A stretch of DNA of 64,000 nt. Origin: Thermosulfuriphilus ammonigenes (GTDB lineage: Bacteria; Desulfobacterota; Thermodesulfobacteria; Thermodesulfobacteriales; ST65). Below the pieces are notes generated by a model. That model saw only the letters and a program-made list of their open reading frames with translations. It did not search any database and had not been told where the DNA came from. Below are positions 1 to 64,000 of the stretch, piece after piece (the stretch's first letter is position 1; each line of letters starts with the position of its first letter). Location: positions 240,576 through 304,575 of the forward strand of contig NZ_CP048877.1 in the NCBI RefSeq assembly GCF_011207455.1, in the 5' to 3' direction. The translations under genes were made by a program, and so were the position numbers.

Positions 1-839
1 AGTAACCTCTGCCGATCAGACTCCGCCCCGGAGGGAAAGGCCGGGTGGAGGCGGCCAAAATATTTCTCCGGGGCTTTTAGGACAGCCTCCATCATATTTA
101 AAGACTCAAGGGAATGTTCCAGAACATCTAAATGATGAAAAGGGGGTTGCTCGATTCCCGCCCCATCAAGAAGTTCGGGAAAGATAACCTCAAAGAGACC
201 ATCTTTCCGTAATTCGGTGACGGTCCGAGCCGCCCTTGGAGTTTCAAAGATGAGATTCAGTTCGTAGATAACCCGTTCGGCAGCCACCTGGCGTAAAGTT
301 TTCCGAAGGCAGGATATGGCCTCCAAGGTCTTGGGTTCTATCCGGAAGGAGAGCTCAGCGGCCAGGCGATGGGCCCTTAAAAGGCGCAGGGGATCCCGCT
401 TCAGGGCCTCCTTTGAGGTGGCGCGAATTGTCCTTCTGGCTAGGTCAGCAAGCCCACTGGTGGGGTCAATAATAAGGGCCCGGGAAGCCAGAAGACTCCT
501 AACCTCACAGGCCATGGCGTTTATGGTAAAATCTCGTCTTCTTAAATCCTCTTCAATGCTCTGACTTCCCTCCCGGAAGTCAGAAAAATCAAGGACCAAC
601 CCTCCTTTGACCACCCGGGCCACGCCCTCGGTCTCGTCAAGGAGGACGAAGACCCCGTTAAGCTTTTGGGCCACCTCTTGGGCCAGGGAGATGGCTCCCC
701 TGGGCACAGTAAGATCAATATCCCGCACCCTTCGCCCCAGCAGAAGATCCCTTATCGTGCCCCCGGCCAGGTAGGTAGGGGAGGGCAGGGGAAGTCTGGC
801 CAGAAGATCCCTGGTTGGAGAAGGCAGGTCAAGTTTCAT
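1..839 (-). CDS. cca: CCA-adding enzyme / poly(A) polymerase family tRNA nucleotidyltransferase, 3' part cut by window edge
   Basis: Reading the minus strand from an ATG at 839 gives about 279 residues that run off the window edge without a stop. The N-terminus carries the class II nucleotidyltransferase signature: AGGTIRDLLLG at residues 25-35, then the DxD metal-binding pair at D40 and D42. This is followed by RRDFTINAMA and RDPLRLLRAHR, the usual head and neck motifs of enzymes that add or repair tRNA CCA ends. A HHLDVLEHS stretch near the edge looks like the start of an HD-type domain. CCA addition is the likely role, mainly as repair, because the four tRNA genes in this window already encode CCA. 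A poly(A) polymerase or an A-only enzyme cannot be excluded. Confidence 0.88.
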   Translation of the reverse strand, partial: MKLDLPSPTRDLLARLPLPSPTYLAGGTIRDLLLGRRVRDIDLTVPRGAISLAQEVAQKLNGVFVLLDETEGVARVVKGGLVLDFSDFREGSQSIEEDLRRRDFTINAMACEVRSLLASRALIIDPTSGLADLARRTIRATSKEALKRDPLRLLRAHRLAAELSFRIEPKTLEAISCLRKTLRQVAAERVIYELNLIFETPRAARTVTELRKDGLFEVIFPELLDGAGIEQPPFHHLDVLEHSLESLNMMEAVLKAPEKYFGRLHPAFPSGAESDRQRL

Positions 840-840
840 A

Positions 841-871
841 ACCCAAAAATAAAGGCGGGCCCAGGCCCGCC
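841..871 (-). terminator. Rho-independent terminator downstream of the FmdB-type gene
   Basis: An 8 bp perfect GC stem (864-871 with 854-861) is followed on the minus strand by the U-rich tail TTTATTTTT. It lies between the FmdB-type stop at 896 and the start of cca at 839, so it probably separates the two transcription units. Confidence 0.7.
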
Positions 872-895
872 CCAAAAGCAAATTGACCTTTAAGG

Positions 896-1132
896 CTACT
901 TCTTTTGCTCTGTCTTCTTCTCAGACTGGCCTTCTTTCTTTTCGCCGCCTCCTTTCCGAGCATAGTCTGTGACATACCAGCCTGAGCCTTTAAGCTGAAA
1001 AGAGGTATGGCTAATGAGTTTTTTTACCGGCCCCCCACAACTCTGACAGACTTCAAGAGGCTTCTCGGAGATCTTCTGCCAGACCTCAAAGATCTGACCA
1101 CAGGATTGACACTGATACTCATAGATGGGCAT
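896..1132 (-). CDS. FmdB-type zinc ribbon protein
   Basis: A 78-residue protein starting MPIYEYQC, the hallmark of the FmdB/CxxC_CXXC_SSSS regulatory zinc-ribbon family. Two CxxC pairs (CQSC near residues 8-11 and again near 30-33) should bind one zinc. A segment [14 protein letters not shown] follows, then a Lys/Glu-rich tail. The start at 1132 is chosen because AGGAGGTG lies directly upstream; an in-frame ATG at 1156 would add a basic octapeptide and has no such site. Family members are small cytosolic proteins, originally linked to formamidase/amidase operon control; their function is mostly unproven. It lies 20 nt after the HExxH gene and is probably co-transcribed with it. Confidence 0.88.
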
Positions 1133-1152
1133 GGATAGGCACCTCCTTCGCT

Positions 1153-1656
1153 TCAATTGGTGTTGAGATAAAGTCGATCGAACCTGACCATAACCCGATC
1201 AAGGTTTTTGATTTTAACTCCAGCCAGGACCTTTTTCACTATCTGATGGACCCATCTTTCTTCGGAAAAGTCTCTAAGCTCCGGAAGATGTTCAAAGCGG
1301 CTAAAGCGTACCATATGGATCAACTCATGGGTGAGGATGTAGATCAAAAATGGCAAAAGAAGACCGGGCAATCCCCCACCGGTGGCCCTCAGGATCCGCC
1401 CATCGTTTAAGGCCACTAGATAAAGACGATCTCTTGCCTCCGGAAGATTCCGGGCCTCAAAGGGAACCTGAAGGATCAAAAGCTGGGCAAAGGCCTCGAG
1501 CCCCTCTGGCCAGGAATACCGTTCAAGGGTCAGAATATCATACGGCAACCGAAGCCAATCTCTGGAGGAGAAGGCATAATAATCATGCACGGCCTCTTCG
1601 GCAATCTCTTGAGCCTCGGCCAGAAGGGTCAGATCTTCTTCCCTGAAACGGATCAT
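1153..1656 (-). CDS. Uncharacterised HExxH-motif protein (putative metallopeptidase)
   Basis: A 167-residue protein that I cannot place in a named family. It has HELIH at residues 110-114 after a short hydrophobic run, and further His and Glu residues downstream (EHLPE, EERWVHQ) that could complete a zinc site, so a minigluzincin-like fold is possible. No signal peptide is seen, so it is presumably cytosolic. It precedes the FmdB-type zinc ribbon in an apparent two-gene operon. GTAAGAG just before the ATG can act as ribosome binding site. Proteolytic activity is inferred from HExxH only. Confidence 0.75.
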
Positions 1657-1846
1657 CTCTTACGAGAAGCTAAAGGAACATCTTAGCTTGTCAAGTTTTT
1701 CACTTACCAAAAATAGTTATCTTTTTCACACTTCATATTGGCATTTTCGATAGCCTTTATTAGTTTTTTAAATTAAAAATTATCTTGTTAACTAAATGTG
1801 GTTTTGCTAAGTTTTGCCTAAATAAATTTTATAAGGAGGTCTTTTT

Positions 1847-3049
1847 ATGAGGAGGTCGTTTCTTTTCGCCCTTATCTTTTTGTTATGGGCTAGTCCTGGT
1901 TTTTCAAAGTTAACCTTTCCCAACAAACCTATCGATGATTTCGAAACTTTTGTTAAAACCTATGACTCCAAACGTTGCATGGAGTGCCATGAAGACATTT
2001 ACAACGAGTGGAAGGAGTCTTTCCACTCCCGGTCCATGGTTTCCTCCATCAAGGGAATAGCCAATTTCTTCACCGTCGGTGTCCCCAAGGAGTGGGAAAA
2101 GCCCCTTAATAAGCAGGAAATTCTCAAGTGTCTTGATTGTCACCTGCCCCAGATCAAATACGCTACCGAACGTCTGGCCTTAGAGATTGCCGGCTACATG
2201 ATTGACGCCAAAACGGCCAAGGGGGCCAAGAAGGAGAAGGCCATTGCCAAACTGAAGCAGCTCAACATCACCTGCTATGGCTGCCATAACATCAAGGCTG
2301 CCGGTACCGCCCCCGGGATCACCGGTCATATCGACCCCAATATTATTTTTACCGGTGGTGAGGGTGATTCTGACGCCCACGAGACCGAACATGCCCCCAT
2401 CTTTAAGCGGTCCTTTTTCTGCACTCAGTGTCACGGCGTCTATATCTCTCCCGATGGTGAGAGCACTATGTGCAACACCCTCTCCGGTAGTTATGTTCAC
2501 AACTATATTGGTCAGGGAGGTCGTGAGACCTGTCAGGACTGCCACATGAAGAAGAAAAATCGTGGCCACCGGATGCCCGGAGGACACGATCTAGAGATCG
2601 TTAAAGAGGGTATCGAGTTCCAGGCGGAGATAAAGGGTTTTCGTTACGGAATCGGTAAGTGGATTCCGGCGGGCAACGTGGAGGTCTTTTTGACCAACAA
2701 GGCCGGCCATCGCATCCCCGATGGGTGACTGTGGTCTGGCAAGGTGGTCCTGGAAGTGACCGCCAAAGATACCAAGACCGGTAAGATCCTCTACAAAGAC
2801 GAGAGAAAATACTTCGAGATCGGGCTCGACCTTGATGGTTACATGCGGTACGGAGCCTGGCAGATCAAAGAAATTGTTGATCTCACCCTCCAGCCCTTAA
2901 AGACCCAGCACGAGCGCTTCTTCTTTGTCCTGAACAAGGGCGTGGAAGAGGCCGAGGTCACCGTCAACGTTTACTACTACATAAGCGGGAAAAAGGGTGA
3001 CCTCATCTACCAAAAGAAAAAGATCCTAAGCTACAAAGAGCCCGAATAA
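1847..3049 (+). CDS. Five-haem c-type cytochrome with in-frame TGA at codon 294 (candidate selenoprotein or nonsense pseudogene)
   Basis: A strong AAGGAGG site precedes the ATG, and residues 1-20 form a signal peptide, so the protein is exported. Five CxxCH haem sites are visible: CMECH, CLDCH, CYGCH, CTQCH and CQDCH. The frame is open for 293 codons, meets TGA at 2726-2728 right after AGHRIPDG, and stays open in the same frame for 106 more codons to TAA at 3049. The downstream part (VVLEVTAKDTKTGK, then a long beta-rich stretch) looks like the rest of one C-terminal domain, not a new gene: it has no ribosome binding site or good start. A SECIS-like hairpin lies at 2743-2764. Options are selenocysteine at position 294, a recent nonsense mutation, or a sequencing error. 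Periplasmic or extracellular electron transfer is the likely role. A strong terminator follows. Confidence 0.75.
2743..2764 (+). promoter_or_regulatory. SECIS-like hairpin downstream of the in-frame TGA
   Basis: A 7 bp stem (2743-2749 with 2758-2764, one G-U pair) closes an 8 nt loop, CTGGAAGT. The loop GG pair lies 24-25 nt after the TGA, inside the spacing known for bacterial SECIS elements. An extra C-G pair with a bulged U would shrink the loop to TGGAA. GC-rich coding DNA often forms such hairpins, so this is suggestive only. Confidence 0.4.
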
Positions 3050-3065
3050 AGCTTAAAGATAAAAA

Positions 3066-3098
3066 GAAAGGGGGGGCATTGGCCCCCCTTTCTTTTTT
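3066..3098. terminator. Bidirectional terminator between cytochrome and histidine kinase genes
   Basis: A 10 bp stem (GAAAGGGGGG paired with CCCCCCTTTC) is followed by TTTTTT on the plus strand. The minus-strand side is also U-rich. It sits between two convergent genes, so it probably ends both transcripts. Confidence 0.85.
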
Positions 3099-3110
3099 CA
3101 GGGCAAAGCC

Positions 3111-4229
3111 TTACAGGTCTAAAGGAAGACAGACGTGGAAGCTGGCCCCTCCCTCAGGACGGTTGTGAACCTCTATCAGCCCTCCCATTTCCTCCACTAG
3201 GCGAGCAGCAATGGAAAGCCCCAGACCGCTTCCCTTATCTCTGGTGGTAAAGAAGGGGTTGAATATTCTATCTAAGACCTCCTCGGGGATGCCCGGCCCG
3301 GTGTCTTCTACATCTATTAGACAATAGGCCCTCTTTCCCCGCTGAACCTTACGGCAAGAAACCCTCACTTCTCCCGCAGGGGAGACGGCCTGAATGGCGT
3401 TCAGGATAAGGTTCATAAGCACCTGGGCCAGTTGATTTTTATCCACCCGGACAATATGCCCCTGGCACGAACCCTGAACCAAGGCCACCCCGGATTTGCG
3501 GGCCTGAGGCTCCATGAGCTCTAAGACCTCCTCGATGACAGTAGAGGCACTCACTAGGCTAGGAGACAGGGGCCTTGGCCTGGCAAAAGAGAGAAAACGA
3601 TCCAGGATTTGATTAAGGCGGCTAATTTCTTTGATAAGAATTTCCACCATCCGCCGCCTGGGCGATTGAGGTGGAATCTCATCGGAGATGATCTCCGCCG
3701 CTCCCTTAAGGGAGGCCAGAGGATTTTTTATCTCGTGGGCCAGACCAGCGGTAAGCTCTCCCAAGGCCTGGAGCTTCCCAGAACGGATAAGCTGTTCTTC
3801 CATAATCTTCATCTCCTCCAGGGCCTCGGCCAGTTGTCGGGCAATCTCCTCCTGACGGCGACGCTCCCGATGCTCACGATCAGCCAGAACCCCCACCACA
3901 GCTCCAACCACATTGTAGAGAAGGATCTCCAAAAACTTCTCCGTAGGAGGGGCCGGATCGTGGTGTAGCAGGTGGGAGAAGGCGTGGGGAAGATAGACAA
4001 GGGAAGTGACCACAGCCGCTCCCAGGGAGCCCTTAAGGCCAAAAATAAAGCCTCCGGCGATAATGGGCAGATAGTAGAGACGACGATAGATGTCATGGAG
4101 CCAGGAGATGGATGGGGCTGTGCCGTAGTGAAGAATAGTGATCAAAAGAATCGGCAACCAGAGGTAGATCCAGGCCGGCCGACTCAGGATCCACCCCAGA
4201 GAGCGGGGATCATTTACCCTTTTCATCAC
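3111..4229 (-). CDS. Membrane-bound NtrB/ZraS-like sensor histidine kinase of the cus operon
   Basis: A 372-residue protein with three to four membrane segments in the first 115 residues (roughly 20-35, 52-68, 68-85, 100-116) and no large periplasmic sensor. A coiled linker follows, then the dimerisation and phosphoacceptor motif GLAHEIKNPLAS with His165. The ATPase domain has an N box (NLILNAIQA), DTGPGIPEE, FFTTRDKGSGLG and a final GLSIA helix. It is the last gene of the minus-strand cusCBA-regulator run and its start overlaps the response regulator by 20 nt, so the two are surely partners. Metal or envelope sensing is inferred from the operon and from ZraS/ZraR-type systems. Confidence 0.88.
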   Translation of the reverse strand: MMKRVNDPRSLGWILSRPAWIYLWLPILLITILHYGTAPSISWLHDIYRRLYYLPIIAGGFIFGLKGSLGAAVVTSLVYLPHAFSHLLHHDPAPPTEKFLEILLYNVVGAVVGVLADREHRERRRQEEIARQLAEALEEMKIMEEQLIRSGKLQALGELTAGLAHEIKNPLASLKGAAEIISDEIPPQSPRRRMVEILIKEISRLNQILDRFLSFARPRPLSPSLVSASTVIEEVLELMEPQARKSGVALVQGSCQGHIVRVDKNQLAQVLMNLILNAIQAVSPAGEVRVSCRKVQRGKRAYCLIDVEDTGPGIPEEVLDRIFNPFFTTRDKGSGLGLSIAARLVEEMGGLIEVHNRPEGGASFHVCLPLDL

Positions 4230-5583
4230 GTTTAAGGGGTATTTGATACTTTTCTATCCGGTAAAGGAGTACATGGCGGGGAATACGCAGGAAGCGGGCT
4301 GTCTGGCTCTGATTGTAGTTGTTCATCTCCAGGGCCTTAATGATAACCTCCTTTTCAATGTCCAGCAGGGAGATCCCCTCGGGAGGAAGGCTGATTCCGG
4401 TTGAGGCAAGGTTAGACATTGGGGCCTCAAGGTCTAGATAATCGAGAAGTTCTTCGGTGATCTCTTCCCCTTCGGCCAAAAGGACCATCCGCTGACAGAT
4501 GTTCTCCAGCTCCCGAACGTTACCCCGCCAGGAAAGGCCCTTTAGGCGATTCATTACTGCCGGAGAGATTCGCCACCGACGACCTGGACCATAGACCTTC
4601 AGAAAATGCCTTATAAGGACGGGGATATCCTCAGGACGTTGCCTAAGAGGTGGTATCCGAATGGGAAAGACGTTCAGACGAAAGTAAAGGTCCTCTCGAA
4701 AGGCCCCCTCTTTGACCATCTTTTCCAGATCTCGATTGGTGGCCGCGATGATCCTGACATCTACCGGTCGGGGGCCCTCGGCTCCCAAAACGTCGATGGT
4801 GCGTTCCTGAAGGACCCGAAGAAGTTTGACCTGAAGCTCCAGAGGAAGCTCGGCTATCTCATCCAGGAATATGGTTCCCCCGTTGGCCAGTTCAAAGCGC
4901 CCTTTCTTGTCTCGATCGGCCCCGGTAAAGGCTCCCTTCCTGTAGCCGAAGAGCTCAGACTCAAGGAGATCTCGGGGGATAGCTCCGCAATTTATAGCTA
5001 CAAAGGGCCCTCTGGCCCGGGGGCTCTGGTGATGTATGCGCCGGGCCAGAAGCTCCTTGCCTGTCCCAGACTCCCCCAAAATAAGAACTGTCGCCTCATA
5101 GGCAGCTACCTTGTCAGCCAGGGCCACCACTTTCTCCATGGCCCTGGACTGAAAAACAAGCTCCGGAGGGCCTCCGGCCAGCTGTTGCCTGAGATCCTGG
5201 ACTTCTCTTTTGAGCCTAAAGTGCTCTAGGGCCTTTTTGACCACCAGCTTGAAGTGGTCCCGTTCACAGGGTTTGGGGAGAAAGTCGTAGGCCCCCTCCT
5301 TCATTGCCTGGACAGCCGTAGCAATATCCCCAAAGGCGGTGATAACCACCACCGGGACTTCAGGAGAACGCTGCTTGATCGAACGGAGGACCTCCATTCC
5401 GTCAGCTCCAGGCATCTTAAGATCCGTAATAACCAGCTGGTAGTCTTTTTTGAAAAAGAGGTTCAGCCCTTCGTGGCCATCTCGGGCCACGTCAACCTCA
5501 AGGCCCTCCTCCTGGAGGTTGAAGAGCATTACCTCCCGGAAGCTCTCATCGTCGTCGATCAGAAGGACCCTTGCCTTCACCAA
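4210..5583 (-). CDS. NtrC-family sigma-54-dependent response regulator of the cus operon
   Basis: A 457-residue protein with three domains. The receiver (1-120) has the acidic pocket at D10-D12, phosphoacceptor D54 in ITDLKMPG and K104-like FLPKP. The AAA+ domain (about 140-380) has Walker A GESGTGKE, the sigma-54 contact loop GAFTGA and Walker B FLDEIAEL. A C-terminal Fis-type helix-turn-helix (NNYNQSQTARFLRIPRHVL) follows. It lies 24 nt after cusA and overlaps the kinase gene. A sigma-54-like promoter at 11512-11527 with a palindrome about 50 bp upstream lies in front of cusC, so this protein probably activates its own operon when metal is sensed. Confidence 0.92.
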   Translation of the reverse strand: MVKARVLLIDDDESFREVMLFNLQEEGLEVDVARDGHEGLNLFFKKDYQLVITDLKMPGADGMEVLRSIKQRSPEVPVVVITAFGDIATAVQAMKEGAYDFLPKPCERDHFKLVVKKALEHFRLKREVQDLRQQLAGGPPELVFQSRAMEKVVALADKVAAYEATVLILGESGTGKELLARRIHHQSPRARGPFVAINCGAIPRDLLESELFGYRKGAFTGADRDKKGRFELANGGTIFLDEIAELPLELQVKLLRVLQERTIDVLGAEGPRPVDVRIIAATNRDLEKMVKEGAFREDLYFRLNVFPIRIPPLRQRPEDIPVLIRHFLKVYGPGRRWRISPAVMNRLKGLSWRGNVRELENICQRMVLLAEGEEITEELLDYLDLEAPMSNLASTGISLPPEGISLLDIEKEVIIKALEMNNYNQSQTARFLRIPRHVLLYRIEKYQIPLKRDEKGK

Positions 5584-5607
5584 AAGTCGGCCCCCGATAA
5601 AAAGTCT

Positions 5608-8600
5608 TTATTTGAACTTAAACCGTTTCCAGACAAAGTAAACGGCCGGAAGAATAACCAGGGTAAGGATAGTAGAAGAGATCAGCCCTCCGACCATCGG
5701 AGCAGCAATACGTTTCATTACCCGGGTGCCAGTCTCGGTGCCAAACATAATGGGCAAAAGACCAATGGTAGTGGTGGAGACAGTCATCAGCTTGGGACGG
5801 ACTCTTTCCACCGCCCCCTCAATGACCACTTCCTTAAGATCGGCAATTCCTTTAAGAAGCCCTTTTTCCCGGCGTCTTTCATAGGCCTCATCCAGATAGA
5901 CAAGCATAACCACACCGGTTTCCGCAGCCAGACCGGCCAGGGCGATAAAGCCCGCGGCTACCGCTACCGAAAGATTGTAACCCGCCAGCCAAAGTAGCCA
6001 GACACCACCTACCAGGGCAAAGGGAAGGGCCAGCAGGACGATCATGGTCTCGGTCAGGTTCCGGAAGTGGATAAAGAGAAGGACAAAAATGATGGCCAAG
6101 GTTATGGGGATAACAATAGCCAGTTTGGAGCGAACCCTCTCCATGTATTCATACTGCCCGGACCAGACCATGGAGACTCCAGAGGGGAGCTTGATGTTTT
6201 CGGCTACCAATTTTTTGGCCCGAGCCACAAATCCGCCGATATCTGAGGTCTTAAGGTCAACATATATCCAGGCCGTCCGGCGAGCATTTTCACTCTTTAT
6301 GGCTGGAGGGCCTTTAACTACCTTGATATCTGCCACCTCTCCCAAAGGGACCGTAAAGCCCAGGGGAGTAGGCACGGCAAGCTCACGCAATTTATCAAGA
6401 TTATCTCTTAACTCTCGCGGGTAACGAACATTTACTGGATATCTTTCTAGGCCTTCCACCGTCCAGGTGACGTTCATTCCCCCCAGGGCACTGCGGATAA
6501 CCTCCTGAATATCGGCTACCGAAAGGCCAAATCTGGCCGCCTCCTCCCGACGGATATCGATATCGATGTAATTACCTCCCACTACCCGTTCAGAATATAC
6601 TGAAGAGACCTCGGGCATCTGCCGCAAAAGGGCCTCTATCTCCTGGCCCACCTGAGAGAGCTTGGTCAGATCGTCTCCAAGAAGCTTTATCCCCACCGGG
6701 GTCTTGATACCTGTGGCCAGCATATCGATCCGGGTCTTGATAGGCATTGTCCAGGCGTTGGTTAGCCCGGGAAACTGAACCATCTCATCAAGCTCTCTGA
6801 TTATATCCTCAATGGTTTTGCCCTCAGGCCACTCCTCTTGAGGCTTAAGGATGATGGTTGTCTCGATCATGGAAAGGGGAGCCGGATCGGTAGCCGTTTC
6901 GGCCCGGCCTATCTTACCCCAGACATGGGCCACCTGGGGATGGGAGGCAATAATCTTGTCGGTTTGCTGAAGGAGTTCCCGGGCCTTGGTGATACTTATC
7001 CCTGGCGGAGTGGTGGGCATGTAAAGGAGATCTCCCTCGTTAAGGGGGGGCATAAACTCCGAACCCAGGCGCTGATAAGGGAACCAGGTGATCACGAGAA
7101 TTATAACGGCCACGGCAATGGTCAGCCAGGGGAAGCGAAGCACGGCCCTTATTATCGGCCGATAAAGACCGATAAAAAGCCGGCTTAAGGGATTCTTTTT
7201 CTCCGATATGACCTTCCCCCGAACAAAATAATACATAAGTACCGGAACCACGGTTACCGCCAAGACAGAGGAGGCGGCCATGGCAAATGTTTTAGTAAAG
7301 GCCAGGGGTCTAAAGAGACGCCCCTCCTGCTGTTCCAGAAAAAAGATGGGAAAGAAGCTGATGGTGATGATCAAAAGGGAGAAGAACAAAGCCGGGCCCA
7401 CCTCCTGGGTGGCCTTAAGGACCAGATCAAAATGACTGGCCCCGGGTTCCCGCTCCCGATACTTATGAAGATTTTCCACCATCACCACGGAGGCATCCAC
7501 CATGACCCCAATGGCAATGGCGATTCCTCCGAGGCTCATAATGTTGGCGTTTATTCCCAGAATATACATGAGCAAAAAGCTAATGAGGATCCCCGCCGGC
7601 AGGGTAAATACGGCCACCAGGGCCGAAGGGAGATGTAGAAGAAAGACGGCACAGATGATGGCCACAACGATAATTTCCTCGGTGAGTTTGCTTTTCAGGG
7701 TGTCTATGGCCCGATAAATAAGCCCGGAACGATCGTAGGAGACCTGGATCTTTACCCCTTCAGGGAGCCCGGCCTTGAGTTCCTCCAGCCGGGCCTTGAC
7801 CCGCTTGATAACCTCAAGGGCATTTTCCCCGTAGCGGATCACCACGATACCAGAGACAGCCTCTCCCTTGCCGTCGATGTCAATAACCCCCCGCCTGATC
7901 TCCGGCCCCAGGTGTATCTGGGCCACCTGGGAGAGGAAGATCGGGGTGTTGCTCTGGGGATCAATTCCCACGGGTATCTTTTTAAGATCGTCCAAAGAGC
8001 GGATATAGCCCTTCCCCCGAACCATAAACTCCGTCTCTCCCATCTCCAGGAGCCGGCCTCCGACATCCAGATTGGCCCGACGAATAGCCTGATTTACCTG
8101 GCTCAGGGTGAGGCCAAAGACGCGAAGTTTTTCGGGGTCTATCTCTACCTGATACTGCTTGATATAGCCGCCAGCACTGGCCACCTCCGCCACTCCCGGC
8201 AGGCTCATCAGCTCATAGCGAAGATACCAGTCTTGAATGGAGCGAAGCTGGGCCAGGTCGTGGCGATCTGAAGTCAGGGTATAGATGAACACCCAGCCCA
8301 CCCCTGTGGCATCAGGGCCCAGCTGGGGAGAGACTCCAGGGGGAAGCTTTCCCTTGACAAAGTTAAGGTATTCCAACACCCGAGAGCGGGCCCAGTAGAG
8401 ATCTGTGCCGTCCTCAAAGATCACATAGACCAAGGAAAAACCAAAAAAGGAATAGCCCCTAACATTTTTGGCATAGGGCACCGAGAGCATAGCCGTGGTC
8501 AAAGGGTAGGTAACCTGGTCTTCCACCACCTGGGGGGCCTGCCCGGGATACTCGGTATAGATGATCACCTGGACATCGGAAAGGTCAGGAATAGCATCCA

Positions 8601-8706
8601 CCGGGGTGTGCCACATGGCCCAGGCCCCCAGGGCCACGAAGATAGCCGTAAGGAGGATTACCAGAAGACGATTTTCGAGGCTCTTTTGGATGATCCAGTT
8701 GATCAT
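5608..8706 (-). CDS. cusA: CusA/CzcA-type heavy-metal efflux RND transporter
   Basis: About 1,032 residues, normal for HME-RND pumps. MINWIIQKSLENR at the start, DAIPDLSDVQV, the large periplasmic loops and the membrane motif GVMVDASVVMVEN all match CusA/CzcA inner-membrane proton-driven metal exporters. The start at 8706 (ATGA overlapping the stop of cusB) is preferred over the upstream in-frame GTG/ATG frame starting at 8757, since MINWII is the conserved N-terminus and GGAG lies just before it. Substrate is more likely Cu(I)/Ag(I) than Co/Zn/Cd, judged by the partner CusB with HMBD domains and by separate copper genes at 48543, but this is inference. Confidence 0.93.
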   Translation of the reverse strand: MINWIIQKSLENRLLVILLTAIFVALGAWAMWHTPVDAIPDLSDVQVIIYTEYPGQAPQVVEDQVTYPLTTAMLSVPYAKNVRGYSFFGFSLVYVIFEDGTDLYWARSRVLEYLNFVKGKLPPGVSPQLGPDATGVGWVFIYTLTSDRHDLAQLRSIQDWYLRYELMSLPGVAEVASAGGYIKQYQVEIDPEKLRVFGLTLSQVNQAIRRANLDVGGRLLEMGETEFMVRGKGYIRSLDDLKKIPVGIDPQSNTPIFLSQVAQIHLGPEIRRGVIDIDGKGEAVSGIVVIRYGENALEVIKRVKARLEELKAGLPEGVKIQVSYDRSGLIYRAIDTLKSKLTEEIIVVAIICAVFLLHLPSALVAVFTLPAGILISFLLMYILGINANIMSLGGIAIAIGVMVDASVVMVENLHKYREREPGASHFDLVLKATQEVGPALFFSLLIITISFFPIFFLEQQEGRLFRPLAFTKTFAMAASSVLAVTVVPVLMYYFVRGKVISEKKNPLSRLFIGLYRPIIRAVLRFPWLTIAVAVIILVITWFPYQRLGSEFMPPLNEGDLLYMPTTPPGISITKARELLQQTDKIIASHPQVAHVWGKIGRAETATDPAPLSMIETTIILKPQEEWPEGKTIEDIIRELDEMVQFPGLTNAWTMPIKTRIDMLATGIKTPVGIKLLGDDLTKLSQVGQEIEALLRQMPEVSSVYSERVVGGNYIDIDIRREEAARFGLSVADIQEVIRSALGGMNVTWTVEGLERYPVNVRYPRELRDNLDKLRELAVPTPLGFTVPLGEVADIKVVKGPPAIKSENARRTAWIYVDLKTSDIGGFVARAKKLVAENIKLPSGVSMVWSGQYEYMERVRSKLAIVIPITLAIIFVLLFIHFRNLTETMIVLLALPFALVGGVWLLWLAGYNLSVAVAAGFIALAGLAAETGVVMLVYLDEAYERRREKGLLKGIADLKEVVIEGAVERVRPKLMTVSTTTIGLLPIMFGTETGTRVMKRIAAPMVGGLISSTILTLVILPAVYFVWKRFKFK

Positions 8707-10202
8707 TTCTCCGACCCCACCTTCTTCTCCACCAAATCCATGCCACAGATCGGACACTCTCCTGGCTCAAACTTGACCACCTCAGGATGCATGGGGCAGG
8801 TCCAGTAAGTTTCTGCAGAGGAGGGGGCCTCAGGGGGTGTTTTCTTGCCGCCTGTCTCCTTACCCCCCTGGTGGATGCCGGTAGAATCAGATGATGTCTG
8901 GTGCTTATTGGGGGATGTTTTGTCCTGATCTTGAGAGTCTTTGGGGCCGCCAGGGCTGCCTCCATGCTGGTGGCCTCCCATGAATTTACCGGCCGCTTCC
9001 TTAAGCTTGCTTTCAGAATCAAGCAGGAACTGGCCGGAGAGGACCACCAGCTCCCCTTCCTTGAGCCCCTCTCGCACCTCTACCAAACCGCCATCCCCGG
9101 TAAGGCCGGTGACAATCTCCCGGAGGGAAAATCGCCCCTGGCCCTCGGCCACGAAGACCACATCCCTCTGCCCGGTAGGGATGACTGCCTCCTCGGGAAT
9201 AATCAAGACGTCATCAAGAACAGGGGCCTTAATCTGCACGGTAGCAAACATCCCGGGCAGAAGGGCCAGATCCTGATTTTTGAATGTCAGGCGAACCCCC
9301 AGCGTCCTGGTCTTCTCATTGAGGCTAGGGTAGATAAAGGAAAGGCGCCCCACCCACACCCGGCCAGGGTGGTAGCTTAATTTAAGGACGGCCATTTGAT
9401 TCATCCGGATCCAGGGAACGTCTTGCTCATAGACCTCAGCCCGGACCCAGACCTGGGTGAGATCAGCCAGCCGAAAAAGGTCACTTCCGGCCGGGACGTA
9501 ATCTCCCTCAAAAATCTTCTTCTCCAAGATGAAGCCACTTATCGGAGCCCGAATGACCACGGTCTCTAGAGCCCGCCCCCGGCGGCGGATCTTTCGGAGG
9601 TGTTCCTCAGGGACCCCAAGAAGTCTGAGCCTTCTGGCCGCTGCCCGAGCCAGAGCCCCCTTAGGGCCAGAACGTTTAAGGGCCAAAAGATACTCCTCCT
9701 GGGCGGTGAGAAGCTCCGGGGAGTAAATCTCCAGGAGCCTTTCGCCTTTTTTGACAAACTGGCCCGTCTCATCGGCAAAGAGACGTTCCACCCAACCGGA
9801 GAACCTGAGATTAACCACCACCGTCCTGTCTTCAGGGGCCTGAATCAGGCCGATGGTCCTTATGCTGTGGGTCAGGCTACCTCGACTCACCCGGGCCAAC
9901 CTGACACCCATATTTTGAACAACAGCCGGGTCTATGATAATGGTACGGCCAGATTGAGATTTTTTTCGCAAAGGGACCAATTCCATGCCACAAATAGGAC
10001 AACGGCCTGGGCCTTTTTGGATCACCTGGGGGTGCATCCCGCAGGTATAAAGGACCTCTTCTTCCGAGGCCCTCGGAGGGGGTTTGGGGGTGTGTTTTTC
10101 GGCCCAGGCCGGTCCTATACTGAAGACAACGATCAAGACAAACAAAAAGGGAACAAGGACCCTGGATACATCTCCTGTAAGCATATCTATCCTCTCTGGC
10201 AT
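8703..10202 (-). CDS. cusB: CusB-type periplasmic adaptor with heavy-metal-binding domains at both ends
   Basis: A 499-residue membrane fusion protein. An N-terminal export signal is followed by a heavy-metal-binding domain (YTCGMHP, then CPICGMELVP), then the barrel-sandwich/hairpin adaptor body (SGWVERLFADETGQFVKKG, ETVVIRAPISG, GDYVPAGSDLF). After a Gln/Gly/Lys/Ser-rich linker comes a second heavy-metal-binding domain (YWTCPMHP, CPICGMDLV) at the C-terminus. It bridges CusA and CusC and probably delivers metal. The ATG at 10202 directly follows the cusC stop; an ATG at 10184 with AGAGG six bases upstream is an equally good or better start and leaves a cleaner signal peptide. Confidence 0.92.
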   Translation of the reverse strand: MPERIDMLTGDVSRVLVPFLFVLIVVFSIGPAWAEKHTPKPPPRASEEEVLYTCGMHPQVIQKGPGRCPICGMELVPLRKKSQSGRTIIIDPAVVQNMGVRLARVSRGSLTHSIRTIGLIQAPEDRTVVVNLRFSGWVERLFADETGQFVKKGERLLEIYSPELLTAQEEYLLALKRSGPKGALARAAARRLRLLGVPEEHLRKIRRRGRALETVVIRAPISGFILEKKIFEGDYVPAGSDLFRLADLTQVWVRAEVYEQDVPWIRMNQMAVLKLSYHPGRVWVGRLSFIYPSLNEKTRTLGVRLTFKNQDLALLPGMFATVQIKAPVLDDVLIIPEEAVIPTGQRDVVFVAEGQGRFSLREIVTGLTGDGGLVEVREGLKEGELVVLSGQFLLDSESKLKEAAGKFMGGHQHGGSPGGPKDSQDQDKTSPNKHQTSSDSTGIHQGGKETGGKKTPPEAPSSAETYWTCPMHPEVVKFEPGECPICGMDLVEKKVGSEK

Positions 10203-11477
10203 CTAGGGTTTGAGCTCCAGACCAACAAGCCCTTCTATCTCTGCCCTCCTTATGGCGGTCTCTACCGTGGCCCTAAGGAGGGTTCTTTCAAAATCAAGCA
10301 GCTCCAGTTCGGCCTTAAAAAGGGATTCAAAGTCGGCCTTTCCTGTCTGGTAGGCAAAAAGGGTAGCCTCTAGAGTCTCCCTAGCCTGAGGGACCAAAGA
10401 TCGGCCATAAAAACGGGCCTTACTTGCCGCTCGCTGCCAGGCGGAAAGACTGGCTTCAAGGCCGGCCTTAATATCATCTAGAAAGCTCAAATAGCGGGCC
10501 TCGGCCGCCTGAGCCTCGGCCAGGTACTGCTGACGTCGGGCCTTAAAGCGCCCCTTGTAATCAAAGGGAAGGGGAACGGAAACCCCTATGGAGACAAAGT
10601 CCGTTCCCGGATCCACCCCTGCCGGACGCCGGTAGCGGTAACCGGCCCACAGGGTGATATCCGGCCATCTTTCCCAGCCGGCGGCCTCGGCGGCCAAACG
10701 CTGGGCCCGGGCCAGCTCCTTCTCTCTTTTTAGAAGGGGACGATTTTCAAGGGCCAGAGCAACAAGTCTATTAAGAGAGGTGGGAGGACTAAAGGGCTTA
10801 AGCTCATTGGGACTAGCAACCGGAGTAGTCACTTTCTGATGGGCGGCAGCATTGAGGGTGGCCACCAGTTCCCGGTCTTTTTGGTCGAAGTCTGAAAGGT
10901 CATCAACAAGCTTGTCCCTTAGATTTTCTAGACGGCTGAGATAAAACTGCCTGGCCTTACCGGCCTCATAACGGGCTTTTACGGCGGCAATAAGCTCCTC
11001 TACCAGCTGAACATGCTCCGCGGTAAGCTTTTTAAGCTCCCGGATGAGATAAAGCTGATAATAGGCCTTTTTAATCAGACTGCGTAACTGGACCTTGGTC
11101 TCCTCAAGCTCCCAGCGCTTGACCCGATATTGTCCTTCAGCCGCCAGACGGCGTCTCTCGTTTTTACCCGGGAAGGGTATCTGCTGAGCCAGCCGAAACT
11201 GGATTCCTGACATGGCTGACTCTCCGAGAGACAGGGAATCATGGGGGACATTGCTATACTCTATTGAAAGGACAGGGTCCATCCAGACCTGAACGGCCCG
11301 AGTCCTGGCCTCCAGGGCCTTGAGCTGGGCCTTCAAGGATTCGATCTGGGGATTGACTTCCAGGGCGCGCCGAATAAGCGTCTGAAGGTCATCGGCGGCA
11401 CAGGCCCCCGAGGCCGCCAGAATGAGCCAAACAAAAAATAAAAACCACAAACTAGAGCCCCACTTTTTGGAGGTCAT
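10203..11477 (-). CDS. cusC: TolC-family outer membrane efflux protein (CusC-like)
   Basis: A 424-residue protein with a signal peptide ending near ASGACA and the two TolC-type helical repeats rich in Ala, Leu and Arg (for example LKAQLKALEARTRAV and the related second half). The channel should span the outer membrane and dock CusBA. It is the first gene of a five-gene minus-strand unit; the stop abuts the cusB start. The promoter region upstream holds a sigma-54-type element. Confidence 0.9.
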   Translation of the reverse strand: MTSKKWGSSLWFLFFVWLILAASGACAADDLQTLIRRALEVNPQIESLKAQLKALEARTRAVQVWMDPVLSIEYSNVPHDSLSLGESAMSGIQFRLAQQIPFPGKNERRRLAAEGQYRVKRWELEETKVQLRSLIKKAYYQLYLIRELKKLTAEHVQLVEELIAAVKARYEAGKARQFYLSRLENLRDKLVDDLSDFDQKDRELVATLNAAAHQKVTTPVASPNELKPFSPPTSLNRLVALALENRPLLKREKELARAQRLAAEAAGWERWPDITLWAGYRYRRPAGVDPGTDFVSIGVSVPLPFDYKGRFKARRQQYLAEAQAAEARYLSFLDDIKAGLEASLSAWQRAASKARFYGRSLVPQARETLEATLFAYQTGKADFESLFKAELELLDFERTLLRATVETAIRRAEIEGLVGLELKP

Positions 11478-11511
11478 AACCGCCCCTTTTCATTTTGCTG
11501 TTAAGCCTTAG

Positions 11512-11527
11512 TGCGAAGAATATGCCA
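11512..11527 (-). promoter_or_regulatory. Sigma-54-type promoter for the cus operon
   Basis: The minus strand reads TGGCATATTCTTCGCA, which has the GG-N10-GC core of sigma-54 promoters and one mismatch to TGGCAYRNNNNTTGCW. Transcription would start near 11500, about 20-25 nt before the cusC ATG at 11477. The operon encodes an NtrC-type activator with GAFTGA. Confidence 0.6.
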
Positions 11528-11562
11528 GACCTGTGAAGGATGTAATCAGAAGGGAAAATCTA

Positions 11563-11575
11563 GAATAGCCTATTC
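11563..11575. promoter_or_regulatory. Palindrome GAATAG-C-CTATTC, candidate enhancer site for the NtrC-type regulator
   Basis: A perfect 6+1+6 inverted repeat centred about 45 bp upstream of the -24 element of the cus promoter. That is a typical place for an NtrC-family upstream activating site. Only one copy was found, so the assignment is tentative. Confidence 0.35.
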
Positions 11576-11659
11576 GGAAAGGATGGGGTTATTTTAAAAT
11601 CCGGGAGATCACCAGATTGGCCTGAAGAATAATATCCCTTGCCTGTAGAAAATTCTCAA

Positions 11660-12745
11660 TTATCTTGGCAGGTCTCCTACTGGATAGGATCCTAACCACT
11701 CAAGGTGGGTACAGCTTTCGGACATTTCATCAATGCCTTCGCGGACAATTTCTTCCTCTATGTGGCCAAGGATATCAATGAAGAACAGGTAACGCCAAGG
11801 CTCGCCCTTGACCGGCCTGGATTCGATCTTGGTCATGTTTATTCCCCGACGGGCAAAGGGCTGAAGGGTGGCAAAAAGGGCCCCCGGTTTGTCGGCCAAA
11901 CTAATAATGAGAGAGGTCTTGTCCCGTCCGGTTGGTCGGGGACTCTCCTTGCCGATGACCAAAAAGCGGGTGGTATTTCCTCGAAAGTCTTCAATGTGGG
12001 CGGCCACCGTCTGAAGATGATAGGTCTTGGCCGCCAGAGAGCTGGCGATAGCCGCAATGGAAGGATCAACAGCGGCCCAGCGAGCGGCATAGGCTGTAGA
12101 GGAGGCCTCTTCTGTGGGCACCGAGGGAAGATGTTTTCTGAGCCAGCGCCGACATTGGGCCAGAGCGTGGGGGTGAGAGATCACCTTTCGGATATCTTCT
12201 ATCCGGCCGGTCTGGTTGATAAGATCATGGGCCACGGGCACGTAAACCTCACCACATATCTTAAGACGATACTCAGAGAAGGCATCCAGGGTAGAGGTAA
12301 CCGTGCCCTCGATAGAATTTTCCACGGGAACGACTCCGAACTGGCACCGCCCTGACTCCACCTCCTCAAAGACATCCATAATGGCCTCAAGGGGTACAAA
12401 ATCTGCCGCCTGGCCGAAAAAGTTTATGGCCGCCACATGACTGAAGGTGGCCTCCGGCCCTAAATAGGCCACCTTCATGGGTTGCTGAGCCGTCCGACAG
12501 GTGTTGATGATCTCCCCATAGATGGCCTTAAGGGACTCCTCCGGGAAGACACCAGCGTTGAGATCTATGATTCGGGAAAGGATCTCCTTTTCTCGAGAGA
12601 GATCAAGGGCCGCCCGGGCCGACTGACGCTTGATCTCCCCGATGCGTCGGGCAAGGGAGAAACGCTCCCCAAGGAGACGAACAATCTGCCTATCTATCTG
12701 GTCGATAGCCTCTCTCAGTTCAAGGAGCTTGTCTTTGTCTGCCAT
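11660..12745 (-). CDS. pheA: Bifunctional chorismate mutase / prephenate dehydratase (P-protein)
   Basis: A 361-residue cytosolic enzyme that converts chorismate to prephenate and on to phenylpyruvate for phenylalanine synthesis. Residues 1-90 are an AroQ-type chorismate mutase helix bundle (LREAIDQIDRQIVRLLGER). Prephenate dehydratase starts at MKVAYLGPEATFSH and contains PVENSIEGTV and the catalytic NTTRFLV. A C-terminal ACT domain (DKPGALFATLQPFA and the ESRP motif) should bind phenylalanine for feedback inhibition. The length is normal for the fused P-protein. It stands alone between the cus operon and the porin gene, on the same strand as both. Confidence 0.95.
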   Translation of the reverse strand: MADKDKLLELREAIDQIDRQIVRLLGERFSLARRIGEIKRQSARAALDLSREKEILSRIIDLNAGVFPEESLKAIYGEIINTCRTAQQPMKVAYLGPEATFSHVAAINFFGQAADFVPLEAIMDVFEEVESGRCQFGVVPVENSIEGTVTSTLDAFSEYRLKICGEVYVPVAHDLINQTGRIEDIRKVISHPHALAQCRRWLRKHLPSVPTEEASSTAYAARWAAVDPSIAAIASSLAAKTYHLQTVAAHIEDFRGNTTRFLVIGKESPRPTGRDKTSLIISLADKPGALFATLQPFARRGINMTKIESRPVKGEPWRYLFFIDILGHIEEEIVREGIDEMSESCTHLEWLGSYPVGDLPR

Positions 12746-12843
12746 GGTCGAGAGTTTAAGGCATAGTCAACCTTTTGCCAAGCATCTCCAAAGATAAACG
12801 CAGGCAATCAAAGGCCAAGGGGGAAGGTCAAAGGGCAGGGTAA

Positions 12844-12868
12844 GGGAGGGGGAAAGCCTCCCCCTCCC
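12844..12868 (-). terminator. GC-rich hairpin after the porin gene
   Basis: A 10 bp stem (GGGAGGGGGA / TCCCCCTCCC) with a five-base loop lies 13 nt past the porin stop. There is no clear U tract after it on the minus strand, so it may be a weak or factor-assisted terminator. Confidence 0.4.
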
Positions 12869-12880
12869 CAAAGAGCTCTC

Positions 12881-14326
12881 TTAGAAGAAGTAGTAAAAAC
12901 TTCCGCTTAACCGGTTAAGCTCACCATCGCTGGTGTGATAATCGGCCTTGATGTACATATACTCGGCTCCCAGGGCGAACTCTTTGGTTACCCGATAGAG
13001 AAAGTTGGCATAATACATCTGCTGCTGAAGGCGAGCCCCGTCTACACCGGAGAGGTCGTCGTTGTCGGGGTTATCAATACCCCAGCCCAGGTGGGTAACC
13101 AGCTTGGGACTCCAGAAGACCTCAAGCTCAATGTAGCCACCCACGGCATCGATCTCATCGACACTGATGATCTCCTCCCCAGTTTCAAGCTTATCAAGCC
13201 GGGTTACGTATCTCTTCGTGCCTTTATTGTTATTTATAGTGTAGAACCGCGTTCCCTGATTCACTCCGGCAGAGTAGTAGCCGTCAAAGTTGCGACCATA
13301 CCAGAGCTCGCCAAGGAGAAAGGCCTTGCGGGCCACAGGCAGGGGGATTTTAGCCTCCAGCCCCACTGAATAGCTATCGGCCTTTTCATCTCCGCCGCTA
13401 TTTACAGCGTATTCCTCCTGGGAGTAGTGCCCCCAGAGGGCCACCATGGCCGGCTTACCAAAGAGCCGGCTCTCGTAGGCTACCCGGCCCTCAACCCCGG
13501 GAATGCCCGTCTTGTTGGAGGGGTCTTCATCCATGACAATGCTGTTGTCTTTGGGAAAGGCATAAGGTTTCTCCAGGGCCACCTGGAGACGAAGGGTATC
13601 CTGACCCACCTTAAACCACCTGGACAAACGAATCTGAGGCATCCGGTAGCCGGGATTGCCCATGAAGGTCCCGGAGGGAAAGTTAGACAGGTGTGGATAA
13701 AGCTGAGAGATGGTCAGCCAGTCAAGGCCGGCTAAAAGCTGCCAGTTGTCCTTCTCCACCCCCAAAAACACCCGGCGCGCCCTTACCGGAGAGTGATTGG
13801 GGTTCCAGGGCAGAGTATCCTCACCATGGCTATCGGTATAGAAGTCCATCTCCATTTTGCCAAAAAGCTTCCAGGTCTCATAAGGCTTTAGGAAGTTAAA
13901 ACCGAAACGGCTATGGCGAAAATTTATGGTCGCCGAGCTGTTTTTGTCTTTGGGACGGACATAGAGGACATAGATATCACCGACGGCACTGGCATCCTGC
14001 CAAACGGCGTCAATCTTAAAGAAACCATAAAAATCAATGGCACTGGGAGAGGAACCGTATCCGCCCTTGGTAAAGAAGGAATGCTTCTTTTTGGAGGGTG
14101 CCGTAATGAGGGCCTCGGCCGGAGCCGGAGCTGCCGTCTGACCCTTTAGCTTTTCTACCTCTCGCCGCAAGGCGGCATTTTCCCGCTTGACTTCCTCCAG
14201 CTCCTTCTTGAGTTCAAGGATCATCTGTCTCAGATCATCGCTGGCCCAGGCCATCTCCACCCTGGAGAAGCCAATCAGGCAAGATACCACCACCAACACC
14301 CAAAAGGTTTTCGTAAAGATCCTCAT
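12881..14326 (-). CDS. Porin-like outer membrane beta-barrel protein with N-terminal coiled coil
   Basis: A 481-residue protein with a signal peptide (cleavage near AWA-SDD), a heptad-rich coiled coil at about residues 30-65 (LKKELEEVKRENAALRREVEKL), a linker rich in Pro and Ala, then a long Gly/Tyr/Trp-rich beta-strand region ending in the aromatic terminus SFYYFF typical of outer membrane barrels. The arrangement resembles DcaP-type trimeric porins. The substrate is unknown. A small stem-loop (AAGCC-GGAG-GGCTT then TTTTATT) lies in the leader at about 14354-14369 on the minus strand and could attenuate it. GGAGG precedes the start. Confidence 0.8.
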   Translation of the reverse strand: MRIFTKTFWVLVVVSCLIGFSRVEMAWASDDLRQMILELKKELEEVKRENAALRREVEKLKGQTAAPAPAEALITAPSKKKHSFFTKGGYGSSPSAIDFYGFFKIDAVWQDASAVGDIYVLYVRPKDKNSSATINFRHSRFGFNFLKPYETWKLFGKMEMDFYTDSHGEDTLPWNPNHSPVRARRVFLGVEKDNWQLLAGLDWLTISQLYPHLSNFPSGTFMGNPGYRMPQIRLSRWFKVGQDTLRLQVALEKPYAFPKDNSIVMDEDPSNKTGIPGVEGRVAYESRLFGKPAMVALWGHYSQEEYAVNSGGDEKADSYSVGLEAKIPLPVARKAFLLGELWYGRNFDGYYSAGVNQGTRFYTINNNKGTKRYVTRLDKLETGEEIISVDEIDAVGGYIELEVFWSPKLVTHLGWGIDNPDNDDLSGVDGARLQQQMYYANFLYRVTKEFALGAEYMYIKADYHTSDGELNRLSGSFYYFF

Positions 14327-14533
14327 TCACAAACCTCCTTAAGACTTTAGAATAAAAGCCCTCCGGCTTGCTCTCTGACGGAAGCAGGCCATAATAAGCT
14401 TCTAGAGGTAAAAATCACAAATGAATTCCCATTCATTTAAGAATATCAGGCCTATACCGAAACTGGCCAAAATGGTCAAGTTTATTTTGACTTTCGGGCC
14501 AGGCAGAGAGTCTATACTAGCTAGGAGCCAAAG

Positions 14534-15361
14534 ATGCCCCCGCTGGTCTCGGTGATTATCCCCACCCATAATCGGAAGGGTTTCCTCAAAGAGGCGGTAG
14601 AGAGCGTTTTGGCTCAGCGTTACCGACACTTTGAGCTCATCGTCGTTGATGATGGCTCAACTGACGGGACAGAAGAGGTTATTAAAGAGTATCCATCAAT
14701 TATCTACCTCCGTATCCCCCAGGGGGGAGTCAGCCGGGCCCGCAATCGCGGGCTTGAAGTCTCCAGGGGTGAGATCATCGCCTTTTTAGACAGTGATGAC
14801 CTCTGGCTGCCGGAAAAACTTCTCTACCAGGTAGCTTTTTTCCAGGCTCACCCTTCGGCCCTTATCTGCCAGACAGAAGAGATCTGGTTCCGGCATGGAC
14901 GGCGGGTCAACCCTCGTAAAAAACACCGCAAGCTGGATGGCTTCATCTTTTTTGAGTCTCTTAAGCTCTGTCTGGTCAGCCCCTCAGCGGTAGCCATGCG
15001 TCGGGAGCTCTTTAAGCTGGTGGGGACTTTCGACGAAGACTTCCCGGTCTGTGAAGACTATGATCTTTGGCTGAGGGTGACCTCTCGCTTTCCCGTCTAT
15101 CTTCTGCGTCGGCCTTTAGTTATAAAAAGGGGAGGGCATAAGGACCAGCTATCTCGACGCCCGGGGCTTGACTTCTACCGTCTAAAGGCCTTGGCCAAGA
15201 TCTACCAGGCACCACATCTTAGCCCGGCTATGCGGGAGGCCATAGCCCAGGAGGCCATCCGTAAGGCGGCCATCTTTATCGCCGGGGCCGAAAAAAGAGG
15301 GCGTTTTGAGGCTGTCAGGGCCGCCAGGCAGATCCTTGCCTTGTTTGGCAAGGCAGCGTAA
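14534..15361 (+). CDS. Family 2 glycosyltransferase
   Basis: A 275-residue GT-A fold enzyme: VSVIIPTHNRKGFL at residues 5-18, the nucleotide-binding VVDDGSTDGT, the metal-binding DSDDLW and the acceptor-site EDYDLWLR motif. It should transfer a sugar from a nucleotide donor at the cytoplasmic membrane face, probably for surface polysaccharide. There is no membrane anchor. It is the first gene of a plus-strand run into the YkgJ-type gene and the cob genes, with no clear functional link to them. A possible TATACT -10 lies at 14513-14518. Confidence 0.9.
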   Translation: MPPLVSVIIPTHNRKGFLKEAVESVLAQRYRHFELIVVDDGSTDGTEEVIKEYPSIIYLRIPQGGVSRARNRGLEVSRGEIIAFLDSDDLWLPEKLLYQVAFFQAHPSALICQTEEIWFRHGRRVNPRKKHRKLDGFIFFESLKLCLVSPSAVAMRRELFKLVGTFDEDFPVCEDYDLWLRVTSRFPVYLLRRPLVIKRGGHKDQLSRRPGLDFYRLKALAKIYQAPHLSPAMREAIAQEAIRKAAIFIAGAEKRGRFEAVRAARQILALFGKAA

Positions 15362-15395
15362 TCTAAGCCCGAGAACTCAAGGAGGGGCCAGCATC

Positions 15396-16175
15396 ATGAT
15401 CGGGATAGGACTCCGGCCAGTTAAGATTGGTTTCGCTCAGGAGGAAAAAGAGCTCCTTTTGCGAAGCCTCTATGATTACTACGACCAGATAGTCTCTCGT
15501 CTAGAGCTGGCCTGCCGGCCCCGATGTTCGGCCTGTTGCACCCACAACGTCACCTTAACCAGCGCCGAGGCCTTTTATCTCTTAAAGGGGCTAAGGAGCA
15601 AAGGGCGTCTTGATCTTATTGATCGCCTAAAGACGGCGGCCACCAGGCCTCGCTACCGGCCGGCAGTAACCACTAACGAATTGGCCAAAATCTGTCTTCG
15701 TGGAGAGGATCCTCCGGCCGAGGGGGAGCATACCCCCGGCGCCTGCCCCTTCCTGGAGGATGATCTCTGTCCGGTCTATGAGTTTCGGCCCTTTGCCTGC
15801 CGGAGCTTTATCTCCAAGGTACCCTGTCCAGAGCAGGGAGAGGCCCTAATACCGCCGCATCTCTTCACCCTCAATACGGCCTTAATGCAGGTTCTTGAGT
15901 ACCTTGATCTGGGGGGTCTCTACGGCAATATGATAGACTTAATTCTCTTCCTTGAGGCCTGGGAGAATAAAAAGGAAGAGACTGTACCCGAGGAGCTTCT
16001 CTCCTGTCATCCGGTACCAGAGTTCGCCATCCCCCCCGAACACGATCACATTGTCCGGCCGGCCATCGGTCGTCTCTATCGTCAGGAGGTCTCCGGCAAA
16101 CGTTTCATTGACCGCCTTGAGGAGATTGAAGCCTCTTTAGGGGAGGAGCCTCTGAGTTTCTTGACTCAATTTTAG
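15396..16175 (+). CDS. YkgJ-family cysteine cluster protein
   Basis: A 259-residue protein starting at an ATG with GGAGG ten bases upstream; a longer in-frame reading from 15306 would overlap the glycosyltransferase and lacks a site. The CRPRCSACCTHNV cluster near residue 46 and the later CPF, CPVYEFRPFACRSF segment are the YkgJ/zinc-or-iron-chelatase signature (CxxxCC ... C ... RP..CR). The family is thought to bind zinc or an Fe-S centre; its function is unknown. It follows the glycosyltransferase by 34 nt. Confidence 0.82.
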   Translation: MIGIGLRPVKIGFAQEEKELLLRSLYDYYDQIVSRLELACRPRCSACCTHNVTLTSAEAFYLLKGLRSKGRLDLIDRLKTAATRPRYRPAVTTNELAKICLRGEDPPAEGEHTPGACPFLEDDLCPVYEFRPFACRSFISKVPCPEQGEALIPPHLFTLNTALMQVLEYLDLGGLYGNMIDLILFLEAWENKKEETVPEELLSCHPVPEFAIPPEHDHIVRPAIGRLYRQEVSGKRFIDRLEEIEASLGEEPLSFLTQF

Positions 16176-16191
16176 GACCAGCTCGCCAGGG

Positions 16192-16836
16192 ATGAAACCG
16201 ACCAGGCTAATCCTTATCCGCCATGGGGAGGTAAAGGGTCCTAAACCCGGGGCCTTCCACAGCCAACAAGATGTGCCTCTTAGCCTTGAAGGCCAACAAA
16301 AGATGGCCGAAATAGCCAGAGCCCTCAAGGTGCTCAACCTTCCCTGTGTGGCCAGCAGCGACCTTTCCCGAACCACCTACGGGGCCGATCTGGCAGCCGG
16401 CGACGGGACCTATCGTCTCATCGATCGCGACTTTCGGGAGATAGACTTTGGCGCCTGGAGCGGCCTTACCTGGGAAGAAATAGAAGAACTCTGGCCAGGG
16501 GCGATGAAACAACGCCTCCAGGACCCGACCGGCTATCGTCCCCCCGGCGGAGAAAGTCTTCTCGATCTTAAAGAACGGGTCGTGGTGGCCCTGGAAAGAC
16601 TGCTGGCGGGCTATCCGGGAAAAACCGTGGCCCTTTTTGCCCACGGCGGGGTAAACCGGGTTATCCTGGCCGAGGCCCTGGGGCTTCCTTTAGAGAACAT
16701 CTTCCGGATCCAGCAGGACTATGCCTGCATCAACCTGATAGATTACTTTCCAGACGGTCCTTCCCTGATAAGAATCATCAACGCCCCCCATGACATAGAC
16801 CTTAAGAAAATTCTTTTGCGTCATGATTGGCCTTAG
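16192..16836 (+). CDS. cobC: Histidine phosphatase, probable alpha-ribazole phosphatase
   Basis: A 214-residue member of the phosphoglycerate mutase-like superfamily. LILIRHGEV (phospho-accepting His11) lies at the start, with EIDFGAWSGL in the middle and FAHGGVNR, carrying the second catalytic His, near residue 148. The next gene overlaps in its neighbourhood and encodes threonine-phosphate decarboxylase. This points to removal of phosphate from alpha-ribazole-5'-phosphate or adenosylcobalamin phosphate, rather than a glycolytic or general role. The family alone does not fix the substrate. Confidence 0.8.
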   Translation: MKPTRLILIRHGEVKGPKPGAFHSQQDVPLSLEGQQKMAEIARALKVLNLPCVASSDLSRTTYGADLAAGDGTYRLIDRDFREIDFGAWSGLTWEEIEELWPGAMKQRLQDPTGYRPPGGESLLDLKERVVVALERLLAGYPGKTVALFAHGGVNRVILAEALGLPLENIFRIQQDYACINLIDYFPDGPSLIRIINAPHDIDLKKILLRHDWP

Positions 16837-16844
16837 GGGAGAGG

Positions 16845-17906
16845 ATGCTTAAAGGACACGGTGGAAATATATATCAAGCGGCAAGGGAGGCCGGTGTTTC
16901 ACCCGAGGACTTGGTCGATCTTTCGGGAAACATCAATCCCCTCGGACCTCCCGAAGAGCTCTTTGCTTACTTGAAGGACCGTCTCTCCTTGATAACCCGG
17001 TTGCCAGAACCCGATCTGACCAGCCTTAGGCAGGCGGTGGCCAGGCGTCTTGAAATTTCGCCAGATATGGTCTTTCCGGCACCGGGGACAACTGACTGGA
17101 TCTACCTCCTGCCGGCCATCTTAAGGGCCGAAGAAGTAATCATCTTTGGCCCCACCTATGCCGACTATGCCGATGCCGCCACCATCTGGGGGAAAAAGGC
17201 CTTTTACCTTCTGCCTGATAGCCCAAGAAACTGGCCCAATCTAAACCTGCCTCCCAAAGGAGGCCCTAGAGTTTATTTTCTCTGCAATCCCAATAACCCT
17301 ACCGGGGGCCTGCTTTCCCGGGACAAGGTGCTAGACCTGGCCCAAAGGCTGACAGGAGATATTCTGGTAATCGATGAGTCTTATCTTCCCTTTGCTGCCT
17401 CGGATGAGGCCTCTCTAGCCTGGGGGGGACTTCCAGGAAACGTCTTGGTTCTAAGATCTTTTTCCAAAATCTACGCCATTCCGGGCCTGAGGCTGGGCTG
17501 TCTCTTGGCTCCAGAGAGTCTTTTTCCCCTTGTTGCCCCCCACCTTCGTCCCTGGTGGGTGGGAACTCTGGCCGCCGAGGCCGGGGTTTTCCTCCTTAAC
17601 CAAAGAGGCTTTGAGGAGCAAACCCGAAATTATCTTAAGGCCGAAAGGGAAAGGATCTACCAGAGGTTAAAAGGGCTCCCCGGACTTGAATTTTTTACCT
17701 CGGTAACCACCTTTATTCTTTGCCGACTCAAGGCCCCCCGGGCCTCCGAACTTTGTCGCCGTCTTCTTAAAAGGGGTTTTCTGCTCAGGCCCTGCGGAAA
17801 CTTTGTCGGCCTTGATGATCACTATTTCCGTTTCTCCCTCAAGGATCCAGAAACCAACAATCGTTTTCTTCAGGTCCTGACTCAAGAACTGGTTGACATG
17901 GCTTGA
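16845..17906 (+). CDS. cobD: L-threonine-O-3-phosphate decarboxylase (cobalamin aminopropanol arm)
   Basis: A 353-residue PLP enzyme of aminotransferase fold class I. LSGNINPLGPP at the start, CNPNNPTGGLL, and RSFSKIYAIPGLRLG with the PLP-lysine match CobD/CobC-type decarboxylases. They make (R)-1-amino-2-propanol phosphate, the linker of adenosylcobinamide. The ATG at 16845 with GGGGAGAG before it is the better start; an in-frame TTG at 16827 lies inside cobC. Histidinol-phosphate aminotransferase is the usual misannotation; the INPLGPP start and adjacent cobC favour CobD. The product would be used by CbiB at 55621. Confidence 0.88.
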   Translation: MLKGHGGNIYQAAREAGVSPEDLVDLSGNINPLGPPEELFAYLKDRLSLITRLPEPDLTSLRQAVARRLEISPDMVFPAPGTTDWIYLLPAILRAEEVIIFGPTYADYADAATIWGKKAFYLLPDSPRNWPNLNLPPKGGPRVYFLCNPNNPTGGLLSRDKVLDLAQRLTGDILVIDESYLPFAASDEASLAWGGLPGNVLVLRSFSKIYAIPGLRLGCLLAPESLFPLVAPHLRPWWVGTLAAEAGVFLLNQRGFEEQTRNYLKAERERIYQRLKGLPGLEFFTSVTTFILCRLKAPRASELCRRLLKRGFLLRPCGNFVGLDDHYFRFSLKDPETNNRFLQVLTQELVDMA

Positions 17907-17961
17907 AGATTAAAGTTAAAGGCCGAAAGAGTTTTTTTCTCTTCTCTGAAGGGAGGAAGTT

Positions 17962-19266
17962 ATGATTCACAGTCAGGCCGAGACTATGAGTCGAGAAGAT
18001 CTAAGGGCCCTTCAGGCCCGCAGGCTACGGGAGACAGTAGAAAGAGTCTATCATCTGGTCCCTTTTTACCGGCGTAAGCTGGAGGAGGCGGGGGTAAGAC
18101 CGGAGGATATCCGTTCGGTAGATGACCTAAGACGCCTTCCCTTTACCCTGAAACAGGATCTCCGAGATCACTACCCCTTCGGTCTCTTCGCCACTCCCCT
18201 GGAGCAGGTGATTCGGATCCATTCCTCTTCGGGGACCACCGGCAAGCCCACAGTGGTGGGATACACGGCCCATGACCTTGAGGTTTGGACAGAGGTGATG
18301 GCCCGCAGCCTGGTGATGGGTGGAGTGACCGCCGCTGACGTGGTTCACAACGCCTATGGCTACGGATTGTTTACCGGAGGCCTGGGTTTTCACTACGGAG
18401 CCGAAAGATTAGGGGCGGCCGTTGTCCCTTCAAGCGGAGGGTTCACGAAACGCCAGCTTATGCTCATGAAAGACTTCGGGGCCACCGTCCTCTGTTCCAC
18501 CCCCTCCTTTGCCCTTCATTTGGCTGAGGTGGCCAAGGAGGAAGGCTACGATATCAAGAAGGATTTCCGTCTGCGGGTAGGCTTTTTTGGGGCTGAACCG
18601 GCCTCAGAAGGCCTGCGTCAGGCGGTACGGGAGGCCTGGGGAATTCACTATGTAGAGGCCTACGGCCTTTCAGAAATTATTGGTCCCGGGGTGGCCGCCT
18701 CCTGCCCCCACGGAGGGCTGCACGTCTTTGAGGATCATTTTATCCCTGAAATTATTGATCCAGAAACCGGTGAAGTCTTGCCAGAAGGTCAGGAAGGAGA
18801 GCTGGTCATCACCCCGATCACCAAACAGGCCCTGCCCCTGCTCCGGTATCGCACCAAGGACATCTCCCGACTCTATTACGCCCCCTGTCCCTGCGGCCGG
18901 ACCATCGTCCGCATGGAGACCATCAAAGGCCGCACCGACGACATGCTGATTGTCAACGGCGTCAATGTCTTTCCCTCTCAGGTAGAACACGTCCTGACCC
19001 AGGTCGAAGGGGTCACCCCCAACTATGTTATTGTCCTGGACAAAAAAGGCGTTTTAGACAAACTTGAAGTCTGGGTAGAGGTGGACGAAAACGTCTTTAC
19101 TGACGCTGTGGGTGGCCTGGAGGAGCTTAAACGCCGGCTGGAACAGGAGCTCCTCAACAACCTCTACATAAATGCCAAGGTCAAACTGGTGGAGCCCAAG
19201 ACCCTGGAAAGGAGCATGGGTAAGGCGAAAAGGATCGTTGACCGACGGGAACTTATCCAAAAATAG
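17962..19266 (+). CDS. paaK: Phenylacetate-CoA ligase
   Basis: A 434-residue cytosolic adenylate-forming enzyme of the PaaK group. The P-loop [15 protein letters not shown], the acyl-adenylate motif [23 protein letters not shown], the hinge GRTDDMLI and the C-terminal GKAKRIVD carrying the catalytic lysine are all intact. The length is normal. An ACT-domain gene follows 13 nt later, an arrangement common in archaea and sulfate reducers, where indolepyruvate oxidoreductase genes often join in; none are seen here. The acid could be phenylacetate or another aryl acid made from aromatic amino acids. Confidence 0.92.
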
Positions 19267-19279
19267 ACAGGGAGGCCGT

Positions 19280-19732
19280 ATGTCTGAACTTCGTAAGCGT
19301 TATGCCATTAAGCAACTTTCCATCTTTCTGGAGAACCGCAAAGGCCGGCTTCTTGAAGTCACTGAGGTGCTTTTTAAGGCCGCCGTCAACATTCGGGCCC
19401 TTTCTTTGGCCGAAAGTGCCGAGTTTGGCATCCTTCGCCTGGTAGTCAACAACCCCGAAAAGGCCAAGAATCTGCTGGCCTCCTCGGGCTTTACCGTCAA
19501 ACAACAGGACGTCTTTGCCGTAGAGGTAGACGACAAACCAGGATCGTTCTATCAAGTGGTCAAGCTTCTGGCCGGAGCAGATATCAACATTGATTACACT
19601 TATGCCTTTGTGGGTAATTCTGACCGGGCCATTCTCATCTTCAAGGTGCCGGAGGCCAAGTTTGATGCCGCTCTGGAGGCTATCTCCCAAGGGGGCATCA
19701 AGTTGGTAGAACCTATCTTTTTCTACGATTAG
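19280..19732 (+). CDS. Tandem ACT-domain protein
   Basis: A 150-residue protein made of two ACT domains (about 1-70 and 72-145). They begin QLSIFLENRKGRLLEV and FAVEVDDKPGSFYQV and include the conserved NIDYTYAFV. It has no catalytic domain, so it is probably an amino-acid-binding regulator. It follows paaK by 13 nt with GGAGG in front of its start, and may sense aromatic amino acids for that ligase. Longer in-frame reading from 19172 overlaps paaK and is not used. Its 3' end overlaps the convergent gene at 19713 by 20 nt. Confidence 0.85.
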   Translation: MSELRKRYAIKQLSIFLENRKGRLLEVTEVLFKAAVNIRALSLAESAEFGILRLVVNNPEKAKNLLASSGFTVKQQDVFAVEVDDKPGSFYQVVKLLAGADINIDYTYAFVGNSDRAILIFKVPEAKFDAALEAISQGGIKLVEPIFFYD

Positions 19733-20414
19733 TCTCTGAGGCTTTAGTAAGGCTATTTACGGCTTCTTTAGGAGATAAAGGTCCCCCCTGGGGGAGGATC
19801 ACCAAAAAGGAAACATCACCCTGGGGCCCGCGGACTGTCGAGAGAAAACCACGATGGGCTTTTATTAGATGGGCAGCATAGCTCAGAAGACCTGGAAATG
19901 GCTGTCCAGCAGGACGGAAAAGGGGTGGCCTTATTCCTCCTCCCTCTTTAGAGCAGACGAAACAGCCGGTATAGGTACTAATGAAGACAAGGGCCTGAGA
20001 ATCTCTCCGTTCAAGACAGATTCTCATGTGGGCTCCGGGAACAGCCTCCATGGCCGAAAGCAAAAGGGCCACCAGGGCTGATTCTAAGGCCTGTCTGTCG
20101 GCATCAACAAGTATATCCTCTCTTAGAGAACAAATGATGTAGTGTCCTCCCCGACGGGCCAAGTCCCCCAAGATGTCTAGGACTCCCTTTAAGACCTCAC
20201 TCAAAGGAATGGGGCTTTTGGCCTCAGTTTTAAAGGAGAGTTGGGTGTAGCGAAGAAGGGTCTCTAGCTCCAGATTGACTATCTCGGCCTCTTTAAGGAC
20301 GGATTTAAGAAGTCTGCCGCTGGCACCGGTAAATCTTATCCGGGAAATCAGTCGAGAAAAGAGGACTCCAGCCCTCTCAGACGGGGAAACCTGCGGAGAG
20401 GATCTTGAAACCAT
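19713..20414 (-). CDS. Degenerate histidine kinase-like protein
   Basis: A 233-residue soluble protein resembling the DHp and ATPase halves of a histidine kinase but lacking the key residues. There is no H-box: the expected helix reads SERAGVLFSRLISRI. The N-box equivalent ALVALLLSAMEAVPG has Ser where the Mg-binding Asn should be, and no clear DxGxG is seen before the final PGLLSYAAHLIKAHRG helix. It may be a non-catalytic dimerising partner or a decaying gene. The start at 20414 is chosen for GGAGGTG five bases upstream; 20453 is an alternative. It is divergent from corA and convergent with the ACT gene. Confidence 0.6.
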   Translation of the reverse strand: MVSRSSPQVSPSERAGVLFSRLISRIRFTGASGRLLKSVLKEAEIVNLELETLLRYTQLSFKTEAKSPIPLSEVLKGVLDILGDLARRGGHYIICSLREDILVDADRQALESALVALLLSAMEAVPGAHMRICLERRDSQALVFISTYTGCFVCSKEGGGIRPPLFRPAGQPFPGLLSYAAHLIKAHRGFLSTVRGPQGDVSFLVILPQGGPLSPKEAVNSLTKASETNRRKR

Positions 20415-20652
20415 TTCCCACCTCCATTGGTTTACCCCCCTTAGCTCCCCCACAGATCAGGGTGCGGGAAAATAAGGCAAAAGTCAAGCGATAGTTGAGG
20501 CCTATTGGCTATTTTTGTGGGTCTGGGAGTTTTTATAAAGATCTCTCTCCGGGCCTCAAGAGACCACTTTTCTTGACCGTCTATAATGCTCATGGTAAAG
20601 ATCTCCAGTCTTTTGGCAAAATGGAGCCAAAAAGTGGATAAAGAGAGCCCCG

Positions 20653-21582
20653 GTGCTGCGACTCTATCAGGTAATAAATGGAGAAATAAGGCCTATTCAG
20701 GCCCTAGAGAAAGGGTGCTGGGTCAATCTGGTATCCCCCTCAGAAGACGAGCTTCTTTTTGTCCAGAGAGAGCTTAAAGTTCTGCCGGAATTTCTTCGTT
20801 ACCCTCTTGATGAGGAAGAAACCTCTCGAGTTGAAGTCGAAGAGGATCAAGTCCTAATTATTATTAAAGTCCCCGATGCCCGGATGGAAAATGACGTTAT
20901 TCGCTACGAGACCATCCCTATCGGGATTATCCTCACCGAGGAGGCCTTCATCACCGTCTGTCTTAAGGAGTCTCCCGTCTTTGAAGAAATGGTCTCCGGT
21001 CGACATCGCATTCTTATCCAGAATGCCGCCCAGTTTGTCTTTGCCTTCTTTCTTAAAGTAGCTGGTCTTTATCTCCGGTACCTGAGACTAATAGACAGAC
21101 TGATCAACGACTACGAGCAGGAACTCCACCGCTCTATGCGCAACAAAGAACTCATCAAACTCCTTAATCTGGAAAAGAGTCTGGTTTATTTTAACACCTC
21201 TCTTCGGTCTAATGATCTAGTAATGACCAGACTTCAAAGCGGCCGTTTTTTGCGGCTCACCGATGAGGATCTGGAACTCCTGGAGGATGCCCAGATTGAA
21301 AACCGCCAGGCCATCGAGATGGCCAAGATCTTCAGTGACATTCTCTCCGGCACCATGGATGCTTATGCCTCGGTGATCTCTAACAATCTCAACATTGTTA
21401 TGAAGTTTCTGACGGCGGTGACTATAGTCCTCATGTTCCCCAACCTTGTAGCCAGTATTTACGGAATGAATGTCCATCTTCCTCTCCAGGATTCCCCTTA
21501 TGCCTTTGTCATCGTCATGGGATTTGCCTTTGCTCTTTCCACCCTGGTGGTGGCCATTTTTATCAAAAAACGGCTTTTCTGA
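20653..21582 (+). CDS. corA: CorA-family magnesium/metal ion channel
   Basis: A 309-residue protein with a long charged alpha-helical cytosolic domain, then two membrane helices at about 247-268 and 281-303. The first membrane helix ends in the diagnostic YGMN motif (YGMNVHLP). Pentameric CorA channels import Mg2+, Co2+ or Ni2+. The start is GTG at 20653 with only a weak site (AGAG) before it; no better start exists in frame. It is followed nine bases later by cobU, so co-transcription with the cob genes could link cobalt uptake to cobalamin synthesis, but this is inference. Confidence 0.9.
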   Translation: MLRLYQVINGEIRPIQALEKGCWVNLVSPSEDELLFVQRELKVLPEFLRYPLDEEETSRVEVEEDQVLIIIKVPDARMENDVIRYETIPIGIILTEEAFITVCLKESPVFEEMVSGRHRILIQNAAQFVFAFFLKVAGLYLRYLRLIDRLINDYEQELHRSMRNKELIKLLNLEKSLVYFNTSLRSNDLVMTRLQSGRFLRLTDEDLELLEDAQIENRQAIEMAKIFSDILSGTMDAYASVISNNLNIVMKFLTAVTIVLMFPNLVASIYGMNVHLPLQDSPYAFVIVMGFAFALSTLVVAIFIKKRLF

Positions 21583-21590
21583 GGTCTGCT

Positions 21591-22121
21591 GTGGAGTTGA
21601 CCTTGGTCCTGGGAGGCCTCTCCTCTGGCAAAACAGCCCTGGCCCTTTCCCTGGCCCAAAGATTCATCCCCCCTAGAGTCTATATTGGTACAGCCGAACC
21701 AATAGACCAAGAAATGGCCCAAAAGATCGCCCAACATCGAGCCGAACGGGACGAAAGCTGGCAGACCGTGGAGGCTCCTTTAGAACTAGGCCGGGCCTTA
21801 AGGGAAAGTGATAAAAAAGAAATCAGTCTGATATTAGTGGATGGTCTTGGGGTTTGGCTGGGAAATTTATTCGCCAAAAAGATAGATTATCAAAAATATA
21901 TAATTGAATTTCTAGACACCCTGTCTTTTGTTGAGACTCCTCTGATAATAGTTTCGGAAGAGGTTGGTCTCGGAGGGATAAGTCCTTCTCCAGAGGTAAG
22001 GCGCTGGGGGGAGGCCCTCGGAAAACTCAACCAGGCCCTGGCTGAACGGGCCAAACGGGTGGCTTTAGTGGTAGCCGGGTTTCCCCTCTGGCTTAAGGGA
22101 GGAGATTATGAGCCTTCTTGA
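21591..22121 (+). CDS. cobU: Adenosylcobinamide kinase / adenosylcobinamide-phosphate guanylyltransferase
   Basis: A 176-residue protein from a GTG start (GAGG six bases upstream). The P-loop GGLSSGKT at residues 8-15, [12 protein letters not shown], the guanylylated-histidine region [15 protein letters not shown] and the Walker B-like [13 protein letters not shown] are those of CobU/CobP. It phosphorylates adenosylcobinamide, then makes adenosylcobinamide-GDP for CobS. The end overlaps cobT by 14 nt, so the two are probably coupled in translation. Confidence 0.92.
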
Positions 22122-23184
22122 AAAAACGATTAAGTCCATTGAGCCCGTTAATAGCCAGCTGGAACGGAAAGCTCAGCAACATCTTGACAACCTCACCAAG
22201 CCTCGGGGTAGCCTGGGGCGTCTGGAGGAGTTTGCCCGCCGTTACTGTAGCATTATCGGAGATCTTGATCCTCCTTATCCCCGCAAGGTGATCTGTGTCT
22301 TTGCTGGAGATCACGGGGTGGCCGAAGAGGGGGTTAGCGCATTCCCCAAAGAGGTCACCTTTCAGATGGTCCGGAACTTCCTCTCTGGGGGGGCGGGAAT
22401 CAATGTCTTGGCCCGACACGTGGGGGCTGAGGTTCGAGTAGTGGATATCGGAGTTGACCACGACCTTTCAGGTCTCCCGGGCCTTATCCTTCGCAAGGTT
22501 GCCTGGGGTACGGCAAATTTCACCAAAGGGCCAGCCATGACCAGGGAACAGGCTATTGCGGCCATTGAAGTTGGTATCGAAATAGCCCGGGAAATGGTTG
22601 CCTCCGGCTTCCGTCTTCTTGGCACCGGCGAGATGGGAATCGCCAACACCACGCCGGCAAGTGCCATTACCGCTGTACTTTGTTCCGAGTCTCCGGAGAC
22701 GGTTACCGGCCGGGGAACAGGGATAGATCAGAAGGCCTGGCAAAAGAAGGTAGAGGTCATCAGGGCGGGCATCGCCCTTAATCAGCCGGACCCGACAGAC
22801 CCCATCGACGTTTTGGCCAAGGTAGGTGGGTTTGAGATCGGCGGCATCTGTGGCTTTATCCTTGGCGCGGCCGCTCAGGGGTGTCCGGTGGTTCTTGATG
22901 GCTTTATCAGTTCGGCCGGGGCCCTGGTAGCCTACAGACTAGCTCCTCAGGTAAGCCAGTATCTTTTTGCCGGTCACTGTTCCGTGGAGCAGGGACACCG
23001 AGTTCAACTTTCCCACATGGGCCTGTCCCCCATCATTGATCTTAACCTTCGTCTGGGAGAAGGCACCGGCGCAGCGTTGGCCATGGGCCTCATTGAGGCC
23101 GGGCTCAAAATTTACAAAGAAATGGCCACCTTCTCTGGTGCCGGGGTTTCACCTGGAAGCGAGGCCGAAGACATGGGGCCATGA
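22108..23184 (+). CDS. cobT: Nicotinate-nucleotide--dimethylbenzimidazole phosphoribosyltransferase
   Basis: A 358-residue cytosolic enzyme that activates the lower-ligand base (dimethylbenzimidazole or a related benzimidazole) to alpha-ribazole-5'-phosphate. Conserved parts include [44 protein letters not shown] and the catalytic-Glu region [12 protein letters not shown] near the C-terminus. The length is normal. The 3' end overlaps the cobS start by four bases. Confidence 0.95.
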
Positions 23185-23927
23185 GGAGCCTCCTTTTAGC
23201 CCTGCAGTTCCTGACCATCTTTTCCCTAAAAAAAGACCTCTCTCCCCGTTCAGCCAGCGAGATGGCTTGGTCCCAGGCCTTTTTTCCCCTGGTGGGAGGG
23301 CTGTTAGGAGGGATTTTGGCCGCTACGGCCTGGGGGGCCTCGAATCTTTTCCCTTCTTCTATTTCAGCCGTCTTGGTCTTAACCCTTCACTTTCTCCTTA
23401 CCCGAGGGCTCCATGTAGATGGCCTGGCGGATAGTGCTGACGGTTTGATGGGCGGAAGCGACCGAGAAAGGGTCTTAAAGATTATGAAAGACAGCCGGAC
23501 TGGGGCCATGGGGGTCTCCAGTGTGGTCTTGATGTTTTTGATCAAATTTGCTGCCCTAGAAGTTATAATCTCCCGGAAGATATTTTGGGGAATCGTAGCC
23601 GGGCCCATAATTGCCCGGGTGGCTCCGGGAGTATTCTCAGCTATCCTCCCCTATGCTCGCAGCCAAGGTCTGGCTAAAGAAATGGTTTCCCAGGGAAGAT
23701 GGAGCATTGCTCTGGTGGCCCTTTCTCTGGGGGTAGGGGCCCTTTTTCTTTTCCTCCCGCTCCAAGAATTACTTCTCCTGTTTGTGGCTACCCTTCTCCT
23801 GTGGAGCCTTCTTATCTATTACTACTGGCTACGTCTTGGGGGAGTCACTGGAGATCTTCTAGGAGCCACTATAGAACTTACTGAGTCGTTGGTTTGGACT
23901 ATTATCTGCTGCAACTTAACTAGATAA
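23181..23927 (+). CDS. cobS: Adenosylcobinamide-GDP ribazoletransferase (cobalamin synthase)
   Basis: A 248-residue polytopic membrane protein with six to seven hydrophobic segments. The metal-binding signature [17 protein letters not shown] is close to the canonical GGLHLDGLADTADG. It joins adenosylcobinamide-GDP with alpha-ribazole (or its phosphate) in the inner membrane. It is the last gene of the corA-cobU-cobT-cobS run; the gap to HU contains a separate promoter. Confidence 0.93.
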
Positions 23928-23945
23928 ATTATCGCCATTTTTTGT

Positions 23946-23973
23946 TTGACTGAAAAAGATAAAATGCTAAGAT
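23946..23973 (+). promoter_or_regulatory. Sigma-70-type promoter for the HU gene
   Basis: TTGACT at 23946-23951 and TAAGAT at 23968-23973 are separated by 16 bp. Transcription would start about 85 nt before the HU start, leaving an AT-rich leader. Confidence 0.6.
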
Positions 23974-24064
23974 GGCTTCGTTTTTAAGGAAAAAATAATA
24001 TTTGGTTTCTTTCTTAAATCCGGGGGTTTTAAAACCAGCTTTTTTAAAGAAGGAGGTAGATTTT

Positions 24065-24328
24065 ATGAATAAGGCGGAACTAGTAGAAAAAATGGCCCAA
24101 TTGGCTGATGTCTCCAAGGCCACGGCAGAAAGATCCTTAAACGCCTTTATGGAAGCCGTTACCGAGGCCCTCAAGTCTGGAGAGAAGGTCACTCTCGTTG
24201 GTTTTGGAACCTTTATGGTAGCCGAAAGGGCAGCCCGAACAGGACGTAACCCCCAGACCGGTGAGAAGATTGAAATCCCTGCCCGGAAGGTGGTTAAGTT
24301 CAAGCCCGGTAGCAAGCTGACTTTGTAA
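24065..24328 (+). CDS. hup: HU-family DNA-binding protein
   Basis: An 87-residue basic protein with the HU fold. [12 protein letters not shown] forms the helical base; [19 protein letters not shown] and [14 protein letters not shown] form the DNA-binding beta arms. The start at 24065 is set by AAGGAGG nine bases upstream; the open frame from 24002 is longer but has no site. It compacts and bends DNA as a dimer. It has its own promoter and a strong terminator. Confidence 0.96.
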
Positions 24329-24380
24329 AAGTGTCTTTTAGAAAGACGCTTATCGAAAAAAGTTTTCCTCCTCGATCAAA

Positions 24381-24416
24381 AAGAAAGGGACGCCTAGGCG
24401 TCCCTTTCTTTTTTTC
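24381..24416 (+). terminator. Strong rho-independent terminator after HU
   Basis: A perfect 14 bp inverted repeat (AAGAAAGGGACGCC / GGCGTCCCTTTCTT) with a two-base centre, followed by TTTTTT. Confidence 0.92.
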
Positions 24417-24604
24417 GTCTCCCAAACAGAAAAAAATCTTGGTTAAAAAGGTAAATTTCTGGAAAATCTTAGAATTTTTGGAAAAAGAATTTTGCTTTTT
24501 ATCTAAGCACCATAAATATCTTAACAAAGATTCTCCAATCTTTTATAAAAGAGCTAAATTATAAGCCATTGCTAGCTGGCTAATCTTCTCTTTGATAATC
24601 CTTC

Positions 24605-24633
24605 TTGACAACAATAAAGCTGAGGAGTAAAAG
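24605..24633 (+). promoter_or_regulatory. Promoter for the DUF465-ilvBNC operon
   Basis: A consensus TTGACA (24605-24610) and TAAAAG (24628-24633) are 17 bp apart, about 30 bp before the DUF465 start. The 170 bp between the HU terminator and this promoter are AT-rich and hold no recognisable gene; no T-box or leader peptide is evident. Confidence 0.6.
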
Positions 24634-24660
24634 GCTAATTTCATTAATAAGGAGTGCCAT

Positions 24661-24894
24661 ATGATAATAGACAAAGACAAAGAACTCATTGCCCAGTGGA
24701 TAGATAAAGACCCCGAACTCCGCAAATATTATGAAGAACATCAGCGATTGGAGGAACAAATAGAGGAGTTTGTCCGCCGACCATATTTAACTACCGAGGA
24801 GGAGATAGAAAAGAAAAGACTTCAGAAAATGAAGCTTGCCGTCAAGGACAAAATACTGGAAATCCTTGAAAAATATCGAAAGGTAGGTGGCTAA
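24661..24894 (+). CDS. DUF465/YdcH-like small helical protein
   Basis: A 77-residue highly charged coiled-coil protein ([21 protein letters not shown], then [20 protein letters not shown]). The helix-turn-helix hairpin with a Lys-rich L-x-x-x-K-L-x-x-K-D second helix is typical of the DUF465 (YdcH) family, which has no firm function. AAGGAG precedes the ATG. It lies five bases before ilvB and is probably the first gene of that operon. Confidence 0.75.
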
Positions 24895-24899
24895 AGACA

Positions 24900-26597
24900 A
24901 TGAAGATGACCGGTGCTAAGATGATCGTTGAGGCCCTGAAACGGGAAGGAGTGGAGGTGATTTTTGGCTATCCCGGAGGGGCCATAATTGATGTCTATGA
25001 CGAACTCTACAAAACCCCGGAGATAAGACATGTCCTTGTCCGTCACGAACAGGGAGCTACCCACGCAGCCGATGGCTATGCCCGGGCCTCAGGTAAGGTG
25101 GGAGTAGCCATTGTTACTTCCGGGCCGGGGGCAACCAATACCGTTACGGGAATAGCCACGGCCTATATGGATTCCATCCCTATTGTGGTCTTGAGTGGCC
25201 AGGTGCCCACAAAGCTCATAGGTAATGATGCCTTCCAAGAGGTGGATATTGTCGGAATCACCAGGCCTTGCACCAAGCACAACTTCTTAGTCAAAGATAT
25301 CCGGGATCTGCCCCGAATCATGAAGGAAGCCTTCTATATTGCCCGGTCAGGTAGACCAGGCCCCGTCTTGGTGGATCTACCCAAGGATATTCAGCAGGCC
25401 AAGGGCGAGTTTGACTACCCGGAGGAGATCAGACTTCGATCTTACAACCCTGTCTACAACCCCCATCCCAAGCAGGTAGAACGGGCCTATCGTTTATTGG
25501 AAAAGTCTAGTCGGCCCATCATTCTTGTTGGCGGAGGCGTCATTCACTCTGGGGCCCACGAGGCTGTAAAGGAGCTGGCTGAGCGCCTCAATCTCCCGGT
25601 GACCATGACTTTAATGGGCCTTGGCGGATTCCCAGGCACTCATGAGCAGTCCCTGGGAATGTTGGGTATGCACGGCACCTACTACGCTAACATGGCCGTG
25701 GCCAACAGTGATCTTATCTTGGCAGTGGGAGCCAGGTTTGACGATCGGGTCACCGGTAAGGTGGACGCCTTTGCCCCCATGGCCAAGATAATCCACATAG
25801 ATATTGACCCCACCTCCATTCAGAAAAACGTCAAGGTGGATGTCCCCATCGTTGGGGATTGCCGTCTGGCCATTGAGAAACTTCTGGAGATTGTCAGAGA
25901 GGTAGATCGGCCGGTCAAGGTTTGGAAGGAACAGTTCAAGGAGTGGTGGGAGCAGATCGATCTTTGGCGGCGACGCTACCCGCTTTCTTATAAGCAAGAA
26001 GAAGGGGTTATCAAACCTCAGTTCGTTATAGAAAAGCTTTATGAGCTCACCAAGGGCAGAGCGGTAATTACTACCGAGGTAGGGCAAAATCAGATGTGGA
26101 CGGCCCAGTTTTACAAATTTGACGAGCCGCGGACCCTTCTTTCATCCGGTGGTTTGGGGACCATGGGCTACGGTTTTCCTGCGGCCATTGGAGCCCAGTT
26201 TGCCCGGCCCGATCGGCTCGTTGTGGATGTCGCCGGGGATGGCTCCATCCAGATGAACATTCAAGAGCTGGCCACGGCCATGGAACAGCGCCTGCCCATA
26301 AAAATTGTCATCCTCAACAATGGCTTCCTGGGCATGGTTCGGCAGTGGCAGGAGCTCTTCTATGAGCGCCGCTACTCGGCCACCGCCTTTCAGCTAGTGC
26401 CGGATTTTGTCAAACTGGCTGAGGCCTATGGGGCTACAGGCATGAAGATTACCCACCCCGATGATGTAGAACCGGCCCTGAAGAAGGCCTTAGAGATCAA
26501 TTCCCTGGTGATTCTGGATTTTATTATCGCCCCGGAAGAAGGGGTCTTCCCTATGGTTCCGGCCGGAAAGGCCACCACGGAAATGATCCTGGTCTAA
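24900..26597 (+). CDS. ilvB: Acetolactate synthase large (catalytic) subunit
   Basis: A 565-residue ThDP- and FAD-dependent enzyme for the first common step of valine, leucine and isoleucine synthesis. The cofactor-activating Glu lies in [37 protein letters not shown] and the ThDP motif GDGSIQMN to [14 protein letters not shown] are intact. The length is normal. It is followed 11 nt later by the regulatory subunit gene and then ilvC, a standard ilvBNC order. Confidence 0.96.
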
Positions 26598-26608
26598 AGG
26601 AGCTGGGC

Positions 26609-27103
26609 ATGGAAAAAAAGCACACTCTATCGGTTTTGGTTGAAAATACTCCGGGGGCCCTTTCGAGGATCACCGGGCTCTTTAGTGGCCGAGGTTTTAA
26701 CATAGACAGCCTTTGCGTGGCCGAAACCTTAGATCCCACCCTTTCTCATCTCACCTTGGTCACCCACGGTGACGACATGATCATCGAACAAATCATCAAA
26801 CAGCTCCGGCGTCTTATAGACGTCTACAGAGTAGTGGATGTCACTGGAGAAGGTGAGTTTGTAGAAAGAGAGATGGCCCTGATCAAGGTCCGGGCCGAGA
26901 AGGACACCCGGGCCGAGGTGCTCCGAATGTGTGATATCTTCCGCTGCAAGGTGGTCGATGTTAGTCCCAAGACTTATACCTTGGAGGTCACAGGTCCAGA
27001 ATCTAAGCTTAAGGCTGTCATTGAGCTTCTACGGCCTATAGGGATAAAAGAGATCGTCAGAACGGGTATCATCGCCATGCAGCGAGAAAAAAAGAGCCTC
27101 TAA
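26609..27103 (+). CDS. ilvN: Acetolactate synthase small (regulatory) subunit
   Basis: A 164-residue protein with an N-terminal ACT domain (HTLSVLVENTPGALSRITGLF, then GFNIDSLCVAETLDP) and the C-terminal domain (EMALIKVRAEKDTRAEVL) of IlvN/IlvH. It binds valine and enhances the catalytic subunit. The typical length and position between ilvB and ilvC make the call safe; GGAG lies before the ATG. Confidence 0.95.
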   Translation: MEKKHTLSVLVENTPGALSRITGLFSGRGFNIDSLCVAETLDPTLSHLTLVTHGDDMIIEQIIKQLRRLIDVYRVVDVTGEGEFVEREMALIKVRAEKDTRAEVLRMCDIFRCKVVDVSPKTYTLEVTGPESKLKAVIELLRPIGIKEIVRTGIIAMQREKKSL

Positions 27104-27115
27104 AAGGAGAGTACC

Positions 27116-28105
27116 ATGAAGATATATTATGAACAGGATGCTGATCTTTCCCTCCTTGAAGGGAAGAAGATAGCCGTCCTTGGCTTTGGTAGCCAGGGTC
27201 ATGCCCACGCCCAGAATTTAAGAGACAGCGGCCTAGAGGTTATCGTGGGCCAGAGGCCGGGCTCCAAAAACTATGAACGGGCCGTGGCCGCGGGTTTCAA
27301 GCCGGTATCGGCAGCAGAGGCCTGCGCGGCGGCAGATGTGATCGTGGTCCTGGTGCCGGATCAGGTTCAGCCAATCCTCTATGAAGAGGCCATTCGGCCT
27401 AATCTCAAACCGGGCAAGATGCTCATGTTTGCCCACGGATTCAACATCCATTTTGGTCAGATTGTTCCTCCTGAAGATATAGATGTAACTATGGTAGCCC
27501 CCAAAGGGCCCGGGCATCTGGTTCGCCGAGAATATGAACGGGGAGCCGGGGTGCCGGCTCTGGTGGCTGTCTATCAGGATGCCACCGGTAAGGCCTTGGA
27601 TAGGGCCCTTGCCTACGCCAAGGGTATCGGGGCCGCCCGGGCGGGAGTAATTGAGACCACCTTCCAGGAGGAGACCGAGACTGATCTTTTTGGAGAACAG
27701 TGTGTCCTTTGTGGGGGAGTCTCTGCCCTTATCAAGGCCGGCTTTGAGACCTTGGTCGAGGCGGGCTACCAGCCAGAGATTGCCTACTTTGAGTGCTGCC
27801 ATGAGCTAAAGCTTATCGTTGATCTTATCTACGAAGGTGGACTGGCCTTTATGCGCTATTCCATTAGTGATACTGCAGAGTATGGCGATCTCACCCGGGG
27901 CCCCAGGGTCATTGGTCCGGCGGTTAAAGAAGAGATGAAGCGTATCCTGGAGGAGATTCGCTCTGGACAATTCGCCAGGGAATGGATTTTAGAAAATCAG
28001 GCCCAGCGTCCGGTAATGAAGGCCCTCAGAAGAAGGGAGGCCGAACACCAACTAGAGGAGGTAGGAGCCAAGCTTCGGGCCATGATGCCCTGGCTGAAGA
28101 AATAA
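27116..28105 (+). CDS. ilvC: Ketol-acid reductoisomerase (class I)
   Basis: A 329-residue enzyme, the length of short class I KARI. The Rossmann motif [19 protein letters not shown] is followed by the loop GQRPGSKNY, whose serine favours NADPH over [37 protein letters not shown] and the acidic metal ligands in [10 protein letters not shown] are present. It reduces and isomerises acetolactate and acetohydroxybutyrate. It ends the ilv part of the run, with a terminator behind it. Confidence 0.97.
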
Positions 28106-28131
28106 CTTCTTTTCCTTATTTACCTTGTGGG

Positions 28132-28156
28132 AGGCGGCATTGAGCCGCCTTTTTTG
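28132..28156 (+). terminator. Rho-independent terminator after ilvC
   Basis: A seven-base stem (AGGCGGC / GCCGCCT) with loop ATTGA, followed by TTTTTT. It would reduce or stop transcription before psd. Confidence 0.88.
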
Positions 28157-28208
28157 TTATTCCCTTTAAGGATTGCCCCTTTGATCATCTTTGGATAAGA
28201 AAAGGGAC

Positions 28209-28859
28209 ATGTTTCCGGCGACAAAGATAAATCGAGAAGGCCTTCCCTTTGTGGGTGGGGCCTTTTTGACGGCCCTTGGAGCCTGGCGCCTTGGCCGGAA
28301 GCGACTGGCCCTGGCTGCCTCAGCTACCGGTCTTTTTCTGGCCTATTTCTTTCGGGATCCCTATCGTCGTCCTCCCGAAGATCCGTCCTTTATTTTGGCC
28401 CCGGCCGACGGAAGAGTTATTGAAATCACCAGGGCCTATGAGGAAAACTTTCTTAAAGATTACGTCTTTAAGGTGAGCATTTTCATGACCGTCTTTGACG
28501 TTCATGTCAATCGAGCGCCGGTGGCCGGAAGAGTTCTTTCTTATATCCACCGACCGGGATGCTTCCTGGCCGCCAACAAGCCAAAGGCCAGCCAGGTAAA
28601 CGAACGGGCCTATCTTCTTCTTGAGCGAGATGATGGCCAGCGGATCTTGACTGTCCAGGTGGCCGGCCTTCTGGCCCGACGCATTGTCCGCTGGGTCAGG
28701 GAAGGCCAGAGCCTGGAGGCCGGAGAGCGATTTGGAATGATCCGTTTTGGTTCTCGACTGGATGTTTATTTTCCCACCCGGGCTCAAATTTTGGTTAGAG
28801 AAAAGGAACGAGTCCGGGCAGGAAAGACACCTATTGCTTATCTTCCTATAAGAGACTAA
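28209..28859 (+). CDS. psd: Phosphatidylserine decarboxylase proenzyme (short, archaeal-type)
   Basis: A 216-residue protein from ATG 28209; a TTG at 28191 is in frame but has no ribosome binding site. It holds two hydrophobic segments near the N-terminus, FRDPYRRPPED, APADGRV, the MTVFDVHVNRAPVAG block and the self-cleavage site RFGSRLDVYFP, where the Ser becomes the pyruvoyl group of the alpha subunit. It makes phosphatidylethanolamine from phosphatidylserine at the membrane. The gene lies nine bases before pssA, which makes its substrate. Confidence 0.93.
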   Translation: MFPATKINREGLPFVGGAFLTALGAWRLGRKRLALAASATGLFLAYFFRDPYRRPPEDPSFILAPADGRVIEITRAYEENFLKDYVFKVSIFMTVFDVHVNRAPVAGRVLSYIHRPGCFLAANKPKASQVNERAYLLLERDDGQRILTVQVAGLLARRIVRWVREGQSLEAGERFGMIRFGSRLDVYFPTRAQILVREKERVRAGKTPIAYLPIRD

Positions 28860-28868
28860 ATAGAAAAG

Positions 28869-29642
28869 ATGTCTGTTAGTCGAGAGAGGCACTATCGTAA
28901 AGGCCAGGAGCCTCCAAGCCGAAAGGGAGTCTTTTTGCTGCCCAGCCTCTTTACCACAGCCAGTCTTTTCTCTGGCTTCTATGCCCTTATTGCCGCCATA
29001 AATGGAGACTTCCTTCGGGCCGCAGTGGCTGTTATCTGCGCGGCCATCTTTGATATCCTCGATGGCCGAGTGGCCAGGGCGACCCACACCGTCTCGCGTT
29101 TTGGCACTGAATATGATTCTCTCTCTGACCTGGTCTCCTTCGGAGTTGCTCCAGCCATTTTGGCCTTCCTCTGGGCCCTCAAGCCTTATGGTCGCTTTGG
29201 CTGGCTGGCCGCCTTTCTTTATGTGGCCACTACCGCCCTAAGGCTGGCCCGTTTTAACATCCAAACAGGGATCGATCGCCGCTTTTTTGTCGGGCTTCCA
29301 AGTCCGGCGGCGGCAGGAATGGTAGCAACCTCTGTTCTCTTCTCCCACTATCTGGGGGCCGATGGTCCGGTAAAACATATCTCTGTCCTGGCCATGATTT
29401 ACCTTCTTTCATATCTCATGGTCAGTAATATTCGTTACTATAGCTTCAAAACCCTGGGCTTTCTTAACCAGAGGCCATTTTACACCCTGGTAGCCTTTGT
29501 CCTTATTTTCATCGTGGTGGCCACTGAGCCCCAGGTGACTCTCTTCTTTTTGGCCGCAGCCTATGTCCTCTCTGGCCCTCTCTTATTCCTCTCCTACCTT
29601 CTCCGGAGGAGAAGGGAAGAGTCCTCAGCGGCTACATCCTGA
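28869..29642 (+). CDS. pssA: CDP-diacylglycerol--serine O-phosphatidyltransferase
   Basis: A 257-residue membrane protein with about eight hydrophobic segments. The CDP-alcohol phosphotransferase motif DGRVARATHTVSRFGTEYDS fits D-G-x2-A-R-x8-G-x3-D-x3-D (the last Asp is three residues on). It transfers phosphatidyl groups from CDP-diacylglycerol to serine. It is clustered with psd between the ilv and leu genes, an order I associate with Deltaproteobacteria and relatives. Confidence 0.93.
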   Translation: MSVSRERHYRKGQEPPSRKGVFLLPSLFTTASLFSGFYALIAAINGDFLRAAVAVICAAIFDILDGRVARATHTVSRFGTEYDSLSDLVSFGVAPAILAFLWALKPYGRFGWLAAFLYVATTALRLARFNIQTGIDRRFFVGLPSPAAAGMVATSVLFSHYLGADGPVKHISVLAMIYLLSYLMVSNIRYYSFKTLGFLNQRPFYTLVAFVLIFIVVATEPQVTLFFLAAAYVLSGPLLFLSYLLRRRREESSAATS

Positions 29643-29661
29643 TTTTTGTCTGTTTCTGATT

Positions 29662-29681
29662 TATAATTTAGAATGATTCTA
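29662..29681 (+). promoter_or_regulatory. Possible -10 element and operator-like palindrome before leuA
   Basis: A consensus TATAAT (29662-29667) is followed at 29669-29681 by the palindrome TAGAAT-G-ATTCTA, about 25 bp before the leuA start. No convincing -35 box is seen, so this is a weak call; an operator or activator-dependent promoter is possible. Confidence 0.3.
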
Positions 29682-29704
29682 GATTATTTAAAGGAGAGTA
29701 AATC

Positions 29705-31261
29705 ATGTCCGAAAGAGTATATATCTTTGACACCACCCTGAGAGACGGGGAGCAGTCCCCCGGGGTTTCCCTCAACGTAGAAGAAAAGCTCCGTATCGCC
29801 CAGCAGCTTGAGCGTCTTAAGGTAGATGTTATTGAGGCAGGCTTTCCGGTAGCCTCTCCCGGAGACTTTGAGGCTGTAAAGAGAATCGCCGATGAGGTTA
29901 GGGGGCTAGAGGTAGCCGCTCTGGCCCGGGCTAATCAGAGAGATATAGATACCGCCTGGGAGGCCATAAAGAGAGCAGCTTCTCCCCGAATTCACACCTT
30001 CATTGCCACCAGTGATATTCACCTGAAATACAAACTTCGCAAAAGCCGGGAAGAGGTTTTGGAGCTAGCCGTATCTGCGGTAAAACATGCCTCCTCTTAT
30101 ACATCCAATGTGGAATTTTCAGCGGAAGATGCCACTCGAAGCGATCTGGCCTTTCTGGCCCAGGTGGTAGAGGCGGTCATTGAGGCCGGGGCCCGGGTGG
30201 TCAACATTCCGGATACCGTAGGCTACACCGTGCCCCATGAGTATGAGCGGATCATCTCTTATCTTAAGGAACACGTGGCCAATATCGACCGGGCCATCAT
30301 CAGTGTCCACTGTCACAATGATTTGGGGCTGGCTGTGGCCAACTCGGTGGCTGCCATCCGGGCCGGGGCCCGACAGATTGAGTGCACCATAAATGGTATT
30401 GGGGAGCGAGCGGGCAATGCGGCCATGGAGGAAATCGTTATGATCCTTCGCACCCGTCAAGACGTCTTCCCCTACCATACCGAGATAAATACCCGGCAGA
30501 TTGTCCCTACCAGTCGTCTGGTAAGTCATCTTACAGGGATGGTGGTTCAACCCAATAAGGCCATCGTGGGGGCCAATGCCTTTGCCCACGAGTCCGGTAT
30601 TCATCAGGATGGCGTTCTTAAGGAACGAAGCACCTACGAGATCATGAGCCCCGAGGACGTAGGCTGGAGCAAAAGCGCCATTGTCCTTGGGAAGCACTCC
30701 GGTCGTCATGCCCTTAAGGCCAAACTGGAGGAGCTCGGCTATCATCTTGCTGATGAAGAACTTGATCGGGTCTTTAGAAGATTTAAAGAGCTGGCAGACA
30801 AGAAACAGGAGATCTTTGACGAGGACATCGAGGCCATCGTCGCCGACGAAGTCTTTCGGTTGCCGGATAAATACGAACTCAAGTACCTTAACGTTATCTC
30901 GGGGACGACAACCATCCCTACGGCCATGGTTGAAGTCTCTATAGAAGGGCAGGGGACAAAAAGGCTGGCCGGTTTCGGGGTAGGGCCCATCGACGCCGCC
31001 TACAATGTCCTGGCTCAGATCACCGGTACCGCCAGCCGGCTTCTTAGGTTCTCGGTGACTTCCATCACCGGTGGCACCGATGCCCAGGGTGAGGTAACGG
31101 TACGGCTAGAAGAAGGAGGCCAGGTGGTTATGGGGCAGGGGGCCGATTCAGACATCATCGTGGCCGCGGCCAAGGCCTATCTCAACGCCCTCAACCGCTT
31201 GGAGAGGCTAAAGAAGAAAAATGAACGCCAGGTCCAAGGAATGTGCCCAGCAAAAGTGTAG
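29705..31261 (+). CDS. leuA: 2-isopropylmalate synthase
   Basis: A 518-residue cytosolic enzyme condensing acetyl-CoA with 2-oxoisovalerate, the committed step of leucine synthesis. The metal- and substrate-binding [12 protein letters not shown] lies at residues 9-20, with [15 protein letters not shown] and [12 protein letters not shown] in the TIM barrel. A C-terminal leucine-binding regulatory domain with [15 protein letters not shown] is present. The length matches LeuA of the typical bacterial type. AAGGAGAG precedes the ATG. Confidence 0.95.
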
Positions 31262-31270
31262 GAGGAAGCT

Positions 31271-32548
31271 ATGCCCAGACCAATGACCATTGCCGAAAAG
31301 ATTCTTGCCAGTCATGCGGGAAAAGAGTGGGTAGAACCGGGAGAACTCATCGAGGTAGATGTAGATTTGGCCTTGGGGAACGACATCACTGCTCCCATTG
31401 CCATCCGGGTTTTTCGGGAGACAGGGGTTCCCCGCGTTTTTGATCGGGAGAAAATTGCCTTGGTGGCTGATCATTTCGTCCCCAATAAAGATATCAAGAG
31501 TGCTGAACAGGCCAAAATGCTTCGGGATTTCGCTAAAGAGCAGGGGATTGTCCACCATTACGATGGGGGACAAATGGGCATCGAACACGTCCTTCTGCCG
31601 GAAAAAGGGCTGGTTCTTCCAGGCGACGTGGTCATCGGAGCCGACTCGCATACCTGTACCTACGGGGCCCTGGGGGCCTTTGCTACCGGGGTGGGATCCA
31701 CCGATCTGGCCGCTACCTGGATCTCCGGGAAGACCTGGTTTAAGGTCCCAGAGACCATCCGTTTTGTTTACCACGGCCAAAGGAGGCCCTGGGTCACAGG
31801 GAAGGACCTTATTCTCCACACTATCGGTGACATTGGGGTAGATGGGGCCCTTTACAAGGTGATGGAATTTGCTGGAGAGGCCATCAGGAAACTACCCATG
31901 GCCGACCGCTTTTCCATGAGCAATATGGCTATTGAGGCCGGGGGTAAGGCCGGTCTCATCGAACCTGATCGAATCACCCTTAATTGGGTCCGTCGGCGGG
32001 CCAAAAGGGATTTTAGGGTCTTTAAAAGCGACAAGAAGGCCCGGTACCTGGAGGTAAGAGACTATGATGTTGCCCGAATTGAACCCCAGGTAGCCTTTCC
32101 CCACCTACCATCTAACACCAAGCCCATCTCTGAGGTGGGGCGAATAGACCTGGATCAGGTCTTCATCGGCTCCTGCACTAATGGACGTCTGGAAGACCTG
32201 GCCATTGCCGCCAAGATTCTTAAAGGCCGCCGGGTCAATTCCAACCTGAGGCTGATTATCATTCCGGCCACCCCCCATGTCTGGTCAGAGGCCTTAAGGC
32301 GTGGTTACTTGCGGGTTTTTATGGAGGCCGGTGCGGTTATCGGCCCTCCTACGTGTGGTCCATGTCTCGGAGGCCATATGGGAATCCTGGCCCGCGGCGA
32401 AAGGGCCCTGGCCACTACTAACCGCAACTTTGTCGGTCGGATGGGGCATCCTGAAAGCGAGGTCTATTTGGCCAGCCCCGCCGTAGCCGCGGCCAGTGCC
32501 GTTCTGGGCTATATAGCCAGCCCTGAGGAGCTAGGAATCAAAGAATAG
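31271..32548 (+). CDS. leuC: 3-isopropylmalate dehydratase large subunit
   Basis: A 425-residue aconitase-family subunit of the shorter LeuC/HacA type. The three Fe-S ligand cysteines lie in GSCTNGRLEDL and GPPTCGPCLGGHMG; SADxH-like ADSHTCTYGALG is also present. With LeuD it isomerises 2- to 3-isopropylmalate. A homoaconitase role cannot be excluded from sequence alone, but position between leuA and leuD favours leucine synthesis. Confidence 0.94.
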   Translation: MPRPMTIAEKILASHAGKEWVEPGELIEVDVDLALGNDITAPIAIRVFRETGVPRVFDREKIALVADHFVPNKDIKSAEQAKMLRDFAKEQGIVHHYDGGQMGIEHVLLPEKGLVLPGDVVIGADSHTCTYGALGAFATGVGSTDLAATWISGKTWFKVPETIRFVYHGQRRPWVTGKDLILHTIGDIGVDGALYKVMEFAGEAIRKLPMADRFSMSNMAIEAGGKAGLIEPDRITLNWVRRRAKRDFRVFKSDKKARYLEVRDYDVARIEPQVAFPHLPSNTKPISEVGRIDLDQVFIGSCTNGRLEDLAIAAKILKGRRVNSNLRLIIIPATPHVWSEALRRGYLRVFMEAGAVIGPPTCGPCLGGHMGILARGERALATTNRNFVGRMGHPESEVYLASPAVAAASAVLGYIASPEELGIKE

Positions 32549-32557
32549 GAGGAGAGA

Positions 32558-33070
32558 ATGAAGTTTCGCGGGCGAGTCTTTAAGTTTGGAGACAATATCG
32601 ACACCGATGCCATTATCCCGGCGCGTTATCTGAACACCTCAGACCCAGATGAGCTGGCCAAACACTGCATGGAGGATGCCGACCCCGAGTTTGCCCAGAA
32701 GGTCAGGCCGGGGGATATCATTGTTGCTGGGGCCAACTTTGGCTGCGGCTCCTCCAGAGAGCATGCCCCTATCGCCATCAAGGCCGCCGGAGTCTCCTGT
32801 GTCATCGCCAAAAGTTTCGCCCGGATCTTCTACCGCAACGCCTTTAACATGGGGCTTCCTATTTTTGAGAGCCAGGAGGCGGCCGAGGAAATCAAAACCG
32901 GCGATGAGATCGAGGTGAATGCTGAAACAGGGGAGATTCACAATCTGACCACTGGCAAGACCTACCGCTGCCAGCCGATTCCCGAATTTATGCGCAACCT
33001 GTTAAAAGAGGGCGGCTTGATCCCATACATCATGAAGAAGTATCAGGACAAAGCGGCCACCAGCCCTTGA
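32558..33070 (+). CDS. leuD: 3-isopropylmalate dehydratase small subunit
   Basis: A 170-residue swivelling-domain subunit. [15 protein letters not shown] at the start and [21 protein letters not shown] with the substrate-binding loop are conserved. It follows leuC by nine bases. No leuB follows; tRNA-Arg comes next, so 3-isopropylmalate dehydrogenase must be elsewhere. Confidence 0.95.
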
Positions 33071-33099
33071 TTGACAAGGACTGAAGAGGTGGTTAATTA
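33071..33099 (+). promoter_or_regulatory. Promoter for tRNA-Arg
   Basis: A consensus TTGACA (33071-33076), directly after the leuD stop, and a weak TAATTA (33094-33099), 17 bp apart, lie 16 bp before the tRNA. The tRNA-Lys gene at 59888 has the same geometry. Confidence 0.5.
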
Positions 33100-33115
33100 A
33101 AAGCACACTTAACGA

Positions 33116-33192
33116 GGGCACGTAGCTCAGTAGGACAGAGCGTTGGCCTCCGGAGCCAGAGGTCGTGGGTTCGAATCCCGCCGTGCCCTCCA
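33116..33192 (+). tRNA. tRNA-Arg (CCG anticodon), CCA encoded
   Basis: A full cloverleaf: acceptor GGGCACG pairs with CGTGCCC; D arm GCTC..GAGC; anticodon arm TTGGC-CTCCGGA-GCCAG giving CCG; T arm GTGGG-TTCGAAT-CCCGC. CCA is encoded. The discriminator base is U, which is unusual for a tRNA-Arg. Confidence 0.95.
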
Positions 33193-33389
33193 TTCAGCCC
33201 TTAGACCTTCCTTAGACCAGTCTGATTTAAACCCGGCCGCCCCTCAGGGGAAGAAAAAATTATCTGGGTTCTTTAATTTTACATAATATATCTTATCAGA
33301 CGTTTTATGCTGGGGGAGTCGCGAATGCTTGCCCTCTGGGCCATTGACGGCTATCTTCGGTCAAGAACACCGGGAAGTACCGAGAGATC

Positions 33390-33920
33390 ATGTCAGAGTG
33401 TGATTGCTGCCTGGGACCAAGCGGAGAGATTATAGATCTCCTCACAGGAGAACCGGTTCCCGACCTTGATCGGGAAAGGATCAAGCAGAAGATCCTCAAA
33501 TTTCTCCTTGAACAAAAGGGCTATCGCAAAGAAGACTTCCTCCCCAACGTGGACCTTGATGTTCGGGCCGGCGACAAGATCCTTACCGCCCGCCTGGATC
33601 TGGTGGTCCAAATAGACGGCCGACCGGCAATGATTATCCGTTGCGCTCCCGGATCCGTAGTCAGCCGAGAACGCGGAACCATTGCCGCCGCCAGGCTTCT
33701 CAAAAAGGAGTACATCATCCCGGTGGCTATTCAGGCCTCGGCCCAGGAGGCAGCCATCCTGGACCCAATCAACAAAAAGGCCGTGGCCTACGGCTGGGAG
33801 CACATTCCCTCAAGAGAAGAGCTCACCTCTCTCCTTAAAGGCTGGACTCCTACCGCCCTTCCCCCAGGCCGCCGCCCACAAGAAGAACGAATCCTTTTCG
33901 CCTACGATGCCCACACCTGA
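33390..33920 (+). CDS. Solitary HsdR N-terminal (HSDR_N)-like protein lacking the canonical ExK
   Basis: A 176-residue protein resembling the PD-(D/E)xK N-terminal domain of type I restriction HsdR: LDLVVQIDGRPAMIIRCAPGS corresponds to the nuclease core. The Asp is kept, but the usual E-C-K is replaced by I-R-C followed by APGS, so nuclease activity is doubtful. RERGTIAAARLLKKEYIIPVAIQ follows. An N-terminal CDCC stretch is odd. No hsdS or hsdM is nearby. I know similar solitary proteins in Deltaproteobacteria, but their role is unknown. A 7 bp GC hairpin follows. Confidence 0.65.
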   Translation: MSECDCCLGPSGEIIDLLTGEPVPDLDRERIKQKILKFLLEQKGYRKEDFLPNVDLDVRAGDKILTARLDLVVQIDGRPAMIIRCAPGSVVSRERGTIAAARLLKKEYIIPVAIQASAQEAAILDPINKKAVAYGWEHIPSREELTSLLKGWTPTALPPGRRPQEERILFAYDAHT

Positions 33921-33933
33921 CCAGGCACCTGTC

Positions 33934-33950
33934 CGGTGCGGCCCGCACCG
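33934..33950 (+). terminator. GC hairpin after the HsdR_N-like gene
   Basis: A perfect seven-base stem CGGTGCG / CGCACCG with a three-base loop, 14 nt past the stop. No U tract follows, so termination is uncertain. Confidence 0.3.
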
Positions 33951-34063
33951 AAAGAAGAGCAGCCTGCAACCTAAAATAAAGTTTAAAAATCAAGCACAAC
34001 TATTCATTTTAGCGAAAACATTTTCATGAACATATCTGCCCAGATCCCTTGGATCTCTTTTCG

Positions 34064-34093
34064 TTGACACCGGCAGTCTTTGAAAGCTATCAT
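34064..34093 (+). promoter_or_regulatory. Strong sigma-70-type promoter for livK
   Basis: TTGACA (34064-34069) and TATCAT (34088-34093, five of six matches), 18 bp apart, about 37 bp before the livK ATG. It is the best sigma-70-like promoter in the window. Confidence 0.75.
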
Positions 34094-34130
34094 CCCGGCA
34101 ATCTAAAAATTTTCTATAAGGAGGGATTCC

Positions 34131-35273
34131 ATGAAGAGATTCTTCTCGCTTGCCTTGCTCCTGGCCTGGCTGGCCGGTGTCGGCTCGGCCCTGGCGACCC
34201 AGGCCTACCGAATAGGTGCTGTCTTCTCCATCACCGGCCCGACCTCCTTTATCGGGGAGCCAGAGCGCAATACCCTAGAGATGATGGTTGAGGAAATCAA
34301 CAAGGCCGGCGGGATAAATGGTCACCCCCTGGAGGCCATCATATATGATACCGAAGGTGATGAAACCAACGCCGTCAAAAAGGTCCAGCGGCTTATTTCC
34401 AGGGACCGGGTTCTGGCCATTATCGGCCCCAGCCGTACAGGAACTACCATGGCCGTGATCCCCTTTGTGGAACGTTATCGAGTCCCTCTGATCTCCTGCG
34501 CCGCTGGCGTTAAGATTACCGAGCCGGTAAAGCCCTGGGTTTTTAAGACCCCTCAGACCGATCGCATGGCCGTAAAGCGCATCTATGGCCACCTGAAGAA
34601 AAAGGGCCTTAAGCGCGTGGCCATCATCACTGCCTCCACCGGTTTTGGTCAAAGCGGCCGAGAGGAGCTGAAGAGATTGGCCCCCGAGTTCGGCATCGAG
34701 CTGGTGGCCGACGAGATCTTCGGCCCCAAAGACGTGGACATGACCCCTCAGCTAACCAGGATAAGAGGGCTTAAACCCCAGGCGGTCATCTGTTGGGGAA
34801 CCAATCCTGGGCCGGCCATTGTGGCCAAAAACATGCGTCAGCTAGGGTTCAATGTTCCCCTTTATATGAGCCATGGAGTGGCCTCGAAAAAATTCATCCA
34901 GCTAGCCGGGCCAGCCGCTGAGGGAATTATCCTTCCGGCAGGGAAAATCTTGGTAGCCGATAAGCTTCCCGACTCTGACCCCCAGAAGGCCATCCTTTTA
35001 GAATACATTGCCAAATACAAGGCCCGCTACGGCCAGGAGCCGTCTGCCTTTGGTGGTCATGCCTATGACGCCCTTGGGCTTCTGGTAAGGGCCCTTAAGG
35101 AAGCCGGGGCCGACCGAGCCAAGATCAGACAGGCCCTGGAGAACATTAAAGGCTTTGTCGGAATCCATGGAATCTTCAATATGTCTCCCCAGGATCACAA
35201 CGGTCTTGATGAAAAAGAGGCCTTTGTCATGGTGGTAATCAAAAACGGCAACTGGGAACTCCTCAAAGACTGA
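34131..35273 (+). CDS. livK: Branched-chain amino acid ABC transporter substrate-binding protein
   Basis: A 380-residue periplasmic type I binding protein. The signal peptide (MKRFFSLALLLAWLAG, cleavage near ALA-TQA) is followed by YRIGAVFSITGPTSF, GGINGHPLEAIIYD and the usual two-lobe fold with the C-terminal FNMSPQDHNGLD. A strong promoter and AAGGAGG precede it. It starts a livKHMGF operon; aromatic acids or amides are possible substrates given the PaaK-like gene at the end. Confidence 0.93.
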   Translation: MKRFFSLALLLAWLAGVGSALATQAYRIGAVFSITGPTSFIGEPERNTLEMMVEEINKAGGINGHPLEAIIYDTEGDETNAVKKVQRLISRDRVLAIIGPSRTGTTMAVIPFVERYRVPLISCAAGVKITEPVKPWVFKTPQTDRMAVKRIYGHLKKKGLKRVAIITASTGFGQSGREELKRLAPEFGIELVADEIFGPKDVDMTPQLTRIRGLKPQAVICWGTNPGPAIVAKNMRQLGFNVPLYMSHGVASKKFIQLAGPAAEGIILPAGKILVADKLPDSDPQKAILLEYIAKYKARYGQEPSAFGGHAYDALGLLVRALKEAGADRAKIRQALENIKGFVGIHGIFNMSPQDHNGLDEKEAFVMVVIKNGNWELLKD

Positions 35274-35283
35274 TATCTTCAAA

Positions 35284-35309
35284 GGGCCCGGGGAAGAGCC
35301 CCCGGGCCC
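35284..35309 (+). other. Intercistronic GC hairpin between livK and livH
   Basis: A perfect ten-base stem (GGGCCCGGGG / CCCCGGGCCC) with a six-base loop and no U tract. Such a hairpin can protect the 3' end of the binding-protein message or lower downstream expression. Confidence 0.6.
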
Positions 35310-35372
35310 TGCCTTGATGGTCGCCCTTCCCTGTGGCATACTCCGGCCTCAAATCTCTGAGGCCTTTTCTCT

Positions 35373-36248
35373 ATGAGTGAACTTCTACAATATCTGTTCT
35401 CCGGACTCACCAATGGGGCCATCTACGCCCTTATCGCCCTGGGCTTTACCATCATCTTTAACGCCACCGAGGTTATAAATTTCGCCCAGGGTGAATTTGT
35501 TATGTTGGGGGCCATGATTTTGGCCACCCTCTGCCAACACACCTCTCTCCCCCTGCCCCTGGCCTTTGTGATCACCATGGCCATTGTGGCCGCAGTGGGA
35601 GTAATGATGGAACGCCTCACCATTAGGCCCGCCAGAAAGGCCAGCCCCCTGGTTCTGATCATCATCACCATTGGGGTATCCATCCTCATCAAGGGAGTGG
35701 CCATGCTTATCTGGGGCAAAGACCCTTTACCTGTTCCGGCCTTCTCCGGTGAGAAGCCCATATTCATTATGGGAGCCACCCTGATCCCCCAAGGCCTCTG
35801 GGTCCTGGGGGTAGGGCTGGTAGCTGTAGCCCTTACCCAGTGGTTCTTTCAGGGAACCATTATGGGTAAGGCCATGAGGGCCTGCGCTGTGAGTCAGCGG
35901 GCAGCCAGCCTGATAGGGATTAACGTCTCCCCTCTTGTTCTCATCTCCTTTGCCTTGAGTGCAGCCACCTCGGCCATTGCCGGCATGGTCATCTCACCCA
36001 TTACCTTTGCCACCTATGATATGGGCACCATGCTGGGCCTCAAGGGCTTTTGCGCCGCTGTTCTAGGCGGCCTGGGAAGTGGATTGGGGTCCATAATGGG
36101 AGGCTTCCTTTTGGGGATCCTTGAGTCCTTAGCCGCTGGCTTGATATCTTCGGCCTATAAAGACGCCGTGGCCTTCTTCATCCTCATCTTGGTGCTCCTT
36201 CTCCGTCCCCAGGGTCTTTTCGGACTCAAGGAGGTTAAGAAGCTCTGA
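35373..36248 (+). CDS. livH: Branched-chain amino acid ABC permease LivH
   Basis: A 291-residue protein with eight or more membrane segments. Family motifs NGAIYALIALGFTIIFNATEVINFAQGEFVM (first 40 residues) and the EAA-like loop AVSQRAASLIGIN are clear. It pairs with LivM to form the inner-membrane channel. Its stop overlaps the livM start by one base. Confidence 0.93.
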   Translation: MSELLQYLFSGLTNGAIYALIALGFTIIFNATEVINFAQGEFVMLGAMILATLCQHTSLPLPLAFVITMAIVAAVGVMMERLTIRPARKASPLVLIIITIGVSILIKGVAMLIWGKDPLPVPAFSGEKPIFIMGATLIPQGLWVLGVGLVAVALTQWFFQGTIMGKAMRACAVSQRAASLIGINVSPLVLISFALSAATSAIAGMVISPITFATYDMGTMLGLKGFCAAVLGGLGSGLGSIMGGFLLGILESLAAGLISSAYKDAVAFFILILVLLLRPQGLFGLKEVKKL

Positions 36249-37204
36249 TGCCTGGCTTCAAGAAGGATCACCTCGGAGTTTTAGGACTTTTGGTCTTTAC
36301 CCTGGTGGTTCCTTTTGCCATCCAAAATGACTATCACCTTAACGTCTTGGTTATCCTGGGCATAAACGCCATTATCGTCGTAGGACTATCTCTCCTCATG
36401 GGCTATGCCGGTCAGGTCTCCCTTGGACATGCCGCCTTCTACGGTTTAGGGGCCTATACTTCAGGGATCTTGACCGCCACCTATGGTCTCAACCAGCCCC
36501 TGGCTTGGCTGGCCGCGCTCTGTTTTTCCGCTCTGGTGGCCTTAATCCTGGCCCTGGCGACCCTGAGGCTAAAGGGACATTATCTGGCCATGGCCACCCT
36601 CGGCTTTGGGGTCATTGTCTATGTCTTCTTTAAGGAGATGACCTGGCTCACCGGCGGGCCCTCTGGTCTGGTGGGCATCCCCTTGCTCAAGATCATGGGC
36701 CATGAGCTAACCAAACCGGTGGAATATTTTCTTCTTATCTGGGGGATCCTGACTTTTGTTTGTTTCATGGCGGTAAATCTGGTGGATTCTCCCTTCGGCA
36801 AATCCCTTATGGCCATCCACACCAGCGAGGCTGCGGCCCAGGCCATGGGCATTAATACCATGAGACTCAAGGTGATTGTCTTTGTGCTCAGCGCTGTTCT
36901 GGCCGCCCTGGCCGGTGTCCTTTACGCCCATTTCGTTACCTTTATCTCCCCTACTTCCTTTGGTTTTATCTTCTCTGTCAAGCTAGTGACCATGGTGGTC
37001 ATTGGAGGAATGGCCAATCTCTGGGGGGCCCTAGCCGGCACAGTCCTTCTAACGGTGCTGCCAGAGTTCTTAGTAGTTCTGGAAGACTATGACGTAATAG
37101 TCTTTGGTCTCATCCTGGTAGTGGTGATGATTTTCATGCCTGAAGGCCTCATTCGGGGTCTTTTAGCCCTAACCAGAGGAGGAAACCTGTGGCGAACCAG
37201 GTAA
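36248..37204 (+). CDS. livM: Branched-chain amino acid ABC permease LivM
   Basis: A 318-residue polytopic membrane protein. LMGYAGQVSLGHAAFYGLGAY and the cytoplasmic loop with SLMAIHTSEAAAQAMGIN contacting the ATPases are typical of LivM. It has about nine membrane segments. The 3' end overlaps livG by 16 nt. Confidence 0.93.
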   Translation: MPGFKKDHLGVLGLLVFTLVVPFAIQNDYHLNVLVILGINAIIVVGLSLLMGYAGQVSLGHAAFYGLGAYTSGILTATYGLNQPLAWLAALCFSALVALILALATLRLKGHYLAMATLGFGVIVYVFFKEMTWLTGGPSGLVGIPLLKIMGHELTKPVEYFLLIWGILTFVCFMAVNLVDSPFGKSLMAIHTSEAAAQAMGINTMRLKVIVFVLSAVLAALAGVLYAHFVTFISPTSFGFIFSVKLVTMVVIGGMANLWGALAGTVLLTVLPEFLVVLEDYDVIVFGLILVVVMIFMPEGLIRGLLALTRGGNLWRTR

Positions 37205-37950
37205 TTCTCTCGGTAAAGGGGCTTCAGAAGGCCTTCGGCGGCCTTATGGCCGTATCCCAGGTGGATTTCGACATCCGGGCCGGGCAAATAAAGGCCCTTA
37301 TTGGCCCCAATGGTAGCGGCAAGACCACCACCTTTAACCTCATCACCGGCCATTATCGACCAGATGCAGGGGAGATCCTCTTTGAGGGAGAACAGATCAC
37401 CGTACTGCCGCCCCACGAAATTGCCCGCCGTGGCATCGCCCGAACATTCCAGAACCTGGAACTTTTTGAGAACATGACCGTCTTAGAAAATGTTCTCATC
37501 GGTCTCTACCTCCGGGCCGGAGTAAGCACCCTTGGGGCCCTGGTAAGGGCGCCCTCTTGGTGGCGCAAGGAAAAGGCTGCCCAAGATAAGGCCCTGGAGA
37601 TCTTAGAACGCTTCGGTTTGGCCGCCAGGGCCCAAGAGCCGGTGGCCAACCTGCCCTTCGGACTCCAGCGCTTTGTGGAGATCGCCCGGGCCCTGGCCAC
37701 CTCTCCCAAGGTCCTCCTTCTGGATGAGGCCGCCTCCGGCCTTGACGGCCGGGAGAAGGAAATCCTCTGTGAACATATCCTGGAGATACGTCGCTCCGGG
37801 GTCACCATCTTCATGGTCGAACACGACATGAATATGACCATGAACCTGGCTGAAGAGGTGGTGGTTCTCGACCATGGTCAGAAGATAGCCGAAGGCACCC
37901 CTCGGGAGATCCAGCGTCATCCAGAGGTCATCGCCGTCTATCTGGGGTAG
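37189..37950 (+). CDS. livG: Branched-chain amino acid ABC ATPase LivG
   Basis: A 253-residue ATPase from a GTG start with AGAGGAGG upstream. Walker A GPNGSGKTT; the signature motif is degenerate, LPFGLQRFVEIARALA rather than LSGGQ, as is common in LivG; Walker B LLLDEAASGL; H-loop FMVEHDMN. It drives transport with LivF. Confidence 0.94.
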   Translation: MANQVILSVKGLQKAFGGLMAVSQVDFDIRAGQIKALIGPNGSGKTTTFNLITGHYRPDAGEILFEGEQITVLPPHEIARRGIARTFQNLELFENMTVLENVLIGLYLRAGVSTLGALVRAPSWWRKEKAAQDKALEILERFGLAARAQEPVANLPFGLQRFVEIARALATSPKVLLLDEAASGLDGREKEILCEHILEIRRSGVTIFMVEHDMNMTMNLAEEVVVLDHGQKIAEGTPREIQRHPEVIAVYLG

Positions 37951-37955
37951 CTGTC

Positions 37956-38693
37956 ATGCTGAAGATCAAAAATCTTTACACTGCCTATGGAAGGATTCTG
38001 GTCTTAAAGAATGTCTCTCTTCATGTGGATCGGGGAGAGATAGTCTGTCTCATAGGGGCCAACGGAGCCGGGAAGACCACCCTGCTCCTGACCGTCTCCG
38101 GCCTGGTTTCAGCCCGGGAAGGAGAGATTTTCTTTGAAGGGGTCCCCATCCACCACCTTGCTCCCCATCAAATTGTCCGCCTGGGAATCTCCCAGGTGCC
38201 TGAAGGTCGCCAGATATTCGCTCCCCTTACTGTCCGGGAGAACCTGGAGCTGGGGGCCTATCATCGCTGGCGTCAGGAGGGCAAGAGGGCCGTTCTGGCC
38301 GATTTGGAAGAAGTCTATCGGCTCTTTCCTCGCCTTAAAGAACGCGAAAAACAGCTTGCGGGAACCCTTTCCGGTGGAGAACAGCAAATGTTGGCCATTG
38401 GTCGGGCCTTTATGGCTCGCCCCAAACTGCTGCTCCTTGATGAGCCTTCCCTGGGGCTGGCCCCTAAGCTGGTGGACTTTATCATGGAAAAGATCCTGGA
38501 GCTCAATCGCCAAGGGTTGACCATTCTCATTGTGGAACAAAACGCCCGCCGGGCCCTGGAGATCGCCCACCGGGGCTATGTGCTTGAGACTGGACGCATT
38601 GTGCTCCAGGGATCCGCCCAGGAGCTGGCCCTAGATGAAGATGTCCGTCGAGCCTACCTGGGCCGAGACTATAAAGAATTTGCGGAGGTCTGA
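37956..38693 (+). CDS. livF: Branched-chain amino acid ABC ATPase LivF
   Basis: A 245-residue ATPase. Walker A GANGAGKTT, signature LSGGEQQMLAIGRAFMARPK, Walker B LLLDEPSLGL and the LivF-typical IVEQNAR are intact. It follows livG by five bases, and its end abuts the PaaK-like gene. Confidence 0.94.
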   Translation: MLKIKNLYTAYGRILVLKNVSLHVDRGEIVCLIGANGAGKTTLLLTVSGLVSAREGEIFFEGVPIHHLAPHQIVRLGISQVPEGRQIFAPLTVRENLELGAYHRWRQEGKRAVLADLEEVYRLFPRLKEREKQLAGTLSGGEQQMLAIGRAFMARPKLLLLDEPSLGLAPKLVDFIMEKILELNRQGLTILIVEQNARRALEIAHRGYVLETGRIVLQGSAQELALDEDVRRAYLGRDYKEFAEV

Positions 38694-38694
38694 G

Positions 38695-39945
38695 ATGGAC
38701 CGCAATATCGAACACCTTTCCCCAGAAGACCTTAACCAATGGCAGGCCGAACTCCTCCAGAGCACCATTAACCGTGTCTATGAGCGGGTCCCCTTTTATC
38801 GCAAACTTATGGACGAGGCCGGAATCGGGCCAGAGGAGATAAAAGGCCTTGAGGATATCACCCGCCTACCTTTCACCACCCGCCAGGAACTGGCAGCAAA
38901 CTATCCCTACGATCACTTTGCCGTACCCCTGAAAGACATCATCCGCATCCACGTTTTCCCCGGAGTCCACGAACGACCAGTGGTCAGGGGCTACACTCGA
39001 GCCGATGTCCTGGCCCGCCAGGAACTGGTTACCCGTTTTCTCAAGGCCTGCGGGGTAGGCCCGGAGGACATCGTTCAGATATGCCTTGAAAGAGGCATGG
39101 CTGTCTGGGGAGAGGAACTTCGCCAGGGGGCCGAGTCCCTGGGAGCAGTAGTTATTCCCCCGGACCCGGTTTCGCCGGCCAACCAGCTCCTGGTCATGGG
39201 GGATTTTAAGACCAGCGTCCTTATCACCACCCCTTCATATGGGCTTCATCTCCTGGATTGGCTGCGGGAAAACGGGGTTAAGAAACCCCTTTTTCTCAGG
39301 AGAGGCATCTTTGTAGGAGAGACCTTGACCGATTCGGCCCGCAGAGAGCTTGAGGAAGGGTTCGGCATCGAGGCCCTATCGGGCTATGGCATCATTGAGG
39401 CCGCCGGCCCTGGCATGGCCTATGAATGCGAGGCGCGAGACGGACTCCATCTGGCCGCCGACCACATCATCGCTGAGATTATTGATCCCGAAAGCCAGGC
39501 CCCCCTTCCCCCTGGAGAAGAGGGAGAGCTGGTGGTCACCACCCTTTCAGTTAAGGCCAACCCCCTTATCCGCTTCCGCACCGGGGATCGAACAAAGATC
39601 ATCCCAGAGAAGTGCCCCTGCGGCCGCACCACTCCGCGGATTGCCCCTATTAGTGGGCGCACCGACGAACTTCTGGTTATCAGGGGAGTTAAGCTTTCGC
39701 GGGAGATTCTGGGCAAACTGATCTCCCAAACCCTAAAAGAGAGGGAGGTCTCCTTTGAGGTAGAGATCAAAACCAGACGTCATCTTCAGACCTTAGAGAT
39801 AAAAATAGCCATGTCACCTGATATTTTTGTCGAGAGCATCCCCGGTCTTCACCAGCGTCTTTCCCAGGTGGAGGCGGCCATTCTGGAGACGGTGGGCCTC
39901 CCCGTCAAGGTGACCTTCGTTGAGGCCACCTCCCGTAATGGCTAA
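38695..39945 (+). CDS. PaaK-like adenylate-forming protein with degenerate catalytic motifs
   Basis: A 416-residue paralogue of the phenylacetate-CoA ligase at 17962. The fold and spacing are kept (RVPFYRKLMDEAG, LPFTTRQEL, GYGIIEAAGPG, RFRTGD, CPCGRT, GRTDELLV). The ATP P-loop SSSGTTGKP of PaaK is replaced by VFPGVHERP, and the protein stops (VEATSRNG) before the GKAxRxxD segment with the catalytic lysine. It may be a non-catalytic or altered-chemistry relative. The start at 38695 is set by GGAGG seven bases upstream; the longer frame from 38635 overlaps livF. Last gene of the liv operon; its 3' end overlaps the convergent protease gene by four bases. Confidence 0.85.
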   Translation: MDRNIEHLSPEDLNQWQAELLQSTINRVYERVPFYRKLMDEAGIGPEEIKGLEDITRLPFTTRQELAANYPYDHFAVPLKDIIRIHVFPGVHERPVVRGYTRADVLARQELVTRFLKACGVGPEDIVQICLERGMAVWGEELRQGAESLGAVVIPPDPVSPANQLLVMGDFKTSVLITTPSYGLHLLDWLRENGVKKPLFLRRGIFVGETLTDSARRELEEGFGIEALSGYGIIEAAGPGMAYECEARDGLHLAADHIIAEIIDPESQAPLPPGEEGELVVTTLSVKANPLIRFRTGDRTKIIPEKCPCGRTTPRIAPISGRTDELLVIRGVKLSREILGKLISQTLKEREVSFEVEIKTRRHLQTLEIKIAMSPDIFVESIPGLHQRLSQVEAAILETVGLPVKVTFVEATSRNG

Positions 39946-40787
39946 AAGAAGAGCCCTGTCCCCTGCCCTCCCTCATGTCCCTTACGGGGGGTGGGAAGAA
40001 ACTCCACGGAGGGTTGCTGTCTTACCGGCTGGGGAAAGAGGCTCATCAGCTGGTAGATCTCCGTAGGCATGTCCTTACTTACCGGAAGCCCCAGACGCTG
40101 GGCCTCATCAAAGGTGATGGGATAATCGTGGGTCCAGCGGCCCTGAGAGAGCGTCTCGGCCAGCTCCTCCACCCTTTGGGGCTCATATTTGCCGGCCAGA
40201 AGCTCCGAGAGGTTGGCCTTCATCTGCCTTAAGGCCTTTTCGGCCATGTCAGCCATAATCAAGGTCTGATCATCGACTTTATCCAGAGGCTTTTCCCTGA
40301 CCACCCGAACCAGAGAAGCCGCCGGAAACTGACCAAGCTGAGGGTCCACCGGACCAAGGACGGCGTGCTCGTCCATGACAATCTCATCAGCAGCCAAGGC
40401 GATAAGGGTGCCTCCACTCATGGCGTAGTGGGGGATAAAGGCCGTTACCTTGGCAGGGTGGCGCTTAACGGCCCGGGCTATTTGAAGGGCTGCCAGCACT
40501 AACCCTCCCGGGGTATGAAGAATCAGGTCAATGGGGACGTCCTTATCGGTGAGGTGAATAGCCCTGATGACCTGCTCAGAATCATTGACGTCTATGTAAC
40601 GAACAATGGGAAAACCAAGGAGACTCATGGTCTCCTGACGATGCACCAGGAGTATAACCCGTGAACCCCGAGATTTTTCGATCTTGGCGATCATTCGCTG
40701 TCTGGCCGCCTCCAGAAAACGCTGCCTCAAGATGGGCTGAAGGGCGGTAATCATAAAAAACAGCCAGAAAATATCAAAAACGTTCAT
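39942..40787 (-). CDS. SDH-type Clp-fold (SppA/ClpP-like) membrane-anchored serine protease
   Basis: A 281-residue protein with one N-terminal membrane helix (residues 3-20), then the ClpP/crotonase-like fold: DLILHTPGGLVLAALQIARAV, the nucleophile in HYAMSGGTLIALAADEI, MDEHAVLGPVDPQLG and a KVDDQ segment. These are marks of the SDH family (Ser-Asp-His) of Clp-fold proteinases. It is probably a membrane-linked peptidase for quality control. It follows a rhomboid protease gene by 15 nt on the same strand. Confidence 0.85.
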   Translation of the reverse strand: MNVFDIFWLFFMITALQPILRQRFLEAARQRMIAKIEKSRGSRVILLVHRQETMSLLGFPIVRYIDVNDSEQVIRAIHLTDKDVPIDLILHTPGGLVLAALQIARAVKRHPAKVTAFIPHYAMSGGTLIALAADEIVMDEHAVLGPVDPQLGQFPAASLVRVVREKPLDKVDDQTLIMADMAEKALRQMKANLSELLAGKYEPQRVEELAETLSQGRWTHDYPITFDEAQRLGLPVSKDMPTEIYQLMSLFPQPVRQQPSVEFLPTPRKGHEGGQGTGLFF

Positions 40788-40802
40788 CTCTTGCCTCCGA
40801 GG

Positions 40803-41555
40803 TCAACGATAGTTTTGGTGTCCCTGGGGCCAGTTAACCCCCCAGGGTATAGATTCGTCTGGATAGTAGCGACACGGTCTCCCCCGACTGAGGAAGAAAC
40901 GATAAAGGATAACTCCGGCCACGAACCCTCCGACATGGGCCCACCAGGCGATTCCTCCGTGGGCGGCCGGCAAGGCCAGACTCAGGGTGCCACTGGTAAG
41001 CTGGATGAGGAACCAGAGACCCAGATAAAGGATGGCCGGAAGTTCAAAGAAGAAGGGAAAGAAAAATATAGGAATCATAACAATTATGCGGGCCAGGGGG
41101 AAAAGGGCATAGTAGGCCCCCATGACGCCAGATATAGCCCCCGAGGCTCCGATAGTGGGAACAGTAGAATGAGGGTTTAAAAGCACGTGGACCACCCCGG
41201 CAGCCAGGCCGCAGAGGAGATAGAAGATCAGAAAACGCCAGGGCCCCATCTGATCTTCGACGTTGTCGCCGAAGATCCAGAGTGTCCACATATTGCCAAT
41301 GAAGTGGACCCAGCTTCCGTGAAGAAACATGGAGGTAAGAAAGGGCCAGTAGTCATCCATGGCCAGCCCAAACCAAACGGCCCAGTCAGGGTGGGTATAG
41401 CGGGCCGGGACTATACCAAACAGGTAGAAAAAATGCTCCAGACTCTCCCTGGGGAGACTGAGCTCGTAGAGAAAGACCAGGGTGTTAAGACCAATAAGGC
41501 CCCAGGTAACAAGAGGGGGACACCTTCTGGGAATGCTGTCCTGAATAGGTATCAT
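40803..41555 (-). CDS. Rhomboid-family intramembrane serine protease
   Basis: A 250-residue protein with six or more membrane segments. The catalytic Ser lies in GASGAISGVMGAY, the His in WWAHVGGFVAG, and the oxyanion HxxxN in FLHGSWVHFIGNMW. Start MIPIQDSIP at 41555 matches the family; a TTG at 41591 in frame would be an alternative, four bases from the upstream stop. It cleaves membrane proteins within the bilayer. Its neighbours (ClpP-like protease downstream, HAD protein upstream) suggest an operon. Confidence 0.88.
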   Translation of the reverse strand: MIPIQDSIPRRCPPLVTWGLIGLNTLVFLYELSLPRESLEHFFYLFGIVPARYTHPDWAVWFGLAMDDYWPFLTSMFLHGSWVHFIGNMWTLWIFGDNVEDQMGPWRFLIFYLLCGLAAGVVHVLLNPHSTVPTIGASGAISGVMGAYYALFPLARIIVMIPIFFFPFFFELPAILYLGLWFLIQLTSGTLSLALPAAHGGIAWWAHVGGFVAGVILYRFFLSRGRPCRYYPDESIPWGVNWPQGHQNYR

Positions 41556-41595
41556 CTCGGCAAAAGATAAGCCCGCCCTAAAAACTGACAAGGGG

Positions 41596-42663
41596 TTAAC
41601 CCAAGGCCCCGATGGCCACCCCTCTTACTGCCTTACGGGCGTTCTCGCTTATTTCTATTAAGCGGGGGAGATCTTCCTCCCTGACCTCGTAGATCTCAAA
41701 GGGTTTGTCCAGCCCGCTCTGGATCTCCGGAGGCAGGAGAGACAGAAGGGCTGAATCTCGCCGAAGCCCTCTCAGGGCCTGACGCCCCCTCTGACGATAG
41801 ATTTCTACCATCAGGGCAATCACCCGGACATCATAGGCCACCACGGCCACCTCCGCCGCCCGGAGGGCATAGCGATTCCCGTTAAAGGAGACCGAAAGCC
41901 CTCCTGCCCGCCGCACCTCCTCAAGGGCCGGAGCATCGGTAATGCTGTCTCCCACGTAGATGGCCGATGAAAGCGGAAGCCCCACCCTTTGAGCCGCTTC
42001 TTCTGTGGCTCGGGCCTTCTCCTGCCCCCCGACAGGATTGACCTCCTTTAGAAGGCGCCCTACCGAAAGTCGCGGAAGAAGAGAAAAGAATATCTCATCC
42101 AGACGCTCAAAGACCTGACGCATCTCAGGCTCGAGATCATCCGGCCCCTTGGCCCCCTCAGGCCAATCCAGAAGAGGCATGGCGGCGATCTCCTGGGCCA
42201 GCTCCTCAAGAATTCGCCTTTCTTCTTCGGAAAGCCCCTGGGAGTCAAGATCAACCTCGGTGCAGAAGACATTCTCCGGAGGGAAGGAACAGGCCTCACA
42301 GAGGGCATCAAGATAGGGACGATAGCTGGTAGAGATAATAAAGGTAGGGTACCTCTCTTTAGCCCAGGCCAGAAACTCGCAGGCCCCGGGAAGAAGCCTC
42401 AAAGTCTTGCGAGAAAAGCGCCGGATCTCCTGATTGGTAAGGCCAAAGGCCTTAAAAAAGGGAAGGATAAGGCGCAAGGTGTCCCCGGCCTTATAACCGG
42501 GGCGTTTGAGGACATCGGCCAGAAAGTCATCGTATCGGCTCACCCGGGCAAAAAAACCTCCCCCGTGGGGGATAAAGGCCTCGGCCATCTCAAAGGCGTT
42601 GTCGTTTTGAGTTATGGGACCCTCACAGTCAAGGCAAATGAATAATCGAGGAAGGTCACTCAT
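41596..42663 (-). CDS. HAD-like hydrolase of unknown substrate
   Basis: A 355-residue cytosolic protein. Motif I is CLDCEGPIT, in which the general acid is Glu in place of the usual Asp (D-x-E). Motif II lies in FIISTSYRPYL, motif IV in VGDSITDAPALEEVR, with a Lys in GGQEKARAT (motif III). The long helical cap between about 60 and 220 is not typical of small HAD phosphatases. Similar proteins are annotated only as HAD superfamily in Deltaproteobacteria and archaea. It starts four bases after the formyltransferase-like gene, so probably coupled. Confidence 0.78.
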   Translation of the reverse strand: MSDLPRLFICLDCEGPITQNDNAFEMAEAFIPHGGGFFARVSRYDDFLADVLKRPGYKAGDTLRLILPFFKAFGLTNQEIRRFSRKTLRLLPGACEFLAWAKERYPTFIISTSYRPYLDALCEACSFPPENVFCTEVDLDSQGLSEEERRILEELAQEIAAMPLLDWPEGAKGPDDLEPEMRQVFERLDEIFFSLLPRLSVGRLLKEVNPVGGQEKARATEEAAQRVGLPLSSAIYVGDSITDAPALEEVRRAGGLSVSFNGNRYALRAAEVAVVAYDVRVIALMVEIYRQRGRQALRGLRRDSALLSLLPPEIQSGLDKPFEIYEVREEDLPRLIEISENARKAVRGVAIGALG

Positions 42664-42667
42664 AACC

Positions 42668-43492
42668 CTACCACCTTCCGCTCCTCAGATGCTCTTCGAT
42701 CTCCTGATTTAGACAATAGGGGTGTTTCAGAGGAAGACCCCGGCTATCAAGAACCTCTCCCTGACCTACCCTCACCCTCCCTTCGGCCAGGGCCTTAAGG
42801 GTATAAACAATAAGGGGAAGCTCCCTTTTAACCCCCTCTTCCCGAATAGCGGCAAAAAGGGGCTCGCTCTCCCCCTCCTCGGCCATAACAGCCGGAAGGC
42901 CCTTTTCGGCTACCTTCTTCTCAAAGGCCTCCCAAAGAGGCTCAAGTTTCCCTCCCCTGAGGCTAAAGGTGCAGTAAGTAAGCGGAGGCCCTTTGTCGAG
43001 CTCCGGAGTTACCAGGTGCATCATTACCCCGGACTCCGGGGCCCTCATCTCCAGGAGCTTCCAGATAACCTCCTGCCAGGTACCGGCAGGGCCTCCCGGT
43101 GGGGCCGGATGGAGGTTAATCATAGGAAACTCCTGACACATCCTGGCCGAAACAATGAGCATGTAACCGGCCAAGACGATGACCTCCACCGAATAAGGAC
43201 GGATAAGGGCCGCTACCTCCTGGTGGTAGCGGTCTCTCCACAGTTCCCGATTCTCCTGGCGGAGATCAGGGGCAAAATCCCGGGCCGAAAGGTGAAGAAC
43301 CACCGGGGCCACCTTCCCGGCCAACTCAAAGAGCTGGTCGGTAACTGAGGCCTCTCCCGGGGCCCGGGAAACAAAAACATAGCTGATCTCCCCGGGGATA
43401 ATCCCCTCTTTTATGCGCTCCCAGACACAATTAAGGAGGGCAAAGGCCGCCTCATCCCTGCCGGTGGTAAACCAGCCGATACGGTAAGCCAT
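42668..43492 (-). CDS. Formyltransferase (PurN-like) family protein
   Basis: A 274-residue protein with the glycinamide-ribonucleotide formyltransferase fold. The active-site motif INLHPAPPGGPAGTWQ carries the Asn and His; VTPELDKGPPL carries the third catalytic Asp. The N-terminus (RIGWFTTGRDEAAFALLNCV) resembles PurN, but the C-terminal 80 residues are extra and no purine genes are nearby. It may act on another amine substrate. It is the first gene of a minus-strand cluster with HAD, rhomboid and ClpP-like genes. Confidence 0.75.
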   Translation of the reverse strand: MAYRIGWFTTGRDEAAFALLNCVWERIKEGIIPGEISYVFVSRAPGEASVTDQLFELAGKVAPVVLHLSARDFAPDLRQENRELWRDRYHQEVAALIRPYSVEVIVLAGYMLIVSARMCQEFPMINLHPAPPGGPAGTWQEVIWKLLEMRAPESGVMMHLVTPELDKGPPLTYCTFSLRGGKLEPLWEAFEKKVAEKGLPAVMAEEGESEPLFAAIREEGVKRELPLIVYTLKALAEGRVRVGQGEVLDSRGLPLKHPYCLNQEIEEHLRSGRW

Positions 43493-43510
43493 AAGATGAG
43501 ATGAGAAATG

Positions 43511-44257
43511 TTATCTCTGAAGATGCCTTTTCAGCATCTGTTCGAACTCCCCCTTGGGCATGAAGCCCGCCTGGATCAGACCGTCGGGGAAAACTACCGT
43601 AGGAGTGCCACTGATCCCATAGCGCCGGGCCAACTTAAGGCTTCCTTCCACCAGCTTTTTACCCTCGGCACACTGGTTATTGGATTTGTAATTGGCGATA
43701 AAGCCTTCCAGACCTTTGTTATCACAGATGATGGAGATGGCCTGCTCCTTGGCCCCGGTGTGAAAGGCCAGAGGCATAAAGAGAACCTTGATCTTTACCT
43801 TTCCCTCGTCAGCCAGCTCCTTAAGGACCTTGGCCGATTTATGACAGTAGGGACACTTTGGGTCAATGAAGAAATAGATCTCGGGGCCAGAGTCCCCATA
43901 AGTAAAGGCCACAAATTTATCCAGCTCTTTAAGATCGGCTTCGGCCAGCCGGTTATATTCGGCCAAACGCTCCTTGGTTAGATTGCGACGTTCCTTAACA
44001 TCAAGGATCTGGCCGTTAATTACGTAGCGGCCGGTCTCATCGATATAAAGAATAAGCTTTGGACCGTTTAGCACCTGAAGCCCCACCTCACACAGACCAG
44101 GAAACGGCCCCGGCTGGACATTTATTACCTCTACAGGGTGATTAAAGAGGGGGGTTAGCTCTTTGCCCAGATCTGCCTTTGAGGGACAAGTGGCCAGGGC
44201 CAAGCCGGGCCCCAGAAGCCAGAGGGAAAGAATACATGCCGCTACGGCCTTCTTCAT
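43511..44257 (-). CDS. dsbC: DsbC-like periplasmic thiol:disulfide isomerase
   Basis: A 248-residue exported protein (signal peptide MKKAVAACILSLWLL...LALA). A DsbC-type N-terminal dimerisation region (LTPLFNHPVEVINVQ) is followed by a thioredoxin fold with active-site CPYC in FIDPKCPYCHKSAK and the cis-Pro loop SGTPTVVF. It should repair or form disulfides in periplasmic proteins, possibly including cytochromes. It overlaps the PfkB-kinase gene by four bases. Confidence 0.85.
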   Translation of the reverse strand: MKKAVAACILSLWLLGPGLALATCPSKADLGKELTPLFNHPVEVINVQPGPFPGLCEVGLQVLNGPKLILYIDETGRYVINGQILDVKERRNLTKERLAEYNRLAEADLKELDKFVAFTYGDSGPEIYFFIDPKCPYCHKSAKVLKELADEGKVKIKVLFMPLAFHTGAKEQAISIICDNKGLEGFIANYKSNNQCAEGKKLVEGSLKLARRYGISGTPTVVFPDGLIQAGFMPKGEFEQMLKRHLQR

Positions 44258-45195
44258 GAAAAGACCTCCTCTCGTAATCGTTTGGCCTTTCTCAGACCTT
44301 CTCTTCCATAACCGGTAAGACTTATAGCTGCAAGCCTGGCCCCAGCCAAACCGCAGCGAAAAATATCCTCACCTTTTAGCCAGGCAGCCAAAAAGCCGGC
44401 ATCAAAGGCGTCTCCGGCCCCGGTGGTATCAACCACCGACTGAACCGGAACCGCCGGAACGGGAACCACCCGGTCCTCCTTCCATACTTCGGCCCCCTTG
44501 GCCCCCTTCTTAACCACCACCAGCTCCGGCCCCAGAGAAAGAAGCTCCCTCGGGCTCAGGGAAAGAAGCCGGAGCTCCTCGGAGGTGAGAAAGACAAGAT
44601 TGGCTCTCCTTAAGAGGGAAAGAAGGCTCTCAAGGCCTCTCCGGCAATATATCTCGCCAGGATCAATACTTACGGTAATTTGATTACTTAATTCTTTAAG
44701 TAATCTGATCTGACCCTGAAGACCAGCCGCGCTGACGAAGGATGAGAGGTGGACGTGGGCAAGCCCTTGGGGCGGAGAGAACTCAGGGACACCCTCTTCA
44801 GGGTTCGGAGAGACGAAAAGGGCCCGGTCTCGACCGGGGCCGATAAGGGAAAGGCAGAGGGCCGTCTTACCCTTTCTTTCGATAAGACCCCGGCCCACCT
44901 CTCCGAAGAGGGAAAGCACCTCCTCGCCCTCCCCGTCCTGCCCCACCCGGCCCAAAAAGATTGTGGCAAAGCCGAGAAGGGACAAGGCAAAGATGGTGTT
45001 GGCCGCCGATCCACCGCCGTCTTTATGAATTAAACTGGTTGATGGAAGCCACCCAATTAGGGCCTGGGCCTCTTCCCGAGAGCCCCAAACCTCCCTGCCA
45101 GGGGTAAGGTCTAGAGGCAGACCGGCAAAGTCATCGACCTCATAAAAAAAATCAAGGTTAAGAGCCCCACAGCCCAGAATCAGCTTTTTCTCCAA
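44254..45195 (-). CDS. PfkB-family carbohydrate kinase
   Basis: A 313-residue ribokinase-like protein. HKDGGGSAANTIFALSLLG at about residue 57 (substrate and lid) and the ATP/anion-hole motif DTTGAGDAFDAGFLAAWLKG near 262-281 are intact. The substrate cannot be told from sequence; sugar, nucleoside or adenosine kinases are all possible. It is divergent from the GT4 gene at 45281 across an 85-base gap, and precedes dsbC on the minus strand. Confidence 0.88.
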   Translation of the reverse strand: MEKKLILGCGALNLDFFYEVDDFAGLPLDLTPGREVWGSREEAQALIGWLPSTSLIHKDGGGSAANTIFALSLLGFATIFLGRVGQDGEGEEVLSLFGEVGRGLIERKGKTALCLSLIGPGRDRALFVSPNPEEGVPEFSPPQGLAHVHLSSFVSAAGLQGQIRLLKELSNQITVSIDPGEIYCRRGLESLLSLLRRANLVFLTSEELRLLSLSPRELLSLGPELVVVKKGAKGAEVWKEDRVVPVPAVPVQSVVDTTGAGDAFDAGFLAAWLKGEDIFRCGLAGARLAAISLTGYGREGLRKAKRLREEVFS

Positions 45196-45280
45196 GACCG
45201 CCTCCTTGCCCCCTCCGGGGACCCCGTGTCATTATATATCCCCTATCCCCTCTGGGGCCAGCAAGTTTTTGGGAGCTCAA

Positions 45281-46384
45281 ATGAAGATAGCCATTTACGT
45301 CGGTCCAACCAATGGAGGAAGCGTAGCCCGAATCTCCACCTATTTAGCCAACGGATTTCTGAAAGAGGGGCTGGAGGTAGACCTTCTCGTCCGGCGGACC
45401 AAAGAGAACCTGATCGGAGACCTGGCCCCCGGGATTCGCACTCTTGACCTAGGAAGCTCCAACGCCGCCATCCAGCTGGCCAAGCTGGCCTGGTACCTGC
45501 GAAGGAAAAGGCCCCAGGCCCTGATTACTCACCGCATTCGTGAAAACACCCTCTGCCTGCGGGCCAGAGACTTGGTCGCCGGGAAGACCAGGATCTTTAG
45601 CGTCATCCATGGCCCCATGTCCGTCAAGCTCAAAAACCTCCGACCATCCAAGCGGAAAAGACGCCTTAAAGACCTCCAAAAATACTACCCTCTAAACGAT
45701 GGCCTCATCGCTATCTCTCGGGCCACGGCCGAAGACACCCGAGACCTCCTGCGTCTTTCCCCGGAAAAAATCTGGACCATACCCAACCCGGCCTTTGACG
45801 ATACCCTCTTCCATCTGGCCCAGGAGCCAGTGGATCATCCCTTCTTTTCTCAGCCCGGGGTCAAAGTCATCCTGGGGGTGGGACGCCTGGAAAAGGAAAA
45901 AGACTTCCCCACCCTTATTAAGGCCTTCTCCATTCTTGTCTCTCAAGACAGATCCTGCCGTCTTCTCATCCTGGGGGAGGGAAGTCTTCGCCCTCAGCTA
46001 GAGGGCCTGATCCGGGAGTTGGATCTTCAGGGCCTGATTGACATGCCCGGATTCGTCAAAAACCCTTATGCCTACATGAAAAGGGCCCATCTGGTGGCCC
46101 TTTCTTCTACCTGGGATGCCTTGCCCACGGTTCTCATTGAGGCCCTGGCCCTGGGAACCCCGGTGGTCTCCACAAGCTGTGGCCCGGGGCCAGAGGAGAT
46201 CCTTGAGCAGGGTCGATTGGGTATGCTGGTCCCGCCAAAAGAGGTCGAGGCCCTGGCCAGGGCCATGGAGGCGAGCCTAAGTAGCCCCCCGGATAGAGAG
46301 GCCTTACGCTCAGGGGCCATGAGATACCACGCCAGCCGGGTTATCCCTCTTTATCTTCGGACCCTGGGACTTGCCGAGAGATGA
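45281..46384 (+). CDS. GT4-family glycosyltransferase (first of tandem pair)
   Basis: A 367-residue GT-B enzyme. The N-terminal lobe begins MKIAIYVGPTNGGSVARIS; the C-terminal lobe has VILGVGRLEKEKDFPTLI, GEGSLRPQLEGLI and the donor-binding EALALGTPVVSTSCGPGPEEIL. The start is ATG 45281 rather than the longer frame from 45206. It overlaps the next glycosyltransferase by four bases. The pair probably acts in surface polysaccharide or lipopolysaccharide core assembly; the sugar is unknown. Confidence 0.88.
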   Translation: MKIAIYVGPTNGGSVARISTYLANGFLKEGLEVDLLVRRTKENLIGDLAPGIRTLDLGSSNAAIQLAKLAWYLRRKRPQALITHRIRENTLCLRARDLVAGKTRIFSVIHGPMSVKLKNLRPSKRKRRLKDLQKYYPLNDGLIAISRATAEDTRDLLRLSPEKIWTIPNPAFDDTLFHLAQEPVDHPFFSQPGVKVILGVGRLEKEKDFPTLIKAFSILVSQDRSCRLLILGEGSLRPQLEGLIRELDLQGLIDMPGFVKNPYAYMKRAHLVALSSTWDALPTVLIEALALGTPVVSTSCGPGPEEILEQGRLGMLVPPKEVEALARAMEASLSSPPDREALRSGAMRYHASRVIPLYLRTLGLAER

Positions 46385-47466
46385 AGGAGCGTCTGGGAAT
46401 CCTCATTACTGACTTCGACACCGGAGGGGTGGAGCGGGTCCTCTGCAATCTGGCCCGAGGCTTACATAAAACGGGCTGGCAGGTGGATTTTCTTATCCGA
46501 AAGGGCGGCCCTTTTCTGGAAGCAGTAAGAGAAAAAGTGGGGCTTATTACCCTAAAAGAGGATCCTTTGGCGGCCCTTGTAGCTTATTTAAAGAAGGCCA
46601 GACCTCAGATCCTTCTAACCGCTAAGTTGAAAGACGATCGCCTGGCCATCCTGGCCAAAGGTCAGGTCCCCGAAGCTCAAGTGGCCATCCTGGTAGGCAC
46701 GGTCCTTTCCCAACGCCTAAGAGAGGGAGGAGGCCTGAGGCGCTTTACCTGGAGATTTAAGGCCTGGAAAATCGCCCGCCTTTATCGTCAGGCCGATGTG
46801 GTTATGGGTGTCTCTAAAGGGGTTCTTGAGGACCTGGCCCAAAACTTCGCCCTGGATAAAAAACGCCTTAAGCTGGTCAGGAATCCGGTTATCGTCCCGG
46901 AGCTTGAGGCTCTGGCCCGAGAGGATCCAGGACATCCCTGGCTGAGGGAAAAAGGAGTCCCGGTAATCCTTTCCGTTGGCCGGCTCTCGGCGGTAAAGGA
47001 CATTCCCACCTTAATCCGGGCCTTCTCTCTTCTTAGAAGGCGCCTTAAGGCCCATCTCATCATCCTTGGCCAGGGCCGGCAATATCCGCGAGTAAAGGCC
47101 CTTGTCGAGGAGCTTGGTCTTGGCCAGGATGTCTCACTGGTCGGCTTCCGGGCCAACCCTTACCCCTTTATCGCCCGGGCCGACCTGGTGGCTCTTTCCT
47201 CCATCAGGGAGGGGTTACCCACGGTTCTCATCGAGGCCCTGGCCCTGGGAACCCCGGTGGTCTCCACCGACTGCCCTCACGGCCCCCGGGAGATCCTGGC
47301 TGAAGGGCGCTATGGTCCTCTGGTGCCGGTCGGCGATGCCACTTCCCTTGCCCAGGCCATGTATCAGACGCTAAGCTCCCCGCCCCAGCCGGAGTTTCTC
47401 AAGGAGGCCGCCCGTCCCTACACCCTTCTTGAGGCCACCAGGAGCTACCTGGACGCCCTCTTTTAA
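46381..47466 (+). CDS. GT4-family glycosyltransferase (second of tandem pair)
   Basis: A 361-residue GT-B enzyme paralogous to its upstream neighbour. ILITDFDTGGVERVLCNLARGL, VILSVGRLSAVKDIPTLIRAF, GQGRQYPRVKALVEEL and EALALGTPVVSTDCPHGPREI are present. A roughly 43 bp stretch of the EALALG region is almost identical in DNA to the first gene (46128-46170 against 47220-47262). It probably extends the same glycan. Confidence 0.88.
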   Translation: MKERLGILITDFDTGGVERVLCNLARGLHKTGWQVDFLIRKGGPFLEAVREKVGLITLKEDPLAALVAYLKKARPQILLTAKLKDDRLAILAKGQVPEAQVAILVGTVLSQRLREGGGLRRFTWRFKAWKIARLYRQADVVMGVSKGVLEDLAQNFALDKKRLKLVRNPVIVPELEALAREDPGHPWLREKGVPVILSVGRLSAVKDIPTLIRAFSLLRRRLKAHLIILGQGRQYPRVKALVEELGLGQDVSLVGFRANPYPFIARADLVALSSIREGLPTVLIEALALGTPVVSTDCPHGPREILAEGRYGPLVPVGDATSLAQAMYQTLSSPPQPEFLKEAARPYTLLEATRSYLDALF

Positions 47467-47480
47467 AGCGCCGGAGTTCT

Positions 47481-48521
47481 TTGAGAAAGGCCCTTCATTG
47501 GATTAAAGATAAAAGCATGGTGATTCTTTCAACTGGTCAGAGGAGGTGCTATGACTCCAGCGGGGTCCCCATCCCCTGCCGGGGCACCGGACAGGACGGA
47601 GAATTAAGGATTGGAGCCTTTCTCAAGGGGCGTTTTAAGACCAAGGGCCCTCTGGTTCACGACCTCCTTACCGGGCTTACCTGGCCCAAGAGGGCTGACC
47701 ACTTCCAGTTTCCACTCACCTGGCAGGAGGCCCTGGAGACGGTCAAGGGATTAAACCGCCAAGGGTTTCTGGGCTTTTTTGACTGGCGTCTTCCCAACCG
47801 GCGGGAGCTTCGCAGTCTCCTCTGGCTGGAGGCCAAAAATCCCGTTCTTCCCCCGGATCATCCCTTTGAGGGTGTCTTTCACGGCTGGTACTGGACTTCC
47901 ACCACAGCGGCAATCAACCCCCGTTATGCCTGGAACATCCACTTCGGCGGCGGTCGGATGTTTTACAGCCATAAGGAAGACGGCCGTCTTCTGTGGCCCG
48001 TTCGGGGCCAAAGTTCCATTCTCCCAGCCACCGGCCAGAGGAGGTGCTATAGTGCCAACGGGGCCCCCATCCCCTGCCGGGGCACCGGACAGGACGGAGA
48101 ATTAAAAATGGGTGTCCCCTGGCCTTACCCTCGTTTTGCGGTCCAGGAAGAGGCTGTTCTGGACCGCCTAACCGGCCTTCACTGGACCATTTCGGCTGAT
48201 CTGGCCCCGGGGCTCACCACCTGGGAAGAGGCCTTCGAGGTGGTAGAGAATATCAACCAAATGGCCCTGGCCGGGTTCTCCGACTGGCGTCTTCCGAATA
48301 TTAACGAACTCGAATCTCTGGTTGATGCCCAGAACCACTCCCCGGCCCTCTCCCCGGACCATCCCTTCCGGGAGGTTAAAGAGTTTTACTGGTCATCCAC
48401 CACCAGCTTCTACGACCCTCTGTGGGCCTGGGCCCTTTACCTAACCAAAGGGGCCGTGGGAGTGGGTCTTAAAAAGGGACGCCATTTCTACGTTTGGGCC
48501 GTCCGTGGTAGATTAAAATAA
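47481..48521 (+). CDS. Duplicated DUF1566 (Lcl C-terminal-like) protein
   Basis: A 346-residue protein built of two related halves (about 15-180 and 181-346). Each starts TGQRRCYxxxGxPIPCRG TGQ and ends with WPVRG or WAVRG; each has LTGLxW, GFxDWRLPN and a YWTSTT or YWSSTT block, as in DUF1566/fibrobacter-type surface domains. No signal peptide is obvious. The TTG at 47481 has GGAG just upstream; ATG 47517 is the alternative start. The role is unknown; extracellular or sensor-linked lectin-like roles are suggested for the family, without proof here. Confidence 0.75.
   Translation: MRKALHWIKDKSMVILSTGQRRCYDSSGVPIPCRGTGQDGELRIGAFLKGRFKTKGPLVHDLLTGLTWPKRADHFQFPLTWQEALETVKGLNRQGFLGFFDWRLPNRRELRSLLWLEAKNPVLPPDHPFEGVFHGWYWTSTTAAINPRYAWNIHFGGGRMFYSHKEDGRLLWPVRGQSSILPATGQRRCYSANGAPIPCRGTGQDGELKMGVPWPYPRFAVQEEAVLDRLTGLHWTISADLAPGLTTWEEAFEVVENINQMALAGFSDWRLPNINELESLVDAQNHSPALSPDHPFREVKEFYWSSTTSFYDPLWAWALYLTKGAVGVGLKKGRHFYVWAVRGRLK
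47532..47607 (+). repeat. 76 bp direct repeat, copy 1 (inside DUF1566 gene)
   Basis: This stretch recurs at 48030-48105 with about 8 mismatches, exactly 498 bp (166 codons) away, in the same frame. It encodes the TGQRRCY start of each half of the protein. Confidence 0.85.
48030..48105 (+). repeat. 76 bp direct repeat, copy 2 (inside DUF1566 gene)
   Basis: Second copy of the repeat at 47532-47607, about 89% identical, in phase with it. The identity is higher than in the rest of the two halves, so gene conversion or strong constraint is likely. Confidence 0.85.
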
Positions 48522-48542
48522 CTTCATAGTGAGGAGGATTCC

Positions 48543-48749
48543 ATGCCCCAGATGACCATCAAGATCTCGAAAATGAGCTGTCAGCACTGTGCCAACCGGG
48601 TAATTAAGGCCTTAGAGGGTATTAGTGGTGTGAAGGATGTCCGCGTAGATCTCAAAGCAGGCACAGCCACCTTTGAACGATCAGAAGGGGTAAAAATGGA
48701 AGAAATTGCCCGGGCCATTAAAGAGGCCGGCTATCAGGTGGTAAGCTAG
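48543..48749 (+). CDS. copZ: CopZ-like heavy-metal-associated (HMA) copper chaperone
   Basis: A 68-residue HMA domain with ferredoxin-like fold. KMSCQHCANRVIKALEGI has the CxxC metal site at residues 13-16, where Cu(I) is bound. GAGGAGG lies before the ATG. It directly abuts copA (no gap), so it probably hands copper to that pump or to its regulator. Confidence 0.92.
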   Translation: MPQMTIKISKMSCQHCANRVIKALEGISGVKDVRVDLKAGTATFERSEGVKMEEIARAIKEAGYQVVS

Positions 48750-51245
48750 ATGAACGATTCTCCTGAGACCTGTTCTCTGCCCGGAGAAAGTAAGGCCCCC
48801 CTTCAGAAAACCGATTTCTTTAAAGTTTCGGGCATGGGGTGTGCCGCCTGCGCCGCCCGCATTGAAAAGATCCTCCGTCACGCCCCCGGGGTTTTTGAGG
48901 CCTCGGTTAACTTTGCCGCCCAAAAGCTTAAAGTAACCTATGACCCGCAAAAAATCTCCCCTGAAGACATCGCTGCCCTGGTAAAGAAGGAGGGCTATGA
49001 ACTCATTGCTCCCCGGGCTCAGAGGGAAACGGCCCTGGTCACCATATCGGGAATGAGTTGTGCGGCCTGTGCGGCCAGGGTGGAAAAGGCCCTCTCCAAG
49101 ATCCCCGGGGTTTTTGAGGCCTCGGTTAATCTGGCCTCGGCCAAGGCCCGCATCATTTACGACCCCGGGCTTACTGGTCCGCCTCGGTTTCGGGAGGCCA
49201 TCGAAAAAGAAGGCTACCGGCTTCTAGAGTTAGGCCCGAGACCAGAGACTTTGCTGGCCTCCTCTGAGGCCGAAAGACTCTCTGAGCTCAAAAGACGTCT
49301 TCTGGTGGCCTGGAGCCTTGGCCCCCTGATCTTCTTTCTTTCCATGGAGAAGGTCTTCCCTGTGGTCTCCCAGATCCCCCCGGATTTGAGAAGGGTAATT
49401 CTTTTTGTCCTTACCTGTCCGGTGGAGTTTTATGCCGGCTGGGAGTTCCTTAAGGGGGCGTTTGAGGGCCTCAGACATCGCCGGACAGACATGAACACCC
49501 TGGTCTCTCTGGGCACGCTTTCGGCCTTTTTTTATTCGGCCGTAGTAACTTTCTGGCCAAAGCCCTTTGTCTCTGCCGGTCTGCCCCTTCACGTCTATTA
49601 TGACTCGGCGGCCATGATCATCGCCTTTGTCCTTCTGGGCCGTTATTTGGAGACAAGGGCCCGGGGACGGGCCACCGAGGCCGTCCGCAAGCTCCTCAGC
49701 CTCACTCCGGCCATGGCCCGGGTCATCCGGGAAGGTCAAGAGGTAGAGATTCCAGCTGAGGCCCTGCTTCCTGGAGACTTGGTCCTTGTTCGCCCCGGAG
49801 AACGCCTTCCGGCCGACGGAGTAATCATCGAAGGAGAGACGGCTATCGATGAATCCATGCTCACCGGGGAGAGCCTTCCGGTGGAAAAGGCCCCCGGGGC
49901 CAAGGTCATTGGCGGAACCCTCAACCTCTATGGGGCCTTCCGCTTCCGGGTGGAAAAGGTTGGCCAAGAGACCACTCTGGCCACCATCGCCCGCCTGGTC
50001 GAAGAGGCTCAAGGTTCTAAGGCCCGAATTCAACGTCTGGCTGACAAGGTGGCTGGCATCTTCGTCCCGATTGTCTTGAGCATCGCCGCTTTGACCCTGG
50101 CCGTCTGGCTCCTTCTGGGGCCCGAACCCAGATTAACCAATGCCCTTCTGTCTTTTGTTTCCGTACTGGTTATTGCCTGCCCCTGCGCCATGGGTTTGGC
50201 CACTCCGGCAGCGGTTATGGTAGGCACCGGCCGGGCGGCCGAAACCGGAATTCTGGTCAAAAATGCCCTGGCCCTGGAAGAGGGGGCCCGGGTCAGGGTC
50301 TGTCTTTTTGACAAAACGGGCACCCTGACCAGAGGGCGTCCTGAGGTAAGGGGCATCTTTCCCGCCGAGGGCCAGATGGCCGAAGAGCTTCTTCGACTGG
50401 CCGCCGCCCTGGAAGTCCACTCAGAACATCCCCTCTCTAAGGCCATTGTTGAAGCCGCCAGAGGGCTTGAACTGCCAAAGGTGCAAAACGTCTCTGCTTA
50501 CCCCGGCCAAGGCCTTGCCGGCGACCTCAAAGGCCATCGACTTCTGGTGGGAAAGCCAGACTGGGTGGGGAAAAGGGCCCCTGTCCCCCAAATCCTTCAG
50601 GAGAAAATGACCTCAGAGGCCGCCAGTGGCCGAACAGTCATCCTGGTGGCCCTAAGGGATGAGGTCCTGGGTTTTCTGACCATTGCCGATACCCTTCGGC
50701 CGGAGGCCAAGGAGGTAGTCAGAGAACTCAAGGAACTGGGGCTTAAGGTGATGATGATCACCGGAGACAATCAGCCCACCGCAGCGGCCATCGCCAGAGA
50801 GCTGGCCCTCGACGACTTCCTGGCCGAGGTCATGCCCCAGGCCAAAGCCGAAAAAGTCCGGGAGCTACAAAAAGAGGGGCTCTCCATTATGATGGTCGGT
50901 GACGGCATCAATGACGCCCCGGCCCTGGCCCAGGCAGATCTGGGGGTGGCCCTTTCTTCGGGAACAGACATCGCCCTTGAATCGGCCGACGTGGCCCTTA
51001 TGCGAGAAGACCTCAGACTGGTTCCCCAGACGATAAGTCTCTGCCGGGCAACTTTGCGAATAATTAAACAGAATCTCTTCTGGGCCTTTGGCTACAACAT
51101 TCTGGCCATTCCCCTGGCCGCCGGACTCTTTTATCCCCTTTTTGGCTGGAGATTGAATCCCATGGTGGCCGCGGCGGCTATGGCCATGAGCTCTGTCTCG
51201 GTAGTCGCCAACGCCCTGAGATTGAAAAAGATAGCCATACATTAG
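48750..51245 (+). CDS. copA: Copper-exporting P1B-type ATPase
   Basis: An 831-residue inner-membrane pump. Two N-terminal HMA domains with MGCAACAARIEK and MSCAACAARVEK, eight membrane helices, the actuator loop MLTGESLPVEK, the ion-binding CPCAMGLATP, the phosphorylation site FDKTGTLT, HP in VHSEHPLSKAIV and the hinge GDGINDAPALAQADLG. The CPC motif and the tail (MAMSSVSVVANALRL, giving the M-x2-S-S helix) mean Cu(I) or Ag(I) export. It is paired with copZ and is separate from the cus efflux operon at 5608-11477. Confidence 0.96.
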   Translation: MNDSPETCSLPGESKAPLQKTDFFKVSGMGCAACAARIEKILRHAPGVFEASVNFAAQKLKVTYDPQKISPEDIAALVKKEGYELIAPRAQRETALVTISGMSCAACAARVEKALSKIPGVFEASVNLASAKARIIYDPGLTGPPRFREAIEKEGYRLLELGPRPETLLASSEAERLSELKRRLLVAWSLGPLIFFLSMEKVFPVVSQIPPDLRRVILFVLTCPVEFYAGWEFLKGAFEGLRHRRTDMNTLVSLGTLSAFFYSAVVTFWPKPFVSAGLPLHVYYDSAAMIIAFVLLGRYLETRARGRATEAVRKLLSLTPAMARVIREGQEVEIPAEALLPGDLVLVRPGERLPADGVIIEGETAIDESMLTGESLPVEKAPGAKVIGGTLNLYGAFRFRVEKVGQETTLATIARLVEEAQGSKARIQRLADKVAGIFVPIVLSIAALTLAVWLLLGPEPRLTNALLSFVSVLVIACPCAMGLATPAAVMVGTGRAAETGILVKNALALEEGARVRVCLFDKTGTLTRGRPEVRGIFPAEGQMAEELLRLAAALEVHSEHPLSKAIVEAARGLELPKVQNVSAYPGQGLAGDLKGHRLLVGKPDWVGKRAPVPQILQEKMTSEAASGRTVILVALRDEVLGFLTIADTLRPEAKEVVRELKELGLKVMMITGDNQPTAAAIARELALDDFLAEVMPQAKAEKVRELQKEGLSIMMVGDGINDAPALAQADLGVALSSGTDIALESADVALMREDLRLVPQTISLCRATLRIIKQNLFWAFGYNILAIPLAAGLFYPLFGWRLNPMVAAAAMAMSSVSVVANALRLKKIAIH

Positions 51246-51344
51246 CCCCTTTAGCCTTATTTTCCTTGTCAAAGGGTTCAAGCCTTGGGTAGATTAGCGA
51301 AAACCTTAAAGGGCGCGCACCAGGGAAACCCCAAGGAGGTTCTG

Positions 51345-53807
51345 ATGGCCAGAGGTGAAAGGTGGCGACTTCCAGCAGATAGGCTCCGTCTTCAGGTGGA
51401 TCCAGACTCCCTGGGGGTGAATTCCACCGAAGAGATCCCTCCCCTTGAAGATGGAGTCATGGCCCAAGAGCGGGCGGTAAAGGCCCTTCATCTTGGTCTG
51501 GGGCTCAAGGATCTGGAGTTCAACATCTTTGTGGCCGGTCCGGCTATGACCGGGGGGGCTTATATCACCAAACGTCTGGTCTCCGAGACTGCCAGACGGC
51601 TCCCTCGCCCCTCAGACTGGTGTTACGTACACAATTTTAAAGACCCCGATCATCCCAAGGCGATCGAGCTTCCTCCAGGCAAGGGCCGCCAATTCCAAAA
51701 AGATATGGCTGAGCTGGTGGAAAACCTAAAGACCAAGATTCCAGAGATCTTCGAGAGCGAGGCCTATATCAACCGCAAAGAAGAGGTTATCCGCCAGTTC
51801 AACCGCCAGCGGGCCGAGATCTTTGAAGGGTTAGAAAAGAAGGTTCGGGCCGAGGGTTTTGGCCTTAGCGTTGAACCCACCGGGATGATGATCTTCCCCA
51901 TAAAGCCGGATGGGAAACCCTTTACCCCCGAAGAGATTATGGCCCTTCCCGAAACCGAACGGGAAAAGATCAAACAGACCGGTGACGCCCTTCAGAAGGA
52001 ACTAAACGCCACTGCCCGTCGCATCCAAGAACTGGAGAAGGAGCTCCGCCGTCGTCTGAAGGATTTAGACCGGGAGGTGGCCCTCCAGGCCATCGGCATG
52101 TTCATCCAGGAGATCAAGGACCGATATCAAGAAACCCCGGCTGTCCAGGCCTATCTCGATGAGGTAAAAGACGATCTTCTGAACCACATTGACGAGCTAA
52201 AAACGCGCCCTCCGGCCCATCCTCCGGGCCCTATGCCCATGCCGATGCCCTTTCCCCCGCCAGGGCCGAGCTTCACCCGCTATGAGGTCAACGTCATTGT
52301 TGACAACTCTGAAACCGAGGGGGCCCCGGTAGTCTTTGAGGCCAACCCTACCTATCCCAATCTGTTTGGTTTCGTAGAGAGAAGGGCCCTCTTTGGAGCC
52401 CTGGTGACAGATTTCACCATGATCAAGGCCGGTGCCCTTCACCGGGCCAACGGGGGTTTTTTGATTGTCAAGGCCCTCGATCTTCTTCGCCACCCATTCT
52501 CCTGGGAGGGGCTAAAGAGGACCATTAGGGCCGGGGAGATCAAGATCGAAGATCTCGGGGAGCAGTTTGGCCTTTTCACCACCAAAACCCTTCGCCCCGA
52601 ACCAATCCCTTTAAGGGCAAAGGTGATTCTCCTGGGCGACCCGTTTGTTTATCATCTTCTATTTCTTCTTGATGATTCCTTCAGGGAGATATTTAAGGTC
52701 AAGGCCCATCTGGATCACTGGGTTGATCGCGACGAGCCTCACACCCGTCAGTTTCTGGCCACGGTGGCCGCTATCGTTCAGCGAGAGGGTCTCCTTCACC
52801 TCGACAAGACAGGGCTGGCCCGGCTAATTGAGTTCTCCTGCCAGCTCGCCGGGCGACAGGACAAGCTCTCTCTTAAAATCCAGGAGATATATGATCTCCT
52901 TAAGGAGGCAGATTTCTGGGCCCGGGAGGAAAAAAGCCCTCACATTACGGCCAAGCATGTCCAGCAGGCCATAGAGGAGAGAGAGTTTCGGGCCCGGCTT
53001 CCCGAGGAACATCTCCACGAGGCCATCATCAAGGATCTCATCCGTATCCCCACCGATGGCCAGGCCGTGGGCCAAGTAAACGGCCTTTCGGTCTATGACC
53101 TAGGAGACTATGCCTTCGGTCGGCCTACAAGGATCACCGCCAATATTGCTATCGGTCGAGAAGGGGTGATTAATATCGAACGCGAGGCCGATCTCTCGGG
53201 GAAGATTCACACCAAAGGAGTGATGATTCTCTCGGGGTTTCTACGGGAGCGGTTCGCCTACGACAAACCCCTTACCCTTACAGCCTCCCTTACCTTTGAA
53301 CAGAGCTACGGCCTGGTGGAGGGAGATTCGGCCTCAGGGGCCGAACTGTTTGCCATTATCTCGGCCCTGGCCAATGTCCCCATCGATCAGGGGATCGCCG
53401 TCACCGGAGCCGTGAGCCAGAAGGGAGAGCTCCTCCCTGTAGGCGGAGTCACGGAAAAGATCGAAGGGTTCTTCAGGGTCTGTCGGGACAGGGGCCTTAC
53501 CGGCAACCAGGGGGTGATCATCCCTAAGGCCAATATTGCTGATCTGATGCTCAAAGAAGAGGTCCTTGAGGCTGTATCCAAGGGGCTTTTTCACATTTGG
53601 GCCGTAGAAACGGTAGAAGAGGCCCTGGAGATTCTCACCGGCTACCCTGCCGGCAAACGCCAGCCCGACGGCTCTTATGAGGAGGGAAGCCTCTTTTATC
53701 TCGCTGATCAACGTCTCCGAGAGATGGCCAAAAGGGTGCGCACCTTCATGAAGGAAATCAAGAAAGAGACTGAAGAAGGCGAGGAGGAAAGAGGAGAGGG
53801 ATCTTGA
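51345..53807 (+). CDS. Lon-like protease (AAA_32/LonC-type) with degenerate Walker A
   Basis: An 820-residue protein of the YcbZ/LonC type. The C-terminal Lon protease domain has the catalytic Ser in GDSASGAELF and the Lys in GGVTEKIEGF. A long coiled coil lies at about 120-270. The expected P-loop reads VAGPAMTGGAYITKRL: the GK(S/T) is missing, though LVTDFTMIKAGALHRANGGFLIVKALDLL, typical of the family's second half, is intact. ATP use is thus doubtful or altered. The ATG at 51345 with AAGGAGG is the start; the longer frame from 51285 has none. Its TGA overlaps the start of the next gene (TTGA). Confidence 0.9.
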   Translation: MARGERWRLPADRLRLQVDPDSLGVNSTEEIPPLEDGVMAQERAVKALHLGLGLKDLEFNIFVAGPAMTGGAYITKRLVSETARRLPRPSDWCYVHNFKDPDHPKAIELPPGKGRQFQKDMAELVENLKTKIPEIFESEAYINRKEEVIRQFNRQRAEIFEGLEKKVRAEGFGLSVEPTGMMIFPIKPDGKPFTPEEIMALPETEREKIKQTGDALQKELNATARRIQELEKELRRRLKDLDREVALQAIGMFIQEIKDRYQETPAVQAYLDEVKDDLLNHIDELKTRPPAHPPGPMPMPMPFPPPGPSFTRYEVNVIVDNSETEGAPVVFEANPTYPNLFGFVERRALFGALVTDFTMIKAGALHRANGGFLIVKALDLLRHPFSWEGLKRTIRAGEIKIEDLGEQFGLFTTKTLRPEPIPLRAKVILLGDPFVYHLLFLLDDSFREIFKVKAHLDHWVDRDEPHTRQFLATVAAIVQREGLLHLDKTGLARLIEFSCQLAGRQDKLSLKIQEIYDLLKEADFWAREEKSPHITAKHVQQAIEEREFRARLPEEHLHEAIIKDLIRIPTDGQAVGQVNGLSVYDLGDYAFGRPTRITANIAIGREGVINIEREADLSGKIHTKGVMILSGFLRERFAYDKPLTLTASLTFEQSYGLVEGDSASGAELFAIISALANVPIDQGIAVTGAVSQKGELLPVGGVTEKIEGFFRVCRDRGLTGNQGVIIPKANIADLMLKEEVLEAVSKGLFHIWAVETVEEALEILTGYPAGKRQPDGSYEEGSLFYLADQRLREMAKRVRTFMKEIKKETEEGEEERGEGS

Positions 53808-54136
53808 GACAATATCTTATAGATGAACTTAAAACCGAAGAGGTAAAACGTATCCGGGAGCAACTGGAGCGTTACTGTGAGCCCTCCCCCATGGAGGGGC
53901 TTTATTGGCTACCGGTACCAGATGATCTTCTGGCCGAGATCCAGTGTCAGCACCCCCAGTGCCGTCCCTATTACTTCTCCATTGAGCTGGGAGAGCGCTT
54001 CGTGAAGTTCGAGCTTCTTATTCGAAGTCGAGTCAACCTGAGGTGTTCCTGTATCGCTTATGCCAATAGAGCCCAGAGAGACTTTCTCTTTCACTTTGCC
54101 GACAAAATTCTGGAAGAAGCCCGAGTGACCATCTAA
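53804..54136 (+). CDS. Conserved hypothetical protein with four cysteines
   Basis: A 110-residue protein from a TTG start overlapping the Lon stop (TTGA), with GAGGAGAGGG upstream. Cysteines in QCQHPQC and RCSC could form a zinc site. It is mixed alpha/beta, with a basic central strand region (SIELGERFVKFELLIRSRVN) and a helical end. I do not recognise a family. Translational coupling to the Lon-like protease suggests a joint function; cobQ follows three bases later. Confidence 0.7.
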   Translation: MRQYLIDELKTEEVKRIREQLERYCEPSPMEGLYWLPVPDDLLAEIQCQHPQCRPYYFSIELGERFVKFELLIRSRVNLRCSCIAYANRAQRDFLFHFADKILEEARVTI

Positions 54137-54139
54137 GAC

Positions 54140-55624
54140 ATGAGTAAGGCCAAGGCCCTCATGCTCCAGGGCACCGGCTCTGGAGTGGGGAAAAGTCTGC
54201 TGTCTGCTGGTCTATGCCGACTTTTGGCCCGGCGAGGCTACCGAGTGGCTCCCTTCAAGGCCCAGAATATGGCCTTGAATTCGGCTGTCACCCCTGAAGG
54301 GCTAGAAATCGGCCGAGCCCAGGCCTATCAGGCCGAGGCCGCCGGGATACTCCCTGAGGCCCGCATGAACCCTATCCTTCTCAAGCCCACGGCCGATAGC
54401 GCCTCCCAGGTAATTATCATGGGGCAAGCAAGGGGTAACTTAAAGGCCAAAGACTACTACCGACGTTTTGAGGAACACTGGCGCGTCGTTCGCCAGGCCT
54501 ACGACTCTCTCAGCCAGGACTACGAGGTAATCGTCATTGAGGGAGCGGGAAGCCCGGCGGAGATAAATCTTCAGGCCCGAGAGATAGTCAACATGCGCAT
54601 GGCCGCCTACGCCAAGGCCCGGGTCTACATTGTCGGCGACATAGACCGTGGCGGAGTCTTTGCCTGGCTTAAAGGCACCTATGACCTTATCCCCCAGGAG
54701 TATCGGGACCTAATTAAGGGGTTTATCATCAACAAATTCCGGGGAGATATTGCCCTTCTCAGACCGGCCCTGGAGATGTTTGCCCAGATAGTGCCTGTGC
54801 CCATAATCGGAGTGGTGCCTTATCTTCATAATCTTCTGGTCGATGAAGAAGACGGAGTCTATGTCCGGGACGGAGGATCGGAGAGGGCCGAGCTTAAAAT
54901 AGCCATTGTTCGGTTACCCCGAATAGCCAATTTTACCGATTTTCTACCCTTGGCCCTCGAACCCGATGTAGCTATTAGCTATATCCGCCGCCCGGAGGAA
55001 CTGGACGGGGCTGATTTGATAATCATTCCTGGGAGCAAGGCCACGGTGAGCGACCTCATCTGGCTTTGGGATTGTGGCCTGGCCCGGGCCATAATTGAGG
55101 CCGCCCAGGCTGGAAAACCGGTCGTAGGTATCTGTGGAGGATACCAGATGCTTGGGGAAGAGGTCCTTGACCCTCAAGGAGTAGAGGCAAAAGTCTCCCG
55201 GGCCCGGGGGCTGGGTCTTCTGCCTCTTAAGACCACCTTTGAAGGCGTCAAAGTCCTGCAAAACCTTGATCAGGAGCTTGAGGTCCCTCTTCTCAGATAC
55301 CGAGGACGCACCAGAGGATACGAAATACATATGGGAAGAAGCCACCTTCAAGGGGAGGCCGAACCCCTTTTTCCCGAAAGACCGGATCTCGGATTTTGGC
55401 GATCTCGTCCCTTTGTTATAGGGACCTACCTTCACGGCCTATTTGACAACGATGAGCTAAGGCGGGCCCTTCTCAACCAGATCCGGGCCTTAAAGGGCCT
55501 CCCCCCCCTAAAAGATGGAATAAAATACCGGAAGCTTCGCCAGAAAGAATTCGACCGTTTGGCTGATCTGGTGGAAAACCACATCGACCTTAAAGCCCTC
55601 TTTGAGGCCCTTGAGCTTAAATGA
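54140..55624 (+). CDS. cobQ: Cobyric acid synthase
   Basis: A 494-residue amidotransferase that adds four amide groups to adenosylcobyrinic acid a,c-diamide. The N-terminal synthetase domain has GTGSGVGKSLLSAGLCRLL, PFKAQNMALNS and EIGRAQAYQAEAAG. The glutaminase domain has the nucleophile in GICGGYQMLG and the His in YLHGLFDN. Overlap with cbiB by four bases (ATGA). Confidence 0.95.
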   Translation: MSKAKALMLQGTGSGVGKSLLSAGLCRLLARRGYRVAPFKAQNMALNSAVTPEGLEIGRAQAYQAEAAGILPEARMNPILLKPTADSASQVIIMGQARGNLKAKDYYRRFEEHWRVVRQAYDSLSQDYEVIVIEGAGSPAEINLQAREIVNMRMAAYAKARVYIVGDIDRGGVFAWLKGTYDLIPQEYRDLIKGFIINKFRGDIALLRPALEMFAQIVPVPIIGVVPYLHNLLVDEEDGVYVRDGGSERAELKIAIVRLPRIANFTDFLPLALEPDVAISYIRRPEELDGADLIIIPGSKATVSDLIWLWDCGLARAIIEAAQAGKPVVGICGGYQMLGEEVLDPQGVEAKVSRARGLGLLPLKTTFEGVKVLQNLDQELEVPLLRYRGRTRGYEIHMGRSHLQGEAEPLFPERPDLGFWRSRPFVIGTYLHGLFDNDELRRALLNQIRALKGLPPLKDGIKYRKLRQKEFDRLADLVENHIDLKALFEALELK

Positions 55625-56610
55625 CACCCTGGATCCTGGCCCCAACCAAGCCTCTGGCCCTTACAGCCGGAGCCTTAGCTGATCTTATCTGGGGAGATCC
55701 CCCTCACCTCCCCCACCCGGTAAGACTCATGGGGTCAGCCATCGAAATAGGTGAGCCTTTGGCCAGAAGGCTCCCCCTGCCACCACGGCTCCAGGGGGCC
55801 ATACTTACCGGATCTCTCCTTCTTCTTACCGCCGGCACCGTCTTTGGGCTTCTTAAGGTTGCCTTCATCCTTAATCGCTACCTGGGCTTTCTCCTGGAGA
55901 TGGTTCTCATATACTATGGGCTTTGCGCCCGGACCCTGATGGGTGAGGTTGCCTCCGTGGCCCAAGCCCTAAAAAGAGACCTTTCCCTGGCCCGCAAGAG
56001 GCTCTCTTTCTTGGTTAGCCGTCAGACGGCCGATCTTTCTCCAGAAGAGGTCGCCAGGGGGGCTATTGAGACCGTGGCCGAGAATCTTATCGATGGCCTG
56101 ATAAGCCCCCTTTTTTATCTGGCCTTAGGGGGGCCGGTGCTTCTTTACACCTTCAAGATGGCCAGCACCCTGGATTCCATGATTGGCTACAGGAACCAAC
56201 GCTACCGAGAGTTTGGCTGGGCCGCCGCCCGACTTGATGATCTCCTGAACTTCCTTCCCGCCAGACTGGGGCTGGTCTTTATCCTTTTAGCTACAGGAGT
56301 TCTCTTCCCCAGGGCCGTCTTTAAGACCTTTAAAGGTGCCCTTAAGGAGGCCAGGTATCACGAAAGCCCTAATGCCGGAGTTCCAGAAGCAGCCTTTGCC
56401 TGGGCCCTTAACGTAAGATTAGCCGGGCCAACCATCTACGGAAAAAGCCTCATTAAACGCCCCTACTTCAACCAGGAGGGGCGTCTGCCCTCGACTAAAG
56501 ACATCTTTAGGGCCTGCCGGCTGGCAGCCTTAAGCTACGGCCTGGCCCTAACGACCCTCATCTTCCCCGGCCTGCTAACATTCTTAAATCATCTCCTCTC
56601 CCTTTATTAG
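55621..56610 (+). CDS. cbiB: Adenosylcobinamide-phosphate synthase
   Basis: A 329-residue membrane protein with about five hydrophobic segments. ADLIWGDPPHLPHPVRLMG at the N-terminus, VETVAENLIDGLISPLF and SMIGYRNQRYREFGWAAARLDD are diagnostic CbiB motifs. It attaches aminopropanol (phosphate), made by CobD at 16845, to adenosylcobyric acid. Start overlaps cobQ. Confidence 0.94.
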   Translation: MTPWILAPTKPLALTAGALADLIWGDPPHLPHPVRLMGSAIEIGEPLARRLPLPPRLQGAILTGSLLLLTAGTVFGLLKVAFILNRYLGFLLEMVLIYYGLCARTLMGEVASVAQALKRDLSLARKRLSFLVSRQTADLSPEEVARGAIETVAENLIDGLISPLFYLALGGPVLLYTFKMASTLDSMIGYRNQRYREFGWAAARLDDLLNFLPARLGLVFILLATGVLFPRAVFKTFKGALKEARYHESPNAGVPEAAFAWALNVRLAGPTIYGKSLIKRPYFNQEGRLPSTKDIFRACRLAALSYGLALTTLIFPGLLTFLNHLLSLY

Positions 56611-56715
56611 GAAGCCCCCGATCCAGAAAAAGAACATTTCCTTTTATGATGACAAGAATCTTTATCATCCTGGAACAGAATGACGATTAGGTGAAAAAAA
56701 CGAGGAGGCTTGGTG

Positions 56716-57003
56716 GTGGGAGAAGATGTCCACAAGGATAAAATGGAGGTCATCTTCCGGCTCAAAGAGCTCTCGGTAGCCCTGCTAAAAGCCCTCCATG
56801 AGAGGCGTCTTAAAGAGCTAAACCAGCTAATGGAGGCCCGAAACCGAGTCCTGGAAGAGGTTCGGGCCATGAGGGATCTTCCCCCGGAGGCCGTTCCTCT
56901 TCTCCGGGAGATCTTAATTATTGAAAGGGCCTCAGAGAGGCTGGCTCGGGAGATCAAAAAACAGCTCCTGGAGACCGCCACGGCTCCACCCAGCCTCCAC
57001 TAA
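56716..57003 (+). CDS. Small all-helical coiled-coil protein of unknown function
   Basis: About 95 residues, almost entirely predicted helix, rich in Arg, Glu and Leu (LLKALHERRLKELNQLMEARNRVLEEV). AGGAGG at 56703-56708 is seven bases before a GTG at 56716; a GTG at 56713 or TTG at 56710 would be too close. It resembles FliT/FlgN-type helical chaperones in style only. No flagellar genes are nearby, so I give it no function. Confidence 0.6.
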   Translation: MGEDVHKDKMEVIFRLKELSVALLKALHERRLKELNQLMEARNRVLEEVRAMRDLPPEAVPLLREILIIERASERLAREIKKQLLETATAPPSLH

Positions 57004-57158
57004 CGCCAACCTACTTAAAAAAAACCTCCCTAGAGTGGATCCTTGGCTTTTATCACCAGTGAGGTCTTTTTATCTGAGCGGATAAAGGAGTTTAAGGAAT
57101 AGTTACCAGATTTCGATAGTTTTGGTTAATAAATCCCATCTTAGCGGGAGGTCGTCTG

Positions 57159-58481
57159 ATGTATCCAATTTGGGAACTCCCTTCCATCACTTCGGCCCTG
57201 GTTATTGCCATTGTCGCCAGCTTTCATATTTTGCCTTCCCACCTGGCCACCGGGGCCTTCTGGTTCAATGTCTACATAGAGCGACGGGCCTACTATGAAG
57301 GTCGGCCGGAGCTCAAGGAATTTCTCAAGCGCTACACTCTCCTTATCTTGGTTTTCTGTTTTGTAATCGGCTCCCTTACTGGTGTGGGGATATGGTTTGC
57401 CGCCACCCTGGCCAGCCCGAGATCCATCTCTGCCCTCATCCACAACTATGTCTGGGGGTGGGCCACGGAATGGGTCTTTTTTCTTATCGAGGTGGTGGTC
57501 ATCTATGTCTACTACTACACCTTAGACAAGGTTGATGATCAGACCCACCTCCGTCTGGGCTGGATATACGCCTGGGCTGCCTGGATAAGTATGGTTATTA
57601 TTACTGGCATTCTGGCCTTCATGCTCACCCCTGACCGTTGGCTCCAAACGGGGAGCTTCTTTGATGGCTTCTTTAACTCCACTTATTGGCCCCAGCTCCT
57701 GGCCAGGACTTTCTTAATGTTAGCCATAGCCTCCCTCTATGCCACTATAGTGGCCGCAACCATCAAAAATCAGTCGGTAAGACTGGAGATTACCAAGCAG
57801 GCCTCGCTCTGGGGTATGGCTGGATTGCTGGGCGGAGCCCTTTTTGCCCTCTGGTATCTTCGCAGTCTCCCCCCTGAGGCCAAGGAGCTGGCCTTCGATG
57901 GCAGCCTGGCCTATCTCAAAGTGTTGCTCAAGGTAGCTGTGGCCGTCTACGGGGTGGTCTTTGCCTACTTTCTTTTCTTTGGTCTCCTGCGGCCCCAGAT
58001 GATCCGGATTCCTCTAGGGCTGATAATGCTTTTGGTTCTGTTTGCAGGAATTGGGGCCGGCGAGGGCTTCAGAGAAGGGGTCAGAAGGCCCTATGTGATC
58101 AATAAGTACATGTATGGCAACCAGATCATTGCCCACTCCGTCAAGGCCAAAGGGGTTAACGAAGAGCTAACCCGGTTTAAAGAAGAAGGGTTCCTCAAAT
58201 CTGTCTATTTTCGTCCTCAAGAGGACCTTAACGACCCCCAGGCCCAGCTGGCCTTAGGAAGGGTGATAGTCCTCCACCAGTGCAGTAATTGCCACAGCCT
58301 TAAAAGGGGCGGTTTACTGCGCCCTATCCCCGATCTTCTCGAGCGCCTGGGGTTGACCTCCGCCGAAGATATATACGGCCTCCTTGAGGCCTTGGGTGAT
58401 TATCCATATATGCCACCCTTTGCCGGAACAGAGGCCGAAAAGGAAGCCGCCGCAGCCTATCTGGCCACCTTAGTAGAATAG
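57159..58481 (+). CDS. Cytochrome bd-superfamily subunit I-like protein with C-terminal haem c domain
   Basis: A 440-residue protein: about nine membrane helices (residues 1-310), then a soluble c-type cytochrome with one CSNCH site near residue 378 and a Met ligand in YMPPFAG. The N-terminus ([15 protein letters not shown]) has His residues in the place of haem ligands of CydA. The quinol-binding Q loop of CydA is absent. Published surveys of the bd superfamily describe such haem-c-bearing OR-C-type members; I place it there by features, not by a search. It probably takes electrons from a periplasmic donor and reduces O2 or another acceptor. The next gene is its partner. Confidence 0.78.
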
Positions 58482-58492
58482 GAGGTTAAAGG

Positions 58493-59707
58493 ATGACAAT
58501 CGTCGAATATATCCAAAGCGTCCGTGACCCTATGGGGCTACCCTTCTACCCGCTTGTCTTCCAGATCCTCATGGTCCTTACCTTTGCCCTTCATATTATC
58601 TTCGTCAATTTGGTCATAGGAGGGGTGACCCTGGCCCTCTGGGGAGAGATCAAAGGAGGCCCCTACCCCAAAAGGCTCTCCCGGGCCATGGCTCGGGCCG
58701 CCACGGTTAACCTTTCCTTGGCCATTGTCCTGGCGGTGGCTCCCCTTTTGTTTGTCCAGACCCTCTATGATCCTTTCTGGTACACGGCCAATATAATGTC
58801 GGCCCGATGGGTATGGACATTTCTTATAGCTGTCATCGTGGCCTTTTATTCTATCTATGCCTTTTATCTGAGAGGAGCAGAAAGAGGGAAAAATCCCCTC
58901 TGGTTGATTTTGGCCTTAGCTGCCCTGACAACAGCGGCGATAATCATCCACGCCCTCACCATAGAACAGCTTAAGCCGGAGTTCTGGCGAGAATGGATGG
59001 TTAGGGAGAGGTGGGTGAACACCCAAGGAGATCTCCTCAAGGCCTTTGATCTCCCTCGCCTACTTCACTTTGTGTTCTCCTCCTGGGCCGTGACCGGTAT
59101 CTTTCTCATGTTCTACGCTCGCTACTTTCAGCGGCGCCCAGATTATGACTCCAACTACCTTAAATGGGTAGCCACCCTGGGTGGCAAACAGGCCCTTTTC
59201 TTCTCTGCCATTTCCGCAGGGACAGGAATAGCCTGGCTTATGGAAGAACCAGCTGCCCTCCTCTCAAACCCTATTTTCTGGACAGCCCTTTTTCTAGCGA
59301 TGGCCCTTCTGGCAATCCTTATCTCCGCCCAAAGCGACCCCCTCCGATATGTCTATCCTGTCGGGGTGGTGGGGCTGTTGACCGTCTTCTTCATGGCCTT
59401 CAGCCGGGAGGCTCTCCGGGAATATCACCTGGCCAGGGTGGGCTACAGCATCTTTGACTACAGGCTCAATATAGACTGGGGAAGCACCGCTTTGTTTTTG
59501 GCCACCTTTATCTTGGGCCTGGTCATCTTGGCCTATCCGATTTTGGTGGCCTACAAGGCCGGCCAGAGAAAAAATCCTCACCGGCCAGCCGATCTCAGAG
59601 GTCTTGAACCCTTGGGACGACTGGCTACGATCCTTCCGGTAGTCTGGCTGGGAGCCGTAGTGTTGTTAGGACTTTATATCTCTATAAGAAATGGAACTCT
59701 CTTTTAA
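58493..59707 (+). CDS. Second membrane subunit of the bd-superfamily oxidase-like complex
   Basis: A 404-residue polytopic protein with about ten membrane helices. Its N-terminal helix FALHIIFVNLVIGGVTLALWG has a His in a haem-ligand-like context similar to subunit I, and LLHFVFSSWAVTGIFLMF has another. There is no CxxCH. The gene lies 11 nt after the first subunit, with GGAGG upstream. It looks like a CydA-related partner more than a classical CydB. Ends just before the tRNA cluster promoter. Confidence 0.75.
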   Translation: MTIVEYIQSVRDPMGLPFYPLVFQILMVLTFALHIIFVNLVIGGVTLALWGEIKGGPYPKRLSRAMARAATVNLSLAIVLAVAPLLFVQTLYDPFWYTANIMSARWVWTFLIAVIVAFYSIYAFYLRGAERGKNPLWLILALAALTTAAIIIHALTIEQLKPEFWREWMVRERWVNTQGDLLKAFDLPRLLHFVFSSWAVTGIFLMFYARYFQRRPDYDSNYLKWVATLGGKQALFFSAISAGTGIAWLMEEPAALLSNPIFWTALFLAMALLAILISAQSDPLRYVYPVGVVGLLTVFFMAFSREALREYHLARVGYSIFDYRLNIDWGSTALFLATFILGLVILAYPILVAYKAGQRKNPHRPADLRGLEPLGRLATILPVVWLGAVVLLGLYISIRNGTLF

Positions 59708-59845
59708 AGTCAGCCGGCAAGCATCAATTTGGGGGCCAAATGGGAGATGCACAAAGGGATCTAAAACATGGCTTTCCGGCAGCCGTTAAGTGTAGTTTAC
59801 CTCCAAGAACATATCAGTTATATTCTTAACAAATGGCCGCTTGGC

Positions 59846-59874
59846 TTGACAGTCAGAAGGCCGCATGTTAGTTT
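59846..59874 (+). promoter_or_regulatory. Promoter of the tRNA-Lys-Glu-Lys cluster
   Basis: TTGACA (59846-59851) and TAGTTT (59869-59874), 17 bp apart, 13 bp before the first tRNA. Confidence 0.65.
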
Positions 59875-59887
59875 TCTCGCGCTCTCT

Positions 59888-59963
59888 GGGTCGGTAACTC
59901 AGCTGGCAGAGTATCGGCCTTTTAAGCCGAGAGTCGCAGGTTCGAATCCTGCCCGACCCACCA
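59888..59963 (+). tRNA. tRNA-Lys (TTT), CCA encoded
   Basis: Acceptor GGGTCGG / CCGACCC, anticodon loop CTTTTAA giving TTT, T loop TTCGAAT, discriminator A, encoded CCA; 76 nt. Confidence 0.97.
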
Positions 59964-59980
59964 CAATTTGTTTTTAAGGT

Positions 59981-60058
59981 GTCCCCGTCGTCTAGCCAGG
60001 TCCAGGACACCGGCCTTTCACGCCGGCAACAGGGGTTCAAATCCCCTCGGGGACGCCA
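59981..60058 (+). tRNA. tRNA-Glu (TTC), CCA encoded
   Basis: Acceptor GTCCCCG / CGGGGAC, anticodon loop CTTTCAC giving TTC, T loop TTCAAAT, discriminator G, encoded CCA; 78 nt. Confidence 0.97.
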
Positions 60059-60077
60059 GCAAATCTGGTCTTAAGGT

Positions 60078-60154
60078 GGGCCGCTAGCTCAATTTGGCAG
60101 AGCAATGGACTCTTAATCCATAGGTTGGAGGTTCGAGTCCTCCGCGGCCCACCA
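60078..60154 (+). tRNA. tRNA-Lys (CTT), CCA encoded
   Basis: Acceptor GGGCCGC / GCGGCCC, anticodon loop CTCTTAA giving CTT, T loop TTCGAGT, discriminator A, encoded CCA; 77 nt. Confidence 0.97.
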
Positions 60155-60472
60155 AATCTTCGTCTTCTTCAAGGCTTACAAGTCACGCTAATTGAGACCA
60201 CTTCTCAATAAGAGTTCTGATGACTATCCCCTCATTCCCTTGACTGTTCATTGCAACTCAAAATTGGAAAAATTGCAGTCTAAACTTAGACAGTTGCAGG
60301 ATAAGTTTGGACTAGTTCACAAATAACGGGATTTGACGGGACTTGGTGAGACTTTGCGGGACGTTGAAAATCAAAGGGTTCGGAGGGGCATGGGTGTTTT
60401 CGCAGGATAACTTTAGACTGTTTCGCAAGGGGCTACCCGAAGCCTGGAAAGGCTGCGGCCAGAAAGATTGAT
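60155..60472. other. Gene-free boundary between tRNA cluster and defence-island remnants
   Basis: No credible gene lies in these 318 bases. The stretch holds the repeat structure at 60276-60420 and a series of GGGA(C/T)TT-like units at 60327-60366. The 3' end of the tRNA-Lys gene is not duplicated in the rest of the window, so no attachment-site pair can be shown. Confidence 0.6.
60276..60420. repeat. Imperfect inverted and direct repeats, possible remnant of a mobile element end
   Basis: CAGTCTAAA (60276-60284) and its reverse complement TTTAGACTG (60412-60420) bound a 145 bp segment. Inside, GCAGGATAAGTTTGGACT (60296-60313) recurs as GCAGGATAACTTTAGACT (60402-60419) with two mismatches. 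TCTAAACTTAGA is a local palindrome. There is no transposase. It could be a MITE-like or insertion-sequence end. Confidence 0.5.
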
Positions 60473-60778
60473 TTAGTTTTTGGCTTTTAAGCTGGGGAGG
60501 GTCTCCCTGCTTGCCGATGCCTCGCGAACAATCTCCGCCGCCTGCTCTTCGCCGTAAGTAATATTCAGCGCCTCAAAGACTCTGGCCGCAAGGTCGTACG
60601 GGTGGCCTTCATCAAGGGCGGCGATGCCGTGAGGCACGGAAAGCGCTCTCAGCCTCTCCGCGATCTCATCTGCAAACCTCCCGCGGCCAAGGGCCCCGGA
60701 AACACCGGGCCTGAATCTCCCCAGCACAATTCCCACCGCGTAGCTTATCCACCTTTTTGCCAGTTCCTGACGGTCCAT
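60473..60778 (-). pseudogene. Fragment of an Eco57I/PglX-like DNA adenine methyltransferase (part B)
   Basis: A frame of about 101 residues. RQELAKRWISYAVGIVLGRF and the later YDLAARVFEALNITYGEEQ recall segments (ISYAVG..FGRY; GEE near the next block) of large BREX PglX-like or type IIG methyltransferases. The catalytic NPPY domain and most of the protein are missing, and the join after GRFRPGVSGALG looks like a deletion. Its ATG overlaps the VapC stop (TGATG), so it may still be translated. The family match is from memory and needs a search. Confidence 0.5.
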
Positions 60779-61161
60779 CACCAGACTCCTATCAGCTTCA
60801 CCCCGTATTTTTCAAACTTCCTGTCCGCGGTGATAATTACAAGGTCCTCGGCCAGGGCCTGGGCGATGAGCATCCGGTCAAAAGGGTCACGGTGGTGCCC
60901 GGGAAGTTTTAACACCCGGTCACCGTGATAAAGGTATACGGGGAGCTCAAGGAAACCCCTCTCTTCAACGATACGGGCTATGTCATCCGGGGCCTTAAGC
61001 TTTCCCAGGCTCTTTTTGATGGCTATCTCCCAGCTGGTAACTGCACTCACGAAGACCGGATTGGACGGGTCGGCGATGATCTTTCTGGCCTTCGGGGTGA
61101 GCCGGGGGCTATCTATCAAACACCATAGAAAAATCTGCGTATCAAGAAGATAACCTTTCAC
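60778..61161 (-). CDS. vapC: VapC-type PIN-domain toxin (Phd-VapC module)
   Basis: A 127-residue PIN-domain protein. LLDTQIFLW gives the first acidic residue, SAVTSWEIAIKKSLGKL the second, and DPFDRMLIAQALAEDLVIITADRKF the Asp cluster of the ribonuclease site. VapC toxins cut RNA, often initiator tRNA. GTG 61161 with GAGGG upstream is the chosen start; TTG 61173 is possible. It overlaps the antitoxin by 20 nt and its stop overlaps the methyltransferase fragment. Confidence 0.88.
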   Translation of the reverse strand: MKGYLLDTQIFLWCLIDSPRLTPKARKIIADPSNPVFVSAVTSWEIAIKKSLGKLKAPDDIARIVEERGFLELPVYLYHGDRVLKLPGHHRDPFDRMLIAQALAEDLVIITADRKFEKYGVKLIGVW

Positions 61162-61393
61162 CCTGGCCCTCAAAAAGCTTCACTATCTCCTCATCGGTTT
61201 CGTCAAAATCAGGCGGGATGTAGATCTGGTTCTCGTAGCCCCCAAAGGGCCTCGGCTCAAGATGCGGCCTGTAGGGGACAAGCTTGGCCACCGGTTTCCC
61301 GGCCTTGGCGATAATTATTTCCTCCCCGGCCAAGACTTCCTTTATAAGCTTTGAAAGCTTGCTTTTGGCCTCGTGCATGTTAACCAGACGCAT
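61142..61393 (-). CDS. Phd/YefM-type antitoxin partner of VapC
   Basis: An 83-residue protein with the Phd fold: RLVNMHEAKSKLSKLIKEVLAGEEIIIAKAGKPVAKLVPY, the DNA-binding N-terminal half of Phd antitoxins. The acidic C-terminus (DFDETDEEIVKLFEG) should neutralise VapC. The upstream operator (61406-61425) has paired TTAGCTAA palindromes, fitting autoregulation. Confidence 0.88.
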   Translation of the reverse strand: MRLVNMHEAKSKLSKLIKEVLAGEEIIIAKAGKPVAKLVPYRPHLEPRPFGGYENQIYIPPDFDETDEEIVKLFEGQGERLSS

Positions 61394-61405
61394 AACTCTC
61401 TACCT

Positions 61406-61453
61406 TTTAGCTAAGTTTAGCTAAGTTTAATCTATTCTTTCCCCCTCCTTCAA
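61406..61453 (-). promoter_or_regulatory. Promoter and phased palindromic operator of Phd-VapC
   Basis: TTGAAG (61448-61453) and TAAACT (61424-61429), 18 bp apart, read on the minus strand. The 10 bp unit TTTAGCTAAG is repeated twice (61406-61425), so the 8 bp palindrome TTAGCTAA occurs at 61407-61414 and 61417-61424, exactly one helical turn apart, across and just past the -10. This suits binding of two antitoxin dimers. Confidence 0.6.
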
Positions 61454-61809
61454 CCCCCCAGCTCCTCCTCAATCGCCCGGCGGTCTTCTTCGGAGATTTC
61501 GTAAAGGCGATAGACCTCTTCGTCTATCTGGCGCTTTATTTCGGCAAGCTCGGTGTGGCGCCTAGCGACCGCCTCTACCCCATCCGGCCAGTCCGGCGGA
61601 GCGATGAAGTCCCAGGTGGTCTCGTCCTCTTCGGCGTCTTTACGGACAAGTTCTATGGCCTTTTCTACCAGCTCACGCAGGCGCTCGCTTGATTTTCGGA
61701 GAATGGGCAGGCGGGCGGCAAACTTGGCTAAATTTTTGGTTTTGGAAGCCTTTTTAGGCTTTTCCCTAAAACGAGCCTTAAGCCCTTCTCGGAGAATCTC
61801 CTCTATCAA
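61450..61809 (-). pseudogene. RHH antitoxin tail fused to a fragment of Eco57I/PglX-like methyltransferase (part A)
   Basis: An open frame of 119 residues starting at a TTG that has no credible site. Residues 2-17 (IEEILREGLKARFREK) fit the second helix of an RHH antitoxin and seem to continue, in a shifted frame, from 61921. From about residue 26 the content changes. LPILRKSSERLRELVEKAIELVR, DFIAPPDWPDG, and EIKRQIDEEVYRLYEISEEDRRAIEEELG are typical of the region after the target domain in large Eco57I-type methyltransferases. The end abuts the Phd-VapC promoter; part B follows beyond that module. So the reading is a chimeric remnant, not a gene. Confidence 0.55.
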
Positions 61810-61921
61810 AGAAGATTAAAGTACGATTCTCCCTTTCGGTCCAGACACTGAGTTCTTGAGCTAAAAGGGGATCTATGGAGATAGAAAGTTTGGCCTGCAA
61901 ATGATCCTTTTGCTTTTTCAT
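61778..61921 (-). pseudogene. Truncated RHH (CopG-like) antitoxin, frameshifted
   Basis: A 47-codon frame begins MKKQKDHLQAKLSISIDPLL. The beta-strand and first helix are RHH-like. After NRT the frame goes wrong: the expected SSLIEEILREGLKARF lies one frame away in the 61450-61809 reading. So one or more bases were lost near 61812. No intact toxin is next to it. Confidence 0.5.
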
Positions 61922-61948
61922 TTTTAATTTTTTTAATTTTATGTTTTT

Positions 61949-62245
61949 TTACTCTCCCTCAGGTGGCCATTTTCTGGCGCCGTGAAGCACCCTTAAGATC
62001 TCTACCCTACGGCCCTTGACTCTGTAAACCAGAATGAAAGGAAGACCTGAAATGGCAAGCTCGCGCGTTCCAGGTACTCGGTCAAGGCGTCCCATGGCGG
62101 GATGATCTCGAAGATTTAGAGCCACCTCATAAACCCTTTGCACTACTTTTTGCGCCGCGGTGGGATTGTCCTTAGCAATGTAGGAAGAAATCTCGTCCAA
62201 GTCTCTCAAAGCAAGGCGCAGCCACTTGAGGGAGGCCTTAGACAT
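61949..62245 (-). CDS. parE: ParE/RelE-family toxin
   Basis: A 98-residue basic protein with the ParE/RelE fold. WLRLALRDLDEISSYIAKDNPTAAQKVVQRV forms the helical hairpin; LPFILVYRVKGRRVEILRVLHGARKWP forms the C-terminal strands. Such toxins block gyrase (ParE) or cut mRNA at the ribosome (RelE); the RHH partner favours ParE. It overlaps the antitoxin by eight bases. Confidence 0.88.
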   Translation of the reverse strand: MSKASLKWLRLALRDLDEISSYIAKDNPTAAQKVVQRVYEVALNLRDHPAMGRLDRVPGTRELAISGLPFILVYRVKGRRVEILRVLHGARKWPPEGE

Positions 62246-62480
62246 CTACTCCCCACTTGAGAAAAAACTCGCGTACTTCCTCTTCGGTGGCGAAATTGCC
62301 AGCCTCGGCTTCCTGAACACCCTCAAGAATTGCCTCTATCTGCCAGGCGTTACGCTCTACATAATTTTGGAGGGCTTCGCGCACAATGTGGGCCAGGCTA
62401 CGCCTTGTAACCTTGGAAAGACGATCCAAAGATTCTTTAAGCTCTGGTTCTATTCTGGCTCCAACTAAAACCTTTTTCAT
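62238..62480 (-). CDS. parD: ParD-like RHH antitoxin
   Basis: An 80-residue protein. VLVGARIEPELKESLDRLSK forms the RHH strand and helix; RRSLAHIVREALQNYVER forms the second helix. The acidic C-terminus (EAEAGNFATEEEVREFFLKWGV) should bind ParE. It has a promoter just upstream and almost no leader. Confidence 0.85.
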   Translation of the reverse strand: MKKVLVGARIEPELKESLDRLSKVTRRSLAHIVREALQNYVERNAWQIEAILEGVQEAEAGNFATEEEVREFFLKWGVDV

Positions 62481-62487
62481 GTTTACA

Positions 62488-62515
62488 AGTGTAGCAAATA
62501 GAAAAACTTTGACAA
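62488..62515 (-). promoter_or_regulatory. Promoter of the ParDE module
   Basis: On the minus strand TTGTCA (62510-62515) and TACACT (62488-62493) are 16 bp apart. Transcription would start within a few bases of the parD ATG, so the transcript may be nearly leaderless. Confidence 0.5.
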
Positions 62516-62516
62516 G

Positions 62517-62702
62517 CTAAAGGGGCTCCATCCCTAGGCTCCAAAGCTTTCCCCAATCATAGTTTATGCTGATGACCGCAAAATCCGGCTCTTTGCGGAA
62601 AGGGCGCCATACATAACGTATCCGGCATTGGGAGAGCACCTCTTCCGGAAACTCCGTGGCCTCTCCCTCAAGCTCAAGCCCTTCTAGACGAAACTTAACC
62701 AT
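62517..62702 (-). pseudogene. Duplicated C-terminal end of the DUF3883-type helicase (left copy)
   Basis: A 61-residue frame whose last 50 residues match the helicase C-terminus: LELEGEATEFPEE, CRIRYVWRPF and the ending DFAVISINYDWGKLW. Its ATG lies two bases after the VapC stop, so a short peptide could be made. The DNA repeats the right copy at 63441-63615. Confidence 0.75.
62521..62690 (-). repeat. About 170 bp direct repeat, left copy
   Basis: The first 159 bases (62521-62679) align with 63441-63599 with about 8 mismatches (about 95%). Past a 5-base indel the shared CTTCTAGACG ends at 62690. The RHH-VapC module lies between the copies. Confidence 0.85.
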
Positions 62703-62703
62703 T

Positions 62704-63099
62704 TTATTCCGCCCAATTTTCCAATTTTAACCCCTCTATGCGGCCAAAATGTCTAACATTATTGGTAACCAAAGTTAAATTGTAGCATAGGGCGGTAGCG
62801 GCCAGAATCAAATCGAAATCGTCAAGGGGCAGGCCTTCCCTTTCCAGTCCGGCTTTGAGATCTCCAAAGGTTTCGGCAATTTCAGGGCCCACGGGGATAA
62901 TTTCAAAGACCTCTTCTATGGCTCGGATTCTTGCCAGATTGGCCCGCACTTTCTGCGATTTGTAGGCTCCGTAATAAAGTTCCATTAAAGTTGCCGCACT
63001 CAGGGCCATGGGATCATCACGATGAGCTTCAAGATGGGCTAAGACGGGAGGAATGCCTTTTAAGGCATAGATCACTATGTTCGTGTCAAGAAGATACAT
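62704..63099 (-). CDS. vapC: VapC-type PIN-domain toxin (RHH-VapC module)
   Basis: A 131-residue PIN-domain ribonuclease toxin: MYLLDTNIVIYALKG, SAATLMELYYGAYKS, DDFDLILAATALCYNLTLVTNNVRHF with the four acidic residues. It overlaps the antitoxin by 14 nt. Not closely related to the VapC at 60778. Confidence 0.9.
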   Translation of the reverse strand: MYLLDTNIVIYALKGIPPVLAHLEAHRDDPMALSAATLMELYYGAYKSQKVRANLARIRAIEEVFEIIPVGPEIAETFGDLKAGLEREGLPLDDFDLILAATALCYNLTLVTNNVRHFGRIEGLKLENWAE

Positions 63100-63370
63100 T
63101 TAAGCCCTTCTCGAATTTTCGTGACGGTTTCCGAGACGCTTTTAACTCTTCAATTATGGCCTCGGCCGGTCTTTCGTCCTCCCAGGAGCCTGCAAGCTCA
63201 AGCAAAAGAGCTCCGGGGGTTTTAGCTTTTGAAAGCCTCTTTTCTTTAGCGAGATATTCCTTAAGCATAATAAGAACTTGCTGGGATAACGAACGCCCTT
63301 TCTCTTTGGCTAGAAGCTTCAGGGCCTCGTAAAAATCGTCATCAACGCCTTTAACTTGAAGATTAGCCAT
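63086..63370 (-). CDS. vapB: RHH-type antitoxin partner of VapC
   Basis: A 94-residue protein. MANLQVKGVDDDFYEALKLLAKEKGRSLSQQVLIMLKEYL (start to residue 40) has the FitA/Arc-like RHH pattern. A C-terminal tail rich in Lys and Glu (WEDERPAEAIIEELKASRK) should bind the toxin. A strong promoter with phased CATGAA repeats lies directly upstream. Confidence 0.85.
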   Translation of the reverse strand: MANLQVKGVDDDFYEALKLLAKEKGRSLSQQVLIMLKEYLAKEKRLSKAKTPGALLLELAGSWEDERPAEAIIEELKASRKPSRKFEKGLNVSS

Positions 63371-63379
63371 ACATACCTC

Positions 63380-63438
63380 TCATGAATGCGCATGAATTTT
63401 CATGAAAATTTATATCATATGGTTATTGGAACGGTCAA
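63380..63438 (-). promoter_or_regulatory. Promoter and phased operator of the RHH-VapC module
   Basis: On the minus strand TTGACC (63433-63438) and TATAAA (63409-63414), 18 bp apart. CATGAA occurs three times, starting at 63381, 63391 and 63401 on the plus strand, exactly 10 bp apart. The outer two are flanked as TCATGAA and TTCATGA (inverted). This overlaps the transcription start region, a good site for RHH autorepression. Confidence 0.65.
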
Positions 63439-64000
63439 GGAGGGGCTCCACCCCTAGGCTCCAAAGCTTTCCCCAATCATAATTGACGCTGATGACCGCA
63501 AAATCCGGCTCCTTAAGGAAAGGGCGCCATACATAACGTATCCGGCATTGGGAGAGCAGCTCTTCCGGAAACTCCGTGGCCTCTCCCTCAAGCTCAAGCT
63601 GAAACCTTCTAGACGAGGGACTTCTACCAAAGCCAGGCCCCAATCATCCGGCTTATTGAAGGCACAGAGAATTTCGTTGCGGGTGATGGTCACCGTAGGG
63701 GCGCCGGAAACCCGGCCCTTGACCTCAATGAAGCGCAATTTTTCTCTCCCGCCATCCAGGTGAATAACGGACTCTATGTCATAGCCAAGATTTTCTCGGC
63801 TAGCGTCAACGGGATCATGGCCGAGCCGGCGCTCAAGGGCCATGACCGCGGCCATGGCCACCGGGATCTTTCTCGTCAACCAAAATGGCGCCTTGTTTCA
63901 GGAGGTCCTGGTAGCGTTCCAGAATAAGATTGATCACCGTATCAAGGAGAGGGTGGCCCGGAGCGACAAAGTCTGCGGTGGGCTTTCCGGGGACCTGGCG
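63410..64000 (-). pseudogene. DUF3883-type helicase (SNF2/DISARM-like) C-terminal remnant with deletion and frameshifts
   Basis: Coming in from the window edge the frame reads PGKPTADFVAPGHPLLDTVI and LKQGAILVDEKDPG, then fails. In another frame PVAMAAVMALERRLGHDPVD, NLGYDIESV and RFIEVKGRVSG (a DUF3883 nuclease-like core) continue to about 63605. A 5-base shift then moves the last block (LELEGEATEF, IRYVWRPF, SVNYDWGKLW) into a third frame. From memory, several hundred residues separate the first two blocks in intact relatives, so an internal deletion is likely. The rest of the gene is beyond 64000. Confidence 0.65.
63441..63615 (-). repeat. About 175 bp direct repeat, right copy
   Basis: Matches 62521-62690 at about 95% over 159 bp and has 5 extra bases near 63600-63604, which break the helicase frame in this copy. 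The copies are 920 bp apart. Confidence 0.85.

Follow-up and report, generated by a model that had tools for sequence, protein, structure and literature searches.

Selenocysteine-containing multihaem cytochromes of the ExtKL family were first predicted in 2007 from Geobacter GSU2937 and GSU2936. No SECIS element was found in that study, the family was viewed as lacking homologues without selenocysteine (Sec), and a conserved operon was left possible, given the missing SECIS (PMC1914089). Two later papers present ExtKL as a putative selenocysteine cytochrome (PMC5877670, PMC6148476), and a 2026 review includes it in its selenoproteome list (PMC13188914). For Geobacter ExtKL the literature points to electron transfer related to Fe(III) or to the reduction of selenite; selenite reduction is a preliminary result only, and the abundance of the protein is higher with Fe(III) (PMC5877670). 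Structures of a homologue, among them that of a U325A mutant, are available as PDB entries 9WT8-9WTC under the name 'Multiheme cytochrome c selenoprotein (MccSep)'. The presence of Sec in this protein is known here from the PDB names and the sequence.

The stretch analysed here, 64,000 nucleotides from Thermosulfuriphilus ammonigenes (hereafter the window), carries a gene of this kind near its left end. A preliminary description, made from the letters alone, had proposed a five-haem cytochrome c with a selenocysteine at codon 294. Translation gave 293 residues, a single TGA, 106 further residues and a TAA, which confirmed the 400-codon frame with one in-frame TGA as well as the five claimed CxxCH sites. 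The N-terminus also resembles a signal peptide by eye, as had been claimed. The gene is followed by an intrinsic terminator and is thus probably monocistronic. Its neighbours encode a zinc-ribbon protein, a hypothetical protein, a two-component pair and an RND pump. Neither extHIJ nor extMN lies beside it, and there is no extHIJKL(MNOPQS)-type cluster with porin and rhodanese. The features of the locus are collected in the table.

Table. Features of the selenocytochrome locus, in positions of the window.
Feature	Position	Strand	Basis
Ribosome binding site AAGGAGG, just before ATG 1847	1834..1840 (approximate)	+	Direct sequence reading
extKL-type gene, pentahaem c-type cytochrome selenoprotein	1847..3049	+	400 codons with one in-frame UGA, plus TAA stop; NF040886, 449.5 bits, E 8.9e-135
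Probable signal peptide, about residues 1-20, MRRSFLFALIFLLWASPGFS	1847..1906	+	Translation judged by eye
Pentahaem domain, five CxxCH	1976..2545	+	Motifs at residues 44, 95, 143, 192 and 229; invariant in 42 family members
C-terminal beta-sandwich domain bearing the Sec loop	2612..3046	+	AlphaFold2 model, mean pLDDT 84.5; strands within 256-395
UGA codon, almost certainly decoded as selenocysteine 294, in the motif AGHRIPDGU	2726..2728	+	Codon conserved in relatives; aligned to U325 of PDB 9WT8/9WT9
SECIS-type hairpin, stem GGUGGUC/GACCGCC, apical loop CUGGAAGU	2743..2764	+	About 18-39 nt counted from the U of UGA
Intrinsic terminator, AAAGGGGGGGC-AUUG-GCCCCCCUUU, then U run	3069..3099	+	Direct sequence reading; hairpin also in Rfam-scan alignments

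The read-through protein matches the NCBIfam profile NF040886, 'multiheme c-type cytochrome (seleno)protein ExtKL', with the score given in the table against a curated equivalog cut-off of 250 bits, and the alignment spans profile positions 9-418 of 423. Searched by itself, the tail after the TGA scores 81 bits against the final part of this profile. NF040886 was likewise matched by all 42 aligned relatives. The Sec-or-Cys position that follows GHxxPDG in the C-terminal domain is present, as the TGA at codon 294. Judged by its sequence, the gene is a member of the recognised selenoprotein family ExtKL/MccSep and no new kind. The novelty that the preliminary description had implied for selenocysteine in a multihaem cytochrome therefore falls away, as this family was already known.

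The genome (2.29 Mb, one contig) was examined for the selenocysteine machinery, and all four of selA, selB, selC and selD are present. Matches to selA (633 bits) and selB (393 bits) lie above cut-off, selC was found as a tRNA-Sec with anticodon UCA (tca), and selD has an in-frame TGA of its own in the motif RASGU. The selD gene (L018 1492-2523, minus strand; G000:C1:748881-749804) is itself a selenoprotein gene and serves as an internal positive control.

An interrupted frame is weak evidence when taken alone, since three TGAs within the window have open stretches of at least 200 codons to their left and at least 90 to their right, through chance or at gene boundaries. The split frame at 8269 (plus strand) was rejected as antisense to an RND-pump gene, and the one at 40803 (minus strand) as the normal end of a rhomboid-like gene that is followed by another gene. 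What sets the TGA of codon 294 apart, from the sequences compared, is the conservation in relatives of both the TGA and the sequence that follows it. A homologue search whose scan patterns excluded the Sec site returned 62 loci, 60 of them covering the site. The codon equivalent to 294 is TGA in 59 of these 60 readable loci and TGC in one, and the loci with TGA span Thermodesulfobacteriota, Nitrospirota and others. Among 395 genomes drawn from the phylum, 41 gave a total of 51 matches, 44 of them with one TGA; in 27 of the loci, read individually, it lies in the motif GHxxPDGU.

At the Sec site, cysteine is found in five distinct genes (L076, L125, the second copy of L126, L128 and L129), and the source genomes of L128 and L129, which are of the same order, each also have a TGA copy. 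Aliphatic residues occur in two degenerate PDS-type paralogues, valine in L127 and isoleucine in the first copy of L126. None of the relatives examined has tryptophan, arginine or glutamine at this position. Two loci carry additional interruptions: the Cys-form copy L129 (minus strand) has an in-frame TAA between its first and second CxxCH and is either a pseudogene or an assembly error, and L049 has an in-frame TAG about 22 codons before its Sec codon (around nt 1007-1009), probably a sequencing error or a sign of a decaying copy.

In the AlphaFold2 model, built from 42 relatives, the haem domain is helical and precedes a beta-sandwich; residue 294 is placed in a loop between strands 273-284 and 299-308. 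MccSep aligns to residues 34-361 of the window protein (E 4e-54). In this alignment residue 294 falls on the selenocysteine of MccSep (X in the record) and on the alanine of the U325A mutant. MccSep belongs to the PTPNR-type subgroup and the window protein to the LWSGK type, the names referring to the residues after the selenocysteine. A fold search gave a sole convincing relative, the pentahaem cytochrome c552 of Thermochromatium tepidum (5ZE8; E 1.4e-15, TM 0.60). It is the best fold match in the library searched, its sequence match is weak and, unlike the window protein, it has no selenoprotein annotation.

We put at roughly 0.97 the probability that the window holds an ExtKL/MccSep selenoprotein gene for an exported pentahaem cytochrome, in which UGA 294 is decoded as selenocysteine via the downstream hairpin. 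The preliminary assignment of residue 294 as selenocysteine is supported by the sel genes, the TGA or Cys codons of relatives, the SECIS-type hairpin and the homologue structures. The cytochrome is probably exported and periplasmic, and its five haems would be attached after export. SelB and tRNA-Sec would decode the UGA, directed by the hairpin that lies downstream of it inside the coding sequence. The selenocysteine would then sit in the conserved loop AGHxxPDGU of the C-terminal beta-sandwich domain, adjoining the five-haem domain. The haems most likely act as an electron wire and the selenolate as the reactive centre, which would exchange electrons with the haem chain and reduce a substrate or partner. 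The computations showed that the gene belongs to the family, that the genome has the Sec machinery, that the codon is conserved, that the hairpin is under constraint and that Cys forms exist; catalysis by the selenocysteine is what we infer.

This catalytic step has a competitor that leaves Sec insertion untouched. The full-length selenoprotein could be a mere electron carrier, with the selenocysteine playing a structural or haem-tuning part, as might be suspected from the invariance of all five haem sites and from a fold relative, cytochrome c552, that is not named as a selenoprotein. We consider such a role rather unlikely, because a costly selenocysteine that is nearly universal in the family, with cysteine as its main substitute, points to redox or nucleophilic chemistry.

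The sequence after the UGA, CUGUGGUCUGGCAAGGUGGUCCUGGAAGUGACCGCC, folds into the SECIS-type element listed in the table, and across relatives a stem of 5-6 bp and a G in the apical loop are conserved. All five inner stem pairs (positions 20-37 to 24-33) are retained in 59 of 61 Sec genes, and loop G27 and G31 are invariant among the 61. The five Cys genes keep 1, 2, 2, 2 and 4 of these five pairs. Identity to the hairpin consensus has a median of 19/20 in Sec genes versus 10-14/20 in the Cys genes. Synonymous-codon conservation peaks over codons 298-305, where the mean excess across eight codons is higher than anywhere else in the gene (0.56 versus 0.07 gene-wide), among proteins that are just 31-81% identical; Val300, Leu302 and Glu303 each use one single codon wherever the residue is retained. 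Sliding the stem partners lowers pairing from 93.8% to at most 64%.

The shuffle control that counts stem pairs changed on both sides is weak (29 of 500) because the element hardly varies, and covariation is limited for the same reason. The folding energy against shuffles (z -1.27) is unremarkable alone. Rfam SECIS_1 matched neither here nor in any of the control genomes and is hence uninformative, and the Rfam scan of the locus returned sub-threshold matches only, mostly at the terminator. The link between selenocysteine and hairpin, kept in Sec genes and mostly lost in Cys genes, is the strongest evidence that the sequences offer for UGA decoding.

These data also bear on the proposal that ExtK, the pentahaem part, and ExtL, the C-terminal domain, are two proteins made from a conserved operon or by a restart, with the UGA a true stop. 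The older Geobacter annotation does split the gene, the 2007 paper, having found no SECIS, still allowed for a conserved operon (PMC1914089), and a GTG at 2744, the sole downstream restart in the open-reading-frame list, could start a 101-aa product. However, inspection of the sequence before this GTG showed no obvious ribosome binding site, in agreement with the earlier remark that no good start follows the TGA. The conserved loop AGHxxPDGU spans the codon, uninterrupted Cys homologues exist, the hairpin is conserved at SECIS distance and mostly lost in Cys forms, and in the solved structure the homologue is one chain that contains selenocysteine. Separate proteins are accordingly very improbable. 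A nonsense mutation or sequencing error truncating the cytochrome at residue 293, which the preliminary description had named as the main rival and for which a lone stop in an otherwise intact frame would speak, is effectively excluded by the near-universal TGA at the same codon in Thermodesulfobacteriota, Nitrospirota and other relatives, by the TGA of a second gene in the same genome and by the fit of the post-TGA frame to the family model. The UGA of the window gene is almost certainly read as selenocysteine.

The G. sulfurreducens ExtKL (GSU2937-2936) and the window protein share five haem sites, export, a C-terminal domain and a UGA between the two parts. They differ after the selenocysteine, with LWSGK in the window protein versus PTPNR in Geobacter-type members, and in context, as the window gene stands alone and Geobacter ExtKL lies within extHIJKLMNOPQS. 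Cable-bacterium homologues are likewise found outside an ext cluster; the cluster with porin and rhodanese is a Geobacter trait and no part of the NF040886 family definition. With neither extHIJ nor extMN next to the window gene, function is not simply transferable from Geobacter, and the substrate may differ.

A second ExtKL selenoprotein gene lies about 1.5 Mb away in the same genome (L084 1468-2784; G000:C1:1755392-1756651; 581 bits). It is of the PTPNR subtype, with the motif AGHAIPDGUPTPNR; its frame is likewise interrupted by a single TGA, and the SECIS-type sequence is the same as in the window gene. This genome further encodes a distantly related multihaem cytochrome that lacks selenocysteine (L090 5023-6366, minus strand) and has GKAGHMVPSGSS at the corresponding motif. 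The LWSGK subtype often occurs beside PTPNR in one genome. Tentatively, it may be a selenocytochrome with a function of its own; in thermophilic sulfur bacteria it could, for example, reduce a sulfur or selenium compound in the periplasm and work without ExtHIJ outer-membrane partners. We regard this as possible, if doubtful.

The SECIS evidence with its Cys-form controls goes beyond the 2007 paper (PMC1914089), and the second ExtKL selenoprotein gene in this genome is a further modest addition. Natural Cys homologues with a mostly decayed hairpin support, in silico, a SECIS role for the element. Ordinary gene calling cuts such selenocytochrome genes short. The window gene adds confirmation that exported multihaem cytochromes encode selenocysteine.
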